Shown: piece after piece, positions 1 to 64,000 of the stretch
Position numbering within the stretch: the first letter of the stretch is position 1
Layout: each line of letters begins with the position of its first letter
DNA from: Opitutales bacterium
Lineage (GTDB): Bacteria > Verrucomicrobiota > Verrucomicrobiia > Opitutales > JABSRG01
Assembly (NCBI GenBank): GCA_028280845.1
Contig: JANQKZ010000053.1
Span: forward strand, 62,001-126,000
Reading direction: 5' to 3'
Length of the DNA stretch: 64,000 nt
Notes under the pieces: model-generated
Told to the model about the DNA's origin: nothing
The model's input: only the letters and a program-made list of their open reading frames with translations
The model's database searches: none
Translations under genes and position numbers: made by a program

Positions 1-564
1 ACTCCCGAAGGGCAGATTATGGCCTTGGACGCCAAGGTGAATTTCGACAGTAACGGAATCTTTCGTCACCCCGATATCCTGGACTTGAGGGACCTGAACG
101 AGGAAGACCCCAAAGAAATTGAGGCCTCCAAGTTCAGCCTGAGTTATATCGCTCTGGATGGAAATATCGCCTGCATGGTCAATGGGGCTGGCCTCGCCAT
201 GGCTACGATGGACATCATCCATCACTTTGGAGGTGAGCCGGCCAACTTCCTGGATGTTGGAGGGGGAGCCACCGAAGAAAATGTCACCGCCGCCTTCCGG
301 ATTATTTTAAGCGACCCCAATGTGGAGGGGATCCTAGTCAATATCTTCGGAGGTATTATGAAATGCGATGTCATCGCCCGAGGGGTCATAGCCGCCGCTA
401 AAAACGTGGAAATCAAAGTTCCACTGGTCGTCCGCCTGGAGGGCACCAACGTCGAGGAGGGAAAGCGACTGCTTAATGAAAGCGGCCTTGCCATCACAAG
501 CGCAGACTCCCTCTCCGATGCTGCCCAGAAAATCGTAAAAGAAGTCGAGGCCGCCAAGTCCTGA
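1..564 (+). CDS. sucC: Succinyl-CoA synthetase beta subunit, C-terminal part (cut by window edge)
   Basis: ADP/GDP-forming succinate-CoA ligase beta subunit of the TCA cycle. The reading frame is open from base 1, so the N-terminal ATP-grasp half lies outside the window and about 187 residues remain. The visible part is the ligase domain: [17 protein letters not shown], then [20 protein letters not shown] and VVRLEGTN, all close to the classical SucC C-terminus as known from E. coli. The first ATG at 19 is internal and is not the true start. sucD follows 45 bp downstream on the same strand, the usual sucCD order, so the two are very likely cotranscribed. Confidence 0.95.
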
Positions 565-609
565 CCCCCTCCTTTTTTCAATTTTAAATCTTCAATTTTG
601 CATTAACCC

Positions 610-1485
610 ATGTCCGTTCTCGTAAACAAAGACACCAAAGTCGTCGTCCAGGGATTGACCGGTAAAACGGGTACTTTCCACGCTCAACAGTGTATTGATT
701 ATGGCACCCAAATTGTCGCAGGGGTCACTCCCGGCAAAGGAGGCCTCCTATGGGAAGACCGGGTTCCTGTGTTCGACACGGTTCGCGAGTCCGTTGAAAA
801 GGCGGGGGCCAATGTATCGGTCATATTTGTACCTCCTGCGTTTGCCGGAGACTCTATCATGGAAGCCATTGATGCCGGGATCGAATTGGTCATCGCGATC
901 ACAGAGGGCATCCCTGTAAAAGATATGGCCATCGTGAAGAAGAAGCTGCTTCAGAGCAGCGCTCGCTTGATTGGGCCTAACTGTCCGGGCATCATTACTC
1001 CGGGCGAATGCAAAATCGGTATCATGCCCGGCTATATCCATCGCCCCGGAAAGATTGGAATTGTTTCACGTTCCGGCACTCTCACCTATGAGGCCGTCTT
1101 CCAAGTTACTCAAGCCGGGCATGGACAATCTACCGTCATCGGCATCGGGGGAGACCCCATCAATGGAACCAGCCATACCGATGCCGTCAAACTCTTCAAT
1201 GAGGATCCAGACACGGAAGCCATCATCATGATTGGTGAGATTGGAGGATCCGCCGAAGAAGAAGCCTGTGCCTTTATCAAGGAAAACGTCGATAAACCGG
1301 TAGCCGGGTTCATTGCAGGCACGACGGCCCCTCCGGGCCGCCGCATGGGTCATGCCGGGGCCATTGTCTCAGGTGGTCAGGGCACGGCCGCGGCCAAGAT
1401 TGAGGCCATGAAAGATGCCGGCATCGCCGTCGCTGACACGCCGAGCGACATCGCGCAAGCCCTCTTCTCTGTCTACCAACCCTAA
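610..1485 (+). CDS. sucD: Succinyl-CoA synthetase alpha subunit
   Basis: 291 residues, the normal length for the CoA-binding, phosphohistidine-carrying alpha subunit that pairs with SucC to convert succinyl-CoA to succinate with substrate-level phosphorylation. The N-terminal Rossmann CoA-binding domain starts with [10 protein letters not shown] (residues 15-24). The ligase domain contains the active-site histidine in [10 protein letters not shown] (His248). The ATG at 610 sits directly before the conserved [16 protein letters not shown] start, and no convincing Shine-Dalgarno precedes it. A strong intrinsic terminator follows at 1542-1569, which marks the end of the sucCD transcript. Confidence 0.96.
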
Positions 1486-1541
1486 TTTTCTTTCGGCTGA
1501 GATTGCCGAATCCGGAATTCAGGTTTGGTTCAATTTTGGAG

Positions 1542-1569
1542 CCGGGGTGTCCACGCCCCGGTTTTTTTT
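1542..1569 (+). terminator. Intrinsic terminator of sucCD
   Basis: GC-rich stem CCGGGG (1542-1547) pairs with CCCCGG (1556-1561) around an 8-nt loop and is followed immediately by eight T residues (1562-1569). It lies 57 bp after the sucD stop and 42 bp before the next start, so it should separate sucCD from the following membrane gene. Confidence 0.85.
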
Positions 1570-1610
1570 GAGCTTCCCATCCCAATTCACCCTCACATTC
1601 CACATCCCCG

Positions 1611-1949
1611 ATGAATATCTACGCTGATTGGCTTCCAGAACGGGCTTATTACCTGTTTCACCTGCTGGCGTGGATGCTGCCCATCGTGTTGCTTCAATGG
1701 ATCATTGCGGGGAAAATTCTACGCCGACACTGGAAGCTGCTGATTGGCATTCCCTTCGTCGTGGGAACCTACCTGATCCTGACCGACATGGTCGCCGTCT
1801 ATTACGGGGTCTGGTACTTCGATAAAGCCCTAATTCTTGGGTTCAGCCCGGGAGGTGTCCCCATCGAAGAATGGATTTTCTTCTACCTGACCGCCCTGCT
1901 CGTGGCTCAAAGCTTCATTATGTTTCTCCCCGATAAATACCGGCACTAA
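1611..1949 (+). CDS. Lycopene cyclase domain membrane protein (single domain)
   Basis: 112-residue integral membrane protein with three hydrophobic spans (about residues 13-32, 43-62 and 88-106). It matches the heterodimer-type carotenoid cyclase domain (CrtYc/CrtYd, CarR family). The key motif is PIEE at 84-87 followed by WIFFY, with aromatic-rich VWYF just before. In characterised actinobacterial and archaeal cyclases two such domains (two genes or a fusion) act together on lycopene ends. Here only one copy is present and no carotenoid genes are nearby. It could be half of a split cyclase whose partner is elsewhere, a homodimeric cyclase, or a relative with another role. The family call is firm, the enzymatic role is inferred. 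Confidence 0.75.
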   Translation: MNIYADWLPERAYYLFHLLAWMLPIVLLQWIIAGKILRRHWKLLIGIPFVVGTYLILTDMVAVYYGVWYFDKALILGFSPGGVPIEEWIFFYLTALLVAQSFIMFLPDKYRH

Positions 1950-2009
1950 GCCCACCCTTTTACTTTGAATCATACCCCTACGCTTTCTCCCCTGACTCTA
2001 GAAATCCTC

Positions 2010-2423
2010 TTACCGATCCTTGCGATCCCCATAGTATTTGGGAGCTGGCCCAAATACACCATAGAGCAGTTTTACCCCGCCAGTGATGAAGGCGGCAATC
2101 ACCCGCCCCAGCACATTCAGGACAACAAAGAGGAGCCCAATCGCCAAAATCGTACGAAAGTAGGGACTGTCCTGAATAATGATCTGTTCCCCCTGGACTT
2201 GGATTTCGATCCCATTTCGCCCTAGGGACTGATTCGCCTGCACCAGGGGTTCGATCAAAGGAATCGCTTCAGGCGTAGCCAGCAGGGCTTTCACAAAATC
2301 CACCACCCAGAACGCAAAACTGCCCCCAATCAGGAGGAGTATCAACGCTACACCTACACAAAAAGCCCTCCCGGCATTTTGAAAGGTTTCCGATGGATGG
2401 TTCAGGCTCGGTCGATCATTCAT
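2010..2423 (-). CDS. Unknown two-TM membrane protein
   Basis: 137 residues and no family recognised. Two hydrophobic spans (about 21-45 and 91-115) flank a soluble loop of about 45 residues (ATPEAIPLIEPL to QDSPYFR). A short hydrophilic N-terminus and a basic C-terminus (YYGDRKDR) frame the spans. It starts 159 bp downstream of uvrB on the same strand and faces the lycopene-cyclase-type gene convergently across 60 bp. It may share the uvrB transcript or have its own promoter. The open frame, start codon and clean membrane topology support it as a real gene, but nothing points to a function. Confidence 0.6.
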   Translation of the reverse strand: MNDRPSLNHPSETFQNAGRAFCVGVALILLLIGGSFAFWVVDFVKALLATPEAIPLIEPLVQANQSLGRNGIEIQVQGEQIIIQDSPYFRTILAIGLLFVVLNVLGRVIAAFITGGVKLLYGVFGPAPKYYGDRKDR

Positions 2424-2544
2424 CCCTTATCCTAAATCCAATTCGAAATCCATATCCATATCGAAATCCACCCATCCCCCCACTCGAATCTTACTTCCCA
2501 AGAATCCACCACCCTCAGCACAGCCGAAGATCAAGGTGCTGCAG

Positions 2545-2568
2545 TCATTGCGAGCCCAGCGAGGGCCA
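2545..2568 (+). repeat. Possible fragment of a TCATTGCGAG-type intergenic repeat
   Basis: Just downstream of the uvrB stop the sequence TCATTGCGAGCCCAGCGAGG matches, from memory, the opening phrase of a short intergenic element seen in many copies in unrelated bacterial genomes. Only this one copy was noticed in the window. At 2442-2470 the phrase TCGAAATCCA also occurs twice with an 18-bp period. No coding role is apparent for either. Confidence 0.35.
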
Positions 2569-2582
2569 CCTCACCTCTACCG

Positions 2583-4655
2583 TCAGCCCCGTCCCTTCCG
2601 TTTCCCCGGCGTATATTTGCTCCCCTTATGCACCTTCTTCTGCCGATAACCGGATTTTCCCTTCCTGGATCGCTGAGGAGCCACCGATTGAATATGTTTA
2701 CCCGCTTTGAGCGCGTTAATCTGGTCTCTGAGGACAGCAGCCCGCTCAAATTCCAGATTGCGTGATGCTTCCAGCATATCTTCCTGAAGCTCGCTGATCA
2801 CGGCCTGGACATCCAGGTCCCCGACGCCTTCGGCTACCGCTACGGGATCATCCTCCCGGGATTGCCTATAGAGGTGCAGGCTTTCCTGCACCGCCCGTTT
2901 AACACTTTGAGGGGTAATATCGTGCTCCTGGTTATATTTCTCCTGCCTGTCTCGTCGCCCGTTAATCACGGCCAGTGTGCGCGTGAGGGAGTCATTCATT
3001 TCATCAGCATAAAGGATCACACGGCCGTTGGCATGGCGCGCAGCCCGCCCGGCCGTTTGAATCAGGCTGGTTTCGCTTCGCAGGAATCCTTCCTTATCCG
3101 CATCCAGAATGCCCACCAGGGCCACTTCCGGAAGGTCCAACCCTTCCCGGAGAAGATTTACGCCCACCAGCACATCAAAGTCGCCCTTTCTCAACTTTCT
3201 CAAGATCTCTACCCGTTCAATCGCGTCGATGTCAGAGTGCAGGTATTCTACCCGCAGGTTGCTTTCCCGAAGAAAGTCGGTCAGGTCTTCAGACATCCTC
3301 TTGGTCAGGGTGGTGACCAGGATCCGCTCGCCCGATTCCGCCGCAGCCTTGGCCTCTCCGATGAGGTCCTCGACCTGACCTTTCGCCGGACGAACGATCA
3401 TCGTGGGGTCCAGAAGACCCGTGGGACGGATGATTTGCTCCGCAATGACGGAGGATAACTCAAATTCCCTATCCCCCGGCGTGGCGGATACATAAATCGT
3501 CTGGTCCGTGATTTCGGCAAACTCCTCCTCCTTCTGGGGCCGGTTATCCAGGGCGGAGGGGAGACGAAACCCGTATTCCACCAACCGCTCCTTGCGACTC
3601 CGGTCTCCGTTGTACATACCCCGAATCTGGGGAACGGTGGCATGGCTTTCGTCTATGAAAAGAAGAAAGTCCTTGGGGAAAAAGTCGACCAGGCAGAACG
3701 GTCGCTCACCCGCCCTACGCCCGCTCAGATGGCGGGAATAGTTCTCAATTCCGCTACAGAATCCCATTTCCTGGAGGAGCTCGATATCATACTCAGTCCG
3801 CATGCGAATCCGCTGCGCTTCGAGAAGCTGGCCCTTCTGCTCAAACTGTCCAACCCGTTCATCCAGTTCCTTCCGGATTTCCTCGATCGCGACATCCAGC
3901 TTCCGGCGCGGAGTGATGTATTGGTTGGCCGGGTAGAGCCGGAAGTGATCGAACGCGTCTCCGGTATTCCCGGTCAGGGGGTCGAGCGCCTGGATGCGCT
4001 CAATCTCATCGCCCCAGAACTCAACGCGTATGGCAGATTCCATATAAGCCGGGAACACGTCGACAATCTCTCCACGCACCCGGAAGGTACCCCGCTTTAG
4101 CTGGATATCGTTTCGCTCATATAAAATTTCAACCAGCCGCTCCAGGAAAGTATCCCGGTTCATTTCGTTCCCCACCTTCAGCGGGATCATCATTTCCTTA
4201 AAGTCTTCGGGGGATCCCAGGCCGTATATACAACTGACACTCGCCACCACAATCACATCACGGCGGCTGATCAGGGAACTGGTGGCTGCAATTCGAAGCC
4301 GTTCGATTTCATCATTAATGCTGGAGTCCTTCTCGATATAGGTATCGGACTGAGGAATATAGGCCTCCGGTTGGTAGTAGTCGTAATAGCTGACGAAATA
4401 CTCCACTGCATTTTCAGGGAAAAAGTTTTTAAATTCGGAATAGAGCTGGGCCGCCAGGGTCTTGTTGTGAGAAATCACGAGAGCAGGTCGCTGCAGCTCT
4501 TGAATCATATTGGCCATAGTGAACGTTTTCCCTGAACCGGTTACTCCCAGCAGCGTTTGATACCGATTCCCTTCCCGGATCGAACGCACCAGTTTCTCAA
4601 TCGCATCGGGCTGGTCGCCCGTGGGAGAATAATCCGCCTTCAGCTTAAAATCCAT
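2583..4655 (-). CDS. uvrB: Excinuclease ABC subunit B
   Basis: 690-residue UvrB, the DNA-damage-verification helicase of nucleotide excision repair that receives DNA from UvrA and recruits UvrC. Seen directly: Walker A GVTGSGKT (37-44), the tyrosine-rich beta-hairpin region [15 protein letters not shown] (about 90-104), the DESH Walker B box in [11 protein letters not shown], the helicase motif [17 protein letters not shown], and a C-terminal UVR domain ([16 protein letters not shown]) used for UvrC contact. After the UVR domain comes an unusual tail of about 35 residues rich in Lys, Arg and Gly. It is the fifth gene of a probable minus-strand run, starting 15 bp after the preceding gene. Confidence 0.98.
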
Positions 4656-4670
4656 CTTTTCAACATGGCA

Positions 4671-5111
4671 TCACCGAAGTGGATCTGCAAGGTGTAGAAT
4701 TCCATGGGCCTCCGCTCCCTTGCGGACAAGCTCCGCATACCAATCGGCCGGCTCGAGGTCCGGTTGAATCAAAATGGCCCGATAAGTGAAAGCCATGTGC
4801 TCGAGTCCATTCATCCAGGCATTTATCCTGATGCGATTATACCCCAGGCCGAAATCTTCAATTTGGTCCAGTTGGGCTTGGTCCTTGCCGGCAATCTCAT
4901 AAACCACGCCCCAGACCACATCGGTCGAGCGACCGGTCTCCCAGAGATCAGCCTTCCCTGTTCCGTCACGACCGACTTTGTGAAACAATCGGCGATACCC
5001 GTACACCTTTGCTGGTCCCACGGTGCTTGCGGATCGAATCCGCCCCACCATGCGGGGTTCCCACAGGTTGGAACCATATGCAAAATAAAGGAGCGTGTCC
5101 TTTCCCCTCAC
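4671..5111 (-). CDS. Gamma-glutamylcyclotransferase-like (AIG2 fold) protein
   Basis: 146 residues beginning with LLYFAYGSNLW, the YGSN nucleotide/substrate-loop signature of the GGCT/AIG2/BtrG fold. An acidic residue in QIEDFGLGYNRI occupies the region where these enzymes carry the catalytic glutamate. Characterised relatives cyclise gamma-glutamyl amides to 5-oxoproline, for example in glutathione turnover, but substrate choice within the fold is broad. The start is GTG, with GTGA overlapping the stop of the upstream thioredoxin-like gene, which implies translational coupling. uvrB follows after 15 bp. Confidence 0.8.
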   Translation of the reverse strand: MRGKDTLLYFAYGSNLWEPRMVGRIRSASTVGPAKVYGYRRLFHKVGRDGTGKADLWETGRSTDVVWGVVYEIAGKDQAQLDQIEDFGLGYNRIRINAWMNGLEHMAFTYRAILIQPDLEPADWYAELVRKGAEAHGILHLADPLR

Positions 5112-5650
5112 TCGCCTTCACCGGTCTCGGGCGAATACCGCGCCTTGAAATCAGGCCAGCTCTCATTATCCCAGCGCTTGTTGCCGATATAATCGAGGAT
5201 GGGGTGCATCGTTTCCGCCGTCTGGAAGCCCTGGATCCGGGTGAAAAGCTCCATCTCATCCGTATACATCACCACCGTCGGATACTCCAGTTCTCCATTG
5301 AGCAGGTTTGCGGCTAATTGGTGATATCCACCGGGCTCCCGTTTCACAAAGCTATAGCTGCCTCCTTGGAAAGTAAGGTCACTCTTCGTTTCAGCATCTA
5401 ACTCGATTGCAATGAAGTGCTGATTGATTAACGCAATCACCAGGGGATCGTTGTAGGTCGTCCGATACGATTGCTGGCACCATCCACACCAATCGGTATA
5501 GACCTTGATGAGAACCGGTTTCGTATTTCCTTCAGCCTCCGCCATAGCAATGCCTTCTTCAAACGGAACCCAATTGATTTTCGGTTCGGTATCAGCCGCC
5601 AGGATGGTGACCGCACAGGAAATGAACAGTAGGGGGAGTAAACGGATCAT
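5108..5650 (-). CDS. Exported thioredoxin-fold protein with CGWC active site
   Basis: 180 residues with a cleavable signal peptide (1-19, ending LAA) and a thioredoxin-like domain carrying WCGWC (Cys55, Cys58). The preceding KPVLIKVYTDW and a later EYPTVVMY (cis-proline loop) are typical of the DUF255/thioredoxin_7 type. The likely role is periplasmic thiol-disulfide chemistry. A W-C-G-W-C site differs from classical thioredoxin (CGPC) and DsbA (CPHC), so it may be a reductase or isomerase, but the partner is unknown. It overlaps the next gene by 4 bp and lies 48 bp after the symporter gene. Confidence 0.8.
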   Translation of the reverse strand: MIRLLPLLFISCAVTILAADTEPKINWVPFEEGIAMAEAEGNTKPVLIKVYTDWCGWCQQSYRTTYNDPLVIALINQHFIAIELDAETKSDLTFQGGSYSFVKREPGGYHQLAANLLNGELEYPTVVMYTDEMELFTRIQGFQTAETMHPILDYIGNKRWDNESWPDFKARYSPETGEGE

Positions 5651-5698
5651 AATAAATTCTACCTTTTAGAATAAAATAAGCAACGACGGGAGGTCGCT

Positions 5699-6976
5699 TT
5701 ATCTGCGTCGTCGTGTAAAAATGGTTTCGTCCATCTTGCCCTCACTTTTTCCCACAATACAGGTCATGGCGGCATCCCCGGTAATATTGACGGAGGTGCG
5801 CAGCATATCCAGAAGCCGGTCGATCCCGAGCAGAATAGGAATGGCCACAACCGGTAGTCCAACCTGGGTCAGGATTGCCGTCAACATGATCAGCCCGGCA
5901 CTGGGCACTCCGGCTGTCCCGATGGAGGCCAGCGTGGCCATCAGGATGACGGTAAGCATCTGGGTGATGCTCAAATCCGTGGTCATAGTCTGCGCAATGA
6001 AGATCGTGGCGACACCTTGCATGATGGCGGTCCCATCCATGTTGATCGTGGCTCCGAGGGGAACGGTGAAGGAGGAGATGGAATTATCCACTCCAAGCTC
6101 TTCCTCTACCGTTTCCAGGGTGACGGGAATGGTGGCATTGCTACTCGAAGTGGTAAACGCAAAGATCTGGGCCGTCCGCACCTTTTTAAAGAACTGTAAT
6201 GGATTGATGTTTCCGATAAATTTGAGAAAAACGGAGTAGGTCAGCACCGCATGGAGCACGAGAATAAAAGCCACGGTTAAAAAGTATTTTCCCAGCGGCA
6301 AAATAGCCGAAAAGCCCTCATCCGCAAAGGTTCGCGCCAAGAGGGCGAATACCCCGTAGGGGGCCAGTTGGATGATCAGGAGCACGAGCCGCATCACCAC
6401 CTCGTTCAGGGCCTCAAAGAGTTTCAGGATCGTTTTCCCGGCTTCTCCACTCATCGTAAGGACCAGCCCAAACAACATCGCAAATACAATAATTTGAAGC
6501 ATATTGCCCTCGGCCAGCGCATCGATCGGGTTACGCGGGATGATTTGCATGAGCACATCCGTAATCGGGGGAGCATTAGGGGCCTGAAACTCCTCCTCCA
6601 TTTCAAAGGTCAACCCGGATCCCGGCTTCACCATGAGGGCAATCCCGATAGCCAGCGTTATGGCTACGGTGGTCGTTACCAGATAAAGCCCCATGATTTT
6701 GCCGCCCACGCGCCCCAACTTGCGCACATCTTCCATGGCTGCAGTCCCACAAACAAGCGAAACAAAGACGAGGGGTACCACCATGAGCTGCAGAGAGCGC
6801 AAAAATAAAGTGCCAACGACATGCAGCACACCATCCGATCCCCATGTTCGGATAGCGCCTTCGTTGCCCATGAGGTTCAGGACTATCCCAAGGAGAATGC
6901 CCAGGGCCATGCCAATTAGGATTTTAGCAGTAAGGGTGAGCTTCTTGCCGTTCGAAGGAGATTCTGGTTCAGACAT
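5699..6976 (-). CDS. Dicarboxylate/amino acid:cation symporter (DAACS family)
   Basis: 425-residue inner-membrane transporter of the GltP/GltT/DctA family, which imports glutamate, aspartate or C4-dicarboxylates with Na+ or H+. The hairpin-1 serine signature SSSN (277-280) and the TM7 signature NMDGTA (312-317) are intact, and NITGDAAM near residue 395 matches the TM8 substrate-binding region. The length and roughly eight-TM pattern are normal. The substrate cannot be assigned. The gene begins 5 bp after the HAD phosphatase stop, so the two are probably one transcript. Confidence 0.93.
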   Translation of the reverse strand: MSEPESPSNGKKLTLTAKILIGMALGILLGIVLNLMGNEGAIRTWGSDGVLHVVGTLFLRSLQLMVVPLVFVSLVCGTAAMEDVRKLGRVGGKIMGLYLVTTTVAITLAIGIALMVKPGSGLTFEMEEEFQAPNAPPITDVLMQIIPRNPIDALAEGNMLQIIVFAMLFGLVLTMSGEAGKTILKLFEALNEVVMRLVLLIIQLAPYGVFALLARTFADEGFSAILPLGKYFLTVAFILVLHAVLTYSVFLKFIGNINPLQFFKKVRTAQIFAFTTSSSNATIPVTLETVEEELGVDNSISSFTVPLGATINMDGTAIMQGVATIFIAQTMTTDLSITQMLTVILMATLASIGTAGVPSAGLIMLTAILTQVGLPVVAIPILLGIDRLLDMLRTSVNITGDAAMTCIVGKSEGKMDETIFTRRRR

Positions 6977-6981
6977 AAAGG

Positions 6982-7656
6982 CTAGGCGGTTGCTGCAAAC
7001 AGGCCATGGATAAGGGTGAGATCCTGCTCGAGGTAGTGAGGGATTATCGCATCGACCCCCGCACTTTTCAAGCGGCTTTCAGATTGGGTCGAGGCGACTC
7101 CAACGACTTTCATACCACCGGCCAGACCAGCCTCAATCCCATGGATACTGTCTTCAAACACCACACAGTGTCGAGGATCTCGTTCGGCCACGGCAGCCGC
7201 TTTCAGAAAGACCTCAGGATGTGGTTTTCCATGGGACACATCCTCTGAAGCAACCATCCCCGAAAACAGATCCTCCATTCCCAGTAATTCAAAGATCGCA
7301 TACACATTTTCCCGCTCTGTGGATGTGGCCACCACCGAAGGAATTCCCTCCCCATGCAGCTGCTTTAGAAACGGGATGACCCCGGGTATGAGTTCCGGGG
7401 GACATCCTTCCCTCACAATAATATCGCGGTAAATCGCCTCTTTTCGATTTCCCAGGCGGTTCACCTCCTCCGAGTCGTGAGACCAGTTAAGGATGTGGGG
7501 AATGATGACGTGGTTTTTCTTCCCAAAACCGCGCACAAAATGATCTTCCGGCAGGGGCTTGCCGATCTCCTCTGCGAGCCGTTCCCAGCTTGCTTCGTGT
7601 TGTTTGGAGGAGTCAATCACTACTTCATCCCAGTCCCAAAGTACGCCAACTTGCAT
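6982..7656 (-). CDS. HAD-superfamily phosphatase, beta-phosphoglucomutase/GPP-like
   Basis: 224 residues with all four HAD motifs: motif I DWDEV (nucleophile Asp8, acid/base Asp10), motif II T111/S112, motif III Lys144 in GKPHPEVF, and motif IV FEDS (Glu168/Asp169). A four-helix cap sits between motifs I and II. Motif I has Glu where the common form is DxDG[VT], a modest departure. Relatives are phosphatases or mutases for sugar phosphates and similar metabolites. It is the first gene of the minus-strand run and is divergent from fabV, with 124 bp between the two starts that should hold both promoters. Confidence 0.85.
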   Translation of the reverse strand: MQVGVLWDWDEVVIDSSKQHEASWERLAEEIGKPLPEDHFVRGFGKKNHVIIPHILNWSHDSEEVNRLGNRKEAIYRDIIVREGCPPELIPGVIPFLKQLHGEGIPSVVATSTERENVYAIFELLGMEDLFSGMVASEDVSHGKPHPEVFLKAAAVAERDPRHCVVFEDSIHGIEAGLAGGMKVVGVASTQSESRLKSAGVDAIIPHYLEQDLTLIHGLFAATA

Positions 7657-7780
7657 GGGGGTAGCATTCCCGCTTCACCGAACGGTTCAAGTTATTTCAG
7701 GCAACAACTTTAACGTTGCAGAAAGGAAAGCCCACAGATCATTCTGGTGGCTTACCTGGATATCCACGGCTGCCACTAAT

Positions 7781-8980
7781 ATGATTGTTAAACCAAAAGT
7801 CCGCGCATTCGTTTGCGTTACTTCCCATCCAACCGGTTGTGAAGCACATGTAAATGAACAAATTGAGGTTGTAAAAAATGCCGGTATTTCCGCTGCCGGC
7901 CCGAAGAATGTGCTGGTGATCGGAGCCTCTACCGGCTACGGCTTGGCGTCCCGGATCGTGGCCGCATTCGGGTATCAGGCCAATACCATAGGGGTCTTTT
8001 TCGAACGCCCTTCTCACAACGGCAAAACGGCCACCGCGGGTTATTATAACACCGTTGGGTTTGAGAACGCTGCCGCCAAAGCCGGAGTAGGAGCATGGAG
8101 TGTCAATGGGGACGCATTTTCACCCGAGATTAAGGACCAGGTGGCCAATCTCATTCAGGAGCACATGGGAAAAGTGGATTTGGTCATCTACAGCTTAGCT
8201 GCTCCCCGCCGAACTGACCCTGCCACGGGTGAGGTCTTCAAATCCGCCCTCAAACCGATCGGTAACGCCTACTCCAATAAGTATCTGGATACGGATAAAC
8301 GAACTGTAGAAGTCGCTTCCCTCGATCCGGCAACAGACGAAGAAATTGCAGGTACGGTTAAGGTGATGGGGGGCGAAGATTGGAAATTGTGGATGGATCT
8401 CCTGCAAAGCCAGGACCTCCTCGCAGACGGAGTCCTTACTGTCGCCTACGACTATATTGGCCCCAAGGTGACTTGGCCGATTTACTATCATGGCACCATT
8501 GGCAAAGCGAAAGTTCACCTGAATCAGACGGCAAAAACCCTTACCGAGTCGCTTTCCGGCATCGGTGGCCGTGCCCTGGTCTCCGTCAATAAGGCCGTGG
8601 TCACCCAGGCCAGCTCCGCTATCCCGGGCGTAAATCTTTATATCACCCTGCTCTTTAAAATCATGAAGGAAAAGGGCCTCCACGAGGGCGTGATTGAGCA
8701 GATTGTTCGCCTCTTCCGGGATCGCCTGTTTGCCGGCGATGCCGGTATTCCCGTCGATGAGGAAGGCCGCGTACGGGTGGATGATTGGGAGATGAAAGAG
8801 GAGGTCCAGTCCGCCATCGAGGCAGTCTGGGATGAGGTGACCACGGAGACCCTGGATCAATACACCGACTTCGCGGGTTACCGCGACGATTTCCTGCGCT
8901 TATTTGGCTTTAATATCGCGGGGGTGAATTACGAAGAAGATGTTGAAATCGAAGTAGATGTGCCTTCGCTTAAAGGCTAA
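7781..8980 (+). CDS. fabV: Enoyl-[acyl-carrier-protein] reductase FabV
   Basis: 399-residue NADH-dependent trans-2-enoyl-ACP (or enoyl-CoA) reductase that completes each round of fatty-acid elongation. FabV-type enzymes are longer than FabI and often insensitive to triclosan. Diagnostic features: the dinucleotide loop GASTGYG (48-54), the Y-x8-K catalytic motif (Tyr235 to Lys244, YYHGTIGKAK), and the N-terminal MIVKPKVRAF with a following SHPTGC. The frame is open further upstream, but the ATG at 7781 gives the standard FabV N-terminus. There is no clear Shine-Dalgarno. It stands alone, followed by the sigma-factor operon. Confidence 0.96.
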   Translation: MIVKPKVRAFVCVTSHPTGCEAHVNEQIEVVKNAGISAAGPKNVLVIGASTGYGLASRIVAAFGYQANTIGVFFERPSHNGKTATAGYYNTVGFENAAAKAGVGAWSVNGDAFSPEIKDQVANLIQEHMGKVDLVIYSLAAPRRTDPATGEVFKSALKPIGNAYSNKYLDTDKRTVEVASLDPATDEEIAGTVKVMGGEDWKLWMDLLQSQDLLADGVLTVAYDYIGPKVTWPIYYHGTIGKAKVHLNQTAKTLTESLSGIGGRALVSVNKAVVTQASSAIPGVNLYITLLFKIMKEKGLHEGVIEQIVRLFRDRLFAGDAGIPVDEEGRVRVDDWEMKEEVQSAIEAVWDEVTTETLDQYTDFAGYRDDFLRLFGFNIAGVNYEEDVEIEVDVPSLKG

Positions 8981-9026
8981 TCTAACAAGCTTTTTACCAA
9001 TATTTTTGCCGGGATGATCGTTGTGT

Positions 9027-9674
9027 ATGATAATGACGATCGAAATCCAGGCCCTCCCCAATTCTTCCCCATGGAGCATGATGTCTGCTAGCCATCGGGA
9101 TGCGGAAGTTGTTCCTGCTTCCAGGCCCCGTTCCAGTGCTTCTGACAGGGAACTGATCCTCTTTTTCCAGAAAGGGGATGAGGCTGCCTTTGTCTGCCTC
9201 GTCAAAAAGTATGAGGAAGGTCTCCTCAAGTTTGCCGCTTCGATGACAGGGGATCCCAGCGCCGCTCAGGACATCGTTCAGGACGTCTTTCTCAAATTGC
9301 TCAAGCAACCCCCCAAATTCTATTTCAAAGACTCCCTGCGTCCCTGGCTCTACCGCCTCACACGCAACCGGACCTTGGACTATCTTCGAAAGGCGGGACG
9401 TACGGATTACCGTGCGGAAATACCTGAACCTCCTCCGGGGAAAGACCGATCTCGTATGAAAGTCCCCTTTACCTCCACTGAAGTGAAATTCCTCCTTTCC
9501 CATTTACCACCAAAACATAAAGAGGTCGTCTCCCTCCGCATTTTTGGTGGGTTGACTTTTGCAGAGATCGCGCAACAGACCCATGCTCCCTTAAGTACGG
9601 TTATGTGGAGAATGCGCATGTCCATGAACCAACTCCGAGACATTTTAGAAACCGAAGGAGCCCCCAAATCATGA
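9027..9674 (+). CDS. ECF-type RNA polymerase sigma factor
   Basis: About 215 residues. The sigma-70 region 2 (about 40-123) contains DRELILFFQKGDEAAF and AAQDIVQDVFLKLL, and the region 2.4-like segment RPWLYRLTRNRTLDYLRK. Region 4 (about 153-208) carries LPPKHKEVVSLRIFGGLTFAEIAQ, an HTH of ECF type. The start is uncertain: TTG 9021, ATG 9027, 9033 or 9078/9081 are all in frame, and the extra N-terminal 40 residues are not conserved sigma sequence. Its stop overlaps the next start as ATGA (9671-9674), a typical sigma/anti-sigma coupling. The group and target promoters are unknown. Confidence 0.9.
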   Translation: MIMTIEIQALPNSSPWSMMSASHRDAEVVPASRPRSSASDRELILFFQKGDEAAFVCLVKKYEEGLLKFAASMTGDPSAAQDIVQDVFLKLLKQPPKFYFKDSLRPWLYRLTRNRTLDYLRKAGRTDYRAEIPEPPPGKDRSRMKVPFTSTEVKFLLSHLPPKHKEVVSLRIFGGLTFAEIAQQTHAPLSTVMWRMRMSMNQLRDILETEGAPKS

Positions 9675-10228
9675 AATCGAACCACTCACCGAATTCGCTC
9701 CTCGACCAAGCCTTGGAAGATGGCCCGGATAGCGCCGCCTGGCAAAAGGGATGGAAAGACCCCAATATCCGGCAAACCCTCGAAACCTACCAACTCCTCC
9801 ATCACGCTTCCCAAGAAAATTCCATGCAACTGGATCCCCACCGCATGGCAACCCTCCAGCGTGAATTTCGCCAGCGCCACGGTGTTGACGAATCGGGAAC
9901 CCGTGGCTTGGGCATCTGGATCCCCTCTATGCTCTCCGCCTTGGCCTGCATCCTTCTCGGAGTGCTGTTCTTCCCCCGGGTTTTTCCTCCCGCGGCCGAG
10001 CCACAACCTGCCCCCACCCCTGTGCTTACCGAACTCTCACCGCCACCTCCTGCTCTCGAATGGGACTTTGACTCAAAATTTGATTCTCGTATGGCCTCCT
10101 TAGGGACCCGTGTGAGGAATACCCGGATATCGGGATCCCCCTGGCTGTCTCCCCATCAACAGAGCACTCCTGACCTGAAAGCACGCATTGCGCAGTTTAA
10201 AACAGACCTAAACCGACCTATCTTGTAA
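9671..10228 (+). CDS. One-TM membrane protein, probable anti-sigma factor
   Basis: 185 residues with no recognised family. A charged cytoplasmic N-terminal half (1-80) leads to one hydrophobic span (about 82-103, WIPSMLSALACILLGVLFF) and a proline-rich, mainly polar periplasmic segment (PPAAEPQPAPTP). The topology and the ATGA overlap with the sigma gene suggest an anti-sigma factor holding the sigma factor at the membrane, as CnrY or RseA do. There is no zinc-binding HxxxCxxC motif of the ZAS class. The function is inferred from position only. Two bases separate its stop from the next ATG. Confidence 0.7.
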   Translation: MKSNHSPNSLLDQALEDGPDSAAWQKGWKDPNIRQTLETYQLLHHASQENSMQLDPHRMATLQREFRQRHGVDESGTRGLGIWIPSMLSALACILLGVLFFPRVFPPAAEPQPAPTPVLTELSPPPPALEWDFDSKFDSRMASLGTRVRNTRISGSPWLSPHQQSTPDLKARIAQFKTDLNRPIL

Positions 10229-10230
10229 AA

Positions 10231-10833
10231 ATGAAACACCAACGAATCCCAATTTTTCTGTTAATCGGCAGTATAGCCCTGCTGATCCCTCCTACTTTCG
10301 CCAGTGAAGAGGAGTGGGAAGATCGCGAAGCGAAGGAATTTCTCGCAGAGATGTGGCCTCGCACGGAGACCTTTTTTGCCAGTGAGTTTCCTCCCATATT
10401 AGTGCATTTGGAGCTTTTGAATTCCCGTGAACCCGAGGAGGCCTTCGACCTGAAATTCGAATTGGCGGAAATCTATGAGGAATACTTGTTCCTGCGGGAG
10501 GAGCACCCGGAAATGGCCGATCGATTCCTTGACTCGCACAAAATGGAATTTCAGTCGCATCAATTGGCCGGCCAGATTCAGCGCCTGAAAATACAGGAAA
10601 GCCGCAATGCCGGAACCCAGGAAGAGATTGTTGCTATGGAGCAGCGACTTAAACTGCTACTGACTCGATCCTTTGAAGTGCGCCTTCAGTTCAAAAAACA
10701 GGAACTCCGTCAGTTGGAAATGGAACTGGAAGAGCTCTCCTCAAACCTCCAACTTCGCGAGCAGATGAAAGACGAGATTATCCATCGGCGCTTTCTTGAA
10801 CTCACCAGCGGGGATGATGTCTTCGGTTGGTAG
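10231..10833 (+). CDS. Periplasmic helical (Spy/CpxP-like) protein
   Basis: 200 residues with a signal peptide (1-24, ending TFA) and an almost entirely helical, highly charged mature part. The C-terminal third is a coiled coil (RLQFKKQELRQLEMELEELSS) ending in a short arginine/glutamate-rich helix, which recalls the helical-hairpin proteins of the Spy, CpxP and ZraP type that bind metals or unfolded proteins in the periplasm. No strict LTxxQ motif is present, so the family link is tentative. It lies 2 bp behind the probable anti-sigma gene and is presumably part of the same regulatory unit. Confidence 0.65.
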   Translation: MKHQRIPIFLLIGSIALLIPPTFASEEEWEDREAKEFLAEMWPRTETFFASEFPPILVHLELLNSREPEEAFDLKFELAEIYEEYLFLREEHPEMADRFLDSHKMEFQSHQLAGQIQRLKIQESRNAGTQEEIVAMEQRLKLLLTRSFEVRLQFKKQELRQLEMELEELSSNLQLREQMKDEIIHRRFLELTSGDDVFGW

Positions 10834-10866
10834 GCGGTTTTCTGTATCTCCTTAATATACCCTGGA

Positions 10867-10918
10867 ACCCTCCAGCTCGATCCGCTATCTAAGCAGGTAT
10901 CGCATCCATCTGGAGGGT
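10867..10918 (+). promoter_or_regulatory. Inverted repeat that could sequester a ribosome binding site
   Basis: ACCCTCCAG (10867-10875) is the exact reverse complement of CTGGAGGGT (10910-10918), with 34 nt between. The right arm contains the Shine-Dalgarno GGAGG (10912-10916), six bases before the ATG at 10923. In the mRNA the left arm would act as an anti-SD and could mask the RBS. There is no T-run, so it is not a terminator. Confidence 0.5.
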
Positions 10919-10922
10919 ATTC

Positions 10923-11750
10923 ATGTATCGAAATCTCACGCTAAGCCTCATCCTCCTGGTTTTGGTCCAGGGAGCCTTCATCGCCTGGTTGTGGATTGAC
11001 CGGAATTCCCTCCTGCAGGGAGTCATTCCAGTCCGGCCCGAGGTCCACGCAGCACATAGGATCCCGGATACTGATTCCGCCACGGAAATCAATCCATGGG
11101 AAGCCAAAGCCCTCGCCTTTGAGGACCGCATACGGGAACTGGAGGCAGACCTGGCCGCCCAGGCCCTGCTTCTCGCTCAAACCCAGGACCACAACGAAGC
11201 CATGGAAGAGGAGTTCTCTGCCCTGGAGGAAGAATTACTCTTCACCTACGGAACTCCCCGGGAAGCCGGAACCTTTATGGGGGACCTCGTTAAACAGATG
11301 ATGGATTTATCCAAATACCCACAAGGGAGCCCCGAATTCATGGCCATCGCTCAGAATATGAGCATGTCACTTCTCTCCCTCGGTCCGTTACTGGACGAAA
11401 TGGACAGTCTGGAAGCCAATTCAGCGGCCTTCACTGACTTTCAATCCTCCTTTATCAGCTCCTTTATTGAATTCTCCGATGGGCAGCGGGAGCAGATAGA
11501 ATCCATCATCCAAAGGGCTAAACTGGAATCCATTGCCGCCACGCAGGGAGATGACATTTTCAATACCTGGAACGCATGGGCAAATGATGAAATTCGCGCC
11601 GTCCTCACCCCCGAACAACAAGCCATTTACGAGACCCTGCTGTCCACCCCAGATGATGGCCCGCTCATCCTCCCCCTATCCGGAATGAAGGAGGCCATGG
11701 TCCAATTCAGTGGGCCCCCACCTCCGCCCCAGGTGGACCCTGATCTTTAA
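10923..11750 (+). CDS. Membrane-anchored coiled-coil protein with LTxxQ-like motif
   Basis: 275 residues with an N-terminal uncleaved-looking membrane anchor (5-25), then coiled coil (residues about 55-105, RIRELEADLAAQALLLA), and a helical C-terminal domain. FSDGQREQI (about 184) and VLTPEQQAIYE (227-237) resemble the paired LTxxQ motifs of the Spy/CpxP/CnrX fold. A membrane-bound LTxxQ protein in an ECF-sigma operon parallels CnrX, the metal sensor of the CnrYXH system. The metal-ligand residues of CnrX cannot be matched by eye. A good Shine-Dalgarno (GGAGG, 6-nt spacing) precedes it inside an inverted repeat. The C-terminus is proline-rich. Confidence 0.65.
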   Translation: MYRNLTLSLILLVLVQGAFIAWLWIDRNSLLQGVIPVRPEVHAAHRIPDTDSATEINPWEAKALAFEDRIRELEADLAAQALLLAQTQDHNEAMEEEFSALEEELLFTYGTPREAGTFMGDLVKQMMDLSKYPQGSPEFMAIAQNMSMSLLSLGPLLDEMDSLEANSAAFTDFQSSFISSFIEFSDGQREQIESIIQRAKLESIAATQGDDIFNTWNAWANDEIRAVLTPEQQAIYETLLSTPDDGPLILPLSGMKEAMVQFSGPPPPPQVDPDL

Positions 11751-11845
11751 GTCCAAGAAAAATTTCCCTTTCCCTCTCAATCATCGCCTTCATCTGGAAT
11801 CCAGCAACCGGTATCCGGCATCAAAAAACCGGCAATCCACCAAGC

Positions 11846-12250
11846 TCACCGACTCTGTAAGCGCAAGCGCTCCAGTCCATTCTTCCGGCACAAATCCATC
11901 ACCATGGTCACATTCTTCAAGGCGGTATTTTCATCAGCGACCATAAGGATGGTCACCTCCTTATTGACCTCGCTGGCAATGGCCATGGCCGTGGCCAGTT
12001 CCTCCTCGGTTACCGGCTCATTATTCAGGAATATCTGATCCGTTTCATCCACCGCGATGATGATCGGCTCGGTAAACTCATTTTGACCGGCAGTTTCAAT
12101 CTTCGGAACCGTGATATTCAGGGTATTCATATTCCGAAACTGCATCGTCACCAGGAAGAAGAACAACAGCACTGTCAATACGTCCACCAGCGGTATGATA
12201 TTTACTTCGAGCCGCCGCTTCCGCTTTTTGATTACCAGTGTCTTTTCCAT
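11846..12250 (-). CDS. ExbD/TolR-family biopolymer transport protein
   Basis: 134 residues: a short basic cytoplasmic N-terminus (KKRKRR), one TM span (about 18-37) with the essential proton-channel aspartate in NIIPLVDVL (Asp23), then a periplasmic domain ending ENTALKNVTMVMDLCRKNGLERL. ExbD/TolR subunits work with ExbB/TolQ to energise TonB- or Tol-type processes with the proton motive force. It lies 191 bp downstream of the ExbB-like gene on the same strand, so the two form one motor. No tonB or tolA gene is visible in the window. Confidence 0.9.
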   Translation of the reverse strand: MEKTLVIKKRKRRLEVNIIPLVDVLTVLLFFFLVTMQFRNMNTLNITVPKIETAGQNEFTEPIIIAVDETDQIFLNNEPVTEEELATAMAIASEVNKEVTILMVADENTALKNVTMVMDLCRKNGLERLRLQSR

Positions 12251-12270
12251 GACTTAAACTTAATAAGCAT

Positions 12271-12400
12271 CACGCTCAGACGCAAAACCGCCAAGATAAT
12301 TATCCACCAAGCCATTTACCACCCGTTTTATTCCGTCCCGCAACTTCCTTCCCTATACTGTTTTCATCCGTCTTTGCACCTTAGCGTCTTTGCGCGAGAA
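12271..12400. repeat. Imperfect inverted copies of a 'TTTGCG' periodic intergenic repeat
   Basis: Between the ExbB- and ExbD-like genes, 12369-12400 reads CGTCTTTGCACC-TTAGCGTC-TTTGCGCG, a phrase with an 8-9 nt period. 12271-12297 (CACGCTCAGACGCAAAACCG...) is a degraded copy in opposite orientation. By eye about two thirds of positions pair, so the RNA could fold into a long imperfect hairpin. The phrase resembles, from memory, a dispersed intergenic repeat found in many bacterial phyla. Confidence 0.5.
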
Positions 12401-12441
12401 CCTGTGTGTCCCCCCCCTTATTCACCTGCCTCTCACCGCTG

Positions 12442-13032
12442 TTAAAGCTTCTTTTCCTGAAACTGCTTCCGTTCCGTGAGATCAATCAGACGTTCAACGC
12501 CGACATTCAGGCTGGCGGCTAGCGATTCGACTCGCCGCGACAAATAAGCGTTCCCGACCAGGGCGGGAATCGCTACGGTTAGCCCAAGTATCGTGGTGGT
12601 CAAGGCCAGGGCCACCCCCTGAATAAAGGCTCCGGGATCGGGCATACCCGTTTCCGCCGAAAAATTGGAGAACGATTGCACCAACCCGGTAACCGTGCCG
12701 AGCAGACCGATCAGGGGTGCCGCCCCCACCACGATATCCAGGATAAACATCCCGCGCTCCATCCGGTTGACTTCGAGCTGGGCAAAGGCCTTCAGGCCTT
12801 CAGGGTCCGGCCGGGCGTTACGATAAAAATCAAGAATGCGCCCACCGACCGTCCGGGTATCCGCCTCCAAGTCTGCCAGATTGCCGGAAATAAATGCGTC
12901 CACCATGGCCTTGGGAATAACGCGGGATTGCCGGAGGGCCAGAGCCCGCTCCACCAGGATAAAAATGGCAAGCACCGAACACAGTCCGAGAGGGTATGCA
13001 AATATTCCGGCGCCTTCTAAAAGTTTGATCAT
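12442..13032 (-). CDS. MotA/TolQ/ExbB-family proton channel protein
   Basis: 196 residues with three hydrophobic spans (near residues 10-30, 95-120 and 135-160), the ExbB/TolQ topology. The conserved stretch GAAPLIGLLGTVTGLVQSF and the following ALTTTILGLTVAIPALVGNAYL are diagnostic of the proton-channel domain. It partners the ExbD-like protein downstream to drive an energised envelope process. The start is the ATG at 13032, 64 bp after the leuD stop. A 6-bp inverted repeat (GTTCGG/CCGAAC, 13046-13063) lies just upstream. Confidence 0.92.
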   Translation of the reverse strand: MIKLLEGAGIFAYPLGLCSVLAIFILVERALALRQSRVIPKAMVDAFISGNLADLEADTRTVGGRILDFYRNARPDPEGLKAFAQLEVNRMERGMFILDIVVGAAPLIGLLGTVTGLVQSFSNFSAETGMPDPGAFIQGVALALTTTILGLTVAIPALVGNAYLSRRVESLAASLNVGVERLIDLTERKQFQEKKL

Positions 13033-13096
13033 ATATATGAGGTCAGTTCGGGGTTAACCGAACCCAAAATAAGATTGGAGCAAGTGGATTCAAAAG

Positions 13097-13699
13097 TTAG
13101 CCCTTCAGATAAGGCAAGGTCGAAGCCGTGGCTTTTACCGCATCGGCTCCATCCATCAAGTCGCCCAGCGGATCCCATTTCCCACTGGTCAACGCCATCT
13201 GGGCCGCCGGACGAATCACGCACGGAACGGTTTTATCTCCGTAGTGCACCTGTTGGGTGTCGACATCGATCGTGACTTCCAGGGCGGGGTTTGCCTCGAT
13301 CGCCTCGGACAGGGCCACACGGTCATCATGGGCCAACACAGCGCAGGGGATGCCCAGGTTCGTCGAATTCCCAAAAAAGATTTCAGCGAAGCCTTCTGCG
13401 ATCACAGCACGAAACCCGGCCCGGTAGATCGCCTGCGGCGCATGCTCCCGGGAACTGCCGCAGCCAAAATTCTGTCCACTCACCAGGATTGTCGCCCCCT
13501 CATGCTCTGGCGTATTCAGAGGATGGTCTTTCAGGGATCCATCCTCGTCTTTCCGCACATCATAAAACAGATACTCCCCCAGCCCATCAAACGTGACGCA
13601 TTTCATGAACCGTGCCGGAATAATCCGATCCGTATCGATATCATCTCCGGCCACATTCACTGCCCGACCGGTCACCTTCACTATTTTTTCTAATTCCAT
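13097..13699 (-). CDS. leuD: 3-isopropylmalate dehydratase small subunit
   Basis: 200 residues, the normal size of LeuD, the swivelling small subunit that with LeuC isomerises 2-isopropylmalate to 3-isopropylmalate in leucine synthesis. DIDTDRIIPARFMK near the N-terminus, GQNFGCGSSREHAPQA and FFGNSTNLGIP are canonical aconitase-swivel motifs. The ATG at 13699 is preferred to an upstream in-frame start at 13723 because it gives the usual MELEKIVKVTGRA opening. It follows leuC with a 91-bp gap that is occupied by an imperfect palindrome. Confidence 0.95.
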   Translation of the reverse strand: MELEKIVKVTGRAVNVAGDDIDTDRIIPARFMKCVTFDGLGEYLFYDVRKDEDGSLKDHPLNTPEHEGATILVSGQNFGCGSSREHAPQAIYRAGFRAVIAEGFAEIFFGNSTNLGIPCAVLAHDDRVALSEAIEANPALEVTIDVDTQQVHYGDKTVPCVIRPAAQMALTSGKWDPLGDLMDGADAVKATASTLPYLKG

Positions 13700-13713
13700 T
13701 TCGCTAAATACCC

Positions 13714-13787
13714 TTAAAACCACTGATCTTCACTAAATCACCCATATCTGAATGGATTTGTCTAAATTTGCGTGAAGTCGTGGTTTA
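13714..13787. repeat. Imperfect palindrome between leuC and leuD
   Basis: TTAAAACCACTGATCTTCACTAAAT (from 13714) is nearly the reverse complement of AAATTTGCGTGAAGTCGTGGTTTA (to 13787). The phrase AACCAC-GA-TTCAC with its mirrored GTGAA-TC-GTGGTT is, from memory, a widespread dispersed intergenic element. It fills almost the whole leuC-leuD gap and would fold into a long bulged hairpin in the mRNA. Confidence 0.55.
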
Positions 13788-13790
13788 ATG

Positions 13791-15209
13791 TTAGACAGTT
13801 TCTAAGACCCCGAACACCTCTCTTGCATCCGAGACCTCCCCCGTAATCGCAGCTGCCGCCACCATTACCGGACTCATCAGGATCGTCCGCCCGGTAGGGC
13901 TGCCCTGCCGGCCTTTAAAATTTCGATTGCTGGAGCTCGCGCAGAGTTGGTCTCCAACGAGCTTATCCGGATTCATGGCAAGACACATCGAGCATCCGGC
14001 CCCGCGCCACTCAAACCCGGCTTCACGGAAAATCACATCCAACCCCTTTTCCTGGGCGATGGCGGCTACCACCTGGGATCCCGGCACTACAATCGCGTGA
14101 ACATGGTCTGCGACCTTATGCCCTTTAATATAGTGAGCCACATCTTCCAGATCACTCAGGCGGCCATTCGTGCATGAACCAATGAAAGCCACATCGATCC
14201 GTTTGCCCTGGATGGGTTCCCCACCCTCAAACTTCATATGCTCCAGGGCTTCCGCCACACTAGCCTTCTGGCCATCCTCCACCCCTTCAACCGACGGGAT
14301 AGCCTCATCAATAAAGATGCCCTGCCCGGGATTGATCCCCCAGGTCACCGTAGGTTTGATATCCTCAGCCCGTATATTCACTACGTCATCATAGGTGCAA
14401 TCCGGATCGGAGGCGAACCCGCGCCAGGTCGCCACCGCTTCCTCCCAGGCTTCGCCCTCAGGTGAATAGGGACGGCCCTTCAGATACTGGAAGGTCGTAT
14501 CATCGGGATTCACATATCCCACTCGGGCACCCCCTTCGATCGACATGTTGCAGACCGTCATGCGCTCTTCCATCGTGAACCGGTCAAAGACGTCTCCCGC
14601 ATATTCATAGGCAAAGCCGGTCCCCCCATTGACTCCCAGGACCCGAATGATGTGGAGGATGACATCCTTTGCATAAACTCCGGGTTGGAGCTCGCCGTCC
14701 ACGTTAATTCGGCGTACCTTGAGCCGGTTCAGGGCAATGGTCTGGGTCGCCAGTACATCGCGCACCTGGCTCGTCCCGATTCCAAAAGCGATCGCCCCGA
14801 AAGCCCCATGAGTCGAAGTGTGGGAATCTCCACAGGCGATGGTGGTTCCGGGCTGGGTGATCCCCTGCTCCGGACCGACCACATGCACAATTCCCTGGTG
14901 CCCCGTATTTGTATCAAAAAATGTGATACCGTGCTGCTCACAGTTTTTCCGGAGCTCCTTGATCATGGCATCGGCCAATGGGTCACTATAGGGCTCATGA
15001 AACTCATTGGTCGGAACAATGTGATCCACTGTCGCAAAGGTCCGGTGCGGCATCATGACCGGCAGGTTGCGGTCGCGTAGCATGCCAAATGCCTGCGGAC
15101 TGGTTACCTCATGAATGAGGTGCGTTCCGATCAACAACTGTGTCTGCCCATTCGGGAGTTCCCTCACCGCATGCGCATCCCATACTTTTTCGAATAAGTT
15201 TTTAGCCAT
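13791..15209 (-). CDS. leuC: 3-isopropylmalate dehydratase large subunit
   Basis: 472 residues, full-length LeuC, the [4Fe-4S]-carrying subunit of isopropylmalate isomerase. Cluster cysteines are in [13 protein letters not shown] (about residue 350) and [13 protein letters not shown] (two Cys near 410). The N-terminal [14 protein letters not shown] and FGIGTSQV motifs are also conserved. It starts 13 bp after the adenosine-deaminase-family gene and precedes leuD, so leucine genes sit within a run that begins with gltX. No leader peptide or attenuator is visible directly before it. leuA and leuB are not in the window. Confidence 0.97.
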
Positions 15210-15222
15210 CGTATGCCCGTTC

Positions 15223-16296
15223 TTAAAGATTGGATTGAAAAGGATGTAAAGGGGTTCCCTTCGTGGGGGTTTTCCATCCCGTTTTCATGAAACTGTATGC
15301 CTTGGCGTGCTCGTGGCATTGATCCAGCAAAGCAGCACGCGACCCGAGTTTTTCCGCCATGATGTCATACTCCTTCTGGAGATTCGTATGCAGCAGGTAG
15401 GGCGCATCGGTATTCAAGCAAAACGGGATATCCTGCTCATCCAGCATAATGACCAGATCCACCAATTCATCCAGGGACTCTATCGAGTGGGTCACCATAT
15501 TGACCGTGGGGCAGAGCTCTAACAGGATCCGCCGCTCCTTCAGGATCCCGAGCAAGCGGTCTAACTGGGCGCCCTCTGCCGTCCGCAGCTGAATGCCGTG
15601 TCCGATGCGGTCGGGTTGCACGCGGTCGAGCACGCGCTCGATCCCGTCCGGCCCGGTAAGGTCGGTTTCTCCGATATGATAGGTCGTTCCCAGGCCGGCT
15701 TGCCGGGCTTTTTGATACATGGCCGCAATCTCGTTCAACCACGGCTCCAGAAATTCCTTTCGGCCACTTTCCGGGCCCGCCATGTCCAAGCCCACCACCC
15801 CAAACGCACCATGCAGGCTGCCCCGGCTTCTCCAGGCAATCGCCGCTTCCGTAATGGTCCAGTTCGCCTCCAATGAAATATCCCGCCCCAGAGACAGGAT
15901 CACGCCGGTGTTCACCTTGTAATGCATACTGGCCCGCTCGAGGCCCTGCAGGGTCGCCAGAATGATCGCTTCCAGGGTGTGCAAGCCTTCACGGACCCGT
16001 TTCACCGGGTTATACCGCAGCTCCACCCCCTCAATCCGTGCCCGTCGATAGGCTTTCGCCACCAACTGGTAGGCCGACATACTGGCCGCCGCGGGGGAAG
16101 ACTGAATCCGTTCGGTCAACCCGAAATACCGACCCAGGAAGTCGTCGAGGGAACGAATATCATGGGGATCGGCGGTCAGGGACGAATGAAACTCATCAAA
16201 GTGCTTAAATTCCGTCTGGAGACCATTGTCGCACAAAATTTCCCAGAGAACGGAGGACGGAACCGCCCCGCCTAAGTGTATATGTAAATCACGCAT
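15223..16296 (-). CDS. Adenosine deaminase-family amidohydrolase
   Basis: 357 residues of the metal-dependent ADA family. HIHLGG (His5, His7) is the N-terminal metal pair. [10 protein letters not shown] carries the third metal histidine and the catalytic-Glu position, GHGIQL the next active-site histidine, and LNTDAP the distal aspartate. The substrate may be adenosine, adenine or a related N6-type base such as aminodeoxyfutalosine, and it cannot be fixed by eye. Its ATG overlaps the gltX stop (TGATG), so it is translated with gltX, and leuC follows after 13 bp. Confidence 0.85.
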
Positions 16297-17687
16297 CAGT
16301 CAGTTGGAGTTTCCTGGGCCATGGTTTCAAGGAAACGGTCAAATCGTTTCAGGACAGCCGCCTGGCCAAGAGTCAGGATCAATTCATTAAAGCCGGGGCC
16401 TCGGTTCGTCCCACTCACCGCCAGCCGGGCCGGCTGGATAAATTCGCCGAGTGAGGCCCCATGAGTCTCCACCAGTGCGGCCACGAGGGCGTCCAGCGAA
16501 GCGGAATCCCATGACTCCAGGCTAGCCAGGCCCGCCTTGAACTCCTCGATCCGCTTCAACGGGTCTCCCTTTTTCATCACCTTTCTGGCGGCCTTTTCAT
16601 CGTAAGCAAAGTCATCCTTAAAGAAATAACTCACGAAGCCGGGAAGGTCTTCGAAGGACTGCACCTTCGGCTGGCAGATCGCCAGAATGGCCTGCAGGCG
16701 GGTTTCGTCAAAATCCTCCGAGACCAGACCCTGCTCATTCAGAATGGGCCGGGCCATCCAGGTGAAGGTCTCCAGCGGCATCGCCCGTACATACTCGGTG
16801 TTGACGAAGGACAGTTTCTTCTCATCAAACCGGGCATTCCCCTTGTTGATCCCCGGTAAATCAAACAATTCAATGATTTCGTTAATCGGGATGACTTCGC
16901 GGTCATCCTTCGGAGACCACCCCAAGAGGCATAAATAATTGCGGACGGCCTCGGGCAGGAACATCCGTTTTGCGTAATCCTCGATCAGGGCCCCCTCGTC
17001 GCGCTTACTCATTTTGCCGGGGCCGGACGATTTCAGGATAAGGGGAATGTGGGCAAAGACCGGATAGGGGTGTCCGAAGGCTTTAAACAACTCGCAGTGT
17101 TTACTCGTATTGGACAGGTGGTCTTCGCCACGAATCACATGCGTGATCCCCATCGAGATGTCATCCACGACATTGACGAAATGAAACACGGGCTCCCCGT
17201 TGGCGCGGAAGATGACAAAATCTTTCTCCTCGGCACGCTCCACACGCCCCCGCACCGCATCCTCGATCACAATCGGCTCGGCTTTGACCTTTTCGATCTC
17301 CTTCTTCAGCCGTTCATCATAGGCTGTGTAGCGCTCGCCCTCCAATTTGAACCAGATCGCCCCATCCTTTTCATAGACACGGTCCTGCTCACGCAACTTA
17401 TCCAGGTATTCCTGGTAGACAGTTCCCCGCTCACTTTGAAAATAGGGGCCAAACGCTCCGTCTTTTTCCGGGCCTTCATCCCAGTCCAGACCGAGCCAGC
17501 GCATGCCGTCGAGCAACACCTGCAGCGCTTCCTCCGTGTTGCGCTCCTTATCCGTATCTTCAATCCGCAGGACAAAGGTCCCGCCGGTATGCCGAGCATA
17601 AAGCCAGTTAAACAAAGCAGTCCGGGCACTTCCAATATGGAAAAATCCGGTTGGACTTGGCGCAAAACGTACTCTGACTTCATTCAT
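16296..17687 (-). CDS. gltX: Glutamyl-tRNA synthetase
   Basis: 463 residues, class I aminoacyl-tRNA synthetase charging tRNA-Glu (or tRNA-Gln as well if the cell uses the GatCAB route). The HIGH-type motif is HIGS (17-20) in [20 protein letters not shown], and the KMSKS-type motif is [14 protein letters not shown]. The start at 17687 gives the standard [14 protein letters not shown] opening, while a longer in-frame start at 17717 adds ten non-conserved residues. It overlaps the following gene by one base. The 70 bp to the divergent carboxypeptidase gene must hold both promoters. Confidence 0.97.
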
Positions 17688-17757
17688 GGTTAAAATTGTG
17701 AGATAAAAGCGAATCACCGAAGGAAAATCACGGAAAAACGCATATTCACCCCCAAAA

Positions 17758-18558
17758 ATGACTGAAAAGCCAATATTTCGACTTAAATCCTTCTATGACA
17801 GGACCAAAGAGGCTGCCCGCCGCTCCCAATTTAAGGTCACGCCATATGGAATGCTCCAGGAGCAGCCCCTGCTCGCCCTCACGCGCCCGGCGATCTCCGT
17901 TCCGGGTGCTGAAGCGCTTCCGGAGACCCCGATTCACATCTATATCAGCGCGGGTATCCATGGAGATGAACCGGCAGGTCCCCTGGCCCTCTTGCGCCTT
18001 CTCAGCGAGAAATGGTTTTCCACCCGGATTCACTGGACCCTGCTGCCGCTCATGAATCCCCTGGGAATGGAAAAGAACACCCGGGAAAACCCCGAGGGCG
18101 TAGACCTGAACCGAGACTACAATGAGTTCGCCACCTACGAAGCAGCCCGACACCTGCAATGGATGCAGGCGAATGCCCCGGAGGCCGGCTATGCCTTTTC
18201 GCTCCATCTCCATGAGGACTGGGAGGCCGAGGGATTCTATACCTATGAACTCTGCCACCCCTCGGTCCCAAGCCTGGCCCGGCCCATCCTCTCCGCCGCC
18301 CAATCCGTCATGCCGCTGGATCCCCGGCCAATCATCGATGAGCGGGTCGCCCGGGGGGGGCTCATTGCTCCGGCCGCCATGGAGGGACTGGATTTGACCG
18401 ATCCGAGCAAAGCCCCCGGCGCAGAGGCGATCTACTTCTACAATCACTTCTGTAAGCTCACCTACACATTTGAAACCCCGAGTGAAGCCTACCTGGAAGA
18501 CCGGATCAGCACGCAATGTGCCGCCGCCCAGGCGGCCGTATCCGCCTTTATGGCATGA
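17758..18558 (+). CDS. M14-type zinc carboxypeptidase/deacylase
   Basis: 266 residues without a signal peptide. Zinc ligands fit the M14 pattern HxxE...H: His68 and Glu71 in [10 protein letters not shown] and a histidine in SLHLHED (His150 or His152). VDLNRDY supplies the substrate-binding Arg, and Glu239 in TFETPSE is the likely catalytic glutamate. It is shorter than classical digestive carboxypeptidases and closer to the MpaA (murein-peptide amidase) or succinylglutamate-desuccinylase-like branch. Which substrate it uses, peptidoglycan peptide or acyl-amino acid, is not decided. Divergent from gltX. Confidence 0.82.
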
Positions 18559-18608
18559 AATGGTTGTAATTTGGACCGTTTCCGGCCATTATTTGTCATA
18601 AATCATCT

Positions 18609-19310
18609 ATGTTCATCGTATCCAGGAAGATCTTTTCTCCCCTCTACCGTTTCCTTTCCCTTGAACTCAAACTAGCCCTGATCGTCGGATTGGTGGTAGC
18701 TTTCCATACTTCCCTCGACGCCCAGGAAGAAACTAAGGAGGAATCCTCAACCCAGGCCCCGGCTGAAGCGCCCGCAGCGGATCCTACCGCCGCTCCCGAG
18801 GTGGATACCTCGGTCAGCACCTCCCTGCCGCCTACCCGCTCCAGCTCCGGCGGCGCATCAAGTTCCGGCTCCAGCATGCCGGGGGTCGTGCGGGAATCCG
18901 GTAGCTCCGGGCAGCAGATTGACCCGGTCACCGGGGAGCCGATCGAAACCCTCACGGAGATGGAAGTCAAAGAACGGGCCGAGCGGGATGTAAGCGAGTT
19001 GCTGGAAGATCCCATTATCCTGAAGCAGGGCAGAGAGCGCGACCGGGAGTTGATCGACAAATATATGGATGATGCCGACAAAATCCTGAACACCTTTACC
19101 ATTCCCTTCATCGGTATGTCTCTGGCGGCTCGTGCCGCTGAAGAGCGGCGCATGGAGGAGATCCAGAGCTTTGAGGATGAGCAGAAATCCCAGCTCGAGG
19201 CCATCAAACGGATCGATAAAGACTATTACAAAGAACGGTCCGCTGAATACTACGACACCATGATTCGCATGCGGGAGGGAAATTACACGGAGCGCGACCT
19301 GCGCCAGTAA
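18609..19310 (+). CDS. Secreted protein of unknown function
   Basis: 233 residues and no family recognised. A long N-terminal signal or anchor (about 1-38) is followed by a low-complexity Ala/Pro/Thr/Ser linker (about 45-105, with SSSGGASSSGSS) and then a charged helical C-terminal domain (MEVKERAERDVSELLEDP onward) rich in Glu, Arg and Lys. The linker suggests a tether that places the helical part away from the membrane or cell wall. It starts 50 bp after the carboxypeptidase gene and could share its transcript. Confidence 0.6.
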   Translation: MFIVSRKIFSPLYRFLSLELKLALIVGLVVAFHTSLDAQEETKEESSTQAPAEAPAADPTAAPEVDTSVSTSLPPTRSSSGGASSSGSSMPGVVRESGSSGQQIDPVTGEPIETLTEMEVKERAERDVSELLEDPIILKQGRERDRELIDKYMDDADKILNTFTIPFIGMSLAARAAEERRMEEIQSFEDEQKSQLEAIKRIDKDYYKERSAEYYDTMIRMREGNYTERDLRQ

Positions 19311-19380
19311 TACGCTTAGCCCGTATTCCGTTTATACCCTGCGCTTGACCCTCCGGTTCGGCTACGAAGAATGCGGACAC

Positions 19381-20148
19381 ATGCATATGCGTCGTCGCCA
19401 CATAACGAGAACGCTCCTCGTGCAGATTCGCGAAAGCCCAACTATCGCCGATGAGGAGTATTTCGCCTTCCTCCGTTATGGCAGGTTGGAACCCGAACAG
19501 CTGGAGCGCGTCAACCTGTTCGATAGTCCCGAACTCAGTGAATGTACCGCAGGCGACTATCAGGCTGTATTTGTCGGCGGAGCTAGCGACGCATCCGTCC
19601 TGGAACCCGTCAAATACCCCTTTGTCTTGCGGGCCCAGGCATTCATGAACGAGTGCCTCGAGGCCAACGTCCCTGTCTTCGCTTCCTGTTTCGGCTTTCA
19701 ACTCGCGGTTCAGGCGCTGGGGGGCAGCATTGTCCATCAATCCGAGGGCTTTGAAATGGGGACCATCCCCATCACGCTCACTCCCGCGGCCGCGACCGAT
19801 CCCCTGTTCAAAGACACCCCCGATGGATTCTACGCAGTTTCGGTTCATCGGGAAAAGGCCACCGAGCTCCCCCCCACCTGCGAACTCCTTGCCTACACCG
19901 AAGCGTGCTGCCATGCCTTCAAAGTGAAGGGAAAACCCTTTTGGGGCTTCCAGTTCCACCCGGAGGTCGACCGGGACATTCTCGTCTCACGGCTCACGTT
20001 CTACAAGGACCACTACACGGGGGACGATTCCCATCTCCAGAATGTTCTCGACCACGCAGTGGAAGTCCCCGAATCCACGGCCCTCATGACCCGTTTCGTC
20101 GACTGGCTTGATTATCGGCTCAAGGCTGTTAAGAATCCTATACCGTGA
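19381..20148 (+). CDS. Class I glutamine amidotransferase-like protein
   Basis: About 255 residues with the GATase-1 fold: FVGGASDASV near the N-terminal sheet, the nucleophile elbow FASCFGFQLA with its catalytic Cys, and FQFHPEVD with the catalytic His and Glu. It stands alone rather than fused to a synthase domain, like GuaA-related stand-alone amidotransferases or gamma-glutamyl hydrolase-type proteins, so the acceptor reaction is unknown. A TTG at 19345 extends the frame, but the ATG at 19381 (or 19387) is the better start. The stop overlaps the next gene as GTGA. Confidence 0.8.
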   Translation: MHMRRRHITRTLLVQIRESPTIADEEYFAFLRYGRLEPEQLERVNLFDSPELSECTAGDYQAVFVGGASDASVLEPVKYPFVLRAQAFMNECLEANVPVFASCFGFQLAVQALGGSIVHQSEGFEMGTIPITLTPAAATDPLFKDTPDGFYAVSVHREKATELPPTCELLAYTEACCHAFKVKGKPFWGFQFHPEVDRDILVSRLTFYKDHYTGDDSHLQNVLDHAVEVPESTALMTRFVDWLDYRLKAVKNPIP

Positions 20149-20954
20149 ACAACATGGCTCAGCAGTGGCGTTGGTTTGGATGGGCCCTCCTTGGATTGCT
20201 CCCCTTAACCCTTCCAGCCAAATCGAAGTTCTTCCCCAATACCTGGGGGGACATTATCGTCAATACGGACATGACCCCCTTCGGACGCGAACGGACGCCG
20301 CCCAGCCTGGAGCACCCCGTCACCTACGTGGGAGACTCCCTCGGGCTTAAATTTGGATCCATTCGTGGGGACCGGATCCCGCCGGATAAAGAAGTGGTCG
20401 ACTTCGTCGTGGATGTCCTCGCTCAACAGGGCTACATCGGGGTGAAGTCCCTCGATGAAAACCCGGAACTCTATATCACGCTGCAATGGGGATACCTCGA
20501 ACCGCCCTACGTTAATCTCTACTGGTTCTTGGGCTACGACCCCAGCAAAGACATCGCGGCCTCCAACTTTCCCGGCGCACTTGGCCCCGAAGTCTTTCGC
20601 CGCAACCTGCGGGACCCGAAGACGGAGACCATCGTGCGCCTCGCCAAGGAGCCCATGTACGGAATCATCATCGTCGCCTTTGATTTCGAATCGGCCAGCA
20701 CTCCACAACCCATTATCCTCTGGCAAACACGTATCGCGGTGCGGGCCGCGCGCAAAACCATGGCCGAGGCGCTCCCCAATATGGTGCTGGCCGCCGGCCC
20801 CAGCATCGGCCGTGAAACCACTTCCCCGGTCTTCCACGACGTCGACGACCTCCTCGAAGGCAAAGTGGAAATGGGTGACCTGGAAGAAGTCCCCGCCCAG
20901 ACCCGCTTCGATCCCGAAGGCCCCCCGACACCGCTCCCCCCGAACCCGGAATAA
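20145..20954 (+). CDS. Exported protein of unknown function
   Basis: 269 residues if the GTG at 20145 (overlapping the amidotransferase stop) is used, or 266 from the ATG at 20154. A signal peptide covers about the first 25 residues (WFGWALLGLLPLTLPAKS). The mature protein has VVDFVVDVLAQQGYIGV and LYITLQWGYLEP, reminiscent of DUF4136-type small lipoprotein-like domains but without a lipobox cysteine. The C-terminus is proline-rich. Translation is probably coupled to the upstream gene. The function is unknown. Confidence 0.6.
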   Translation: MNNMAQQWRWFGWALLGLLPLTLPAKSKFFPNTWGDIIVNTDMTPFGRERTPPSLEHPVTYVGDSLGLKFGSIRGDRIPPDKEVVDFVVDVLAQQGYIGVKSLDENPELYITLQWGYLEPPYVNLYWFLGYDPSKDIAASNFPGALGPEVFRRNLRDPKTETIVRLAKEPMYGIIIVAFDFESASTPQPIILWQTRIAVRAARKTMAEALPNMVLAAGPSIGRETTSPVFHDVDDLLEGKVEMGDLEEVPAQTRFDPEGPPTPLPPNPE

Positions 20955-21447
20955 CCCCGCAGGGTATCCACTCGCGGATGGCTGGCCCACAACCCCGGAC
21001 TTGCACCCGCTCCGGTAACCCCCTAGCCTGCTTAATCATAAGGAGGTTATGGTGCATTCTGGCACAAAAGGCCTTACCATTATTTATACTGCTTTGTTTC
21101 AGGAAGAAGGGTTCGGAAACTCCCGGGATCAACGGACATCCCCCCAACACCCTCCTCACTGGCGGTAGCATGTCCCAAATCCGCATCAGCTTCCACGGAC
21201 TCCCGAAACCATGACACGTTACCGGACCCCCCTAGACACCAGACACTAGACACCCCACCCCACACTCTCCCAAAACCCCTTACTCCCCTCACTTCCCCAA
21301 ACACACAAAGGACCGTAGCCCCTTACCGCACAAACCCGACTACGCACTTCATCTGCAAATCCGCCATCTAGATCGTCAACCACTTACCCATCCCATCCTC
21401 CCCAATCGCACCGAGGAACATACTAAATTGTTCGCGATAAAACAAAA
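20955..21447. other. 493-bp intergenic stretch without a supported gene
   Basis: No convincing ORF, RNA gene or terminator was found. A short direct-repeat phrase TAGACACC-AGACAC-TAGACACC lies at 21233-21254, inside a C/A-rich tract. Base composition shifts here from GC-rich to visibly more AT-rich towards 21448, so this stretch marks the left edge of the compositionally different segment. Confidence 0.5.
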
Positions 21448-21840
21448 ATGAAAACTCATCTCACATCACTCCTCGTTCTAATCATCACCCTCTGCTTCCA
21501 AAGCACCTCAATCTACGCCGGTGATTTCCATCACTCAGAGAAATCGCCTACATCCCTCACTGAAATCGAGGCCTCCAAACAACTCAATACTACAGAGAGC
21601 CGAGCCCACAAATGGACCTTAAATACTCTACTCTATTCCATTGAAGTCAGACCAATTAGTATAACGTTTCCGGAAAAACGTTTTTTATTTGCTGAACTTA
21701 TTCGAGTCAATCCAGATGGCCACTCAGCTAGGCTGGGCTTCAAAGAAGGGAATGAAAAGAACCAGCAGCCTGATTGGGAATCTGTAAACCAGCTCATCGA
21801 TTTAGGTTACCCCAAGATGAAATACAATTGGGATGGATGA
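21448..21840 (+). CDS. Exported protein of unknown function (AT-rich segment)
   Basis: 130 residues with a signal peptide (1-24, ending IYA) and no recognised family. The mature part is mixed alpha/beta with a tryptophan-containing segment (RAHKWTLNTLLYSIEV) and a charged C-terminus ending KYNWDG. Codon and base use are clearly AT-richer than in the neighbouring genes. The stop overlaps the next start as ATGA (21837-21840), so the two are translationally coupled. The coupling and the signal peptide make it a believable gene despite the lack of homology. Confidence 0.6.
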   Translation: MKTHLTSLLVLIITLCFQSTSIYAGDFHHSEKSPTSLTEIEASKQLNTTESRAHKWTLNTLLYSIEVRPISITFPEKRFLFAELIRVNPDGHSARLGFKEGNEKNQQPDWESVNQLIDLGYPKMKYNWDG

Positions 21841-22220
21841 AAATATTCCTCCTAATCGGAATTCTACTAGTTTACACCGGATGCTCATCGGTGATAGGAG
21901 GCCTAACACGGGAGCAAATTGACAAAGCCTATGTCGGCGAGATTGCGATAGGGCCACCAAAGCGACTAAATGAAATAATTCAATTTCCCCTCTCCTTCTC
22001 AGGCGGGCAGTGGAGGCAAAACTCTGCCATTTGTTTCCTAAACGCCGAATCAAAGACACGGGATAAAGAAATCAGAATTAAAATATTCACCTCTCTTTGT
22101 TCGGGAGATCCCAACCCCATGGTTCTTCAAATTGATTCAGTAGAACCGGGATCGTATAGTTTGGTCTTTGAGGACCCAGATGGAAAAACCCATTACCTTC
22201 AAAAAATTGAAATCAAATAA
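21837..22220 (+). CDS. Putative lipoprotein of unknown function (AT-rich segment)
   Basis: 127 residues starting MKIFLLIGILLVYTGCSS, a lipoprotein signal with Cys16 as the likely lipidated residue, although Tyr at -3 is not the commonest lipobox residue. A mature domain of about 110 residues ends in a beta-rich region (YSLVFEDPDGKTHYLQKIEIK). The ATG overlaps the upstream stop by 4 bp. A longer in-frame start at 21774 is less likely because it would bury the signal sequence. No family was recognised. Confidence 0.62.
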   Translation: MKIFLLIGILLVYTGCSSVIGGLTREQIDKAYVGEIAIGPPKRLNEIIQFPLSFSGGQWRQNSAICFLNAESKTRDKEIRIKIFTSLCSGDPNPMVLQIDSVEPGSYSLVFEDPDGKTHYLQKIEIK

Positions 22221-22269
22221 TCTGCGTGACAAGCAGGTAGAGGTAACGTCGCCTCAGCTAAGTCGTTCG

Positions 22270-23055
22270 ATGAAAAGAAAAATGAAATTACCCATAAAGC
22301 TCCTCCTTTTCTCTTTTGGGACAATCCTTGCCCATGGAGAAGTAACGATCTCGGGACCGCTTGCTGAAATCAGAAAGCAGATCCTTGATAACGATAAGCC
22401 TCCCATAGTAAAACTATCGGGGGAATACATTGAAAAGGAGATGCCTCTTGAATACACCCTGGAGGGCTTCACCTATTCAAGGGGAAAGAAATACAATGAG
22501 GTCGTAGCGGACAGTCTCAGAAAACAAAACCTGGTGAAACAAAAGGTGGGAGACCTGAATGGAGTTACCTTTCTAGAAGGGAATGCGATTAGCCTGCCTC
22601 AAGGAGACTTGGCCTCTTCAGAGCTGAAAGAATTAGAATACCAGGTCGGTTTTCGGTTGGTATCTCAATCGCTCAAGGACCTTGAATCCGCTATGAGTCG
22701 TATGATCGACATCGAGGGAATCATAGTCTCTTCTGTAAAATCAAAATTTGTGATTACTCCTGAATTTGAAAGACAGGGAATTTCAAAAGCCATAGACAAC
22801 CTGGAAAGCACGAAAAAATTTTACGAGGAACGATTTGGCATCTCTCTCAAGTTTGTGAGTTTTTATAGGCCCTACCTACAAAGCTATAATGATTCCTCTT
22901 CTGAAGAGATCCAGCTTCTAAGCCCCTTCTCGGTCTCTTCCAGACGGAAATTTGACGAGCGGAATACGAGAACTGAAATCATCAAAGGTTTTGCAGAATC
23001 CGAATATAAATTCGAAGTGATGGCTGACTACACCGTTGGAACGAAAGAAAACTAA
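22270..23055 (+). CDS. Exported protein of unknown function (AT-rich segment)
   Basis: 261 residues from the ATG at 22270 (another Met at 22282). The signal peptide ends near ILAHG. The mature protein has an N-terminal beta-rich domain (VTISGPLAEIRKQI onward) and a helical C-terminal part. An extended frame begins at 22168 and would overlap the lipoprotein gene, but starting there loses the signal peptide, so 22270 is preferred. 22741-22800 counts as about 33% GC, against 63% for 50521-50580 in this window. No known family. It forms a compact unit with the two genes before it. Confidence 0.62.
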   Translation: MKRKMKLPIKLLLFSFGTILAHGEVTISGPLAEIRKQILDNDKPPIVKLSGEYIEKEMPLEYTLEGFTYSRGKKYNEVVADSLRKQNLVKQKVGDLNGVTFLEGNAISLPQGDLASSELKELEYQVGFRLVSQSLKDLESAMSRMIDIEGIIVSSVKSKFVITPEFERQGISKAIDNLESTKKFYEERFGISLKFVSFYRPYLQSYNDSSSEEIQLLSPFSVSSRRKFDERNTRTEIIKGFAESEYKFEVMADYTVGTKEN

Positions 23056-23241
23056 TACAACGAGCAGGTGAGCCACACAGTGAACAAAACGGATCCACAA
23101 ATCGATCCCTCAATCCTCCGGAAAATATTCTTTCCATAGACTCGAAATACGCCCTCCCCAAGTGGGCTTGGCTATCCGACAATAAAAATTTAAAGCGAAA
23201 ACGGATCGCACACGGTCAGCAGCTTGTTGGTTAATTCAAAG

Positions 23242-23829
23242 ATGAAAACAATGGCCTATATGGCGACCAGCTTGGATGGCTACATCGCAGATCGCAAGGG
23301 TTCCGTCGATTGGCTCAATGCCATACCCAATCCGGATCAAGGGGATTACGGGTTTTCCGAGTTTATGCAGGAGGTGGATTCGATTCTCATGGGATCCAAT
23401 ACCTTTCGAGTGGTTCAATCGTTTGGGGCCTGGCCCTACGAGAAACCCGTCTTCGTGGCCAGCCGGAGTATGAGGTCAATTCCGAACGGTTTTACGGACC
23501 GCATCAGCCTGGTAGCGGGCGCGCTTGAAGCCATTTTTATAGAAATGGAAGACCAGGGCTATCAATCGGTTTATGTCGACGGCGGACAGCTGGTTCAAGG
23601 CTGCCTGGAAGCCGGCCTACTTCATGAAATTTGTATCACGCGTATCCCTATTCTGCTTGGAGATGGCATTCCGCTTTTTGCCAAGACTGAGCGTGAGATA
23701 CAGCTCAAACATGAGAAAACCGAAGTCCTCGGAATTGGTTTAGTCAAAACCAGATATACCATCATACACACACCCAACCCGCAGGTGGACCCAACGTCGC
23801 CCAACCTGCCGGACTCAACCTCAGCATAG
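23242..23829 (+). CDS. Dihydrofolate-reductase-like (RibD C-terminal domain) protein
   Basis: 195 residues of the RibD_C/DHFR fold: MAYMATSLDGYIADRKGSVDWL at the start (substrate and NADPH loop), LMGSNTFRVV, and VYVDGGQLVQGCLEAGLLHEI with the glycine-rich cofactor loop. Stand-alone members are NAD(P)H reductases of mostly unknown substrate, annotated as dihydrofolate reductase family. An in-frame TTG at 23224 gives a longer version, but the ATG at 23242 is preferred. The last 20 residues (NPQVDPTSPNLPDSTSA) are a non-conserved tail. Composition returns towards the genomic average here. Confidence 0.82.
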   Translation: MKTMAYMATSLDGYIADRKGSVDWLNAIPNPDQGDYGFSEFMQEVDSILMGSNTFRVVQSFGAWPYEKPVFVASRSMRSIPNGFTDRISLVAGALEAIFIEMEDQGYQSVYVDGGQLVQGCLEAGLLHEICITRIPILLGDGIPLFAKTEREIQLKHEKTEVLGIGLVKTRYTIIHTPNPQVDPTSPNLPDSTSA

Positions 23830-23904
23830 TCTGCGTTTCCGGACTTGCTATCGACGGACAAAGTATCGTTACCCGCTTATCTCCCCACGCTTCGCAAAAA
23901 CCGT

Positions 23905-24435
23905 ATGCTCATTCGAACAGCACAAGCCTCCGATTCCACGAAAATTGAAACCTTGCACCTGGCGGCTTTTCCCGAGGAGGAGCGTGAGTTAGTGGCCCGG
24001 CTGGCGGTTCGCCTCTTGGCCGAGCCCGCTTCCCCGCCTACCCTGTCCCTTGTGGCAGAGACGGAGGAGACCCTGATCGGGCATGTTGCATACAGTCCGA
24101 TGACAGATCCGGCACACCCGGGCTTGTCTGCGGCTATCCTGGGCCCATTAGCGGTAGTTCCGGACCGGCAGGGACAGGGAATTGGGACTTCCCTGGTTCA
24201 GACGGGATTAGCTCAGCTCAACGAAGCCGCAACCCAGTGGGTTTTTGTCTATGGAGACCCTGCCTATTACGGACGGTTTGGTTTTGCACCGTCGGATCCC
24301 ACGATCTACCGACCTCCCTACCCGCTTCAGCATCCCGATGGTTGGCAGAAACTATCCTTGCGCCCCTATTCGGAATGCAGCGCCTCCTACGACTTTACCT
24401 GTGTCCCGGCTCTCGCTGATGTCTCACTGTGGTGA
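23905..24435 (+). CDS. GNAT-family N-acetyltransferase (YhbS-like)
   Basis: 176 residues from the ATG at 23905, which gives the standard MLIRTAQASD opening. The in-frame start at 23845 adds 20 unconserved residues. The acetyl-CoA pyrophosphate loop is PDRQGQGIGTSLV, preceded by ILGPLAVVP, and GDPAYYGRFGFAPS is the YhbS-type C-terminal segment. It acetylates an unidentified amine. Convergent with the pseudouridine synthase gene 52 bp further on. Confidence 0.85.
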   Translation: MLIRTAQASDSTKIETLHLAAFPEEERELVARLAVRLLAEPASPPTLSLVAETEETLIGHVAYSPMTDPAHPGLSAAILGPLAVVPDRQGQGIGTSLVQTGLAQLNEAATQWVFVYGDPAYYGRFGFAPSDPTIYRPPYPLQHPDGWQKLSLRPYSECSASYDFTCVPALADVSLW

Positions 24436-24487
24436 TGGTCATTGAATAATTTCGAGAATCACCCGGAGCTCTCCTCTAGTTGACGAA

Positions 24488-25309
24488 TCATGCAGGCCGC
24501 ACCGTGTCAATACGGTCCATAATCTCGGCGGGAGAATATTCGAGTAAGTCAGAACATAATCCGAGGAAATCCTCGGTCGGGGGAGCTTTCCAGGTTATAG
24601 GACCATCCGGAAATTTGAATTCCATCTCCAGGCAATGGAGGGCCTGCCGGGGATGCAACAGGTCGGCGGCCATTTGGCCGGACCACCCGGATTGAATAAA
24701 ATCCAGATAGTGTTGGGGATTACCCCCGTAGATTTTGTCCCCTATGATGGGAGCTCCCAGCCATTCGGCATGCGCACGAATCTGATGTTTTCGACCCGTC
24801 TCCGGAAAAACGAGGGAAAGGACAACATTGTCTTTGGCTACCAGGGGAAAAAACCGGGATACAGCTCGCCGGGATGAGTTGGACTTCCTGACCGTCTGTT
24901 TCACATAGACCGGGCTCTCCAGGTCTTTGGCCAGATGCTGGTTCACCTCCAGAAGTTCGCCCATCGGTAAAGATCCCCTCTGGAGCGCAACATAGGTTTT
25001 CCGAACAATTCGGTTCTGCAAAGCCATCTGGTAGGCGCGCGCAAACCGTTTCTGCTTTCCGATGATAACGAGCCCGGAGGTTTCCCGGTCCAGTCGTGAA
25101 ATCAAGTGAAGGGTCTCTAATCCCGTGTGCGCTTTGCTGGCGCCCACGAGGCTTGAATAGGGCCCATGTTTCGAAGGGTGACAGACCACCCAGCCCGGTT
25201 TGTTGATTATTAATGCATCGTCGTCTTCATACAGGATCCACTTGTGAAAATCCTCAGGATCAATCAGGGGAGCTTCCAACTCCAATAGGGGGATAAGGCC
25301 GGTTGACAT
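24488..25309 (-). CDS. RluA-family RNA pseudouridine synthase
   Basis: 273 residues from the ATG at 25309. The catalytic motif SRLDRETSG (with the essential aspartate) and the downstream TGRKHQIRAHAEWLG are those of RluA/RluC/RluD and YqcB-type enzymes that isomerise specific uridines in rRNA or tRNA. No N-terminal S4 domain is present in this form. An upstream in-frame extension to 25423 exists but would overlap the SDR gene deeply, while the ATG at 25309 overlaps the SDR stop by one base (TGATG), pointing to coupling. The target position is unknown. Confidence 0.9.
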   Translation of the reverse strand: MSTGLIPLLELEAPLIDPEDFHKWILYEDDDALIINKPGWVVCHPSKHGPYSSLVGASKAHTGLETLHLISRLDRETSGLVIIGKQKRFARAYQMALQNRIVRKTYVALQRGSLPMGELLEVNQHLAKDLESPVYVKQTVRKSNSSRRAVSRFFPLVAKDNVVLSLVFPETGRKHQIRAHAEWLGAPIIGDKIYGGNPQHYLDFIQSGWSGQMAADLLHPRQALHCLEMEFKFPDGPITWKAPPTEDFLGLCSDLLEYSPAEIMDRIDTVRPA

Positions 25310-26121
25310 CACTGGAATTGGCTCAGGCGCAAGCTCTTGATCACCTTCAATGCGACGGGAGCGACCCAGCGTTTGGGCAGTAAGCTGCCCATCCCGATAA
25401 CCAGCCAGTTCACCCAGCCACATATTAAGAGGGATTTTCGTTTTCCAAGCGCCTTCAAGCTCATGGCTACTACTTGCTCGGCAGTATGCCCGCCCACCCC
25501 TTTCAGGGGAGACACTTTAAAGCCCGCCCGTTCAAAGAAAGCGGATTCCGTCGGACCGGGACAAACGGTGAGGCAAAACGCCTGACCCCCCTCCATTAAT
25601 TCCTGGTTGAGCGCCAGCCCCCAATGCAAAACAAATGATTTGGTAGCGGCATAGGTACTCATGAAGGGAGCCGGCAAAAAACCTGCGATAGAGGCAATGT
25701 TCATCACTGCTCCGCCATGCTCCAGTAAAAGGGGTTTCAGTAATCCGGTCAGGTGAACCAACGCCCTGATATTTAAATCCAGCATGCCCAATTCCGTTTC
25801 CAAGTCCCCCGCCGGAAAGGCCCCATAGGCTCCATACCCGCTGTTATTGATGAGGAGGATTCGCTTTCCCTCTGAAGCTGCAATCCACTCCCGGATTTTG
25901 TAAAAATTTTGTAAAAGCAGATCCCGGTCCGTGAGGTCTACCGGAAAGTGTTGGCAACGGTGGATTCCCTCTTTAAACTCAGCAGTCGACCGCGAGAGAT
26001 TAGCTATGGACTTAGGAGTTTTAGTGCTGAGTGCAGCACGGAGAAAAGCCCGGCCGATGCCGGAGGAACCTCCTGTAATGATCAGGATATCATATGGTTC
26101 TAAAATTTCTTCTGTAGTCAT
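25309..26121 (-). CDS. Short-chain dehydrogenase/reductase
   Basis: 270 residues. The Rossmann motif is GGSSGIG (17-23), the fold-stabilising NNSG replaces the usual NNAG, and the catalytic Ser-Tyr-Lys set includes YAATK with a serine in MNIASIAGF. After the core comes a C-terminal extension with hydrophobic stretches (WVNWLVIGMGSLLP) suggesting membrane association, as in DltE- or YqjQ-type short-chain reductases. The substrate is unknown. It is the first gene of a two-gene unit with the pseudouridine synthase. Confidence 0.88.
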   Translation of the reverse strand: MTTEEILEPYDILIITGGSSGIGRAFLRAALSTKTPKSIANLSRSTAEFKEGIHRCQHFPVDLTDRDLLLQNFYKIREWIAASEGKRILLINNSGYGAYGAFPAGDLETELGMLDLNIRALVHLTGLLKPLLLEHGGAVMNIASIAGFLPAPFMSTYAATKSFVLHWGLALNQELMEGGQAFCLTVCPGPTESAFFERAGFKVSPLKGVGGHTAEQVVAMSLKALGKRKSLLICGWVNWLVIGMGSLLPKRWVAPVALKVIKSLRLSQFQ

Positions 26122-26200
26122 GGATCAAAGGACGAACAGAGCTGACTCACCGGTGAAGGGTAAACCATAAACTTTCACACCTATAAAGAAAGGAATAAGT

Positions 26201-26569
26201 ATGAAGCAACATGATGTCATCATCTCTGGTCACCATCTTGACCTCACCGAAGCACTCAAGAACATGGTCTATCAGAAAGTAGAAAAATTGTTCGTGCACG
26301 AGGAACAGATTATACGACTTAGAGTTGAGCTCAGCTTCAATCCTAACAAAGCGCACCAGAATGAATACCAGGCGAAGGGGCATATTGTGATCAATCGGAA
26401 CGATATCATTCTTTCAGCCCAATCTGACGATCTCTACAAATCTATAGATGACCTGGTCATCAAGCTGACTCGCGCTATTCGGCGGCGCTCCCGCTTGAAG
26501 AAAGTAAAAACCAAAAAAGTCCACGAGGTGGAGATTCCGGCAACCTTGCCCAAGGTGAAATCAGCCTGA
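26201..26569 (+). CDS. hpf: Ribosome hibernation-promoting factor (HPF/RaiA family)
   Basis: 122 residues of the sigma-54-modulation/S30AE domain: DVIISGHHLDLTEALKNMVYQKVEKL at the N-terminus and DDLYKSIDDLVIKLTRAIRRR in the helix that contacts 16S rRNA. It binds the decoding region of resting ribosomes. It has the short form plus a basic tail of about 25 residues, and lacks the C-terminal dimerisation domain of long HPF. A good Shine-Dalgarno, AAAGGA at 26189-26194 with 6-nt spacing, supports the ATG at 26201. An intrinsic terminator follows. Confidence 0.93.
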   Translation: MKQHDVIISGHHLDLTEALKNMVYQKVEKLFVHEEQIIRLRVELSFNPNKAHQNEYQAKGHIVINRNDIILSAQSDDLYKSIDDLVIKLTRAIRRRSRLKKVKTKKVHEVEIPATLPKVKSA

Positions 26570-26597
26570 ATCCACCCGCTTCGGAGCACTTTACCCG

Positions 26598-26624
26598 GGG
26601 TCGCCTATGGGCGGCCCTTTTTTT
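26598..26624 (+). terminator. Intrinsic terminator of hpf
   Basis: Stem GGGTCGCC (26598-26605) pairs with GGCGGCCC (26610-26617) with one G-U wobble and a TATG loop, followed by seven T residues (26618-26624). It begins 28 bp after the hpf stop. The hairpin overlaps the last codons of the opposite-strand PGPGW gene. Confidence 0.85.
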
Positions 26625-26910
26625 GCTCGGATTGAACAGGCTCCAAAGTGGAATACCGGCGTTTCCCCATGCGTTGACCAACGGTCTGGGCCTCGGTTTT
26701 CAGCCGGTTTAACCAGCGTCGTGCCCAGGTGAATTCAACCGCTAACACCCCCAAACCCAGGCCGATGACCACAATTCCGGGACCGGGGGTCAACAGGAGA
26801 GCGGCTCCAATCAATAGCAGGGTTCCCCCGATCAGGCTGATCACCAACCGTCTGGCCTGCCGGTAGGCCAGGCCTCCGGCGCTCCGGAAACTTTGGGGGA
26901 TCCACTTCAT
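26605..26910 (-). CDS. PGPGW-type membrane protein
   Basis: 101 residues with two hydrophobic spans (about 24-43 and 47-62). LTPGPGIVVIGLGLGVLAVEFTWARRWLNRL is the signature of the putative transmembrane PGPGW family, although the fifth residue here is Ile rather than Trp. These small inner-membrane proteins are widespread and uncharacterised. GGAG five bases before the ATG on the minus strand supports the start. The stop lies inside the hpf terminator stem on the other strand, a tight convergent arrangement. Confidence 0.75.
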   Translation of the reverse strand: MKWIPQSFRSAGGLAYRQARRLVISLIGGTLLLIGAALLLTPGPGIVVIGLGLGVLAVEFTWARRWLNRLKTEAQTVGQRMGKRRYSTLEPVQSEQKKGRP

Positions 26911-27245
26911 CTTATCTCCATACGCTTAGCCCGCCGTCCTGCAAGTTCGAGTTGTTTTTTTTGAAACCCGGATTTCGACTCGCCCGGCATCACCAGCCTT
27001 ATGCTAGGGTCGGCTCTCTACGCGGATTCATCCATCTCTCGAACAAACACAACTCCTCCCACGGTGTGGATGGCCAGACGCACCGGGAAAAGCGATAACC
27101 ATCTCCTGAGGAAACCCATGATGACACCCGGCAAATCCGAAAAGCCTGATGAATCCTCACTCAGTAGTCCCAGAGCCTGGCGTAATCGCTTTAGGGGTCG
27201 GTATTATAGATCTGGTGCAGATAATATGGAAGCACGGACGAGGGC
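26911..27245. other. 335-bp intergenic stretch; possible decayed PEP-CTERM tail
   Basis: No complete gene. One short frame (codons from 27149) reads VVPEPGVIALGVGIIDLVQIIW followed by KHGRG, which resembles a PEP-CTERM sorting signal (VPEP, hydrophobic span, basic end), but it has no start region or body and an in-frame stop at 27122-27124. It may be the relic of a deleted surface protein gene, or chance. The left part (26911-26925) holds the Shine-Dalgarno of the PGPGW gene. Confidence 0.3.
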
Positions 27246-27770
27246 TCAGTCCTTTTTGTAGAATCTCCTTAGATCGTTTAAAACCCAATCCCGGATCAAT
27301 TCTTTTTCATAATAGAGCGGGTCCGACTGACTGCGGAGAGTCCGTAGATTCTGCAGGTAATAACTGTCAGTTAAGACGACCTCACCCTTTTTCAGGACAG
27401 CCCCGTCATCGCCGGTCAACACGTAGCTGAACTCAATCCGAGGGCTGTAAATGTCCTTCATGATGCGGATGGTATCTTCCGGTGGAGGGCGCCAGAACTC
27501 GTATTCGCCTGCCATATCCACCTCGGTTATGACGATGCTCAAGGTGCTATCCGGAGGAAGGTGTTTGTCGAGCAGCCGTTGTAAATGTTCAACCATCTCC
27601 TCGCTAAACTTTTGATTTACCTTAGGTCCATCCCGGCCATGCAAGGACAGGTCCTTGAAATCGCCAACTTTGTTGGGATCCAACAGCAATTCGACATATC
27701 CGTAGGCCGCTTGGGATAACCCGAGGGCCAACCCGATCAGGAGGACATTCAGGATTTTAAGCTTACACAT
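27246..27770 (-). CDS. DUF3016-like exported protein
   Basis: 174 residues with a signal peptide (1-25, ending YG). The mature sequence VELLLDPNKVGDFKDLSLHGRDG and the later DPLYYEKELIRDWVLNDLRRFYKK resemble the DUF3016 family of small periplasmic proteins of unknown function. The ATG at 27770 is preferred to a TTG at 27785. It is the last gene behind TamA-TamB on the minus strand with a 50-bp gap, so it may be cotranscribed and serve the outer membrane, which is inference from position only. Confidence 0.65.
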   Translation of the reverse strand: MCKLKILNVLLIGLALGLSQAAYGYVELLLDPNKVGDFKDLSLHGRDGPKVNQKFSEEMVEHLQRLLDKHLPPDSTLSIVITEVDMAGEYEFWRPPPEDTIRIMKDIYSPRIEFSYVLTGDDGAVLKKGEVVLTDSYYLQNLRTLRSQSDPLYYEKELIRDWVLNDLRRFYKKD

Positions 27771-27820
27771 GATATTTTCTGACAAACGATAAGAAAAAAA
27801 GGTCCAATGGAAACCCCGAC

Positions 27821-29974
27821 CTAAAAAGGAAACCCCAAAGAGAAATGGAAGGCGCCCTCATCATCAAATGGGCGCGGATTCAGGTTGTAGCCATACTCAG
27901 CGCGGATGGGACCCAGGGGACTATTATATCGGATACCTAACCCGGCGCTGGAGAGGAATTCCGTCCCCGGATAGTCGGATACGGAAACCCCATGATACAT
28001 ATTATCGGAGAATAGGACAAAGGTGAGGTCGGGTAAGAGGGCGCGCTCCAGTTCGAAATTAGCAAGGGACACCACTGCCGATCCGATATAAATGCCGCGG
28101 TCATCCGTAAAGGAGGCCCGCCCCTCCTGATACCCTCGAATGGTATTCTCCCCTCCCGGAAAAAATCGCTTATTGAAGGGAACATCAGCATCCGTCCCGC
28201 CCAGTGAAAGGACAGCTCCGTGGCGAAGCCCGACATTAAACCACCAACCCTCCATAAAGGGCCAATGATAAGAATACGTAAGCTCGACCCTCTGGTAATC
28301 CGTAGACGACCCCAAGGCCTTATCGGCGACTTCCACATTGGCGCGATACCGGGCCCCGGATTTGGGTAAGATCGGGTTGTCACGAAGGTCCCGAATGGCG
28401 GTGAACTCAATACTGGCACTCCGGGTATCATCCTCGACCAGAAATTCCGTCGCGCCCCTATCGATGTCCCGCGATTCCAGGCGCTCAAGTTTATAGCTGG
28501 TTCGGAAACGGGTATCCCAGGGGCGGTGAAAGTAATCCACCCCGGACTCCAGGCTCAATTCCTGCCGGACGAAGGACACCTCCTCTCGGTTCAACCATTC
28601 AGCTTTGGTTGAAAACCGGATGGGCCAGCCCCCGAACTCAGGAATGCTGTAGAGGGCTTCTGCATTAAAACTCTTCGTGCTGTAACGGCCGAAGGTGTCA
28701 AACCGATGCCCCAATCCAAATAGATTTTTCTGTTCGAGTTCCAATCCCAGACGGAGTTGCTCATAGCTCCCCCAACCTCCTCGGATGTAGACATTCTGGC
28801 GCTCCCCCTCTTGGAAGACCAGGCGTACAGGCCGAATTTCAGCCCCGGTCTCTGAAATGAGCGGGGGATCCGGAGATTCGATGATCGCCCGATTGGTTTG
28901 AAAAATCCCTAAGCTGCTGATGTTCCGCCGAGTTTGCTCTACGTCTAATCGTGAGAGCAGCTCACCTGCTTCAAACACCTGCTGGCGCTTGATCGTCGCG
29001 GTCTGCGTGTGTTCCAGACCTTCGAAGGTAACGGGGCCCACCTGAACGAATGGACCGGGAACGACGGTAGCGGTCAGCGACAACAGCACGGTTTCATTAT
29101 TAACATCGCGCTGTAATTCGTTGGCCACCACTTGCAGCGTAGCATCAGGATACCCCCGGCGGTAGAACTGATTGCGCACAACCAGACTCTTCGTCCGCTC
29201 CCATTCCGGTGAAAACGCCACCTGGTCCTGGTCGGAATTTACAAGCTCTGCCCGGAGGGAGTTTAAATCAATATTTCCGAAGTCCGAGGGGTCTGCGTTT
29301 TCACCAAAAACCAAATCCAGATCCTCCACGAGGTAGAGCGGCCCCTCCTCCACATCGATAAAGGTGATGACTTCTCCCGATGAAACGTCGATCTGGGATT
29401 CGCGTTCCCTGATCACCACCTCACGGTATCCGAGGGATTGATATTGGGTCCGAAGATTACTCATTCCCCGGCGAACCGCACGGTCAGAATAGGCTCGAAG
29501 TGATTTTGGGTCAAAAAATGTGCTGGAAGGAAAAAAGAAACTCCTCGCCTCCTTCTCGGGAACCACGTTCAGGCCTGAAAACACAACGCGTTCAAAGAAA
29601 AACCGGATGCCGCGTTCAACCTCGAAGCGCAGGGAAACAAACAACTCCTCATCCAATTCCGGAACCACAAGCTCTTCATTCCATTCCAGACGGAATTCAG
29701 CCCCACCCGGCTCCCGGAGCACTGCGACAATCCTGGGCTCCAGAAAACCCTGCTGACTCAAGCGTGACTGCAATAAGACAAATCCATCCTCAATGGTACT
29801 ATCCAGGGCAAGCTGTTCATCTTCCGTAGATGAAACAAATTGACGAATAACCCGGGCAAGTCGGAGATCCTGTAACCAACCTGAACCCGACACATTGATA
29901 TTCTGGTCCCATTCAGCATGAAGGGAGGAAAGCCCGATCGCCAACACCACAATACCCTGTATCCACTTCTTCAT
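27821..29974 (-). CDS. tamA: Omp85-superfamily outer-membrane protein, TamA-like
   Basis: 717 residues with a signal peptide (MKKWIQGIVVLAIGLSSLHA). Several POTRA-like repeats lie in the first 400 residues, for example RYRSQ-type segments and GPFVQVGPVTFEGLEHT. The C-terminal beta-barrel carries the Omp85 signature FFPGGENTIRGYQEG and ends in the terminal aromatic F that BAM recognises. The ATG overlaps the TamB stop as TAATG (29974), so the two are translated together. TamA is the outer-membrane partner of the inner-membrane-anchored TamB bridge, implicated in protein insertion and phospholipid transfer to the outer membrane. A BamA paralogue role cannot be excluded from sequence alone. Confidence 0.88.
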   Translation of the reverse strand: MKKWIQGIVVLAIGLSSLHAEWDQNINVSGSGWLQDLRLARVIRQFVSSTEDEQLALDSTIEDGFVLLQSRLSQQGFLEPRIVAVLREPGGAEFRLEWNEELVVPELDEELFVSLRFEVERGIRFFFERVVFSGLNVVPEKEARSFFFPSSTFFDPKSLRAYSDRAVRRGMSNLRTQYQSLGYREVVIRERESQIDVSSGEVITFIDVEEGPLYLVEDLDLVFGENADPSDFGNIDLNSLRAELVNSDQDQVAFSPEWERTKSLVVRNQFYRRGYPDATLQVVANELQRDVNNETVLLSLTATVVPGPFVQVGPVTFEGLEHTQTATIKRQQVFEAGELLSRLDVEQTRRNISSLGIFQTNRAIIESPDPPLISETGAEIRPVRLVFQEGERQNVYIRGGWGSYEQLRLGLELEQKNLFGLGHRFDTFGRYSTKSFNAEALYSIPEFGGWPIRFSTKAEWLNREEVSFVRQELSLESGVDYFHRPWDTRFRTSYKLERLESRDIDRGATEFLVEDDTRSASIEFTAIRDLRDNPILPKSGARYRANVEVADKALGSSTDYQRVELTYSYHWPFMEGWWFNVGLRHGAVLSLGGTDADVPFNKRFFPGGENTIRGYQEGRASFTDDRGIYIGSAVVSLANFELERALLPDLTFVLFSDNMYHGVSVSDYPGTEFLSSAGLGIRYNSPLGPIRAEYGYNLNPRPFDDEGAFHFSLGFPF

Positions 29975-32900
29975 TACTTGGAACGTATTCTCCAACGAGC
30001 ATCCAGGTTGTAGCGGTCGTATTGATCATATTCCCCGATAACTGAAATATCGTCCTTAATGTCGAACTCTACGTAGAAGGTTTCCCGGCCGGATTTTGAG
30101 ATCTCTTCCCCGCCTCCAATATGGATACGCTCTGTGGCGGAAGAGCCGAGAAGGTCGCTGACAAAACCCTGGCTCAGATAAAGGGCCAAACGTCCGGAAT
30201 TCTGGGTAAAGGAGCTGGCATTATCATTGCCCGGCAATACTCCCCCCGTGAGCAGCAGGATGGTCTCTTCATCGGTCATTGTGGGATTGGTATCGAAAGC
30301 AAACTGCGGATTACTCAAGCTTCCCCCGAGATCCAGTTGAATATCATATCCCATAGACCGACTGCGCCCCCGGGCGCTCAGCACCGGATCATAGGGGTCG
30401 GACAGGGTAAACTCAGCGTAGCCTGTTTCCATCTTGAAACGTCCGAAGGGAAAAAAGACATCGCCGGAATCCATACTGACAGTCCCGAGCAGGAATGGCG
30501 ACCGGAGCGTGCCTTCCAATTTCAAATCCGTGGAGAAACTCCCCCGCAACACCGTGGTATCCGCGCGCAAGAACTCAGTTCCTGTAATTTGAAGGTCGAG
30601 CCCCCAATTCGCAAAAGGTTCCTGCGTAATGGAAAAATAGGGCGGACGCGAATCCGCTGATGCCGCCCCGGGCTGGGCCAAGTCCACCAGATTCATGAGA
30701 AATAAACTGTTTTTTAAATCCACTTTCCCTCCAAGGATAGCCGGTCGGTCTCCCTTCAATTTTCGCAGGGCAAGATCCACATCACCCCGCAGCACCAGGT
30801 CGGAGGTCCGAGTCAGGGGGAAACTCTCACCGCGAATCTCGATAGAGAACAGGGGGGATTCCCCGGGGATCACTTCCAGCCACCCATTTGCGTTCACCAG
30901 CCGCCCACTCACACTTCCCGTCAAATTATCAAAGCTGTAGCGGTAATCATCAAAGTCCAGTTGGCCGGTAATATCATTAAACGTCAGCCCATTTCCGATC
31001 TGACGCAGGGAAAAACCGGCAACCGCCAGATTTCCCTGGAAGCCGTCCTCCGGGTTGTAGTGGATACGGCCGGAAACTGAGCCGGTATCCCGAATGAATC
31101 CCGGAAGGAAGGCGGAAATCGTCGCCACATCGACTTCGGGCAACACCAACGAGGCGCTCCCAGTCCTGAGCGTATCCAGAGAGAACTCCTGCACGATTTG
31201 ACGAATATCTCCGGTCGACAGGGGCCACTGTGCCTTGCCCTGGATCTGCTGGCCCCCAAATCCGAGCGTAAGCTCTTCAATGGATATTCTGTCCGGACCC
31301 GCTTCTCCCCTCAAACGCCCCATGGACACGTCCAGGCTACGTTCCTTTTCAGGATCCACATAAGTTAGCGCTTCAAAACCCACCAGGAACGATCCCAGGG
31401 GGCTTTGAGGCGTTCCTTTAAGGTGCAGTTCAAGGCGCGGATCCTCGACCGTGAGTGTATGGGATTCCCGGGTTAGGTTTAATGTCCTTTCAGCAGCAAC
31501 GAGCTGTCCATCGATTTGCATGGGTTGATCCCAGAGAATCTCGTAGCGAATACCTTCCTCAGGAGCCAGGGCAAGGGTAACAGGAAACTCCCCGGCAAAT
31601 TCTAAACGTGACCCCTTGCTCCCCTGAGCCACCATCTGCTCAATGGTGACTCGATCAGCTCCCAATTCAGCGAATGCATTCCATGTGATAACCCTCCCAT
31701 TCACCATCTCGTAGCTACCCTGGCCTTCCAATCTCAGTTCCCGAATCGCTGATCCATCCAGGGGTAAGTTTCCTCGCGCAGATAGGGTCTCCATCCTGAG
31801 CTCGGGAAGATCTTGATTCATCCACGGTCGCAGGAAGTCCGTTCCCAGACCATTTATCTGAAGCTGGAGAGGGATTTGGCTTGGATCCACAGCCAGCCCC
31901 GCAGGCTCAAGCACTAATCCGCTACCTTCCCCGCCCTGGTCGCGAACCAGGGATAAGCGCCCCCAATTTGTGCGCATCAATTCCTCTGCCCCAACCCTCC
32001 ATTCGAATTGTCCCTGAAATGGTTCTTCCAGAAATAAGTCACCCTGATCTCCTGATCGGATATCCAGGGTATTGAGGTTCAATCCGGCCTTTCCCTCACC
32101 CCATTGGGCTTTTCCAGCCAGTTGTGCGCTGACCTCATCTCCCGCTACCAGCAAATTCACGATGTCGATATCTCCCGGACGAAGGGCCAATTCGTACTCG
32201 GCATTCAGGGGGACCAGGGGACCCAGCTGGATGCCCTCAGGCGCACCGCTTAAGGTCAGCTCATAAGCCGCACCCGACCCCCTGAGGTCTCCACTCCCAT
32301 TCAAAGAATCGAATGGCAGTTTTCCCTCCACCAGAGGCTGAAGCGACAATGCGTGGATTTTATATGAAAAGCGGGAACGATATTGGACCGCGTCCTTGAA
32401 TTCCAGGGCCAACGAAGCGTCTACCACGGAAGGGTCCGCAGAAAAATGGATCTTGTGGAAATCGAAGCGCTTTAAATTCCCTGATCCCTCCAGATCGATG
32501 CGCACAGGAAGCTCCACAGGACTCCCGGTCCACTCCAGTCCGCCGATCACCCGATAATCCGGTGTGCCCCGCCGGAAACTCTCCATGGAGACCTGTAGCC
32601 CACCGGAAACCGTCCCGCTCAAACCGGTTGACCTGAGCAAGGCATGATCCAGGTTCGCCCAGCCACTGAACTGCAAATCATTACGCAGGGTCAGGGTATC
32701 CACCCGAAACTCGACCGGCTCGGCCAAGGATGCTTCGGCAAAAGGGAATTGGATTTCGAGGCTATCCACCTGCGCCTGACTTCGATTTCCCGAGGCTTCG
32801 GTCTCAATGCGCCAATGGAAAGTCTCCGCTCCTGGGTTTGGGGTATCCGTATGAATTGCCAGACGCCACGACTCACGATCCTGCGAAAAATAGAATTCCA

Positions 32901-33699
32901 AACCAGCTAATGGGAGTTCAGTTGGAATCAGACGGAGTAAGGCCAGGTCAGGCTTGACCCACGAGACCTCAAATTGATCCGGCATGACACCCGACTCGGG
33001 GAAACGGCCCATGAGAGCAGTGTCGCCGGCCAGCAGGGACCCACTTAATGAAAATGCTAAAACGCCCTCCTCATTTTTCAGGCTTCCTCCCATGGAGGTC
33101 TCCCAGTCCACCGATTCCAGCTCAATCCGGACTTTCCCCTGCTCTGGAGTCAGGACAAACTTGAAGTCCCGTTCCGCCTCGAGGGCCCAGCCCCTAGCAT
33201 ATAACCCGGTGTGATCCCAGTCCAGATTGTCGACATGGATCCAGGTGGAGTCGCCGCGCCTCAAGGTAACCATGGACACACCGCCACGGGGCAACCATCT
33301 CCCAGCCGTAGATAGGATGGACCATACCTGTTCATACAGTTCATTGAGCTGGATGGGAGTGGTTTCCTTCCCCGTGTCCGGTTCCTGCTTTGTCCAGCGC
33401 GCATCCACCCCTTCTATTTTCAAAGATACTCCTTTCCCCGGACCCAGTATCCGGTCGATAAGTAACCCTAGAGGCATACGGACCTGGATACGGTCGACCG
33501 AAACTTCATGGGGCTTATCCAGGCGCAAGTCCTCAATGATTAAGTAACGGAGTCCCTCTGTGCGGATCGCGGCAAATTCTCCCTCATGGCTTTTGACCTG
33601 ATCCGCCACGACGGTTTTGACCAAGAGGGGGTAAGCGAACAAGAAACCCATGATCAACAACAGGATAACACCTCCTGCTATTAAGTATCTTTTTTTCAT
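29974..33699 (-). CDS. tamB: TamB-like translocation and assembly module protein (AsmA/DUF490 type)
   Basis: 1241 residues with one N-terminal TM anchor (about 6-28) and a long periplasmic domain of repeating beta-strand segments, the taco-shell fold of TamB/YhdP bridge proteins. The C-terminal DUF490 region includes GSVSMDSGDVFFPFGRFKM, TILLLTGGVLPG and LSQGFVSDLLG. It is thought to span the periplasm and move lipids or nascent outer-membrane proteins to TamA. It is immediately upstream of and overlaps tamA, and is divergent from the mla operon across 193 bp, which contains a 7-bp inverted repeat (AAGGATT/AATCCTT, 33799-33817). Confidence 0.92.
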   Translation of the reverse strand: MKKRYLIAGGVILLLIMGFLFAYPLLVKTVVADQVKSHEGEFAAIRTEGLRYLIIEDLRLDKPHEVSVDRIQVRMPLGLLIDRILGPGKGVSLKIEGVDARWTKQEPDTGKETTPIQLNELYEQVWSILSTAGRWLPRGGVSMVTLRRGDSTWIHVDNLDWDHTGLYARGWALEAERDFKFVLTPEQGKVRIELESVDWETSMGGSLKNEEGVLAFSLSGSLLAGDTALMGRFPESGVMPDQFEVSWVKPDLALLRLIPTELPLAGLEFYFSQDRESWRLAIHTDTPNPGAETFHWRIETEASGNRSQAQVDSLEIQFPFAEASLAEPVEFRVDTLTLRNDLQFSGWANLDHALLRSTGLSGTVSGGLQVSMESFRRGTPDYRVIGGLEWTGSPVELPVRIDLEGSGNLKRFDFHKIHFSADPSVVDASLALEFKDAVQYRSRFSYKIHALSLQPLVEGKLPFDSLNGSGDLRGSGAAYELTLSGAPEGIQLGPLVPLNAEYELALRPGDIDIVNLLVAGDEVSAQLAGKAQWGEGKAGLNLNTLDIRSGDQGDLFLEEPFQGQFEWRVGAEELMRTNWGRLSLVRDQGGEGSGLVLEPAGLAVDPSQIPLQLQINGLGTDFLRPWMNQDLPELRMETLSARGNLPLDGSAIRELRLEGQGSYEMVNGRVITWNAFAELGADRVTIEQMVAQGSKGSRLEFAGEFPVTLALAPEEGIRYEILWDQPMQIDGQLVAAERTLNLTRESHTLTVEDPRLELHLKGTPQSPLGSFLVGFEALTYVDPEKERSLDVSMGRLRGEAGPDRISIEELTLGFGGQQIQGKAQWPLSTGDIRQIVQEFSLDTLRTGSASLVLPEVDVATISAFLPGFIRDTGSVSGRIHYNPEDGFQGNLAVAGFSLRQIGNGLTFNDITGQLDFDDYRYSFDNLTGSVSGRLVNANGWLEVIPGESPLFSIEIRGESFPLTRTSDLVLRGDVDLALRKLKGDRPAILGGKVDLKNSLFLMNLVDLAQPGAASADSRPPYFSITQEPFANWGLDLQITGTEFLRADTTVLRGSFSTDLKLEGTLRSPFLLGTVSMDSGDVFFPFGRFKMETGYAEFTLSDPYDPVLSARGRSRSMGYDIQLDLGGSLSNPQFAFDTNPTMTDEETILLLTGGVLPGNDNASSFTQNSGRLALYLSQGFVSDLLGSSATERIHIGGGEEISKSGRETFYVEFDIKDDISVIGEYDQYDRYNLDARWRIRSK

Positions 33700-33892
33700 T
33701 CAGTTAGCGTGTTCGGACAGAGTTTAAACCGACAAGTTCACAGGGAAAGCCCATGCATTTCCAGCAGGAAAATCCCTCATATTTTTGAGCAATCTTGAAA
33801 GGATTACAAAAATCCTTCATTTTGAAGGTTTGGAACTAAACACCGGTCGTCATGTTTTCATAAGATAGCCAAACGACTACACACTGCATGCT

Positions 33893-34669
33893 ATGATCTC
33901 AAATCTGGGAAGAAATTTTCTTTTGGCGGTTCGCGACCTCGGAAGCGTGGCGACCTTTGGTATGTCTTCTCTTGCCATCAGTGTGACCCGGGATTTCTCA
34001 ATCCACAAGGTTTCTGACCAGATTTACCAGATCGGGGTAAAATGTGTTCCCTTGATCGCCTTGGTCGGCTTCTTCACCGGAATGGTCCTCGGCCTGCAAG
34101 GGTATTATACCCTGGTCAGATTTGGTTCTGAGGGGCTCCTGGGTTCCGCGATAGCCCTATCCCTGGTGAGGGAGCTCGGGCCGGTCCTGACCGCTATCCT
34201 GGTTGTGGGGCAGGCCGGCTCCTCCATGGCGGCGGAAATCGGGGTGCAGCGAAACTCTGAGCAAATAGATGCTCTGGAAACCATGGATATCGACCCGAAA
34301 GGCTTTCTGGTGGGGCCCCGGATCCTGGCCGCCCTGATCAGTTTCCCCATCCTCACCACAATATTTGATATCCTCGGTATTTATGGTGGCTATTTTACCG
34401 GGGTCATCGTCATGAATGGAGACGGCGGCACATTTTGGAATGGGGTTCAGGTTTCCTTACTCTGGGGCGACATCTGGGGCGGCTACGTAAAAGCCTTTTT
34501 CTTTGGGGGACTCACCACGCTGATCTGCTGCTTTGAAGGGTTTTTCACCCACTTGAAATCTTCAGCTTTTGGCGCCCGAGGTGTCAGCCAAAGCGCAACC
34601 AATGCGGTCGTCATATCCTCGATTACCATCCTGGTATCCGACTATCTCATCACTTCCTTTCTTCTCTAA
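33893..34669 (+). CDS. mlaE: Phospholipid ABC transporter permease MlaE
   Basis: 258-residue MlaE/YrbE permease with five or so TM spans. GFFTGMVLGLQGYYTLVRFGSEGLLGSAIALSLVRELGPVLTAILV and AAEIGVQRNSEQIDALETMDID are the family's conserved core. In the Mla system it forms the inner-membrane channel with MlaF and MlaD, moving phospholipids between membranes and preserving outer-membrane asymmetry. It is first in a plus-strand operon, and its stop overlaps the mlaF start as TAATG. The ATG at 33893 has no obvious Shine-Dalgarno. Confidence 0.95.
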   Translation: MISNLGRNFLLAVRDLGSVATFGMSSLAISVTRDFSIHKVSDQIYQIGVKCVPLIALVGFFTGMVLGLQGYYTLVRFGSEGLLGSAIALSLVRELGPVLTAILVVGQAGSSMAAEIGVQRNSEQIDALETMDIDPKGFLVGPRILAALISFPILTTIFDILGIYGGYFTGVIVMNGDGGTFWNGVQVSLLWGDIWGGYVKAFFFGGLTTLICCFEGFFTHLKSSAFGARGVSQSATNAVVISSITILVSDYLITSFLL

Positions 34670-35469
34670 TGCCTCTCCCCACTAAAGAGTTCCCTATTGA
34701 GCTCAAAGGGCTCATCAAAACCTTTGGAGAACAGGAGGTGCTTCGCGGGGTCGACCTGATGGTGGAACCAGGCAAGGTCACCACGATTATAGGAAAAAGC
34801 GGCACCGGAAAAAGCGTTTTACTGAAGTGCTTATCCGGGTTGATGCATCCTGACCAGGGAGAGGTCATCTATCGGGGCACCAACCTGACAGACCCACACA
34901 ACCGCGACTACTTAAAAGACTTCCACAAGGGCCTGAGCTATATGTTTCAGCACAATGCCCTCTTTGATTCGCTCACGGTGCTTCAGAATATTGCCCTGCC
35001 CCTGTCGGAAAAAACCAGGCTTCCCCGCACCACCATTCAACAGCGGGTAGAAGAAATGGTCGACCGCCTCGATCTGGAGCAGAGCATTCTCACCAAGTAT
35101 CCCTCTCAAATCTCCGGGGGGATGCAGAAACGTGTAGCCTTGGCCAGGGCCCTCATCACGGAACCCCATATCGTTTTATTTGACGAGCCCACCACGGGCC
35201 TGGATCCGGTACGAAAAAACACGGTCTATGAAATGATGAAGCGATACCAGGAACGCTTCGGCTTCACCCTCCTGATGGTGAGCCACGATATTCCCGACGT
35301 ACTCTGTATCAGCGACTTCATCGCAATCCTTGATCGTGGAAAAGTCCGGTTTTACGGGACTCCCGAATCCCTCAAATTGACTCAGCCTCCTTTTCCGCCA
35401 GATGCCAACGGGGAGACATTTGGATTAACCAACCCCTTTAAAACGAAGATCTTAGCCTACTTGACCTGA
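34669..35469 (+). CDS. mlaF: Phospholipid ABC transporter ATP-binding protein MlaF
   Basis: 266-residue ABC ATPase. Walker A is GKSGTGKS (42-49), the signature is ISGGMQKR, Walker B is IVLFDEPTTGLDP, and the H-loop is in VSHD. The signature with Met-Gln-Lys-Arg is typical of MlaF. It powers MlaE. No mlaB (STAS) gene lies in the cluster, although MlaB supports MlaF in E. coli. It is coupled to mlaE by a one-base overlap and followed by mlaD after 13 bp. Confidence 0.95.
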   Translation: MPLPTKEFPIELKGLIKTFGEQEVLRGVDLMVEPGKVTTIIGKSGTGKSVLLKCLSGLMHPDQGEVIYRGTNLTDPHNRDYLKDFHKGLSYMFQHNALFDSLTVLQNIALPLSEKTRLPRTTIQQRVEEMVDRLDLEQSILTKYPSQISGGMQKRVALARALITEPHIVLFDEPTTGLDPVRKNTVYEMMKRYQERFGFTLLMVSHDIPDVLCISDFIAILDRGKVRFYGTPESLKLTQPPFPPDANGETFGLTNPFKTKILAYLT

Positions 35470-35482
35470 TTGTGGATTTATC

Positions 35483-35935
35483 ATGGAAAACCCTAAAGTA
35501 GAATTTATCGCAGGCCTGTTTGTCCTGATCGGACTCCTGCTCGTCGGCTTTCTCGCCTTCCGTATTGGCGACGTGCATCTATTTGCCGGGAATGAGTTAA
35601 CCTTGCACGCCAGGTTCTCCGATGTCGGAGGGTTGACCGAAGGAAGCAAAGTTCGCCTGGCGGGCGTTTCGGTGGGGACCGTGGGAAGGATCAATCTCGA
35701 CCCGGATACCTATTATGCGCTGGTAGAGCTCCGGCTTCAACCTGGTTTGGTTCTGGACGATGATACCATTGCCTCCATCAAAACCAATGGGCTCATTGGT
35801 GATAAATATATCGGCCTCAGTCCGGGAGGGTCCGGCATCCCCCTGGAGAATGGAGACACCATCATCGACACGGAATCAGCCGTTGATTTTGAAGGCCTTG
35901 TTAGTAAAATTGCTTTTGGCAACGTCGAGGAGTAA
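35483..35935 (+). CDS. mlaD: MCE-domain periplasmic lipid-binding protein MlaD
   Basis: 150 residues: an N-terminal anchor (about 8-29, FIAGLFVLIGLLLVGFLAF) and a single MCE domain (FSDVGGLTEGSKVRLAGVSVGTV, then LIGDKYIGLSPGG). It is shorter than E. coli MlaD, with little after the domain. MlaD hexamers form the periplasmic collar of the MlaFE complex that receives or hands on phospholipid. It stands between mlaF and mlaC with 13- and 19-bp gaps. Confidence 0.93.
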   Translation: MENPKVEFIAGLFVLIGLLLVGFLAFRIGDVHLFAGNELTLHARFSDVGGLTEGSKVRLAGVSVGTVGRINLDPDTYYALVELRLQPGLVLDDDTIASIKTNGLIGDKYIGLSPGGSGIPLENGDTIIDTESAVDFEGLVSKIAFGNVEE

Positions 35936-35954
35936 TCCCCTTTCTCTGAAACCG

Positions 35955-36533
35955 ATGAAATTCCCTATCTATCTCCTGCTGCCCCTGACCATCCTCGGGG
36001 CCGGGTTGTCGGCCCAAACCGATCCTCAAACCAAACTATCTGCCACGGTGAATGAGGTCATCGAAGTGCTCTACGACACCGGGTTGGCCAAAGCAGACCG
36101 ATCCTCTAGATTGCAGACCGCGATCGAAGACGATTTTTCGTTTGCTGTGATTGCCCGGCGTGCCCTGGGACGTAACTGGAATCTGCTGGATGCCGGGCAA
36201 CAGACCCGCTTTGTCGATCTCTTTACGGATCTCTTAATCCAGACTTACAGTTCAGGATTCGCCGCCGATTCCCGTCCTACTATTCAATGGGTGAGTCAAA
36301 AGGAATTGAAAAAGAACTACCTGGAAATTAAATCCCTCGTCACTCTGGCTGGAAATACTTTCCCCATCGACTATCGCTTAGTTCAACTGCAGGAAGGTTG
36401 GCAGGTCTACGATGTTCTCGTAGAAAATGTCAGCCTGGTAGGAAATTACCGCAAACAGTTCAGCAGCATCCTGCAAAAAGGAGATGCAGAAGATCTTTTG
36501 GACCAACTCGAGAAAAAAGTAGCGGAATCCTAG
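35955..36533 (+). CDS. mlaC: Periplasmic phospholipid shuttle MlaC
   Basis: 192 residues with a signal peptide (1-20, ending LSA). DDFSFAVIARRALGRNWNLLDAGQQTRFVDLFTDLLIQTYS and GWQVYDVLVENVSLVGNYRKQF are the conserved Ttg2D/MlaC core. It carries phospholipid across the periplasm between MlaA and the MlaFED complex. An in-frame extension upstream to 35760 lies inside mlaD and is rejected, because the ATG at 35955 gives the signal peptide. Confidence 0.93.
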   Translation: MKFPIYLLLPLTILGAGLSAQTDPQTKLSATVNEVIEVLYDTGLAKADRSSRLQTAIEDDFSFAVIARRALGRNWNLLDAGQQTRFVDLFTDLLIQTYSSGFAADSRPTIQWVSQKELKKNYLEIKSLVTLAGNTFPIDYRLVQLQEGWQVYDVLVENVSLVGNYRKQFSSILQKGDAEDLLDQLEKKVAES

Positions 36534-36604
36534 CATGTTAATGGACACTTTTTAGAATACAGACGGTCTGGAATATTAGGTCCGCTCAAACCTTATATCT
36601 AGAA

Positions 36605-37492
36605 ATGACTACGGCTCACCATTTCAGTCTGGCCACCGCCCTGGCCACACTGGCACTTACCTTGTCTGCCTGTACCACGACAGACCCGGATCCCTTTGTC
36701 GCCGCAAATCACACCATGCGCCTCTCTCTGATCTCCGTCGAAGAGGCGGAGGGAGATACCGGGGAGATCGACTATGTTGTCGATGCCAACCAGGAGCTGG
36801 TCACCCTGGACGACAGTTTTTTCGAAGAGGAATTCGACGATGACGTAGCACTTGTGGAAATCAGTGACCCGATCGAACCCTTTAACCGGGCCATGTTTGC
36901 TTTTAATGATTGGACCTATCGCAGAATTCTACGACCGGTCTCCCGGGGATACGCGCAAATCATGCCAAATCCGATGGAGGAAGGGATTGATAACTTCTTC
37001 AGCAACCTGCTCTTTCCCTCTCGGTTGGTGAACCACACGCTCCAGGCAGATTTTGTCCGGGCCGGCCGGGAAACTCAGCGATTTATTTATGATTCAACAG
37101 CCGGGTTGCTCGGCTTCATGAAGCCCTCTGCTGATTTCCCCGAGCTTCAGGGAACGGGAACTGACACCGGGGTAACGCTAGCGGTCTGGGGACTCGACCA
37201 CGGTTTCTATGTGGTTTGGCCAATTCTAGGCCCCTCATCTCTCCGGGATTCCGTTGGACGCGTTGGGGATGGGTTCCTCAACCCTACGTTTTATATGCAA
37301 AGCAACGAAGCCAAAATTGGCCTCAATCTGGTTTCCTTCCTGAATTCATCCGACGAATTGCTCGAGGGGTATTTTGTGCTCAAGGACGCCTCCCTCGACC
37401 CTTACATCGGTATGCGTGACGCCTATGCCCAGCGACGCGAACAGGGCGAGGTTTCCAAGCGGGATCAAACCTTGTTCCGGGTCTTCTTCTGA
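36605..37492 (+). CDS. mlaA: Outer-membrane lipoprotein MlaA (VacJ)
   Basis: 295 residues with a lipoprotein signal ending LSAC (Cys23). After an acidic linker (about 45-90), ISDPIEPFNRAMFAFNDWTYRRI and the later GLDHGFYVVWPILGPSSLRDSVG are the VacJ/MlaA core. MlaA sits in the outer membrane and extracts mislocalised outer-leaflet phospholipids for MlaC. The acidic linker is longer than in E. coli. It closes the mla operon, 71 bp after mlaC. Confidence 0.94.
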   Translation: MTTAHHFSLATALATLALTLSACTTTDPDPFVAANHTMRLSLISVEEAEGDTGEIDYVVDANQELVTLDDSFFEEEFDDDVALVEISDPIEPFNRAMFAFNDWTYRRILRPVSRGYAQIMPNPMEEGIDNFFSNLLFPSRLVNHTLQADFVRAGRETQRFIYDSTAGLLGFMKPSADFPELQGTGTDTGVTLAVWGLDHGFYVVWPILGPSSLRDSVGRVGDGFLNPTFYMQSNEAKIGLNLVSFLNSSDELLEGYFVLKDASLDPYIGMRDAYAQRREQGEVSKRDQTLFRVFF

Positions 37493-37581
37493 TCCGGCTA
37501 CGCTCATAGCGCTCAGCATTTGTATTATCTTCTGGGCAAGCTTGCGCTCTATATGATACAGGCTTATTAATTGTATCGTTT

Positions 37582-37953
37582 ATGGATTCGCCCTCCAGCC
37601 CATTTAACTCGACTCATCTCATGACCATGGTCGGGCATGACACGGAAATGGCTTTGCAGGTGATACAGACATTCATTGATCAATCCGATCGGCTTTGTGA
37701 TGAAATTGACACCATGGTTCGGGCCCACCAGCTTCGTCCATTATGCCAAGTTGTGCATAAACTCTCCGGTAGTGCGCGAACCCTTGGAGCGGAGCCCCTG
37801 GGTCAACTCTGCAAATCCATAGAGATTCAGCTGGACGGCCTGGATACATGGTCAAAATCAGCTTCTCATTGGGTATCCCCCATCCGGGGCCATTACGTGG
37901 AACTGAGGGAGGTGCTCGTTCAATTCATGGAACAAACCCGAACCGGATCATAG
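37582..37953 (+). CDS. Histidine phosphotransfer (HPt) domain protein
   Basis: 123 residues, essentially one four-helix HPt domain. His59 in VVHKLSGSARTLGA is the probable phosphoryl-accepting histidine (consensus HxLKGxxxxLGA, with Ser for Lys here). Such proteins relay phosphate between hybrid kinases and response regulators. It has no kinase partner in the window, and the only receiver protein is the orphan at 42705. It begins 89 bp after mlaA and could be cotranscribed or independent. A pair of perfect short hairpins follows the stop. Confidence 0.8.
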   Translation: MDSPSSPFNSTHLMTMVGHDTEMALQVIQTFIDQSDRLCDEIDTMVRAHQLRPLCQVVHKLSGSARTLGAEPLGQLCKSIEIQLDGLDTWSKSASHWVSPIRGHYVELREVLVQFMEQTRTGS

Positions 37954-37985
37954 TGCCAGGCACTGAGTGCTCAAAAGTAGCACTC
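37952..37985. repeat. Two tandem perfect short palindromes
   Basis: AGTGCC-A-GGCACT (37952-37964) is followed at once by GAGTGCT-CAAAAGT-AGCACTC (37965-37985), two perfect inverted repeats starting within the stop codon of the HPt gene. No T-run follows, so they are not a classical terminator. They lie in the 240-bp gap between convergent genes. Confidence 0.55.
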
Positions 37986-38193
37986 TGTTGGCTCGGTTTC
38001 GTATCGAGACTTTCCAGGATGATTCCTTCAATTCTGGATAATCGATACCCTCACCTTGAACACTGACAAGGTTTGCAAATTCAGGGAAGGAAGCTACCCG
38101 GTTCCTGGCCCAATCCGGCACTCGGTAAATGGATTCGCCTGGAAATAGGCAGCATCCGTATTGCTGATTTTATCACTTCCAGCCCGTTGCAGA

Positions 38194-40827
38194 TCAATTA
38201 TCCACACTGAGTGCCCGATCAATGGTATATAATAAAAGGTTGCGATGGGCCCTGGTCTGGAGCGAAACAGAATCATCCGCCGATTTTATATGATCCGCGA
38301 GACGTTGAAGTTGATACAGGGCTGCCGCCGTAGCTTGAGGATTGGCTGTAGCCTCACGGAATATCGTGACCAGGCGGTCGATATACTTCAGCTGTAGATT
38401 TTGCCGGAAGGTATTTACTTCAGTTTGTATGTCGGCCTCAAAAACCACTTTTGTTAAGTCATCCAGGTAAATCGCAATCGGGTATTCATTTCCATAAAGA
38501 CTGGAATTGGTCATTCGTTTGAGCATCGTTGGATGCAGGATCTGGTCCAGAATCCGGCCTTGAAAGCTGAGAACCCGCTCATGAACCTTAGGGTCAAGGG
38601 TATATTCCCAATGCCGCCACCCTCGCCGCTCCTCCAACAGATAGGGGTAGGTTTCCTTCCCCATCACCCAGGCATTCGGGGCAAAGAGATAGTTGGAAAG
38701 TAATGCCAAGGCATGCTGTTGATCCTTGAGAGGGACAGGTCGGAGGGGAAGGTCTGCGTCTTGCTGTCCGGCCACGGATCCATCTACATAGACTCCACCA
38801 ATCTGTTTGGATACTACATCTAATTCCCATCTGAATCTGGCCGTCAGGGTAAGGAAAGCTGTCAACAGGTCATTATAGCTGTCGCCCTCGACCACCATTT
38901 TTTCCATGAGCTCCCCCATGGCATTTTCGATCAGGAGCATCCGGTCCTCCGCGTATCGCAGGGGATCCGTGGACATATCAAAAATCATGGCTTCCGGATC
39001 GATACCCTTCCCTGCCCACCGCATATCATCGGCATCATTGGCATAATCCAAGCCCGGCTCATTGGAACGATTGAGAATCGCCTGCAGGCGTGCCTCTTCC
39101 GCCTCCGGATCGTCAAGGGCCTCGGAGTACCCATATTGGATTACCCAATGATCATAGGGTCCGGGCCGGGTAGAAGAAAAATCACCATGTTTCCGCCCCA
39201 GTGGCGCAAGATTGACCGGATCATACTCCATTACCGTCGAAACCGTGACGCCCCGGGTGATACCGGGGTCTACCAGATCTTCGGGGCTATGCAACCGACT
39301 CGCTTTGAAGTTGTGGGCCATGCCGAGCGTGTGCCCTACCTCATGCATAATCAGGCTGAATAGCGTTTCATGCGACAGCCGTGTCAACTCCTGGTCATCC
39401 GCACCGGAGGCATGGAGGATAGACTTCGATGCCATAAGGTCCTGAACCTTATAGTGACTGTATGAGCATTCATAAGGATCTTCAGGGAAGATTAGATCCA
39501 TCCCTTGCTCCTCGGTATCGACAAACATACGCTGGGTCAGCAGATGGCCCCGTAACCCGGTAAATTCTAACATGATATCCGCTCCGAGCATTTGGCCCGT
39601 GCGCGGATCACTGAAACTGGGGCCATATCCTCCATAGCTCAGCTCAGGCGAAGACACCCATCGTAACACGTTATACCGAATATCTTCGGCATCCCATTCC
39701 GCATCATCTGGCTGGATATTTACCGCAATGGCATTAGTGAAACCAGCCGATTCAAAGGCTTCATTCCAAGCCAGTACGGCGTCTCGGACGGTCTCCCGAA
39801 ATTCAACCGGGGTAGTATTCTCAATCCAGAATGTAATCGGTTCTACGGGGTCTGACAAGGCGGCCCTCGGATTCTTTTTTACCAGATGCCAACGCCGGAT
39901 CACATCTTTATATGGGGCATAACTCACTTCGGTTAAATCCGTCCTCAGGATTAGAAAGTAACCCATGCGCGGATCGGCCCTTCGCATCTGGTAATCATTC
40001 TCGGGAGCTTCGAGCAGGTGGTGAGTATGGCTGATCGTGAGATAGCGGGGATCCGTCACTTCCGCCCCTCCATAATTGGTAGGAGCGGGGTTCTCATAAA
40101 CGTAATCTACATCCAGCCGGATGTTTTCCGGAAAAGCCTTAATCTGGGCAAGTCGGGTTTTATCTTTACTGAGTTTGCCCACCTTGAAGGGGTTTTTGTC
40201 CTTACTCTCAGGATCCCGGGGAAAATTTATCAAAGCAAATGCTTCAGACAAAAAGAGATCATCCGCCTCAATGAGTATGGTTCCCGCCTCTTCATCCTCT
40301 GCCACAATTTTTGCAGTTCCAATAACCGGAGTGTTGATGTTGGACTGCGCAGACCGAGCCAACGGGCTTTCCGGGTCATAAACATAATGGGTATTAATCC
40401 GCTTAAAATCCAATCGATCGAAGTGGCGATCTATACGAAAGATATAACTTGACCGGTAGGTCCCTTTTCGGTGGCCGGTGCGAGGCGTGCTGTTGCGCGC
40501 CATAGAAAAATAGATGAAATCCCGATCCAGTTGATCCTCTCGAATCAGCATCTGGATACGACCATCTTCGGGATCTTGAAAGAAAGTGAAGAGGCCCTCC
40601 ATTTCGGTGTGATCCTCAGTCAATTCAGCAATGGTCTTTTTATCCTCCTCCTCTTTGTCTTCATCAACCGTACTTTCCTCTAACCCTGATCGGGCCCCAT
40701 TCTCGTCCTCCGGTGCCATATCGCTGGAAGCTGTTTCCTCAACTGAAGCCGGAGAGCATCCAATGGTGGCCAATACAAGCCCAATACTCACAATAAAAGA
40801 TATGATCAGAACCGTTACTTTTTGCAT
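38194..40827 (-). CDS. Zinc-dependent metalloprotease lipoprotein (DUF5117/Met_zincin type)
   Basis: 877 residues from the ATG at 40827, which yields a lipoprotein signal ending IGC. An upstream in-frame extension to 40884 is rejected. A charged low-complexity stretch follows the lipid anchor (EDEKEEEDKK-like), then DUF5117-type domains (SYIFRIDRHFDRLDFKRI). The catalytic zinc site is HEVGHTLGMAH (His495, Glu496, His499, His505), an extended metzincin motif. Members of this family in Bacteroidota and related phyla are large exported peptidases of unknown substrate. It is the only gene in its unit and is preceded by a long leader region. Confidence 0.86.
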   Translation of the reverse strand: MQKVTVLIISFIVSIGLVLATIGCSPASVEETASSDMAPEDENGARSGLEESTVDEDKEEEDKKTIAELTEDHTEMEGLFTFFQDPEDGRIQMLIREDQLDRDFIYFSMARNSTPRTGHRKGTYRSSYIFRIDRHFDRLDFKRINTHYVYDPESPLARSAQSNINTPVIGTAKIVAEDEEAGTILIEADDLFLSEAFALINFPRDPESKDKNPFKVGKLSKDKTRLAQIKAFPENIRLDVDYVYENPAPTNYGGAEVTDPRYLTISHTHHLLEAPENDYQMRRADPRMGYFLILRTDLTEVSYAPYKDVIRRWHLVKKNPRAALSDPVEPITFWIENTTPVEFRETVRDAVLAWNEAFESAGFTNAIAVNIQPDDAEWDAEDIRYNVLRWVSSPELSYGGYGPSFSDPRTGQMLGADIMLEFTGLRGHLLTQRMFVDTEEQGMDLIFPEDPYECSYSHYKVQDLMASKSILHASGADDQELTRLSHETLFSLIMHEVGHTLGMAHNFKASRLHSPEDLVDPGITRGVTVSTVMEYDPVNLAPLGRKHGDFSSTRPGPYDHWVIQYGYSEALDDPEAEEARLQAILNRSNEPGLDYANDADDMRWAGKGIDPEAMIFDMSTDPLRYAEDRMLLIENAMGELMEKMVVEGDSYNDLLTAFLTLTARFRWELDVVSKQIGGVYVDGSVAGQQDADLPLRPVPLKDQQHALALLSNYLFAPNAWVMGKETYPYLLEERRGWRHWEYTLDPKVHERVLSFQGRILDQILHPTMLKRMTNSSLYGNEYPIAIYLDDLTKVVFEADIQTEVNTFRQNLQLKYIDRLVTIFREATANPQATAAALYQLQRLADHIKSADDSVSLQTRAHRNLLLYTIDRALSVDN

Positions 40828-41042
40828 TAAGATCAACCTGTCATAAATCGTAACTTTTTCCAACCAGTTTAACATTCCCTTCACCCCGGGCTGATTTTAA
40901 AATCCCGAATACATATTGAATAATTTTAAGCACCCAGATCCACATAGTTACTCACTCTCTCCTCACAGACCATAGAATCGCTTAATCCATCTTATTCAGC
41001 ACAACCCTCCAAACGTGCAGCGTAACCTCATCCCCGTTTGCT

Positions 41043-41075
41043 AAAAAAAGAAAGGCCGTGGGTTTCCTCGGCCTT
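41043..41075 (-). terminator. Minus-strand intrinsic terminator upstream of the metalloprotease gene
   Basis: On the minus strand AAGGCCG (41075-41069), a 10-nt loop and CGGCCTT (41058-41052) form a stem, followed by TCTTTTTTT (to 41043). It lies about 215 bp before the metalloprotease start on the same strand, so it is either a leader attenuator or the end of an unannotated short transcript. Confidence 0.65.
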
Positions 41076-41122
41076 AGAAGGCTTACTCACATTTGGCTTA
41101 AGCCAGAAGTGGATGTTTAACC

Positions 41123-41162
41123 AATCCTCACAGATCTACAAGGTAAAGAATCTTCACAGATC
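41123..41162. repeat. Direct repeats AATCYTCACAGATC, 26 bp apart
   Basis: AATCCTCACAGATC (41123-41136) and AATCTTCACAGATC (41149-41162) differ by one base. A shorter copy, TCCTCACAGACC, is at 40960-40971. The preceding TTTAACCA and the following ATCTACA make the segment look like a degenerate copy of the widespread ACCACAGAT-type intergenic repeat, but operator use is possible. Confidence 0.5.
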
Positions 41163-41265
41163 GGCTCAATTTATTACATTAATAAAAATAATAATTTTCT
41201 CGTTTTTCATAAGTTTATCTACACACTGATGGGCTGACTGATTTGACCTTAACCACGGAAAATTC

Positions 41266-42681
41266 ATGCAATCTCCAAAGAAAATTATTGGGATGGTGTT
41301 GGCTGTACTGGGCCTGCTGATCCCTATTTTGATTGATATAAACGGGCTGACCTATGCCGGAGAAATCGCCTTAGGCATCTTCTTCATGGCTGCTATTCTC
41401 TGGATTTCGGAAGCGGTCCCCATTTGGTCGACCTCGCTCCTGGTTATTTTCCTGCAGGTCCTGTTACTCTCCAATAAGAGCCTGCTCCTGAATGAGGGAA
41501 ACCTGGAGGGATTTGCTCCACCGCCCTACCAGACATTTTACAATTCGATGGCCAGTACCATCATCATCCTATTCCTGGGTGGTTTTTATTTGGCGGCGGC
41601 GGCCGTAAAATACGGCTTGGATAAGAATTTGACCCGGATGATGCTGAAACTCTTCGGGACCAGGTCCTCGAACGTAGTGCTGGGTTTGCTCATTAGTACG
41701 GCAACCCTGTCTGCCTTCATGAGTAATACGGCTACTGCGGCCATGATGATCACGGTCGTTCTCCCCATCATTGCCAATCTGAAAGCAGACGACCCCCTGC
41801 GAATCGGTGTAGCCATGGCCATTCCATGCGGTGCGAATATCGGCGGCATTGCCACCCCAATCGGCACCCCCCCGAACGCGGTTGTATTGGGCGCCCTGGC
41901 AGAACAGGGAGTTACCATATCCTTCGCCCAGTGGATGATGATCGCCGTTCCAATCGTGGTCGTCGTCCTTTTCATTACCTGGCGCGCGCTTCTGATTATC
42001 TTTCCTCCTCAAAGTAAACAGCTGGATTTATCCATCGAATCCGGGTGGAATACCTCGCCCCTGGCCATCGCCACCTATATCATCTTTGGCCTGACAGTCC
42101 TGCTCTGGGTGACAGACAAGATCCATGGAATCTCGTCCAGTATTGTTGCCTTCCTTCCGATTGCCTCGATGTCCCTCCTCGGCATTATCACTAAAGGAGA
42201 TTTAAAAACCTTCAGCTGGGATGTGCTCTGGCTCATGGCTGGTGGACTATCGCTCGGAATCTCCATGCGTTACGGGCCCGCTGAATGGCTGATTGGTCTG
42301 GTCGATTGGACGATGTTCGGCCCAGTCATCGTCGTCTGTCTGCTCGGGTTTATTGGCTACATCTTGAGCAACCTGATTTCCAACACGGTGGCCGCCACCA
42401 TCCTGGTCCCGATCGCCATAACCATGGGCATGTCGGGAGCCGTAGGGCAAACCTTCAACTGGATCCTGGCCAGCATCGTCGTCGGCATGATGGTCAGCTT
42501 CTCCATGCTGCTGCCCATTTCCACCCCGCCGAACGCGATCGCCATGAGCACGGGGATGATCGAGACAAAACACATGACCCGGATTGGAGTTGTGGTTGGC
42601 GTTGTTGGATACCTGCTCTCCATCCTTTTCGGGCTTTTTGTCTGGAAGCATTTTATCCCACCCCTCCCGGTTGCCGGCTAA
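41266..42681 (+). CDS. SLC13/DASS-family sodium:anion symporter
   Basis: 471 residues with about 11 TM spans. Both DASS substrate-binding SNT motifs are present: SNT at 153-155 (FMSNTATAAMM) and SNT at 372-374 (LISNTVAATILVPI). The two inverted repeats are separated by a short hydrophilic loop (about 240-265). Relatives such as VcINDY and SdcS import succinate, malate or other dicarboxylates, and some take sulfate, so the anion here is unknown. It begins behind the long divergent region and is followed 23 bp later by the response regulator, which may be its cotranscribed partner. Confidence 0.93.
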   Translation: MQSPKKIIGMVLAVLGLLIPILIDINGLTYAGEIALGIFFMAAILWISEAVPIWSTSLLVIFLQVLLLSNKSLLLNEGNLEGFAPPPYQTFYNSMASTIIILFLGGFYLAAAAVKYGLDKNLTRMMLKLFGTRSSNVVLGLLISTATLSAFMSNTATAAMMITVVLPIIANLKADDPLRIGVAMAIPCGANIGGIATPIGTPPNAVVLGALAEQGVTISFAQWMMIAVPIVVVVLFITWRALLIIFPPQSKQLDLSIESGWNTSPLAIATYIIFGLTVLLWVTDKIHGISSSIVAFLPIASMSLLGIITKGDLKTFSWDVLWLMAGGLSLGISMRYGPAEWLIGLVDWTMFGPVIVVCLLGFIGYILSNLISNTVAATILVPIAITMGMSGAVGQTFNWILASIVVGMMVSFSMLLPISTPPNAIAMSTGMIETKHMTRIGVVVGVVGYLLSILFGLFVWKHFIPPLPVAG

Positions 42682-42704
42682 CCCCTTAAGTAGAAAGCTT
42701 ACCC

Positions 42705-43199
42705 ATGAACAAGATTTATATTCTGTCTGTCGAAGATGAAGTCGAAGTCCAGGACGCAATCATACGCGACCTGGCCGATTTCGAAGAAGTCTTCCCCATT
42801 GAGACCGCTGCTTCCGCCCAGGAGGCTCGAGACCTTATAGCCTCTATTGAAAAAAAGGGCGACTACATCGGAGTCATCTTTTGTGATCATATCATGACTG
42901 GCCAGAACGGCGTGGATCTCCTCGTCGAACTCCACCGCAAGGATTACACCCGGGAAACGCGCAAAGTCCTCGTGACTGCCCACGCGGGCCTGGAAGACAC
43001 AGTAGAAGCCGTAAACAAGGCTGAATTAGGGCATTACATCTCCAAGCCGTGGAAAAAAGATGACATCCAAAAGGTGGCTCGAACCCAGCTCAGCGAATAT
43101 ATTCTGGCGAAGAAAATCCCGCCATTGCCCTACATGAAATACCTGGACCCAATTATTATGGGCGAGGCCATTCGCGAAGGACTTATTGGAGACCGGTAA
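42705..43199 (+). CDS. Orphan single-domain response regulator
   Basis: 164 residues: a receiver domain with the acidic pair Asp11/Glu12 (LSVEDE), phospho-acceptor Asp61 (IFCDHIM), Thr91 and Lys114 (ISKPWKKDD). YISKPWK is of the type seen in degenerate-output regulators of GGDEF/HD-GYP and PAS systems. After the receiver comes a helical tail of about 40 residues (YILAKKIPPLPYMKYLDP) without a DNA-binding domain. It lies 23 bp after the SLC13 gene, ending at a strong terminator. No sensor kinase is nearby. Confidence 0.88.
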   Translation: MNKIYILSVEDEVEVQDAIIRDLADFEEVFPIETAASAQEARDLIASIEKKGDYIGVIFCDHIMTGQNGVDLLVELHRKDYTRETRKVLVTAHAGLEDTVEAVNKAELGHYISKPWKKDDIQKVARTQLSEYILAKKIPPLPYMKYLDPIIMGEAIREGLIGDR

Positions 43200-43223
43200 G
43201 CACCGGCACAATCGATTTTTCCC

Positions 43224-43261
43224 AAGCAACCGATTAGGAGATCCCAATCGGTTGCTTTTTT
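43224..43261 (+). terminator. Intrinsic terminator after the response regulator
   Basis: A perfect 12-bp stem, AAGCAACCGATT (43224-43235) with AATCGGTTGCTT (43246-43257), and a 10-nt loop run into six T residues (43256-43261). It ends the SLC13-regulator transcript, 25 bp after the stop. Confidence 0.9.
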
Positions 43262-43358
43262 GGTCTGTTCCCTGAACCATTTTACAATCAAATGGGTCGG
43301 AAGGTTGTCGAGCACTGCCTCCATCGGGTAGAAATATGCAACACTCTATCTTTTGCGT

Positions 43359-44294
43359 ATGATTCAGGAAGCTCCCCCAAACCGCTATATTGACTCCATG
43401 CCCCTCCTTGAAACGGGCGACTTCAAGGCCCTCTGGAAACGGGTCCATGAAGAAGGTTATCTCTTTTTCCGCCAACTCCTGCCCAAGGAGCCGATTTTTG
43501 AGGTTCGTCAGAAAATCCTTGAAGTGGTCGACCACTATGGATGGCTCAAGGCCAATGATGAGGGCCTCGACAACCTGGCTGATGTCGAGACGGTCAACCA
43601 GATGAATCTGGAGGACATGAAATATGGTGTCGGAGTCACGGACGAGGCCTATGAAACTATCCAGAAGATTGAGGCCTTCCACCGCCTTCCGCACCACCCT
43701 AATATTCTAAATCTCTACCGGGGGCTCTTTGATGATGAAGTCTTGCCCCATGCCCGGCACATTGCCCGTGTGGTGACCCCACACCAGAGCATTCCACCCA
43801 CCCCTCAACACCAGGACTACCCCCTCATCCAGGGAAGCAAAAATTTCTGGACATGCTGGTTCCCCCTCGGGGATTGCCCACGCGAAATGGGCTCGCTCAC
43901 CGTCTTGAGAAAATCCCAGCATAGCGGATATATCCCTGTCAGCCGGGTTCAAGGAGCCGGCGAAATCGCCGCCCAGCTCTGTCCCGGAGAAGACACCTGG
44001 ATTGAAGGGGATTTCGAGGCCGGAGATGTCCTTACCTTTCCCTGTTTCACCGTCCACAAGGCGCTGAAATCCCAATACCCGGAGCGCATTCGCCTCTCCT
44101 TAGACCTGAGGTATCAACCCTTGAGCGAAGAAGTGGAACGGCGGTCCATTGAGCCCCACGCATACCAAATCGGCTGGTCGGATATCTACAAAGACTGGAG
44201 TGACGACCGCTACCAATATTATTGGGAGAAACTCCCCCTGAAAATGGGCGATTGGGATGATACCCTGGTCCAACCCTCGCGGCGGATCTGCTAA
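43359..44294 (+). CDS. Phytanoyl-CoA dioxygenase (PhyH)-family protein
   Basis: 311 residues from the ATG at 43359 (an in-frame TTG at 43353 is the only other choice). 2-oxoglutarate/Fe(II) dioxygenase fold: metal ligands His151 and Asp153 in PQHQDYPLIQG and His233 in FTVHKALKS, with a probable 2OG-binding Arg shortly after in RIRLSLDLRYQP. GYLFFRQLLPKEPI at the N-terminus is the usual PhyH opening. Substrates in this family range from fatty acyl-CoAs to small osmolytes and nucleosides, so no substrate is assigned. Convergent with the FAH-family gene. Confidence 0.82.
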   Translation: MIQEAPPNRYIDSMPLLETGDFKALWKRVHEEGYLFFRQLLPKEPIFEVRQKILEVVDHYGWLKANDEGLDNLADVETVNQMNLEDMKYGVGVTDEAYETIQKIEAFHRLPHHPNILNLYRGLFDDEVLPHARHIARVVTPHQSIPPTPQHQDYPLIQGSKNFWTCWFPLGDCPREMGSLTVLRKSQHSGYIPVSRVQGAGEIAAQLCPGEDTWIEGDFEAGDVLTFPCFTVHKALKSQYPERIRLSLDLRYQPLSEEVERRSIEPHAYQIGWSDIYKDWSDDRYQYYWEKLPLKMGDWDDTLVQPSRRIC

Positions 44295-44314
44295 AAGCCT
44301 TTCCTTGGAGAGCT

Positions 44315-45166
44315 CTACCCCTGCACCAGGGTCTGTTGTTGTTCCCCCAGGTGATCAATCCCCAGGCGAACGACATCGCCCTCTTTTAAATACCGCGGCG
44401 GGTTCAACCCGAGGCCAACGCCCGGAGGGGTTCCCGTGGAAATCACATCTCCGGGCTCCAGAGTCATGAACTGGCTCAAGTAGGATAGGATATGGGGGAT
44501 GTTGAAGATGAGTTCCCGGGTGTTGCCATCCTGCAAGCGTTCACCGTTCACCTCCAGCCAGAGATTCAGGTCATTGACATCCGGAATTTCATCCGGAGTG
44601 ACCAAATAGGGCCCACACGGAGCAAAAGTATCTGCCGATTTCCCTTTCACCCACTGTCCCCCGCGTTCGAGTTGCCAGGCGCGCTCGGAGTAATCGTTCA
44701 TGACCATGTATCCGGCGATACCGGCTTCGGCCTCAGCTTCCGACACACGGGAAAGGGATTTACCCACGACCACGGCAAGCTCCACTTCCCAATCCGTTTT
44801 TTCGGAGCCCGGGGGAATGACACAGTCATCATTCGGGCCACAGTAGGATGTGGTGGCCTTGAAAAAAAGGACCGGCTCGGCGGGCGGCTCCATTCCGGAC
44901 TCCCTCGCATGGTCGGCATAGTTCAGCCCGATGCAGATGATTTTGCCGGGTCGTTCTATAGGCGCCCCTATTCGAACATCGGGGGGAATCTCAGGTGCCT
45001 GGTCACCCGCTTGCTCCACCCACTGTTCGAGTGTATGGAAGCCGTCCTGGCTGAAAAAATCACCGTTGTAGGTAGAGCACGCCGGACTGGCGTCTACCAT
45101 CTTTCCATTCTTTAAAAGAACACCGGGCTTTTCTTGCCCGGCGGGGCCATATCGGAATAGTTTCAT
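44315..45166 (-). CDS. Fumarylacetoacetate hydrolase-family protein
   Basis: 283 residues. The C-terminal FAH fold carries the metal triad Glu127, Glu129 (DWEVELAVV) and Asp158 (MVMNDYSERAWQ), with IGLNYADHARESG at the entry. The family contains 2,4-diketo-3-deoxy-L-fuconate hydrolase, ureidoglycolate lyase and acylpyruvases, which split or hydrolyse beta-diketo acids. The gene is last in the symporter-sulfatase-isomerase operon, which makes cleavage of a diketo-deoxy sugar acid the best guess. A 34-bp gap separates it from the isomerase gene. Confidence 0.85.
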   Translation of the reverse strand: MKLFRYGPAGQEKPGVLLKNGKMVDASPACSTYNGDFFSQDGFHTLEQWVEQAGDQAPEIPPDVRIGAPIERPGKIICIGLNYADHARESGMEPPAEPVLFFKATTSYCGPNDDCVIPPGSEKTDWEVELAVVVGKSLSRVSEAEAEAGIAGYMVMNDYSERAWQLERGGQWVKGKSADTFAPCGPYLVTPDEIPDVNDLNLWLEVNGERLQDGNTRELIFNIPHILSYLSQFMTLEPGDVISTGTPPGVGLGLNPPRYLKEGDVVRLGIDHLGEQQQTLVQG

Positions 45167-45200
45167 ATGTTATCGTAGGGGTTGAGGAGTTGTTAAAGGT

Positions 45201-46025
45201 CTAGAGTTCAAGCCACTCATGGGCAACCAGAGCTTGCAACGCAGAATCGAGAGCCGGCAGATACGGGTGCCAGGCTTTCTCCCACTCGAGGGAGACCGGT
45301 ATCGATACCGTTTCCCCTTCTAGGCGTTCGATCAGAGGACCAAGTGGAAATTCACCCTCTCCCGGCAGAACATAGGTGTGGGGATGGTTCGCCGAGGGCT
45401 CACTGATACTGTCCTTCACATGGATATGGACGATGTGGCGCTTGAAAGCCTCCCAGGTCTGGACCGGATCTTCTCCGGAATGCTTCCAGGTATGGTGGGA
45501 GTCCCACAACAAGGCGGGCGCCACAGGCACCGATTCGAAAAGTTGCGCGATAGTTTGCGGATAGCAGAGACAGTCATGGGTTTCGATCATGATATCCACG
45601 GACCACCCCTGCTCCGCGCGGAGGCACTGCCACCAGTTCAATGAACTTCGTAGGTCATTTAAAGTTTCCACGTCCAATGTGCTGGAGATGCCTCCCCCAT
45701 CAAAAACCCGGAGCCATCGGACACCGAGGGCCTCGGCCCATGGGATAAATTGCAGAAAGGCTTCCCGGTCCCCGGGAGATGCTCCGACCAGCTTCAAGCT
45801 GGTATCCAGGCTGACCACCCTCTGGTCGAATCGCCTTAATTCATCGGCGACCCCTTGAGGATCGCCATAACGCGCTTCCAGAACGGCGATTGGATCCATG
45901 CTGCCTTCCAGAGCTCGAATTTCTATGCTTTTCATTTCATAGCGTGCGGCCAGTCGAAGCGCCGCCTTCAAGCTTGCATCCGGGCATCCCAAGGTGCTGA
46001 AAGTCCATGCGAGTTTGTGTGACAT
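45201..46025 (-). CDS. TIM-barrel sugar isomerase/epimerase-like protein
   Basis: 274 residues of the xylose-isomerase-like TIM barrel (AP_endonuc_2) family. Candidate metal ligands follow the strand ends: a Glu in MIETHDC, Asp in LLWDSHHTW, a His in VHIHVKDS and a Glu in VSLEWEKAW. It probably isomerises or epimerises a sugar or sugar acid. It sits between the sulfatase (34 bp before) and the FAH-family hydrolase (34 bp after) in one operon. Confidence 0.8.
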   Translation of the reverse strand: MSHKLAWTFSTLGCPDASLKAALRLAARYEMKSIEIRALEGSMDPIAVLEARYGDPQGVADELRRFDQRVVSLDTSLKLVGASPGDREAFLQFIPWAEALGVRWLRVFDGGGISSTLDVETLNDLRSSLNWWQCLRAEQGWSVDIMIETHDCLCYPQTIAQLFESVPVAPALLWDSHHTWKHSGEDPVQTWEAFKRHIVHIHVKDSISEPSANHPHTYVLPGEGEFPLGPLIERLEGETVSIPVSLEWEKAWHPYLPALDSALQALVAHEWLEL

Positions 46026-46059
46026 CGGGTATAGGGGTTAAGGCAATCAGGGTTCGGGG

Positions 46060-47484
46060 CTAGCGTGCGTTTCGATCAAAATCCAGCCAGTCTCCATGGG
46101 CCAGGTGCCAGGCCTTGCACCATTCATGGTGCTGGGTCATTGCTTTTGCGCTGTCTGGATCCATGGACAGGTTGTTCATCTCAAAGGGATCTTTCTCCAA
46201 GTCATAGAATTCCGGAATATCCTCCGGATCAAAAACATACTTGTAGCGTTGCGTAACAACCCCACGCCTGAAGTAGCCGTAGCCAATCTGTCCGGAGAAT
46301 TGAAAATACTGGGGTTCATCCGGAAGTGTGGCTTCCCCGCTCAATAAGGGAACTAGAGACCGGCCGTCCATGGCATCAGGCACCTCGAGGCCAGCCAGAT
46401 CCAGCAGTGTGGGAGCGACATCCAGATGACTGCACAGCCCCCCGTGGCTACCGGAATGCCCTCCGGGCAGCCGTGCGATCATGGGAACGTGCACCGTCTG
46501 CTCATAGAGCTCATTGATGCCAAACATCCGGTGACTGCCCAAGTGGTGCCCATGATCGCTGGTAAAGAGCACCAGCGTGTTGTCGTCCAGTCCCAGAGCT
46601 TCCAGCTTATCCAGGACGCGCCCAAAGCAATCGTCGGCCACACCGAGTAGGGCCAGGTGCGCCGCCCAGGCATTCCGCATATCCAGTTCGGAGGCAGAGC
46701 GGGCGAGCTGGCGAGCGACGGAACGGTCACGGTTTGCCGGTTCCCCCTCGGCGGGCTGCCCGAGATACGGGGGCAGTTCCAGGGTTTCTGGCGTATACCA
46801 GGAATTGAAGGGCTCCGGGACGACTAACGGCGGGTGTGGAGATGGAATGGAGAAAAACGCGGCAAAGGGCTGGTTGCTTTTAATGGCTGACTCCAGCCAG
46901 GTTTCCATTTGATCCGTAAAGTAGTAATCCCGAAATGATGCTTTGGAGCCCTCCCAGGTGCCGGTTGCAGGATGCGAGTAGCGGCTGGGATTGACCCGAT
47001 CCGGGAGGACTTCCTCCACATCCTTATAGTAATAATCCAGAAAGGCCGCCTCCCGCCCTTCCCATCCCGGATGCGCCGGTAGCCCCTCAGCCTGTAACCA
47101 GGCTTCGTAATCTTCTTTGTCCAGCCAGGTCGAGTGCGGGTGCTGGTCTCTTCCCGTCGGCCGGACCCGGATATCATTTTTCCCGATGTAGCCCACATGG
47201 TAACCCGCTTGTTCCAGATAGACCGTGGCCAGGCTCTGCTCCCGGGCTTCCTTCCCGCTGAAGTCATTGATGGGGATCCCCCTCGTGGGATAGTGCCCGG
47301 TAGCCATGGCCGTTCTGGCCGGAATGCAGAGGGGGGAGGTGGTGTAGGCACGTGTAAAGACCATGGCATCCCTGGAAAACTGGTTGAGCCGAGGCATCAC
47401 TTCTCGACCGCCCTGAACCATGTCGAGGCTGTCGAAGCGCTGGTGATCGGTGATCACGACTAGAATATTCGGTCTCGAGTTCAT
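46060..47484 (-). CDS. Formylglycine-type sulfatase without signal peptide
   Basis: 474 residues. The sulfatase signature CxPxR is at Cys53 (SPLCIPARTAMATGHYP), with the cysteine to be converted to formylglycine. The N-terminal metal aspartate is in VVITDHQRFDSLD, and the distal metal site is in FTSDHGHHLGSH. The protein starts MNSRPNILVV with no signal peptide, so unlike most bacterial sulfatases it should act in the cytoplasm. The ATG overlaps the symporter stop as ATGA. It likely removes sulfate from a sugar imported by that symporter. The maturase is not in the window. Confidence 0.9.
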   Translation of the reverse strand: MNSRPNILVVITDHQRFDSLDMVQGGREVMPRLNQFSRDAMVFTRAYTTSPLCIPARTAMATGHYPTRGIPINDFSGKEAREQSLATVYLEQAGYHVGYIGKNDIRVRPTGRDQHPHSTWLDKEDYEAWLQAEGLPAHPGWEGREAAFLDYYYKDVEEVLPDRVNPSRYSHPATGTWEGSKASFRDYYFTDQMETWLESAIKSNQPFAAFFSIPSPHPPLVVPEPFNSWYTPETLELPPYLGQPAEGEPANRDRSVARQLARSASELDMRNAWAAHLALLGVADDCFGRVLDKLEALGLDDNTLVLFTSDHGHHLGSHRMFGINELYEQTVHVPMIARLPGGHSGSHGGLCSHLDVAPTLLDLAGLEVPDAMDGRSLVPLLSGEATLPDEPQYFQFSGQIGYGYFRRGVVTQRYKYVFDPEDIPEFYDLEKDPFEMNNLSMDPDSAKAMTQHHEWCKAWHLAHGDWLDFDRNAR

Positions 47485-49283
47485 GGTAATCGGGATGAGA
47501 ATGGCGTTGAGGATGTCACGGATCGGCGCCCAATTCTATTCATAACAAAACCGGCGCCCCCGATAAACGAGCCCACCAGGATGATGCCCCATCGCCCATC
47601 CAGTGTCCATGGGTTATCCACCATGAGGAGTAGCAGAATACCGCCTCCAATCACCATGAGGAAGGTTCCGATTATGGTCATCTGGAGCTCGTCATTGGCC
47701 TCACCCACTTCGTTCTTGAAATCAATGGGCCTGTGCATCGTTTTGAAAAAGGATGCTGCCTGCTCTTTGTAAGTCGCCGAAGTCTTCGCCCAAAACAGGG
47801 TCGATAGCAGGAAGGTACTTACACTGACCGCCCCATTAACAAACACGATCGTTTGAAACTTCCAGGGCTCAGCCAGGATAGGCAGAGCATCCGCCAGCCA
47901 CGGAACATTGCCGGCCATGGCCGCCATGCTGGAGGGGATGGCCGTCACACCGATACTGAAAAGGGCCGCCCAGCCGGGAACTTTGCGGATGAGCAACCCC
48001 ATGAGCATGGGGACCGCCATCGGCATCCCGAGGATCGCTCCAACCTGAAGCATGAAATCAAAGACTCCTGCCCCTTCCTGCATCGAGAGGTACAAGGCGA
48101 TGATGATAATACTCATTCCGAGAAGCAGGGTCCAGGCCTGCCCCAGGCGCATCAGCTTTTTTCCTTCAAGGGCGGGTTTCCCCAGGATCCGGCAGACCTG
48201 AGGATAAATGTTCAGGGTAAAGATGGCGGCGTTCCGATTCAGCCCGGTATCGAGATTGGACATCGTAGCGGCAAACATGGCGACCACCATGAGTGCCGCC
48301 ATCCCGGCGGGTAACACCTCCATCGCAGCGACCGCATAAGCCGATTCTGCCGGGTTGGACAAGTTCATCGCCAGCACCTGTTGGTCGTAGAGGAGCCGAG
48401 CCGTGATCGGAGGAATAAACCAGAACAGCAGACCAACGGTCGACAGCGTGCAATCCAGGATTGCTGCCTTGCGCGCTTCCCGGCCATCTTTCACCGCAAA
48501 ATAGCGAACCGCCGTGATCAGCGACATTTGGTTCGGAATGTTCTTCACCAGGATGGCGATAGCCCAGGCTATCGTAAAATCCGATACCCGGTCCTGAAAT
48601 TCCACCGTATTGAACATCCGAAAATCCTGCGATAAGCCTGCGGCCTGTATCCCCTGAAACAGCGCCCCTAAGCCCCCAATCTCGCGTAAACACAGGAAGC
48701 AGACAAACAGGGTGATCGGCACCAGGATCAGCCCCTGGACAAAGTCGGTCCCCATCACCGCCCAGCTCCCCCCAAAGAAGGAATACGTCAGCACGATGAG
48801 GCCTATCCCCACGATAACCCACTGAATATCCAGCCCGAACACCGCTGAGCTGAAAATGGCCAGGCCATAGAGCTGGATAGACGATATCAGCAAGTTATTC
48901 AGGATTCCGAAATAGCTGTAGAACTGCTCGGTGGATCCCCCGAACCGGCGACGTAAGACTTCCGGCGCGGTCACGGCCCGTATCTGGCGAAATTTGTCCG
49001 CGAAAAAGAGGGCGGTCATCAAAGCCGTGAGCGGAGCTATCATGTAGATCACCATCACACTCCAGCCTGCGGTGAAGGCTACGCCCGCCGCTCCCGTAAA
49101 GGTCCATGCCGTATAGTTGGCAACAAAGGCACTGGTTCCCACCAGCCACCAGGTTCCCTTACATCCATTCCGGAAATAATCATCCACATTGCGATTTAAC
49201 CGCCGGAAAACGAAAGCCAGCCCAATCAAAACACCAAAGTACAAGACCACCACGAGGGCCTCAATGGGGAGAGTGGACGACAT
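47481..49283 (-). CDS. Sodium:solute symporter (SSS family)
   Basis: About 600 residues from the ATG at 49283 (a Met at 49307 adds eight residues). Roughly 14 TM spans in the SSS/SGLT pattern: SAFVANYTAWTFTGAAG, the inverted-repeat core and FGGSWAVMGTDFVQGLI. Family members use Na+ to bring in sugars, sugar acids, amino acids or other carboxylates. It is first in the minus-strand operon and overlaps the sulfatase gene by 4 bp, so uptake and desulfation are probably linked. Confidence 0.9.
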   Translation of the reverse strand: MSSTLPIEALVVVLYFGVLIGLAFVFRRLNRNVDDYFRNGCKGTWWLVGTSAFVANYTAWTFTGAAGVAFTAGWSVMVIYMIAPLTALMTALFFADKFRQIRAVTAPEVLRRRFGGSTEQFYSYFGILNNLLISSIQLYGLAIFSSAVFGLDIQWVIVGIGLIVLTYSFFGGSWAVMGTDFVQGLILVPITLFVCFLCLREIGGLGALFQGIQAAGLSQDFRMFNTVEFQDRVSDFTIAWAIAILVKNIPNQMSLITAVRYFAVKDGREARKAAILDCTLSTVGLLFWFIPPITARLLYDQQVLAMNLSNPAESAYAVAAMEVLPAGMAALMVVAMFAATMSNLDTGLNRNAAIFTLNIYPQVCRILGKPALEGKKLMRLGQAWTLLLGMSIIIIALYLSMQEGAGVFDFMLQVGAILGMPMAVPMLMGLLIRKVPGWAALFSIGVTAIPSSMAAMAGNVPWLADALPILAEPWKFQTIVFVNGAVSVSTFLLSTLFWAKTSATYKEQAASFFKTMHRPIDFKNEVGEANDELQMTIIGTFLMVIGGGILLLLMVDNPWTLDGRWGIILVGSFIGGAGFVMNRIGRRSVTSSTPFSSRLP

Positions 49284-49398
49284 ACTCAGGTCGTTATTAC
49301 CGACCATAAGCCGAATGCGGAGGGTGCTTTCAGTTTACGGAAAGATGAATACCTGGTCTCAAACCAATGGATGAGTAATGAGTGTATCCGCCATCCGT

Positions 49399-50265
49399 CT
49401 ATCCCATTTCGGGCCCAGCCGATGCGAAATGCCGGGACAGGACCTCCATCTTCGGCAGGGGCCGAGGACCTTTAATCAGGCGCCGGAACCCGCGTTCCCG
49501 GATGAACCCATAGCCTTCGAGCCAGCCGGTCCAATTCTTCTGATGAGCAAACGCGTCGATAAGGAACGGACCTGGGAGGGAAGCCATTGCCACCTGCAAT
49601 AGCTCACGCGCGATGGTCACATCCTCAGCAATCAGGGGCCCAAGATGAGTTGCGAGTGACCCGGGCCGCCCAAATATTATACCACGCGGGGTCTGGTCCG
49701 AACCAACGGCTTTCCAGGCTAATCCGGGTCCTTGCTGCTGCAGGTAAGCCAAGAGGGCCTCGCGCAACCAACCGGATCTATCCTGACAAAGCGTAGATAA
49801 GGCCCCGATTTCAGCCGCTTGGATTGGCTCCAGAATATAACCCGCATCCAACACCTGCTCTTGCGTGAGGCCTGCTTGCAGGACGTAACGCGACAGCAGG
49901 ATGTCCCCGGAAAACCCAAGGTGGCCATACACCGCTTCGCCTGCCGGAGTGGCATCCAGGCAGGGGGATGCGCCCCTGGATTCCAACCAGGCAATGGCTT
50001 CGCTCATCAACGAGGTGGCCAATCCTCGTCGGCGATAGTCCGGATCGGTTAAAACCATGCTGATCCATCCGGAGTGTCCACTCCATTGGGAGGCGATTGC
50101 ACTGGCCACCAATCGCCCGTCAGTCCGGTAATATCCCCATCCACTGCCACTCCTGATTAAATATCGCCAATCGTCGACGGTCTGGTTCCAACCCGCCAGG
50201 CAGGACAGGCGGAGGCCCTGTTCCGCATCGGCGGGGATAATAGGCTGAAGGGTTAACACACCCAT
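49399..50265 (-). CDS. GNAT acetyltransferase-type protein with C-terminal second domain
   Basis: 288 residues. The first half is a GNAT domain with the acetyl-CoA loop in LTDPDYRRRGLATSLMSEAI and a GEAVYGHLGFSGD end. The second half resembles a further GNAT-like domain (ILEPIQAAEIGALSTLCQDRSG onward, ending GFIRERGFRRLIKGP), as in the YitH/HsdM-type two-domain group. The substrate is unknown. The gene is isolated, 115 bp before the symporter gene start, and is divergent from the enolase-superfamily gene. Confidence 0.8.
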   Translation of the reverse strand: MGVLTLQPIIPADAEQGLRLSCLAGWNQTVDDWRYLIRSGSGWGYYRTDGRLVASAIASQWSGHSGWISMVLTDPDYRRRGLATSLMSEAIAWLESRGASPCLDATPAGEAVYGHLGFSGDILLSRYVLQAGLTQEQVLDAGYILEPIQAAEIGALSTLCQDRSGWLREALLAYLQQQGPGLAWKAVGSDQTPRGIIFGRPGSLATHLGPLIAEDVTIARELLQVAMASLPGPFLIDAFAHQKNWTGWLEGYGFIRERGFRRLIKGPRPLPKMEVLSRHFASAGPEMG

Positions 50266-50386
50266 GCCTGTTTATGGCATGGCTTTAAGCTAGCCGCGCA
50301 ATTCTTTTCGATTTACCATAAAATCGTCGGAAACAGGGTTTAGCTGGCAAGGTGTCATACACTCCCAACTCTAATTTAAAAACCTC

Positions 50387-51583
50387 ATGAAAATTTCAAA
50401 TATCAAACTCTACACCATTAAGACCGGGGATACCGGCGCCCGCGGGGCAGCCATGGGTGAATCCCAGTACTGGGGCGGGGGTTGGCAGGCCCAGACCCTG
50501 ATCGCCAACCCCATGTCCGTTTATCCGGAATACGCCCGTGTCCGCTCCCTGTGGATGGGGCCCGGACAAGATCCCTTCGCCATTGAAATCGAAACCGATG
50601 ACGGGGCCTCCGGCTTTGCCGTGAACTACGGGGGCGGTGAGTTTGCCTGTTCCATTATCGAAAAGCATTTTAAACGGTTCCTCATCGGGCAGGACCCGTT
50701 TGATATAGAAAAATTCTGGGACCAGATGAACCGCTCCACCATGCCTTACGGGTTGGGCGGCACCGTTCAGATGGCCATCGCCGGGGTCGATCTCGCCCTC
50801 TTTGATCTGGTGGCCAAAGTCCTCAATGTGCCGGTTTATAAAATGCTGGGTGGTCAGACGAAAGCCAACATTCCCTGCTATGCCACGATCCATCCGGACT
50901 TTGCCGATTCCTGGAAGGACCGCGGCTTCCTCGGTGTCAAAATTGCCGCGCCCTGGGGCGTGGAAAGCGGTCGCGATGGGATCCGCAACATGGAAAAACT
51001 CCTCATCAAGCTTCGGGAAGACCTTGGGGATGATATGGAAATCATGGTCGACTGCTATTTAGCCTGGGATATCGAGTTTACCCACCGCGTAGCCGAACGG
51101 GTCCGTGACCTCGATATCAAGTGGTTCGAGGATCCGCTCCAGAATGGGTGGGCGACCGACGCCAACCAACGCCTCCGGGAACGCATTGCCCCCATTCAGC
51201 TGGCCACCGGCAACCTGGAGTATCACTACAAAGCCTTTCATGACATCATTCGCAGTGAGGCGACTGATATTATTCAGCCGGAAATCCAGTGGGCGGGTGG
51301 ATTGACCGCCACCCGGCGCATCGCGGCCATGGCCAAGCCCTACGACATGCCGGTCATTCCCCATGGAGCGTCGGTCTACAATTACCACTTTGTCATGTCC
51401 AATACCAACTCCCCCTACGCGGAGTACCTGACCGTTGGCGAGGGACGGGACATCCAGCCCATCTTCGATACCATTATTGGCGAACCGCTCCCGGAAAATG
51501 GCCGCATCACCCTGGACCCGGACAAACCCGGTTTCGGCGTGGAACTGAACCGAGAGAAGCTGGAGCTGTTTCCAAGTGGATAA
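50387..51583 (+). CDS. Enolase-superfamily dehydratase, L-rhamnonate dehydratase-like
   Basis: 398 residues of the mandelate-racemase subgroup. Metal ligands Asp222 (MVDCYLAWD) and Glu248 (KWFEDPL) are in place, as is the catalytic histidine His326 in IPHGASVYNYH. The C-terminal DKPGFGVELNRE and the WAGGLT segment are close to E. coli RhmD as remembered. The third ligand position, usually Glu in a GE pair, reads GNLEYH here (Asn276, Glu278), so coordination or substrate may differ. It likely dehydrates a C6 deoxy-sugar acid to a 2-keto-3-deoxy acid. It stands alone and divergent from the GNAT gene. Confidence 0.85.
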   Translation: MKISNIKLYTIKTGDTGARGAAMGESQYWGGGWQAQTLIANPMSVYPEYARVRSLWMGPGQDPFAIEIETDDGASGFAVNYGGGEFACSIIEKHFKRFLIGQDPFDIEKFWDQMNRSTMPYGLGGTVQMAIAGVDLALFDLVAKVLNVPVYKMLGGQTKANIPCYATIHPDFADSWKDRGFLGVKIAAPWGVESGRDGIRNMEKLLIKLREDLGDDMEIMVDCYLAWDIEFTHRVAERVRDLDIKWFEDPLQNGWATDANQRLRERIAPIQLATGNLEYHYKAFHDIIRSEATDIIQPEIQWAGGLTATRRIAAMAKPYDMPVIPHGASVYNYHFVMSNTNSPYAEYLTVGEGRDIQPIFDTIIGEPLPENGRITLDPDKPGFGVELNREKLELFPSG

Positions 51584-51622
51584 TCAGCATGTATTTAAAT
51601 TTTAAATACAAATTATATAGGC

Positions 51623-51675
51623 ATAAGTCCAAATACCCATGGAAGGTTAAATCATAGCCTTAGGTGAAGGCGGAC
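51623..51675 (+). repeat. Degenerate duplicate of the start of the downstream peptidase gene
   Basis: From an ATG at 51639 the next 36 bases match the first 36 bases of the gene at 51739 at 29 positions, and all seven differences are transitions. The frame reads MEG-stop-IIALGEGG against MKGQIIALGGGG. Upstream, ATAAGTCCAAA (51623) matches ATAAGTCTAAA (51716). It appears to be a relic of a local duplication. Confidence 0.7.
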
Positions 51676-51738
51676 CTGTCACGCCTTAGCCTATCAAAAC
51701 CTTGCGACGGTCCTGATAAGTCTAAAGGTTAAGAGTGA

Positions 51739-52443
51739 ATGAAAGGTCAGATCATAGCCCTGGGCGGAGGCGGATTCCTCATGGAGCCGAATAACCCGCT
51801 CCTGGATGATTACATCCTGCAGCAGACGGAAGCGGAAGATCCGAAAATCTGTTTTTTCCCCCATGCGACCTCAGACCCGAATCGATCTGTCGTGGAATTT
51901 TTCAAGGCTTTTTCCCCAAAGCGATGCCGCCCGCAGTTCCTCTCCCTCTTCGCTCCCCACACCGCTGATATTGAATCCTTCATTCTTGAACAGGATATCA
52001 TTTATGTGGGCGGCGGAAATACGAGGAGCATGCTCGCCCTCTGGCGCGAGTGGGACCTTCCCCGTATCCTGACCCGGGCCTGCGCGCAGGGAACCATCCT
52101 ATCCGGGGTTAGTGCGGGAGCCAACTGCTGGTTTCAGCAGTGCACCACCGACTCCATCCCCGGGCGCTTATCCGTGCTTCCCGGTCTCGGCTACCTCCAG
52201 GGCAGCTTTACGCCGCATTATGATGGCGAGGCCGAACGCCGCCCCGCCCTTCACCGTATGTTAACTGCAGGGGAAATCTCGGGTGGATACGCCTGCGATG
52301 ATGGCGCCGCCCTCCACCTTGTAGACGGGGAACTGAACACCGTTGTCATATCGCGCCCCGCAGCCAAGGCCTACCAACTCCAACGGGATGGGGACCAGCT
52401 CGTGGAAACCCGCCTGCCGTCTCAATTTCTCGGAGCAACCTGA
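51739..52443 (+). CDS. Peptidase E-like (S51) aspartyl dipeptidase family protein
   Basis: 234 residues. The S51 nucleophile is Ser125 in SGVSAGANCW, the nucleotide-like loop YVGGGNTRSM precedes it, and His160 (FTPHYDGE) and an acidic residue in YACDDGAALHL complete the likely catalytic set. Peptidase E cleaves N-terminal Asp-X dipeptides, and cyanophycinase relatives share the fold. It is a cytoplasmic enzyme. A relic copy of its 5' end lies 100 bp upstream. Codon use is ordinary. Confidence 0.85.
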   Translation: MKGQIIALGGGGFLMEPNNPLLDDYILQQTEAEDPKICFFPHATSDPNRSVVEFFKAFSPKRCRPQFLSLFAPHTADIESFILEQDIIYVGGGNTRSMLALWREWDLPRILTRACAQGTILSGVSAGANCWFQQCTTDSIPGRLSVLPGLGYLQGSFTPHYDGEAERRPALHRMLTAGEISGGYACDDGAALHLVDGELNTVVISRPAAKAYQLQRDGDQLVETRLPSQFLGAT

Positions 52444-52682
52444 TCATCCCTGAAACAGGTTGACGCAACCCTCTGCCAGAGCGACAGATGAACTCAGCTC
52501 AATCCCCGTTTTCCAAATTGCCCCTCCAACGAATTCGAGCTGAGCTTCCCGAATAAACCTGCACGACGCGCACCTGCTATTCTGTTCCTTAATGAAATAT
52601 GAAAAGCGTTAAAGAATCTGAATGAGGAGCTCTCACTAAAAATGTTATCCGCACCTCCACTTAGCGGTCGGCGAAATAAAAA

Positions 52683-53231
52683 ATGAAACGGTACACAGCA
52701 TTTCTTCGAGGCATCAACTTGGGCAAGCGGCGTATCGCGATGGCGAAACTCGTGGAGATATTCGAAGGCCTCGGACATCAGGATGTGGCCTCCTTCATTG
52801 CGAGCGGAAACATTATTTTTAGCAGCCGAAAACGTAAGATATCGTCGATCGAAACGACGGCGAGCAAAGCACTGAATGATACTCTCGGGTATGAGGTAGA
52901 GGTTTTCGTTCGGACTGCCGAAGATCTCATTAAGATCGGAGACTCAAAGCGGTTTGAAGATCAGGAATCGAACGGGGCCACGCTGCACGTCGGCTTCATG
53001 CGACATGCTCTGGATAGCGGGACAAAGGCTGCATTCGAGGCGGTAAAGACCGCTGAAGACACCTTCTATGTGGTGGGCCGGGAGTTCTATTGGGTATGTT
53101 ACACCAAGATGTCTCAATCGAAGGTTTGGGAGCTACCGGAAGCGAGAAACCTTGATCTTCCGAGTTGCACACTCCGGAACATTTCCACGATCAGAAAGCT
53201 GGTCGCGAAATTCCTTAAAACTAAACCTTAA
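52683..53231 (+). CDS. DUF1697-family protein
   Basis: 182 residues starting MKRYTAFLRGINLGKRRIAMAKLVEIFEGLG, the standard opening of DUF1697, with FIASGNIIFSS also conserved. The family is widespread and uncharacterised and is often carried as an accessory gene. It stands alone in a 240-bp and 60-bp gap pair, followed by the DUF5069 gene. Upstream (52493-52544) an 8-bp inverted repeat with a 36-nt loop was noticed, but no regulatory role is claimed. Confidence 0.85.
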   Translation: MKRYTAFLRGINLGKRRIAMAKLVEIFEGLGHQDVASFIASGNIIFSSRKRKISSIETTASKALNDTLGYEVEVFVRTAEDLIKIGDSKRFEDQESNGATLHVGFMRHALDSGTKAAFEAVKTAEDTFYVVGREFYWVCYTKMSQSKVWELPEARNLDLPSCTLRNISTIRKLVAKFLKTKP

Positions 53232-53290
53232 ATTAGGCGGCCGCCCAGCCTGTCTGTCGAAGCTTCGACCTAGTCAATCAAAATTTAAAA

Positions 53291-53731
53291 ATGGAAAAGA
53301 TAATCCCGTTAATCAGCTCAGGCACAAAGGGCCCGCTTGGGGTGATGCACCTTCCAAGGCTTTGGTTGAAAGCCTTACTCGGGGCAACTGGAAGGCTGCC
53401 GGAAGGATATAAGGACATCCGTCCTGGATTTGATTACATGGTCCTGGAGGGGCTAGGTATTGATCCTGACACTGCTCGCGATTTCATTTTCAGTCATCGG
53501 CCAACCTACCTGACTTTCGAGCAATGGATTATCGACCAACCCGGAGTAGATGTATCCGAGGAGAATATATCCAGAATTAATGATATGGTTGAAAGCCGGA
53601 AGAAAAGACCAGAGTCGCGCAGCAGAATGCTCTTGGAGAATGACCTTTCTGAGGACTCCGAAATTGATGATTCGATTATGCTGAACAACTTAGATGACTG
53701 GAAGGAGATCCATCATCAGTTATCAGAATAA
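53291..53731 (+). CDS. DUF5069-like protein
   Basis: 146 residues. GVMHLPRLWLKALLGATGRLPEGY recalls the LPRLLDKARA motif of DUF5069, a family without known function, and FEQWIIDQPGVDVSEENISRIN is a second conserved block. The C-terminal 35 residues are acidic (NDLSEDSEIDDSIMLNNLDDW). It lies 59 bp after the DUF1697 gene and is convergent with the minus-strand dehydrogenase gene. The family assignment is moderate. Confidence 0.65.
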   Translation: MEKIIPLISSGTKGPLGVMHLPRLWLKALLGATGRLPEGYKDIRPGFDYMVLEGLGIDPDTARDFIFSHRPTYLTFEQWIIDQPGVDVSEENISRINDMVESRKKRPESRSRMLLENDLSEDSEIDDSIMLNNLDDWKEIHHQLSE

Positions 53732-53790
53732 TTCGATCCGGGCGCCGCTATGTTTTGAGCGAAGCGGGCGTGCGACAGATAAGAACCGCT

Positions 53791-54756
53791 TCAGGGTATA
53801 AAGAGCACCTTGATCGCTTGCTTCTTTTGCAGCAGGGAAACCCCTTCCAGATAATCGGACATGGGTAAGGTTTGGGAAATCAAAGGGGACAGATCCAACT
53901 GCCCCGCTTCTACATGGGCCAGGGCAGCTTCGGCCGCTTCCCGGGTCTGGGGTCCATAGCCGAGGAGGTGCAGGGCATCACACCAGTGTTTAAACCCGAA
54001 CCGCACTTCCTCCCTCAAAACCCCGAACAGAGCCACGAGGTCGCGGGTTCGGTCCATGAGAAATTCCACGGCCGGGCTCAACCCGGTGCAATCGATGGAC
54101 AGATCCATGGCCTCGGACGAAAACCGGTCATGGGGGAAGCAATCCGCTTCCAGGGGATCGAGCGCACGATCGGCCCCCAGCTGGATCGCCAGTTCACGCC
54201 GCTGCTCCACGGGGTCAAACACGACGACTTCCCGGGCTTTATTTGCTTTGGCCAACTGTAGAGCGACCAAACCGCCGGGACCCAGCCCACTCACCCCAAA
54301 GCGCTTATCCTCAATCGGAAAAATCCGAAGGATCTGGTCAAAGGAGCTCTGCACACACATGGCCAACTCTAATGATGCCAGTTTTGCCGCTTCCAGATGA
54401 TCCGGCACCTGGATCAAATTGCTTTCATGCGCCTGAACATATTCAGCAAAACACCCCTCATGCTCCAAGCCCTGGTCTCTCCACAAGGCCACCCGATCCC
54501 CTTCGCCAAAAGCGGTCACGCCCGGCCCAAGTGCAGCGACCCGGCCTACCCCTTCATGGCCGGGTTTTCCCACGGGCTGCGGCCAGCGCATCATCATTCC
54601 GGGCACGATGGATTCCCCCGCCATAAAGTGAAGTTCCCAGTGCGGGCAGGTCGCCGCCGCCTCCACTTGGAGGAGGACTTCTCCTTCCTTTAATTTTGGA
54701 ACAGGAGCGTCCACCCATTCGGGTTTTCCGGGAGCCAGGTATTGAAGGGCTTTCAT
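53791..54756 (-). CDS. Medium-chain (zinc-type) alcohol dehydrogenase-like protein
   Basis: 321 residues. The catalytic-zinc residues Cys37 (ATCPHWELHF) and His67/Glu68 (GKPGHEGVG) are present, followed by the Rossmann segment FGVSGLGPGGLVALQLAKA. The structural-zinc Cys cluster is absent. It oxidises or reduces an unknown alcohol or sugar with NAD(P). It is the third gene of a minus-strand operon with the second MDR and a Gfo/Idh oxidoreductase, with a 19-bp gap. Confidence 0.82.
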   Translation of the reverse strand: MKALQYLAPGKPEWVDAPVPKLKEGEVLLQVEAAATCPHWELHFMAGESIVPGMMMRWPQPVGKPGHEGVGRVAALGPGVTAFGEGDRVALWRDQGLEHEGCFAEYVQAHESNLIQVPDHLEAAKLASLELAMCVQSSFDQILRIFPIEDKRFGVSGLGPGGLVALQLAKANKAREVVVFDPVEQRRELAIQLGADRALDPLEADCFPHDRFSSEAMDLSIDCTGLSPAVEFLMDRTRDLVALFGVLREEVRFGFKHWCDALHLLGYGPQTREAAEAALAHVEAGQLDLSPLISQTLPMSDYLEGVSLLQKKQAIKVLFIP

Positions 54757-54775
54757 GACAGGGTTCAGGAGGGGC

Positions 54776-55765
54776 TCACCAGTCCAGGATAACCCCCAGG
54801 ACTGGCTCTCGTTTGGTCCGGATAAGATCCCAGGCCTCTGCTGCGGCTTCTACCGGAAAGCGATGGGTGATCAGGGGCAGGGTTTGCAGGACCCCTTTGC
54901 AAATGAGCTCCATCGTAGCCTGGAGCCGATCCGGAGTCGCTCCCGATACCAGGTCAATCGAGATCTCCCGATAGCGGGGAGGTTGCAGGTTAAAGGCATC
55001 GTCTGCTCCATAAAATCCCGCCGAAACCAGATGCCCATAACGACGCATCCGCTGTTGGAGTGCATCCATCACCTGAAGCGACCCCACCGTATCTACCCCC
55101 ACTTCGATCCCCGTGGGATATCGGCCCCTGATGATGTCGATCCATCCACCCCCATCATCGACCAGTGTCTCTCCCTGGGTAAAGCGCGCCAATCGATCTG
55201 CGTGTCGACCAACGAGCACGACCTCCGCTCCGCGGTAAGCCAGCATCTGGGCAGCCCAATGCCCCACCAATCCATCGCCTACGACTATAGCAGGATCCCC
55301 CGGCTTTACCGTGGGGCGCCAACCACAGTTATACCCGACCTGGGTCAGCACCAGACCCGCATAAGCCAACGGGTCTTCGGTCCCTGCCGGCAGCGGGATG
55401 ACGTCGCCCCGCCCGCTCACAGTTGGGCTGATATGTCCCGCCCGGGGTTCTGCCATCTCCTTAATACGACCAACGGAGGCAAACACCCAATCGCCTGGAT
55501 TCAGGCCGTGTACCTGTTCACCAACCCAGTTCACTCTCCCTACCTTCTGATAGCCTGAAGCGATCGGAAAAGGTTCGGGATCTCCGGGAAGGATCGGAGT
55601 GTCCCCATCAATGCGCTCCCCACGGAGATAAGAGCCCTCGGTCCCATTACTAATCCAGGAGTGTTGGGTGTCGACCACGACATCGCCCGGGCCCGGATCC
55701 GGACAGGCTACCTCAACAAATTCAACTTGGTTAGCTCGGGGAAAAACGACCGCTTTTGCTTTCAT
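54776..55765 (-). CDS. Medium-chain dehydrogenase-like protein (second MDR)
   Basis: 329 residues of the MDR superfamily. ISNGTEGSYLRGE near the N-terminus occupies the zinc-site region but lacks the usual Cys, while YQKVGRVNWVGEQV and VGDGLVGHWAAQMLAYRGAEVVLV form the Rossmann core. The N-terminal pattern resembles BchC-like, bi-domain oxidoreductases that may not need catalytic zinc. Ten bases separate it from the Gfo/Idh gene. The pair of dehydrogenases in one operon suggests two oxidation steps on one substrate. Confidence 0.78.
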   Translation of the reverse strand: MKAKAVVFPRANQVEFVEVACPDPGPGDVVVDTQHSWISNGTEGSYLRGERIDGDTPILPGDPEPFPIASGYQKVGRVNWVGEQVHGLNPGDWVFASVGRIKEMAEPRAGHISPTVSGRGDVIPLPAGTEDPLAYAGLVLTQVGYNCGWRPTVKPGDPAIVVGDGLVGHWAAQMLAYRGAEVVLVGRHADRLARFTQGETLVDDGGGWIDIIRGRYPTGIEVGVDTVGSLQVMDALQQRMRRYGHLVSAGFYGADDAFNLQPPRYREISIDLVSGATPDRLQATMELICKGVLQTLPLITHRFPVEAAAEAWDLIRTKREPVLGVILDW

Positions 55766-55774
55766 CGGTACGCC

Positions 55775-57073
55775 TCACCGCGACTCCATTCCAATGGCCT
55801 CCGGTAAGGTGGAGACCGAGTCACTCACCCACTTCGCCTTGAAGTCGGTGTAACCCGACACGTCTTCCTCACGCGCCGAAACAGCCCAGGGGGCTCCGAC
55901 TTCCAGAAATGACTTTCGCTCGGTAAAGGACTTGAGGGCGAAATACTCAAGGTCTTCCACCGAGACAAAGATGTCTTCATTTTCATCAAGTAGAGACAAT
56001 TGATACTTTGAATCCGGCTCACAAATGGGAGCCACATCCTGGATCGCATTGATCCATTTCACTGTCCCCTTAGCCATTTCCGCGGTGCAGATCCGGGCCG
56101 GTTTCCCGACGATAAACTCGGCCACCGCCTTGAACATCACCGACCGTAAATTCAACAGATCTTGGGTCTCCAGATACTCCGTTTTCCCATCGACAGTGAT
56201 CATTGTCTTGTTTTGGAAGCGCCAACGTACGACTCCCTTGCTTCCGGTAATCCGAATCTCCGGTTCGATGCTGTTGCGCGAACTATGGCTCAAAATTACG
56301 GCAGCTTTCAGGCCGGTATCAAATTGGGCCTCGGTGCGGACTGTGTCGTAGCTTTCTATAGGCTTAAACCGGTACAGCTCCGCGGATACCTTGTGCAGAT
56401 CCGCACTTTTACCGAGTTCAGGGCCACACCAAAAGAGGATGAGATTAATGATATGAGAAAGCGCGTTGTGGATCGGTGAATCCAGGATCCAAGAGTATCC
56501 GTCGTGTAACTTACCGGCCCAGTTATTCCGTTGGTAGTAGCTCTGCGGCCGTGGCCAGAGGCCGATGCAATCCACTTGCTCCACCTCGCCTATGGTCCCG
56601 TTTAAAATACATTCTTTAATATTCCAGACATCCTCCTGATACAGATATTGAAAACCCACACAGACCGGGTGCTTATACTTCTCTTCCGCTTGTTGGATGA
56701 TCCGGACATCCTGCAAGGTGGGCGCGAGTGGTTTTTCCACCAGGACCGGCAAGCCCACCTTCAAGCAGTCCACTGTCATTTGGGTATGCCAGCCTATTCC
56801 GGTTGGAATGCATACCCAATCCATTTTTTCTGCAGCCAGCATTTGCTCATAAGCCGGATAAACAGGAATCCCCTGTTGCTTAAAAAACGCCATCTGTTCC
56901 GGGGCTTCATCAGGGTTGATCACCGTTGCCCCAGCCCATTCCGCTATTCCCATGTCGACCAACTCATTCAGATTGGTGTAGTGGGCTAGACCATACCCGG
57001 TCACACCAATGAGCCCGAAACGGAGCGGGAGTTTTCTGCGGGCGTGAAAGGTAGGGTCTAACGTAAGTGCCAT
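55775..57073 (-). CDS. Gfo/Idh/MocA-family oxidoreductase
   Basis: 432 residues. The N-terminal Rossmann start is FGLIGVTGYGLAHYTNL, with the diagnostic EKPLAPTLQD loop and a downstream HSSRNSIEPEIRITGSKG sheet. The family oxidises sugars, inositols and sugar acids with NAD(P). A C-terminal extension of about 60 residues is present. It is the first gene of its operon, preceded by a promoter candidate at 57129-57156, and the two MDR genes follow at 9 and 19 bp. Confidence 0.88.
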   Translation of the reverse strand: MALTLDPTFHARRKLPLRFGLIGVTGYGLAHYTNLNELVDMGIAEWAGATVINPDEAPEQMAFFKQQGIPVYPAYEQMLAAEKMDWVCIPTGIGWHTQMTVDCLKVGLPVLVEKPLAPTLQDVRIIQQAEEKYKHPVCVGFQYLYQEDVWNIKECILNGTIGEVEQVDCIGLWPRPQSYYQRNNWAGKLHDGYSWILDSPIHNALSHIINLILFWCGPELGKSADLHKVSAELYRFKPIESYDTVRTEAQFDTGLKAAVILSHSSRNSIEPEIRITGSKGVVRWRFQNKTMITVDGKTEYLETQDLLNLRSVMFKAVAEFIVGKPARICTAEMAKGTVKWINAIQDVAPICEPDSKYQLSLLDENEDIFVSVEDLEYFALKSFTERKSFLEVGAPWAVSAREEDVSGYTDFKAKWVSDSVSTLPEAIGMESR

Positions 57074-57489
57074 GCCAAGTAGAGGGATAGGGTATCGCGG
57101 TATGACCAGAAAAAGTCTAGGATAAGTTTGTATAATGAGAGATAGTATTACCTCAACTCATGCTATGTTATGCAGCCTGCTCCCGGCTTTGTCATGTGAA
57201 AGCTATGTGTCCTGTAAAATGCTGGTGAATGGGCACTTCCATCTCGATTTTTACAGTAAATCGATCTCCAAACTCTACACCCAACAAGCACCAGTTTCCA
57301 TTCCGCCTTCATGAATGAAGGAAAGGGCTGGCTTGAGTAAAGAGGGAGCGGAAGACCTCTGGTTTTTGGTTTCGGGCAAAGTCAAAGGAAATGCCCGGTC
57401 GACCTGGGGCTCTGTAGAAATTGGACCATATTTTACCGAAAACCGGTACGGTCATTGGGTTTCAACGCCTTACCTTCACCCTCTCTAAT
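57074..57489. other. 416-bp divergent region between oxidoreductase and TIM-barrel genes
   Basis: No gene supported. It holds a plausible minus-strand promoter (57129-57156), a weaker plus-strand one (TTGTCA at 57189 and TGTAAA at 57213, 18-bp spacer) and a palindrome TTTAC-A-GTAAA (57250-57260) that could be an operator. The last part, up to the GTG at 57490, is in frame with the next gene but does not look coding. Confidence 0.45.
57129..57156 (-). promoter_or_regulatory. Candidate promoter of the Gfo/Idh-dehydrogenase operon
   Basis: On the minus strand TTGAGG (57156-57151), a 16-bp spacer and TATACA (57134-57129) fit a sigma-70 promoter about 55 bp before the start at 57073. The plus strand of the same place reads TATAAT. 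This is a pattern match only. Confidence 0.4.
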
Positions 57490-58320
57490 GTGGAATTAGC
57501 TATCATCAGCGATGAAATATCCCTCGATTTCAGGGAAGCCATGGAAGAGGGGAAACAACTCGGGTTTCGCAAATATGAACTGCGCTGCCTCGACGATTAT
57601 GAGCACCGGGTTCCCTATTTTAAGCCGGGGCGCAAAGAAGACCTGTTGGCAGCAGTGGGGTCCGGGGAAATGGAAATCACGGCAGTGACCCCAGGTCTTT
57701 TCAAAGGGGGGCTTCAAGACGTAGAAACCGTCAAGCGAGAGCTTTTGGAAGCCCTTCCGGACACCTGCGAGATTTCCAGGGAATTGGGAGCCGATATCAT
57801 CATTGTCTTCAGTTTTAAACGGGAAGACGAATCCGATGAACCCGAAGCATTGGCCCTTCTGATGGAAGCAGCCAAAACGGTGGAATCCTTTGGTCTCAAA
57901 ATGGCGATTGAAAACGAGCCGGGGATGTTCTGCGATACCGGCGTGACCACCGCCAGAATTCTGGATAAGATCAATCAGCCTCATGTGGGTATCAATTGGG
58001 ATCCTGGCAACTCCTGCTCAGCAGGAGAAATTGCCTACCCGGTCGGCTATGAAGCCGTCCGCTCCCGGATGATAAATTGCCATATCAAAGACACCATCCC
58101 ACTGCCGCCCGAGAAGTGGGAAAACCGCCTTGTGGGTGATGGGGGTGTCAACTGGCTGGGGCAGCTTCACGCCTTGATTCGGGACGGAGATTTGTCTCAC
58201 CTGACTTTAGAAACCCATGTCTTTCCCTTGCTCCAGGCTACTCGCGAAGATGTCCGGCGTCTCCGGCTCCTGATGGATTGGATCCCTGCGTTTTTCCCCG
58301 ATGAAGATCCTCTGGCCTAA
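57490..58320 (+). CDS. TIM-barrel sugar isomerase/epimerase-like protein
   Basis: 276 residues from the GTG at 57490, which gives MELAIISDEISLDF, the usual opening of this family. An in-frame TTG at 57421 adds 23 unconserved residues. Candidate metal ligands are Glu in AIENEPGMF, Asp in INWDPGN, His in NCHIKDT and Glu in TLETHVF. It overlaps the start of the FG-GAP gene by 20 bp. Its job is probably isomerisation or epimerisation of a sugar. Confidence 0.82.
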   Translation: MELAIISDEISLDFREAMEEGKQLGFRKYELRCLDDYEHRVPYFKPGRKEDLLAAVGSGEMEITAVTPGLFKGGLQDVETVKRELLEALPDTCEISRELGADIIIVFSFKREDESDEPEALALLMEAAKTVESFGLKMAIENEPGMFCDTGVTTARILDKINQPHVGINWDPGNSCSAGEIAYPVGYEAVRSRMINCHIKDTIPLPPEKWENRLVGDGGVNWLGQLHALIRDGDLSHLTLETHVFPLLQATREDVRRLRLLMDWIPAFFPDEDPLA

Positions 58321-60286
58321 GTCTTTGTTTTTCGTTCTCATCGGATTTACAGGTCTCGGGGCGGAGTCCTCCTGGAAGGAAGCAACTGTTGAGGCCAATA
58401 TTGGTAACATCTGGGCCTCTCGTCTGAAAAGTGCCGACCTGAATGGGGATCAACTCCCTGACCTTTTCATTCGAGAAGACGGCCAGAAACTCTCCAGGCC
58501 TCGCGTGTTTCTCAATGCGACCCCCGCCGGCAGCACCCCAAAATTCAAAGCAATTCCCAACCATCACCTGCCCCCTTTGGCCGCAGGGGATGTCCTCGTG
58601 TTTACTGATATCGATAATGATGGAATCAAGGATGCCCTGCTTGCCCGCTATCTGGACTTCTACCAGGACGACTATGAGCCCCCTGCGAGCCCGCCCTACC
58701 GGACTGCCTGGCAACGCGGAAACGGAGACGGGACCTTTTCGAAAGAAGCCCATATCATTCATACGGCCACCATGGCCACGACGCGGGCCATCGCCATTAA
58801 CGATGTGAACGAGGATGGCTATCCGGACCTGTTCCTTGGTAACTGGTATGAGCGGTATTTTTCGGGTTACGAGGCCTTCGAGAATGACCTGCTCCTCCAG
58901 GTTCCTGGTGCGGCAGAAACCCCCACCTACGTCCGTTGGGATCTTCCCGATCAAACCCGTCCCACCGATTATCGTACCGACCTGGGAGGCCGGCCCACCT
59001 ACGGAACGGTCATTGGCCGCTTGGATTCCGGGCTGCCCTACCTCTTGGAGTTGAACTATGGACGCCGTTGGAACCGCCTCTACCAGATGTCTCATCGAGA
59101 CCCCCTCCGAGACATTCCCTGGCGGGAAGACCGAGAAGCGCCTCCTCCCCTGTATCCGAAAGATCCAGCCGCTCTTCCCGCTCACCTGGTACGCATGCTC
59201 AAGGGGCATGACATTGCTCCTGAGTCCGGCCTGGATGGTGATACCATCCGCCATGGTCGCCATCCCAAGTGGCCGGACTACCTGGCAACCGACCGTCCCC
59301 GGTCCACGCGCCCGGATGAACCTCCCTTTCGGGCCAATGGAAACACCTTCGACGCCGCCATCGGAGACCTCGACAATGACGGGGATTTCGACCTCCTCCT
59401 GACCACCATCATTCATGCCTGGGCAGGCGAATCTTCAGACCGGTCCAGGCTGCTCTACAACCAACTCCAGGAGACGGGGAACCTGGGATTCATCACATTC
59501 AGCGATCGCCACATTGATCGGATCCCCGATCTGCCACCCCCTGGGGAACCGTTGGACTATGTCCATACCCGCTACAACCAGGGAGATATCTATGGGGAGT
59601 TTGCCGATCTCAATCACGACGGACTTCTCGATGTCATCCTCTGCTCTTCGGATTACCCGGATCCACCTCCACACGACGAGCGCCTGCGCATCTACTTCCA
59701 GCAATGGGATAACCGATTCCTCGATGTAACCCACAAGCTGGGCATCGACCACGTGGGGGCAGGCATGCCCACGGTGGCTGATATGGACGGGGACGGGGAC
59801 CTCGATATCCTCGTGGGCCAGAGCTTTAACCGCCTGAGTCGAGAACAGCGTCGAGCCGCTGCAATGACCAGTGGCGCCCTGGATAAGGCGAGTCCGGAAG
59901 ATGCCCGACCGGAACCGAGAGCCCGGCTTTTCCTGAATCAATCGGCTCCCCCCAACAGCTCGATCCAACTTACCCTTTCCGGCCTGAACTCACCTGGGGT
60001 AACCGTCGACGCCTACGGAACCGTGGTCAAACTGACGGCGGACCTGGACGGAGATCCGGCTAGCCCAGACATCGTCCAACAGCGCCAGGTCATGGGACCT
60101 GGCGGCCATGCGGGCAAGCAGCACCCCACCACCCTGCACTTCGGGTTGGGAAAAGCGAGTGCCGCATCCCAATTAGTCATCGACTGGCCGGGCGACTCCT
60201 TTCCTGATACGGTGATCCGTGAAGTTAAACCCGGACACTACCGGATCGAGGCCCATACCCCCGATCTCCAACCCATCCGGAATTAA
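58301..60286 (+). CDS. Exported FG-GAP/VCBS-repeat protein with ASPIC/UnbV domain
   Basis: 661 residues with a signal peptide (about 1-22, ending GLGA). Six calcium-binding-type repeats are seen: DLNGDQLPD, DIDNDGIKD, DVNEDGYPD, DLDNDGDFD, DLNHDGLLD and DMDGDGDLD. The C-terminal domain matches ASPIC/UnbV (VDAYGTVVKLTADLDG and HFGLGKASAASQLVIDWPG). This architecture is abundant in marine PVC bacteria and probably forms a beta-propeller that binds polysaccharide or metal. The ATG lies inside the preceding gene. The fold is clear, the ligand is not. Confidence 0.88.
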   Translation: MKILWPKSLFFVLIGFTGLGAESSWKEATVEANIGNIWASRLKSADLNGDQLPDLFIREDGQKLSRPRVFLNATPAGSTPKFKAIPNHHLPPLAAGDVLVFTDIDNDGIKDALLARYLDFYQDDYEPPASPPYRTAWQRGNGDGTFSKEAHIIHTATMATTRAIAINDVNEDGYPDLFLGNWYERYFSGYEAFENDLLLQVPGAAETPTYVRWDLPDQTRPTDYRTDLGGRPTYGTVIGRLDSGLPYLLELNYGRRWNRLYQMSHRDPLRDIPWREDREAPPPLYPKDPAALPAHLVRMLKGHDIAPESGLDGDTIRHGRHPKWPDYLATDRPRSTRPDEPPFRANGNTFDAAIGDLDNDGDFDLLLTTIIHAWAGESSDRSRLLYNQLQETGNLGFITFSDRHIDRIPDLPPPGEPLDYVHTRYNQGDIYGEFADLNHDGLLDVILCSSDYPDPPPHDERLRIYFQQWDNRFLDVTHKLGIDHVGAGMPTVADMDGDGDLDILVGQSFNRLSREQRRAAAMTSGALDKASPEDARPEPRARLFLNQSAPPNSSIQLTLSGLNSPGVTVDAYGTVVKLTADLDGDPASPDIVQQRQVMGPGGHAGKQHPTTLHFGLGKASAASQLVIDWPGDSFPDTVIREVKPGHYRIEAHTPDLQPIRN

Positions 60287-60330
60287 GCAGCCTTGTGGTT
60301 AATAGAAAGGTGCGGCATGGAGCGAGGGCC

Positions 60331-62418
60331 TCAAATCTTGACCCGAAGTGCAGTGCCTTCACCCGGATTTTCGGTAAGCAGGTATCCGGAGTCTACCTTG
60401 ACCGAATAGCGACCCATATGCGTATCAATCCGGTAGCCGTCCTCCATCACATGCCAGGGGGTACCCCGGTCATGTAGCGTGGTCAGGGCAAATAAACTGA
60501 GCAGGCGGCATTGATCCCCCCGAGTGGTCATATTCACAAAAGGTTCATGGCGTTGTTCCAGGAGGTTGCCATCCCTGTCCTTATCGTAGGGGGCTCGATA
60601 CTCCTGACGACCCAGATTGAATTCAAGCACCTGCCTATCCAACGCGACCACCCTGGCCGATAATCCGGCAGTTTCATTAGTTACGAAAAAGGATCCGTCT
60701 TCCCGAAGGACCGGTACGAAGCGGGTATGCCAACGCAGGCTGATATCGTCCGGTTTCACCAAGGTGGCCTCGTCCAGAACCACGCACAGGCCTGGAAACA
60801 GGTGAATGACCGTCCGCCGGACTTCCCTGGCACCGTCATACGCGTTCCGCAGGTCAATCTGCCAATACCCTCCCCGCTTATCGTCGAACTCAGTATCCAG
60901 ATAGCGCCCGCCAAAAGAATCCCAATCCACAGCTCCCTTCACCCCCCGATCCTGTGGAGGATGGCGCTGTTCACGACCTCCAAACATGAGGACATTATGT
61001 CCTCGAGTGGAAGCGTTATAATATTCATATCGTGCATCGTCGAAAAAGTCGGGCGGATAGCTGGAGGGTGAACCGGGGTCGAGAATGAGGCGCTGAGCGA
61101 ATCCATCGATACAGACCTGACCGACATCGTTGTGGCCATGGTTGTGGTCGCGCTTGATTTTGCCATAAACAGCCATGGCGCAGACCTCGTGGTCCCAACT
61201 GGTCCGGCTGGTAACTTGCGCCCCATTGCCTCGAAAGGCTTTGCCCAGGGGATATGCGCCCGTGGCCGGTCGGGTGGACAAATCTCCATCCAGTGAAAGC
61301 AGGATGTAGGGATTAGCGCTCGCCTTGAGATGATATTGCACAAAATCCTGCAAGATCGGGTCCTGTGTGGCCGAAGCAATAGCCGCCATGTACTCCACTT
61401 GTGGAGGCGCATCGGCATGACCATCTCCAAAGGCGGCAAATCGCCCCGGGGGCAGGGTCATATACAAGGTCCAGGCTGCTGTCTGCGGGAAGGGCCGTTC
61501 GGCCAGGGGGTTCTCTCCCCCCGCCCGATGGTAGTAATAGGCATAGAAATAATTGACCGGAATCCGGGTCGCGTTGGCGTAAGCGATAGATTCGTTAAAC
61601 TCCCCCTCCTCTCCATAAATCGATAGATATTCGATCATCTTCCGGTGAGAGATCTCCACCAGGCGGGACGCATCCGGATGGTCATCGGCCAAAGCCATTC
61701 CGGCCACGCCCAGGCCGCCGATAATGACCGAATACCAATTGTTCATATCGTGCCACCACCAGGGATCCTGATCCATGCTGATCAGGAAAGGCTGCACCCC
61801 GCGACGGTCCAAGCCTTCCACAATCCATGCCTTTTCTTTTGTATCCATAAATGGATACAACCAATCATAGGCCAGGCCACAGTCCTGCGCCAACATCCCC
61901 GTCCGCAGATCGACCGGATGCCCAAACCGGGTATGGGCCTGATCAATCCAGTCCGGCCAGACCGCTTCATCAAACAGGGCCGCCATCTGCTCCAGGGCGG
62001 TGGCTTTATGCCGCTCATCCTCGGTAATCAGCATAGCCAGCGCGTGCCTGAGGATTCGCTGTCCGGCCGCGCGGCAAATGGTGTAGTCTGGGTTATTGTT
62101 GTGGGCCGCAGCCATATACCTGCCGGGGAATACAGAACGGCAATCCAGGGGAGACGCGCCGAATTCTGCGGAGCACTCTGCCTGGAGTTGTTTCCAGATC
62201 TTGCGGTGCATGCCTGTCTCAATCGACTGCCGGAGGGCGTCCACCGTTCGCAGGGTCCCCCTTACATTCCGCCGGATAAAGAGGTGGGGTCGCGTCTCGA
62301 CAACCGGCCCTGCTCCAGCCCTGAGCACATGGGGCAGGACCAGTCCGCCCAATCCGATACGCTGAAGGGCTTCTCTCCGGGTCAAGGCCCGCGACCAGGA
62401 CGGATCAGGCAAGCCCAT
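60331..62418 (-). CDS. Heparinase II/III-like protein with Tat-type signal
   Basis: 695 residues from the ATG at 62418. The start TRREALQRIGLGGL has a twin-arginine (R14, R15) export motif with a following hydrophobic stretch. The body is an alpha-helical toroid (GLAYDWLYPFMDTKEK region) followed by the heparinase II/III beta domain with KRDHNHGHNDVGQVCIDG and ILDPGS. These lyases or hydrolases act on uronic-acid-containing polysaccharides such as alginate, heparin or ulvan-like chains. The start overlaps the upstream gene by 14 bp. The substrate is unknown. Confidence 0.85.
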   Translation of the reverse strand: MGLPDPSWSRALTRREALQRIGLGGLVLPHVLRAGAGPVVETRPHLFIRRNVRGTLRTVDALRQSIETGMHRKIWKQLQAECSAEFGASPLDCRSVFPGRYMAAAHNNNPDYTICRAAGQRILRHALAMLITEDERHKATALEQMAALFDEAVWPDWIDQAHTRFGHPVDLRTGMLAQDCGLAYDWLYPFMDTKEKAWIVEGLDRRGVQPFLISMDQDPWWWHDMNNWYSVIIGGLGVAGMALADDHPDASRLVEISHRKMIEYLSIYGEEGEFNESIAYANATRIPVNYFYAYYYHRAGGENPLAERPFPQTAAWTLYMTLPPGRFAAFGDGHADAPPQVEYMAAIASATQDPILQDFVQYHLKASANPYILLSLDGDLSTRPATGAYPLGKAFRGNGAQVTSRTSWDHEVCAMAVYGKIKRDHNHGHNDVGQVCIDGFAQRLILDPGSPSSYPPDFFDDARYEYYNASTRGHNVLMFGGREQRHPPQDRGVKGAVDWDSFGGRYLDTEFDDKRGGYWQIDLRNAYDGAREVRRTVIHLFPGLCVVLDEATLVKPDDISLRWHTRFVPVLREDGSFFVTNETAGLSARVVALDRQVLEFNLGRQEYRAPYDKDRDGNLLEQRHEPFVNMTTRGDQCRLLSLFALTTLHDRGTPWHVMEDGYRIDTHMGRYSVKVDSGYLLTENPGEGTALRVKI

Positions 62419-63253
62419 ACTCTTTCTGTTTAGCTCGAATAAAGGTGGCTCCCTCACGCAGCAGCGTATCCCCGTCAGGGGCAAGCTGTCGCCATACCCA
62501 GGTGTTCATATTATCTGTCGTGTCGACAAAGCTCTCCAGGGCGGCGTATCCGTCGTAATCCAGTTCAGCCAGGGCTCGAAAAATTCCATCCCAATCAACC
62601 TGCCCTGTTCCCGGAATCCCGCGATCATTCTCGCAGAGATGATAATGGATTAAGTGATCCCCGGCCTGCTTGGTCGCCGCATAAAAGTCCTTTTCTTCGA
62701 TGTTCATGTGATAGGTGTCGAGGTGCACTTTCACATTATCGTGATCGATCATCGCCTTCAACCTAAGCGCCTGTTCGCAGGTATTTACCAGAAAGGTCTC
62801 ATAACGGTTGACCGGCTCCAGGCCAATCTTCACCCCAAGGTCGGCTCCCAGCTCTGCGGCCGCGCGCAACCGCTCGGCGGACCATTCGTAATACTGCTCG
62901 GTCGGCCGATTCGGAAGCGTCCGGATATGCTGGGAGTAGATAACGCCGGAAAAGCTCTCGCCTCCGATAGCTGCGGTGGCCCGCACACAGGCTTCCAGAT
63001 AGTCCTGACCCTTTTGACGAATAGCCGGGTCCGCACTCGTGATATCCGTATCGCCCAGCAGCACCGTCGAGGTGACCGCCGGAATACCCACCGCGTCCAG
63101 CCGTGCTTTGACCGCCTCCGCATCAAAGGTGTCAAGGACCATGAGGGGGATTTCGATAAAGTCGAGACCAAGCTCTTTTACCCGATCGATCAAGTCCAGG
63201 GTGTCATTGCTCCACTGGGAGCACCAGGCGTAGGCGTGTATTCCAAGTTTCAT
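62405..63253 (-). CDS. D-tagatose/D-psicose 3-epimerase-like protein
   Basis: 282 residues of the TIM-barrel DTEase group. The four metal ligands match in order: Glu146 (GLEPVNRYE), Asp179 (LDTYHMN), His205 (YHLCENDRG) and Glu240 (ALESF). The motif GTGQVDWDG is also typical. It would epimerise a ketose (tagatose, psicose or similar) at C-3. Tightly packed: one base after the upstream gene's stop and overlapping the heparinase-like gene by 14 bp. Confidence 0.88.
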   Translation of the reverse strand: MKLGIHAYAWCSQWSNDTLDLIDRVKELGLDFIEIPLMVLDTFDAEAVKARLDAVGIPAVTSTVLLGDTDITSADPAIRQKGQDYLEACVRATAAIGGESFSGVIYSQHIRTLPNRPTEQYYEWSAERLRAAAELGADLGVKIGLEPVNRYETFLVNTCEQALRLKAMIDHDNVKVHLDTYHMNIEEKDFYAATKQAGDHLIHYHLCENDRGIPGTGQVDWDGIFRALAELDYDGYAALESFVDTTDNMNTWVWRQLAPDGDTLLREGATFIRAKQKEYGLA

Positions 63254-63254
63254 C

Positions 63255-64000
63255 TCAGGGGCGGATATCGTTTACATTGAATTCGTTCTCATCACGGGGG
63301 ATCACCCGGTCGATCCGCTCGACGTGGTCAAAATCCAGGACACGCTCCATGTCACCATGCCGGAGCGTGAGCTTGCGTGAACCAGGTGCCGCTTCCATAA
63401 AGGGACTCTCAAAGAGCGGCCAGGCTGCGTAGTCCACCTGCTTTCCATTCACCATCGGGATTCCGTCATATTCGAAAAAAACCTCATTGCCCCGCAGCGT
63501 CTTCATCCAGACCCGAGGTTGAGCATCCATCGAAATCTCCAGGGGCAGGGCTCGCATGGCCTGCCTGAAGGCATCCCAGCTTTTAAATTCAGCGGCTGAG
63601 GCCGCTTGAATGATCGTGCCGTTTTTCGCATGGGGGCTGTAAAGCCGCTTCCCGCCATTTTCCAGGGGGCGCCATTCGTAGGCAGCCATAGGGAAATAAG
63701 CCAGATAGGTGTTACCCCCCTGCGCAAAAATCCAACCGGAGTCATCTTCCTCCAAGCGGGTCAAATCCTTAGAGAAAAACCCGTGGATGTGTTTATGATT
63801 GGCTTCCTCACTCATGTGGTAGAGGGCAACAATGGTATCGAGGTCCTGGAAAACCTGCTCATAATCCGAACCACCGAGGAAGGTATCCTCTGCCATGTAG
63901 GTGGGCTTGCCCTGATTCGTTACGGCCGGTGGCATGAAATCCGGATACTCCGAAAAATACATCTGCATTTCCTTGGTCGACCAATACGGATTGATGGAAA
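63255..64000 (-). CDS. Unrecognised protein, C-terminal part (cut by window edge)
   Basis: At least 248 residues. The frame continues through base 64000, so the N-terminal part lies outside. No family was recognised with confidence. Visible are a SINPYWSTKEMQMYFSEYPDF opening near the edge, WIFAQGGNTYLAYFPMAAYEW, and a beta-rich end (KTLRGNEVFFEYDGIPMVNG). It is first in the visible minus-strand operon with the epimerase and heparinase-like genes, so it is probably linked to polysaccharide breakdown. Confidence 0.7.
   Translation of the reverse strand, partial: SINPYWSTKEMQMYFSEYPDFMPPAVTNQGKPTYMAEDTFLGGSDYEQVFQDLDTIVALYHMSEEANHKHIHGFFSKDLTRLEEDDSGWIFAQGGNTYLAYFPMAAYEWRPLENGGKRLYSPHAKNGTIIQAASAAEFKSWDAFRQAMRALPLEISMDAQPRVWMKTLRGNEVFFEYDGIPMVNGKQVDYAAWPLFESPFMEAAPGSRKLTLRHGDMERVLDFDHVERIDRVIPRDENEFNVNDIRP

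Follow-up and report, generated by a model that had tools for sequence, protein, structure and literature searches.

A four-gene operon of an Opitutales bacterium that pairs a sodium symporter with a non-exported sulfatase-family hydrolase

Sulfated algal sugars are a large pool of carbon that is degraded slowly, and the usual models of how they are broken down have the sulfate removed outside the cytoplasm. Exported polysaccharide sulfatases are known from sulfatase-rich PVC bacteria such as Pontiella (PMC7356697). The operon described here raises the question of whether such a sugar can instead be taken up intact and desulfated inside the cell. Its sulfatase belongs to the same PF00884 superfamily as the Pontiella-type enzymes, and its genome is similarly rich in such genes (about 100), but unlike those enzymes it carries no export signal.

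The operon lies in the window, a stretch of 64,000 nucleotides, and all four of its genes are on the minus strand. An SSF family sodium:solute symporter (47481..49307, 608 aa; PF00474, 6e-41) is followed by a formylglycine-type sulfatase-family hydrolase without a signal peptide (46060..47484, 474 aa; PF00884, 1.5e-42, together with SGSH_C, PF16347). Next come an AP_endonuc_2 or xylose-isomerase-like TIM barrel (45201..46025, 274 aa; PF01261, 2.6e-13) and an FAH-family hydrolase resembling LRA6/FucG (44315..45166, 283 aa; PF01557, 7e-72). For the symporter, an alternative start at the ATG at 49283 (600 aa) was the choice of the first-pass annotation. The matches to SSF, Sulfatase with SGSH_C, AP_endonuc_2 and FAA_hydrolase all exceed the curated Pfam cut-offs. 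The start of the sulfatase overlaps the stop of the symporter by 4 bp, and the sulfatase and TIM barrel, like the TIM barrel and FAH gene, are separated by 34 bp, which confirms the tight packing claimed in the first-pass annotation. A GNAT acetyltransferase gene (49399..50265, minus strand; PF00583) lies 91 bp upstream of the symporter and may open the transcript. A further copy of the complete operon was not found when the top candidates of each genome were scored in 103 relatives (E 1e-100) and in 388 genomes of the phylum, nor in the named genomes and plasmids that were searched.

Evidence that the sulfatase stays in the cytosol is provided by its N-terminus. No possible start lies before the ATG at 47484, and with the PF00884 domain already beginning at residue 5 a signal peptide has no space. 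The claimed link between a symporter and a sulfatase without an export signal is thus borne out by the Pfam calls and this N-terminus; both the four-gene operon and the non-exported hydrolase are real. The formylglycine motif C-x-P/A-x-R is present as C53-I-P-A-R57, invariant in alignments A2 and A3, and residues of the metal site and ester-binding site (D13, H217, D310-H311 and K415) are retained in alignment A2 and in alignments to PDB structures. An anaerobic Cys-type sulfatase maturase is encoded elsewhere in the genome, on contig C52 (TIGR03942, 490 bits; cut-off 349). The GKxH motif that is usual in most type I sulfatases is absent, and G101-K102-N103-D104 stands in its place (alignment A2). 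The two closest relatives of the sulfatase (43-44%) have GVHH at this position; neither has an SSF or FAH gene, or any other gene of the operon, beside it in the DNA covered, which for one is a contig of only 3.2 kb.

Non-exported sulfatases are not confined to this operon. The genome (4.79 Mb in 62 contigs) holds 103 PF00884 matches, and after split matches were merged the N-termini of 97 genes could be read. Signals were called from hydropathy and start codons alone, without SignalP, and borderline cases were settled by eye. By this measure 86 of the 97 sulfatases carry a signal, two of them with twin-arginine-like sequences that were counted as exported, and 11, the operon sulfatase among them, have no hydrophobic signal stretch. 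The first-pass annotation had set the enzyme apart from the usual periplasmic sulfatases; its lack of export stands, but it is not unique, about one in nine of the genome's sulfatases being signal-less.

The same genes can be asked whether they sit beside a transporter, scored for all 97 as a same-strand neighbour within at most 150 bp whose product has five or more hydrophobic segments. Such a neighbour accompanies 7/11 signal-less sulfatases versus 3/86 signal-bearing ones (Fisher p = 2.7e-6). Of the seven neighbours, four are SSF symporters and three belong to the MFS, and SSF neighbours taken alone give 4/11 versus 0/86 (p = 9.5e-5). Because the test was suggested by the reported operon, and SSF neighbours were known before the wider test, the values obtained with the operon excluded are fairer: 6/10 versus 3/86 (p = 1.7e-5) for any transporter, and 3/10 versus 0/86 (p = 8.4e-4) for SSF alone. 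The pairing of non-exported sulfatases with transporters is therefore statistically supported as a habit of the whole genome. The link points in the same direction in G007, another genome of the order in which 105 sulfatases were read and only three are signal-less (1/3 versus 4/102 others, p = 0.14), with numbers too small to carry weight.

Besides the operon, an inner-membrane transporter is paired with a non-exported sulfatase at six further places in the genome. At L050 a plug-domain receptor and MFS_2 accompany two consecutive signal-less sulfatases. At L052 a receptor is divergent from a sulfatase and MFS_1, and a LacI-type regulator and a sulfatase stand with a YidK-family symporter at another point of that contig stretch. 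L064 consists of an Fe-ADH, a sulfatase and an SSF symporter with a 4-bp overlap; the same trio occurs in G007 (L109/L196) and is shared with another family of the order. L066 has an SSF symporter and a sulfatase adjoining a plug-domain-like protein slightly below the Pfam cut-off, and L157 a LacI-type regulator, a sulfatase and an MFS protein. TonB-type receptors adjoin some of these other modules. Given the six further places, the arrangement looks like a repeated strategy and not a one-off. The idea that the sulfatase-linked symporters form a single clade was rejected (5 changes on the symporter tree; 108/500 shuffles were as low), and since they are scattered in that tree the pairing appears to have evolved repeatedly.

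A similar layout can be found in E. coli K-12, where yidK and yidJ, annotated as a putative SSF transporter and a putative sulfatase, lie on the same strand with a 4-bp overlap. YidJ, which begins MKRPNFLFVMTD, likewise has no signal. The operon sulfatase is only 25% identical to YidJ, the operon symporter falls below the YidK model NF007790 (120 bits; cut-off 401), and the E. coli locus has neither a TIM barrel nor an FAH gene. A true YidK-family symporter of the source genome is found at L052 (637 bits; cut-off 401). A search for literature on cytoplasmic sulfatases with symporters, or on yidJ or yidK, returned nothing in open-access papers; most subscription papers fell outside its scope, so it is no proof of absence. 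Uptake of an intact ester followed by cytosolic hydrolysis is well supported as the design of the operon, because of the link between signal-less sulfatases and transporters in the genome and the yidK-yidJ layout.

What is taken up can be approached through the other genes. The symporter scores 161 bits against TIGR00813 (cut-off 184). Its closest solved structure is 5nv9, the sialic acid transporter SiaT, and SGLT/vSGLT, which are glucose symporters, rank next. The best PDB match of the FAH protein is 8gsr, an L-2,4-diketo-3-deoxyrhamnonate hydrolase (E 3.8e-79), and its likeness to LRA6/FucG indicates a carbon chain like that of a 6-deoxysugar acid. The diketo substrate claimed for it thus agrees with the best match but goes no further than a best-match assignment, since the protein scores 350 bits against the LRA6/FucG equivalog model NF053535, below the cut-off of 500. 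The LRA6/FucG reaction is the last step of the non-phosphorylative rhamnose/fucose route and yields pyruvate and L-lactate (PMC11199699).

Close relatives of the FAH gene occur in 15/177 genomes of the order, the source genome included, where at the same threshold the operon copy is the only one. In the order these homologues adjoin UxaA-like or enolase-type dehydratases, SDRs, an amidohydrolase and a permease, neighbours that fit a route of the non-phosphorylative rhamnose/fucose type. In two genomes (G061 and G030) a dehydratase and an SDR dehydrogenase stand beside the FAH homologue, while here a diverged dehydratase is adjacent and the SDR is elsewhere, on contig C31, 48% identical to one adjoining a homologous FAH. 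The operon has no 4-dehydrogenase, which is required before the FAH step. It resembles the route of PMC11199699 in the best match of its FAH protein, in the dehydratase relative next to it and in the SDR homologue elsewhere, and differs in that lactonase and 4-dehydrogenase are absent from the cluster and a symporter and a sulfatase are found instead.

The adjacent dehydratase relative, an enolase-superfamily (MR/MLE) protein similar to L-rhamnonate dehydratase (50387..51583, plus strand; PDB 3fxg, 1.4e-81), also departs from that route. It scores 323 bits against the L-rhamnonate dehydratase model NF011968, below the cut-off of 393, and compared with the canonical G061 homologue it has GNLE for GEHE and QPE for QPD, so that three active-site positions differ. 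The gene, transcribed away from the operon, is a candidate pathway gene.

The TIM barrel had been named an isomerase. Membership of the family holds, but the specific label exceeds the evidence. In alignment A1 its E148, D175, H202 and E247 are invariant and are presumed to form a metal site. The AF2 model is of high confidence (pLDDT 95.9), and its top fold match is the 3-DHS dehydratase AsbF (3dx5, VIA-align Z 25.2). An attempt to name the enzyme by fold failed, as the matches (AsbF, Art22, IolI, IolE, UlaE and others) span the whole superfamily; an isomerase, an epimerase or a dehydratase of the metal TIM-barrel kind would all fit. Relatives occur in 37/177 genomes of the order, and no sulfatase neighbour was evident among those listed.

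The relatives of the FAH protein and the symporter, the SDR homologue and the dehydratase-like neighbour jointly favour a sugar or sugar acid as a class of substrate. A sugar as substrate, a sulfate as ester and the order of steps are our inferences. What the sodium symporter imports would be a small, anionic derivative of a sugar, with a sulfated 6-deoxyhexose or a sugar acid derived from one as the likeliest candidate. The formylglycine-dependent enzyme would then cleave the ester in the cytosol, the metal-dependent TIM-barrel enzyme would rearrange or dehydrate the carbon skeleton, and the FAH enzyme would finally cleave a 2,4-diketo-3-deoxy acid, giving pyruvate together with a small hydroxy acid, which would be L-lactate if the chain is rhamnose- or fucose-like. 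The chances of this scheme as a whole appear to us evenly balanced. The GKND motif, the lack of relatives with the gene set in the genomes sampled, the p of 0.14 in G007 and the altered residues of the dehydratase count against it. Of the first-pass reading, a sulfated sugar or sugar acid imported intact and desulfated inside, the part on location is upheld by non-export and the pairing with a symporter; the sulfate and the sugar are tentative, given the change of the GKxH histidine to aspartate and the ties in fold described below.

The hydrolase might instead be a cytosolic phosphonate monoester hydrolase (PMH), or a phosphate mono- or diester hydrolase, and the operon might degrade a sugar or polyol taken up with a phosphonate or phosphate group, with no sulfate involved. 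PMHs (4upk, 2w8s, 2vqr) share its fold and formylglycine-type motif and tie with sulfatases in sequence (4upk, 1.3e-35) as well as in fold (2w8s, Z 38.1 versus 38.7 and 38.5 for sulfatases). Separating the two by fold was therefore unsuccessful, with a predicted structure of only moderate confidence (pLDDT 75.7). The GYTDT of 4upk aligns to GKNDI of the operon enzyme, and the latter lacks the GKxH histidine. Against this reading, it has GKND where PMHs have GYTD. Its score against the PehA equivalog model NF045661, 151 bits, is far under the cut-off of 900 and lower than those for arylsulfatase (177 bits) and choline-sulfatase (161 bits), the sulfatase-typical K102, H217 and K415 are retained, and sulfatase genes abound in the genome. 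GKND in place of GKxH and the PMH tie, on such a model, leave a phosphonate or phosphate ester unlikely but with a real chance.

Desulfation of a non-sugar ester, whether choline-O-sulfate-like, aryl or alkyl, by an operon that is a chance assembly of unrelated salvage genes is a decidedly improbable account. Cytosolic choline sulfatases are known, and the composition of the operon was not found in relatives. However, the 161 bits against the choline-sulfatase equivalog model TIGR03417 compare with a cut-off of 433, the relatives of FAH and symporter indicate sugar acids, and the tight spacing and overlap of the genes speak against chance. It is also conceivable, though very improbable, that the four genes cooperate with the sulfate kept until after cleavage, so that the hydroxy acid leaves FAH still sulfated and desulfation is the final step. 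Sequence does not fix the order of steps, and in relatives the FAH family operates without a neighbouring cytosolic sulfatase; the active sites of FAH and dehydratase would, however, need to accommodate the sulfate.

Returning to import of an intact ester with hydrolysis inside, we put slightly less than even weight on a broader proposal. Some sulfatase-rich bacteria may have a distinct "import first, desulfate inside" route that arose several times independently from SSF or MFS transporters and signal-less sulfatases, is in places TonB-linked and runs parallel to export-and-desulfate; the operon would be the version that feeds diketo-acid cleavage. If the transporter and cytosolic sulfatase do form a repeated module, some bacteria would import sulfated monomers intact and retain both the carbon and the sulfate. 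This would offer a possible function for pairs like yidKJ of E. coli, and a signal-less sulfatase beside a transporter could serve as a genomic signature for finding the module.

Near the operon lie two further genes of interest. About 1.6 kb past its end, on the opposite strand, a DASS-family sodium:anion symporter (window 41266-42681) could carry sulfate or dicarboxylates. The rhamnonate-dehydratase-like, enolase-superfamily protein at window 50387-51583 possibly catalyzes a different reaction from that of rhamnonate dehydratase; in its sequence the usual Glu-His is replaced by Asn and Leu, and the usual Asp by Glu. The window also holds a putative second patch for sugar-acid catabolism (60331-62484, 62405-63253 and 55775-57073), where a DUF4962/heparinase II/III-like protein adjoins a further AP_endonuc_2 protein, with Gfo/Idh and zinc dehydrogenases close by.

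Sulfatases without an export signal are also found elsewhere in the genome. At L052:1183-4314, one is preceded by a LacI-type regulator and followed by a true YidK-family symporter, an arrangement close in kind to E. coli yidKJ. Another, paired with an SSF symporter (L066:15615-16970), shows apparent changes in both the N-terminal metal Asp and the GKxH motif; this protein may not be a sulfatase at all. A trio of SSF symporter, signal-less sulfatase and iron-containing alcohol dehydrogenase (L064:1-3878; L196:247-4397 in G007, a second genome of the order) is common to two families of the order.

Finally, a single run of genes (L050:12419-18868, L051:1141-2634) encodes a plug-domain receptor and an MFS_2 transporter together with two signal-less sulfatases, one after the other; it is a candidate for a second, fuller form of the design in which the ester is imported intact and then desulfated.
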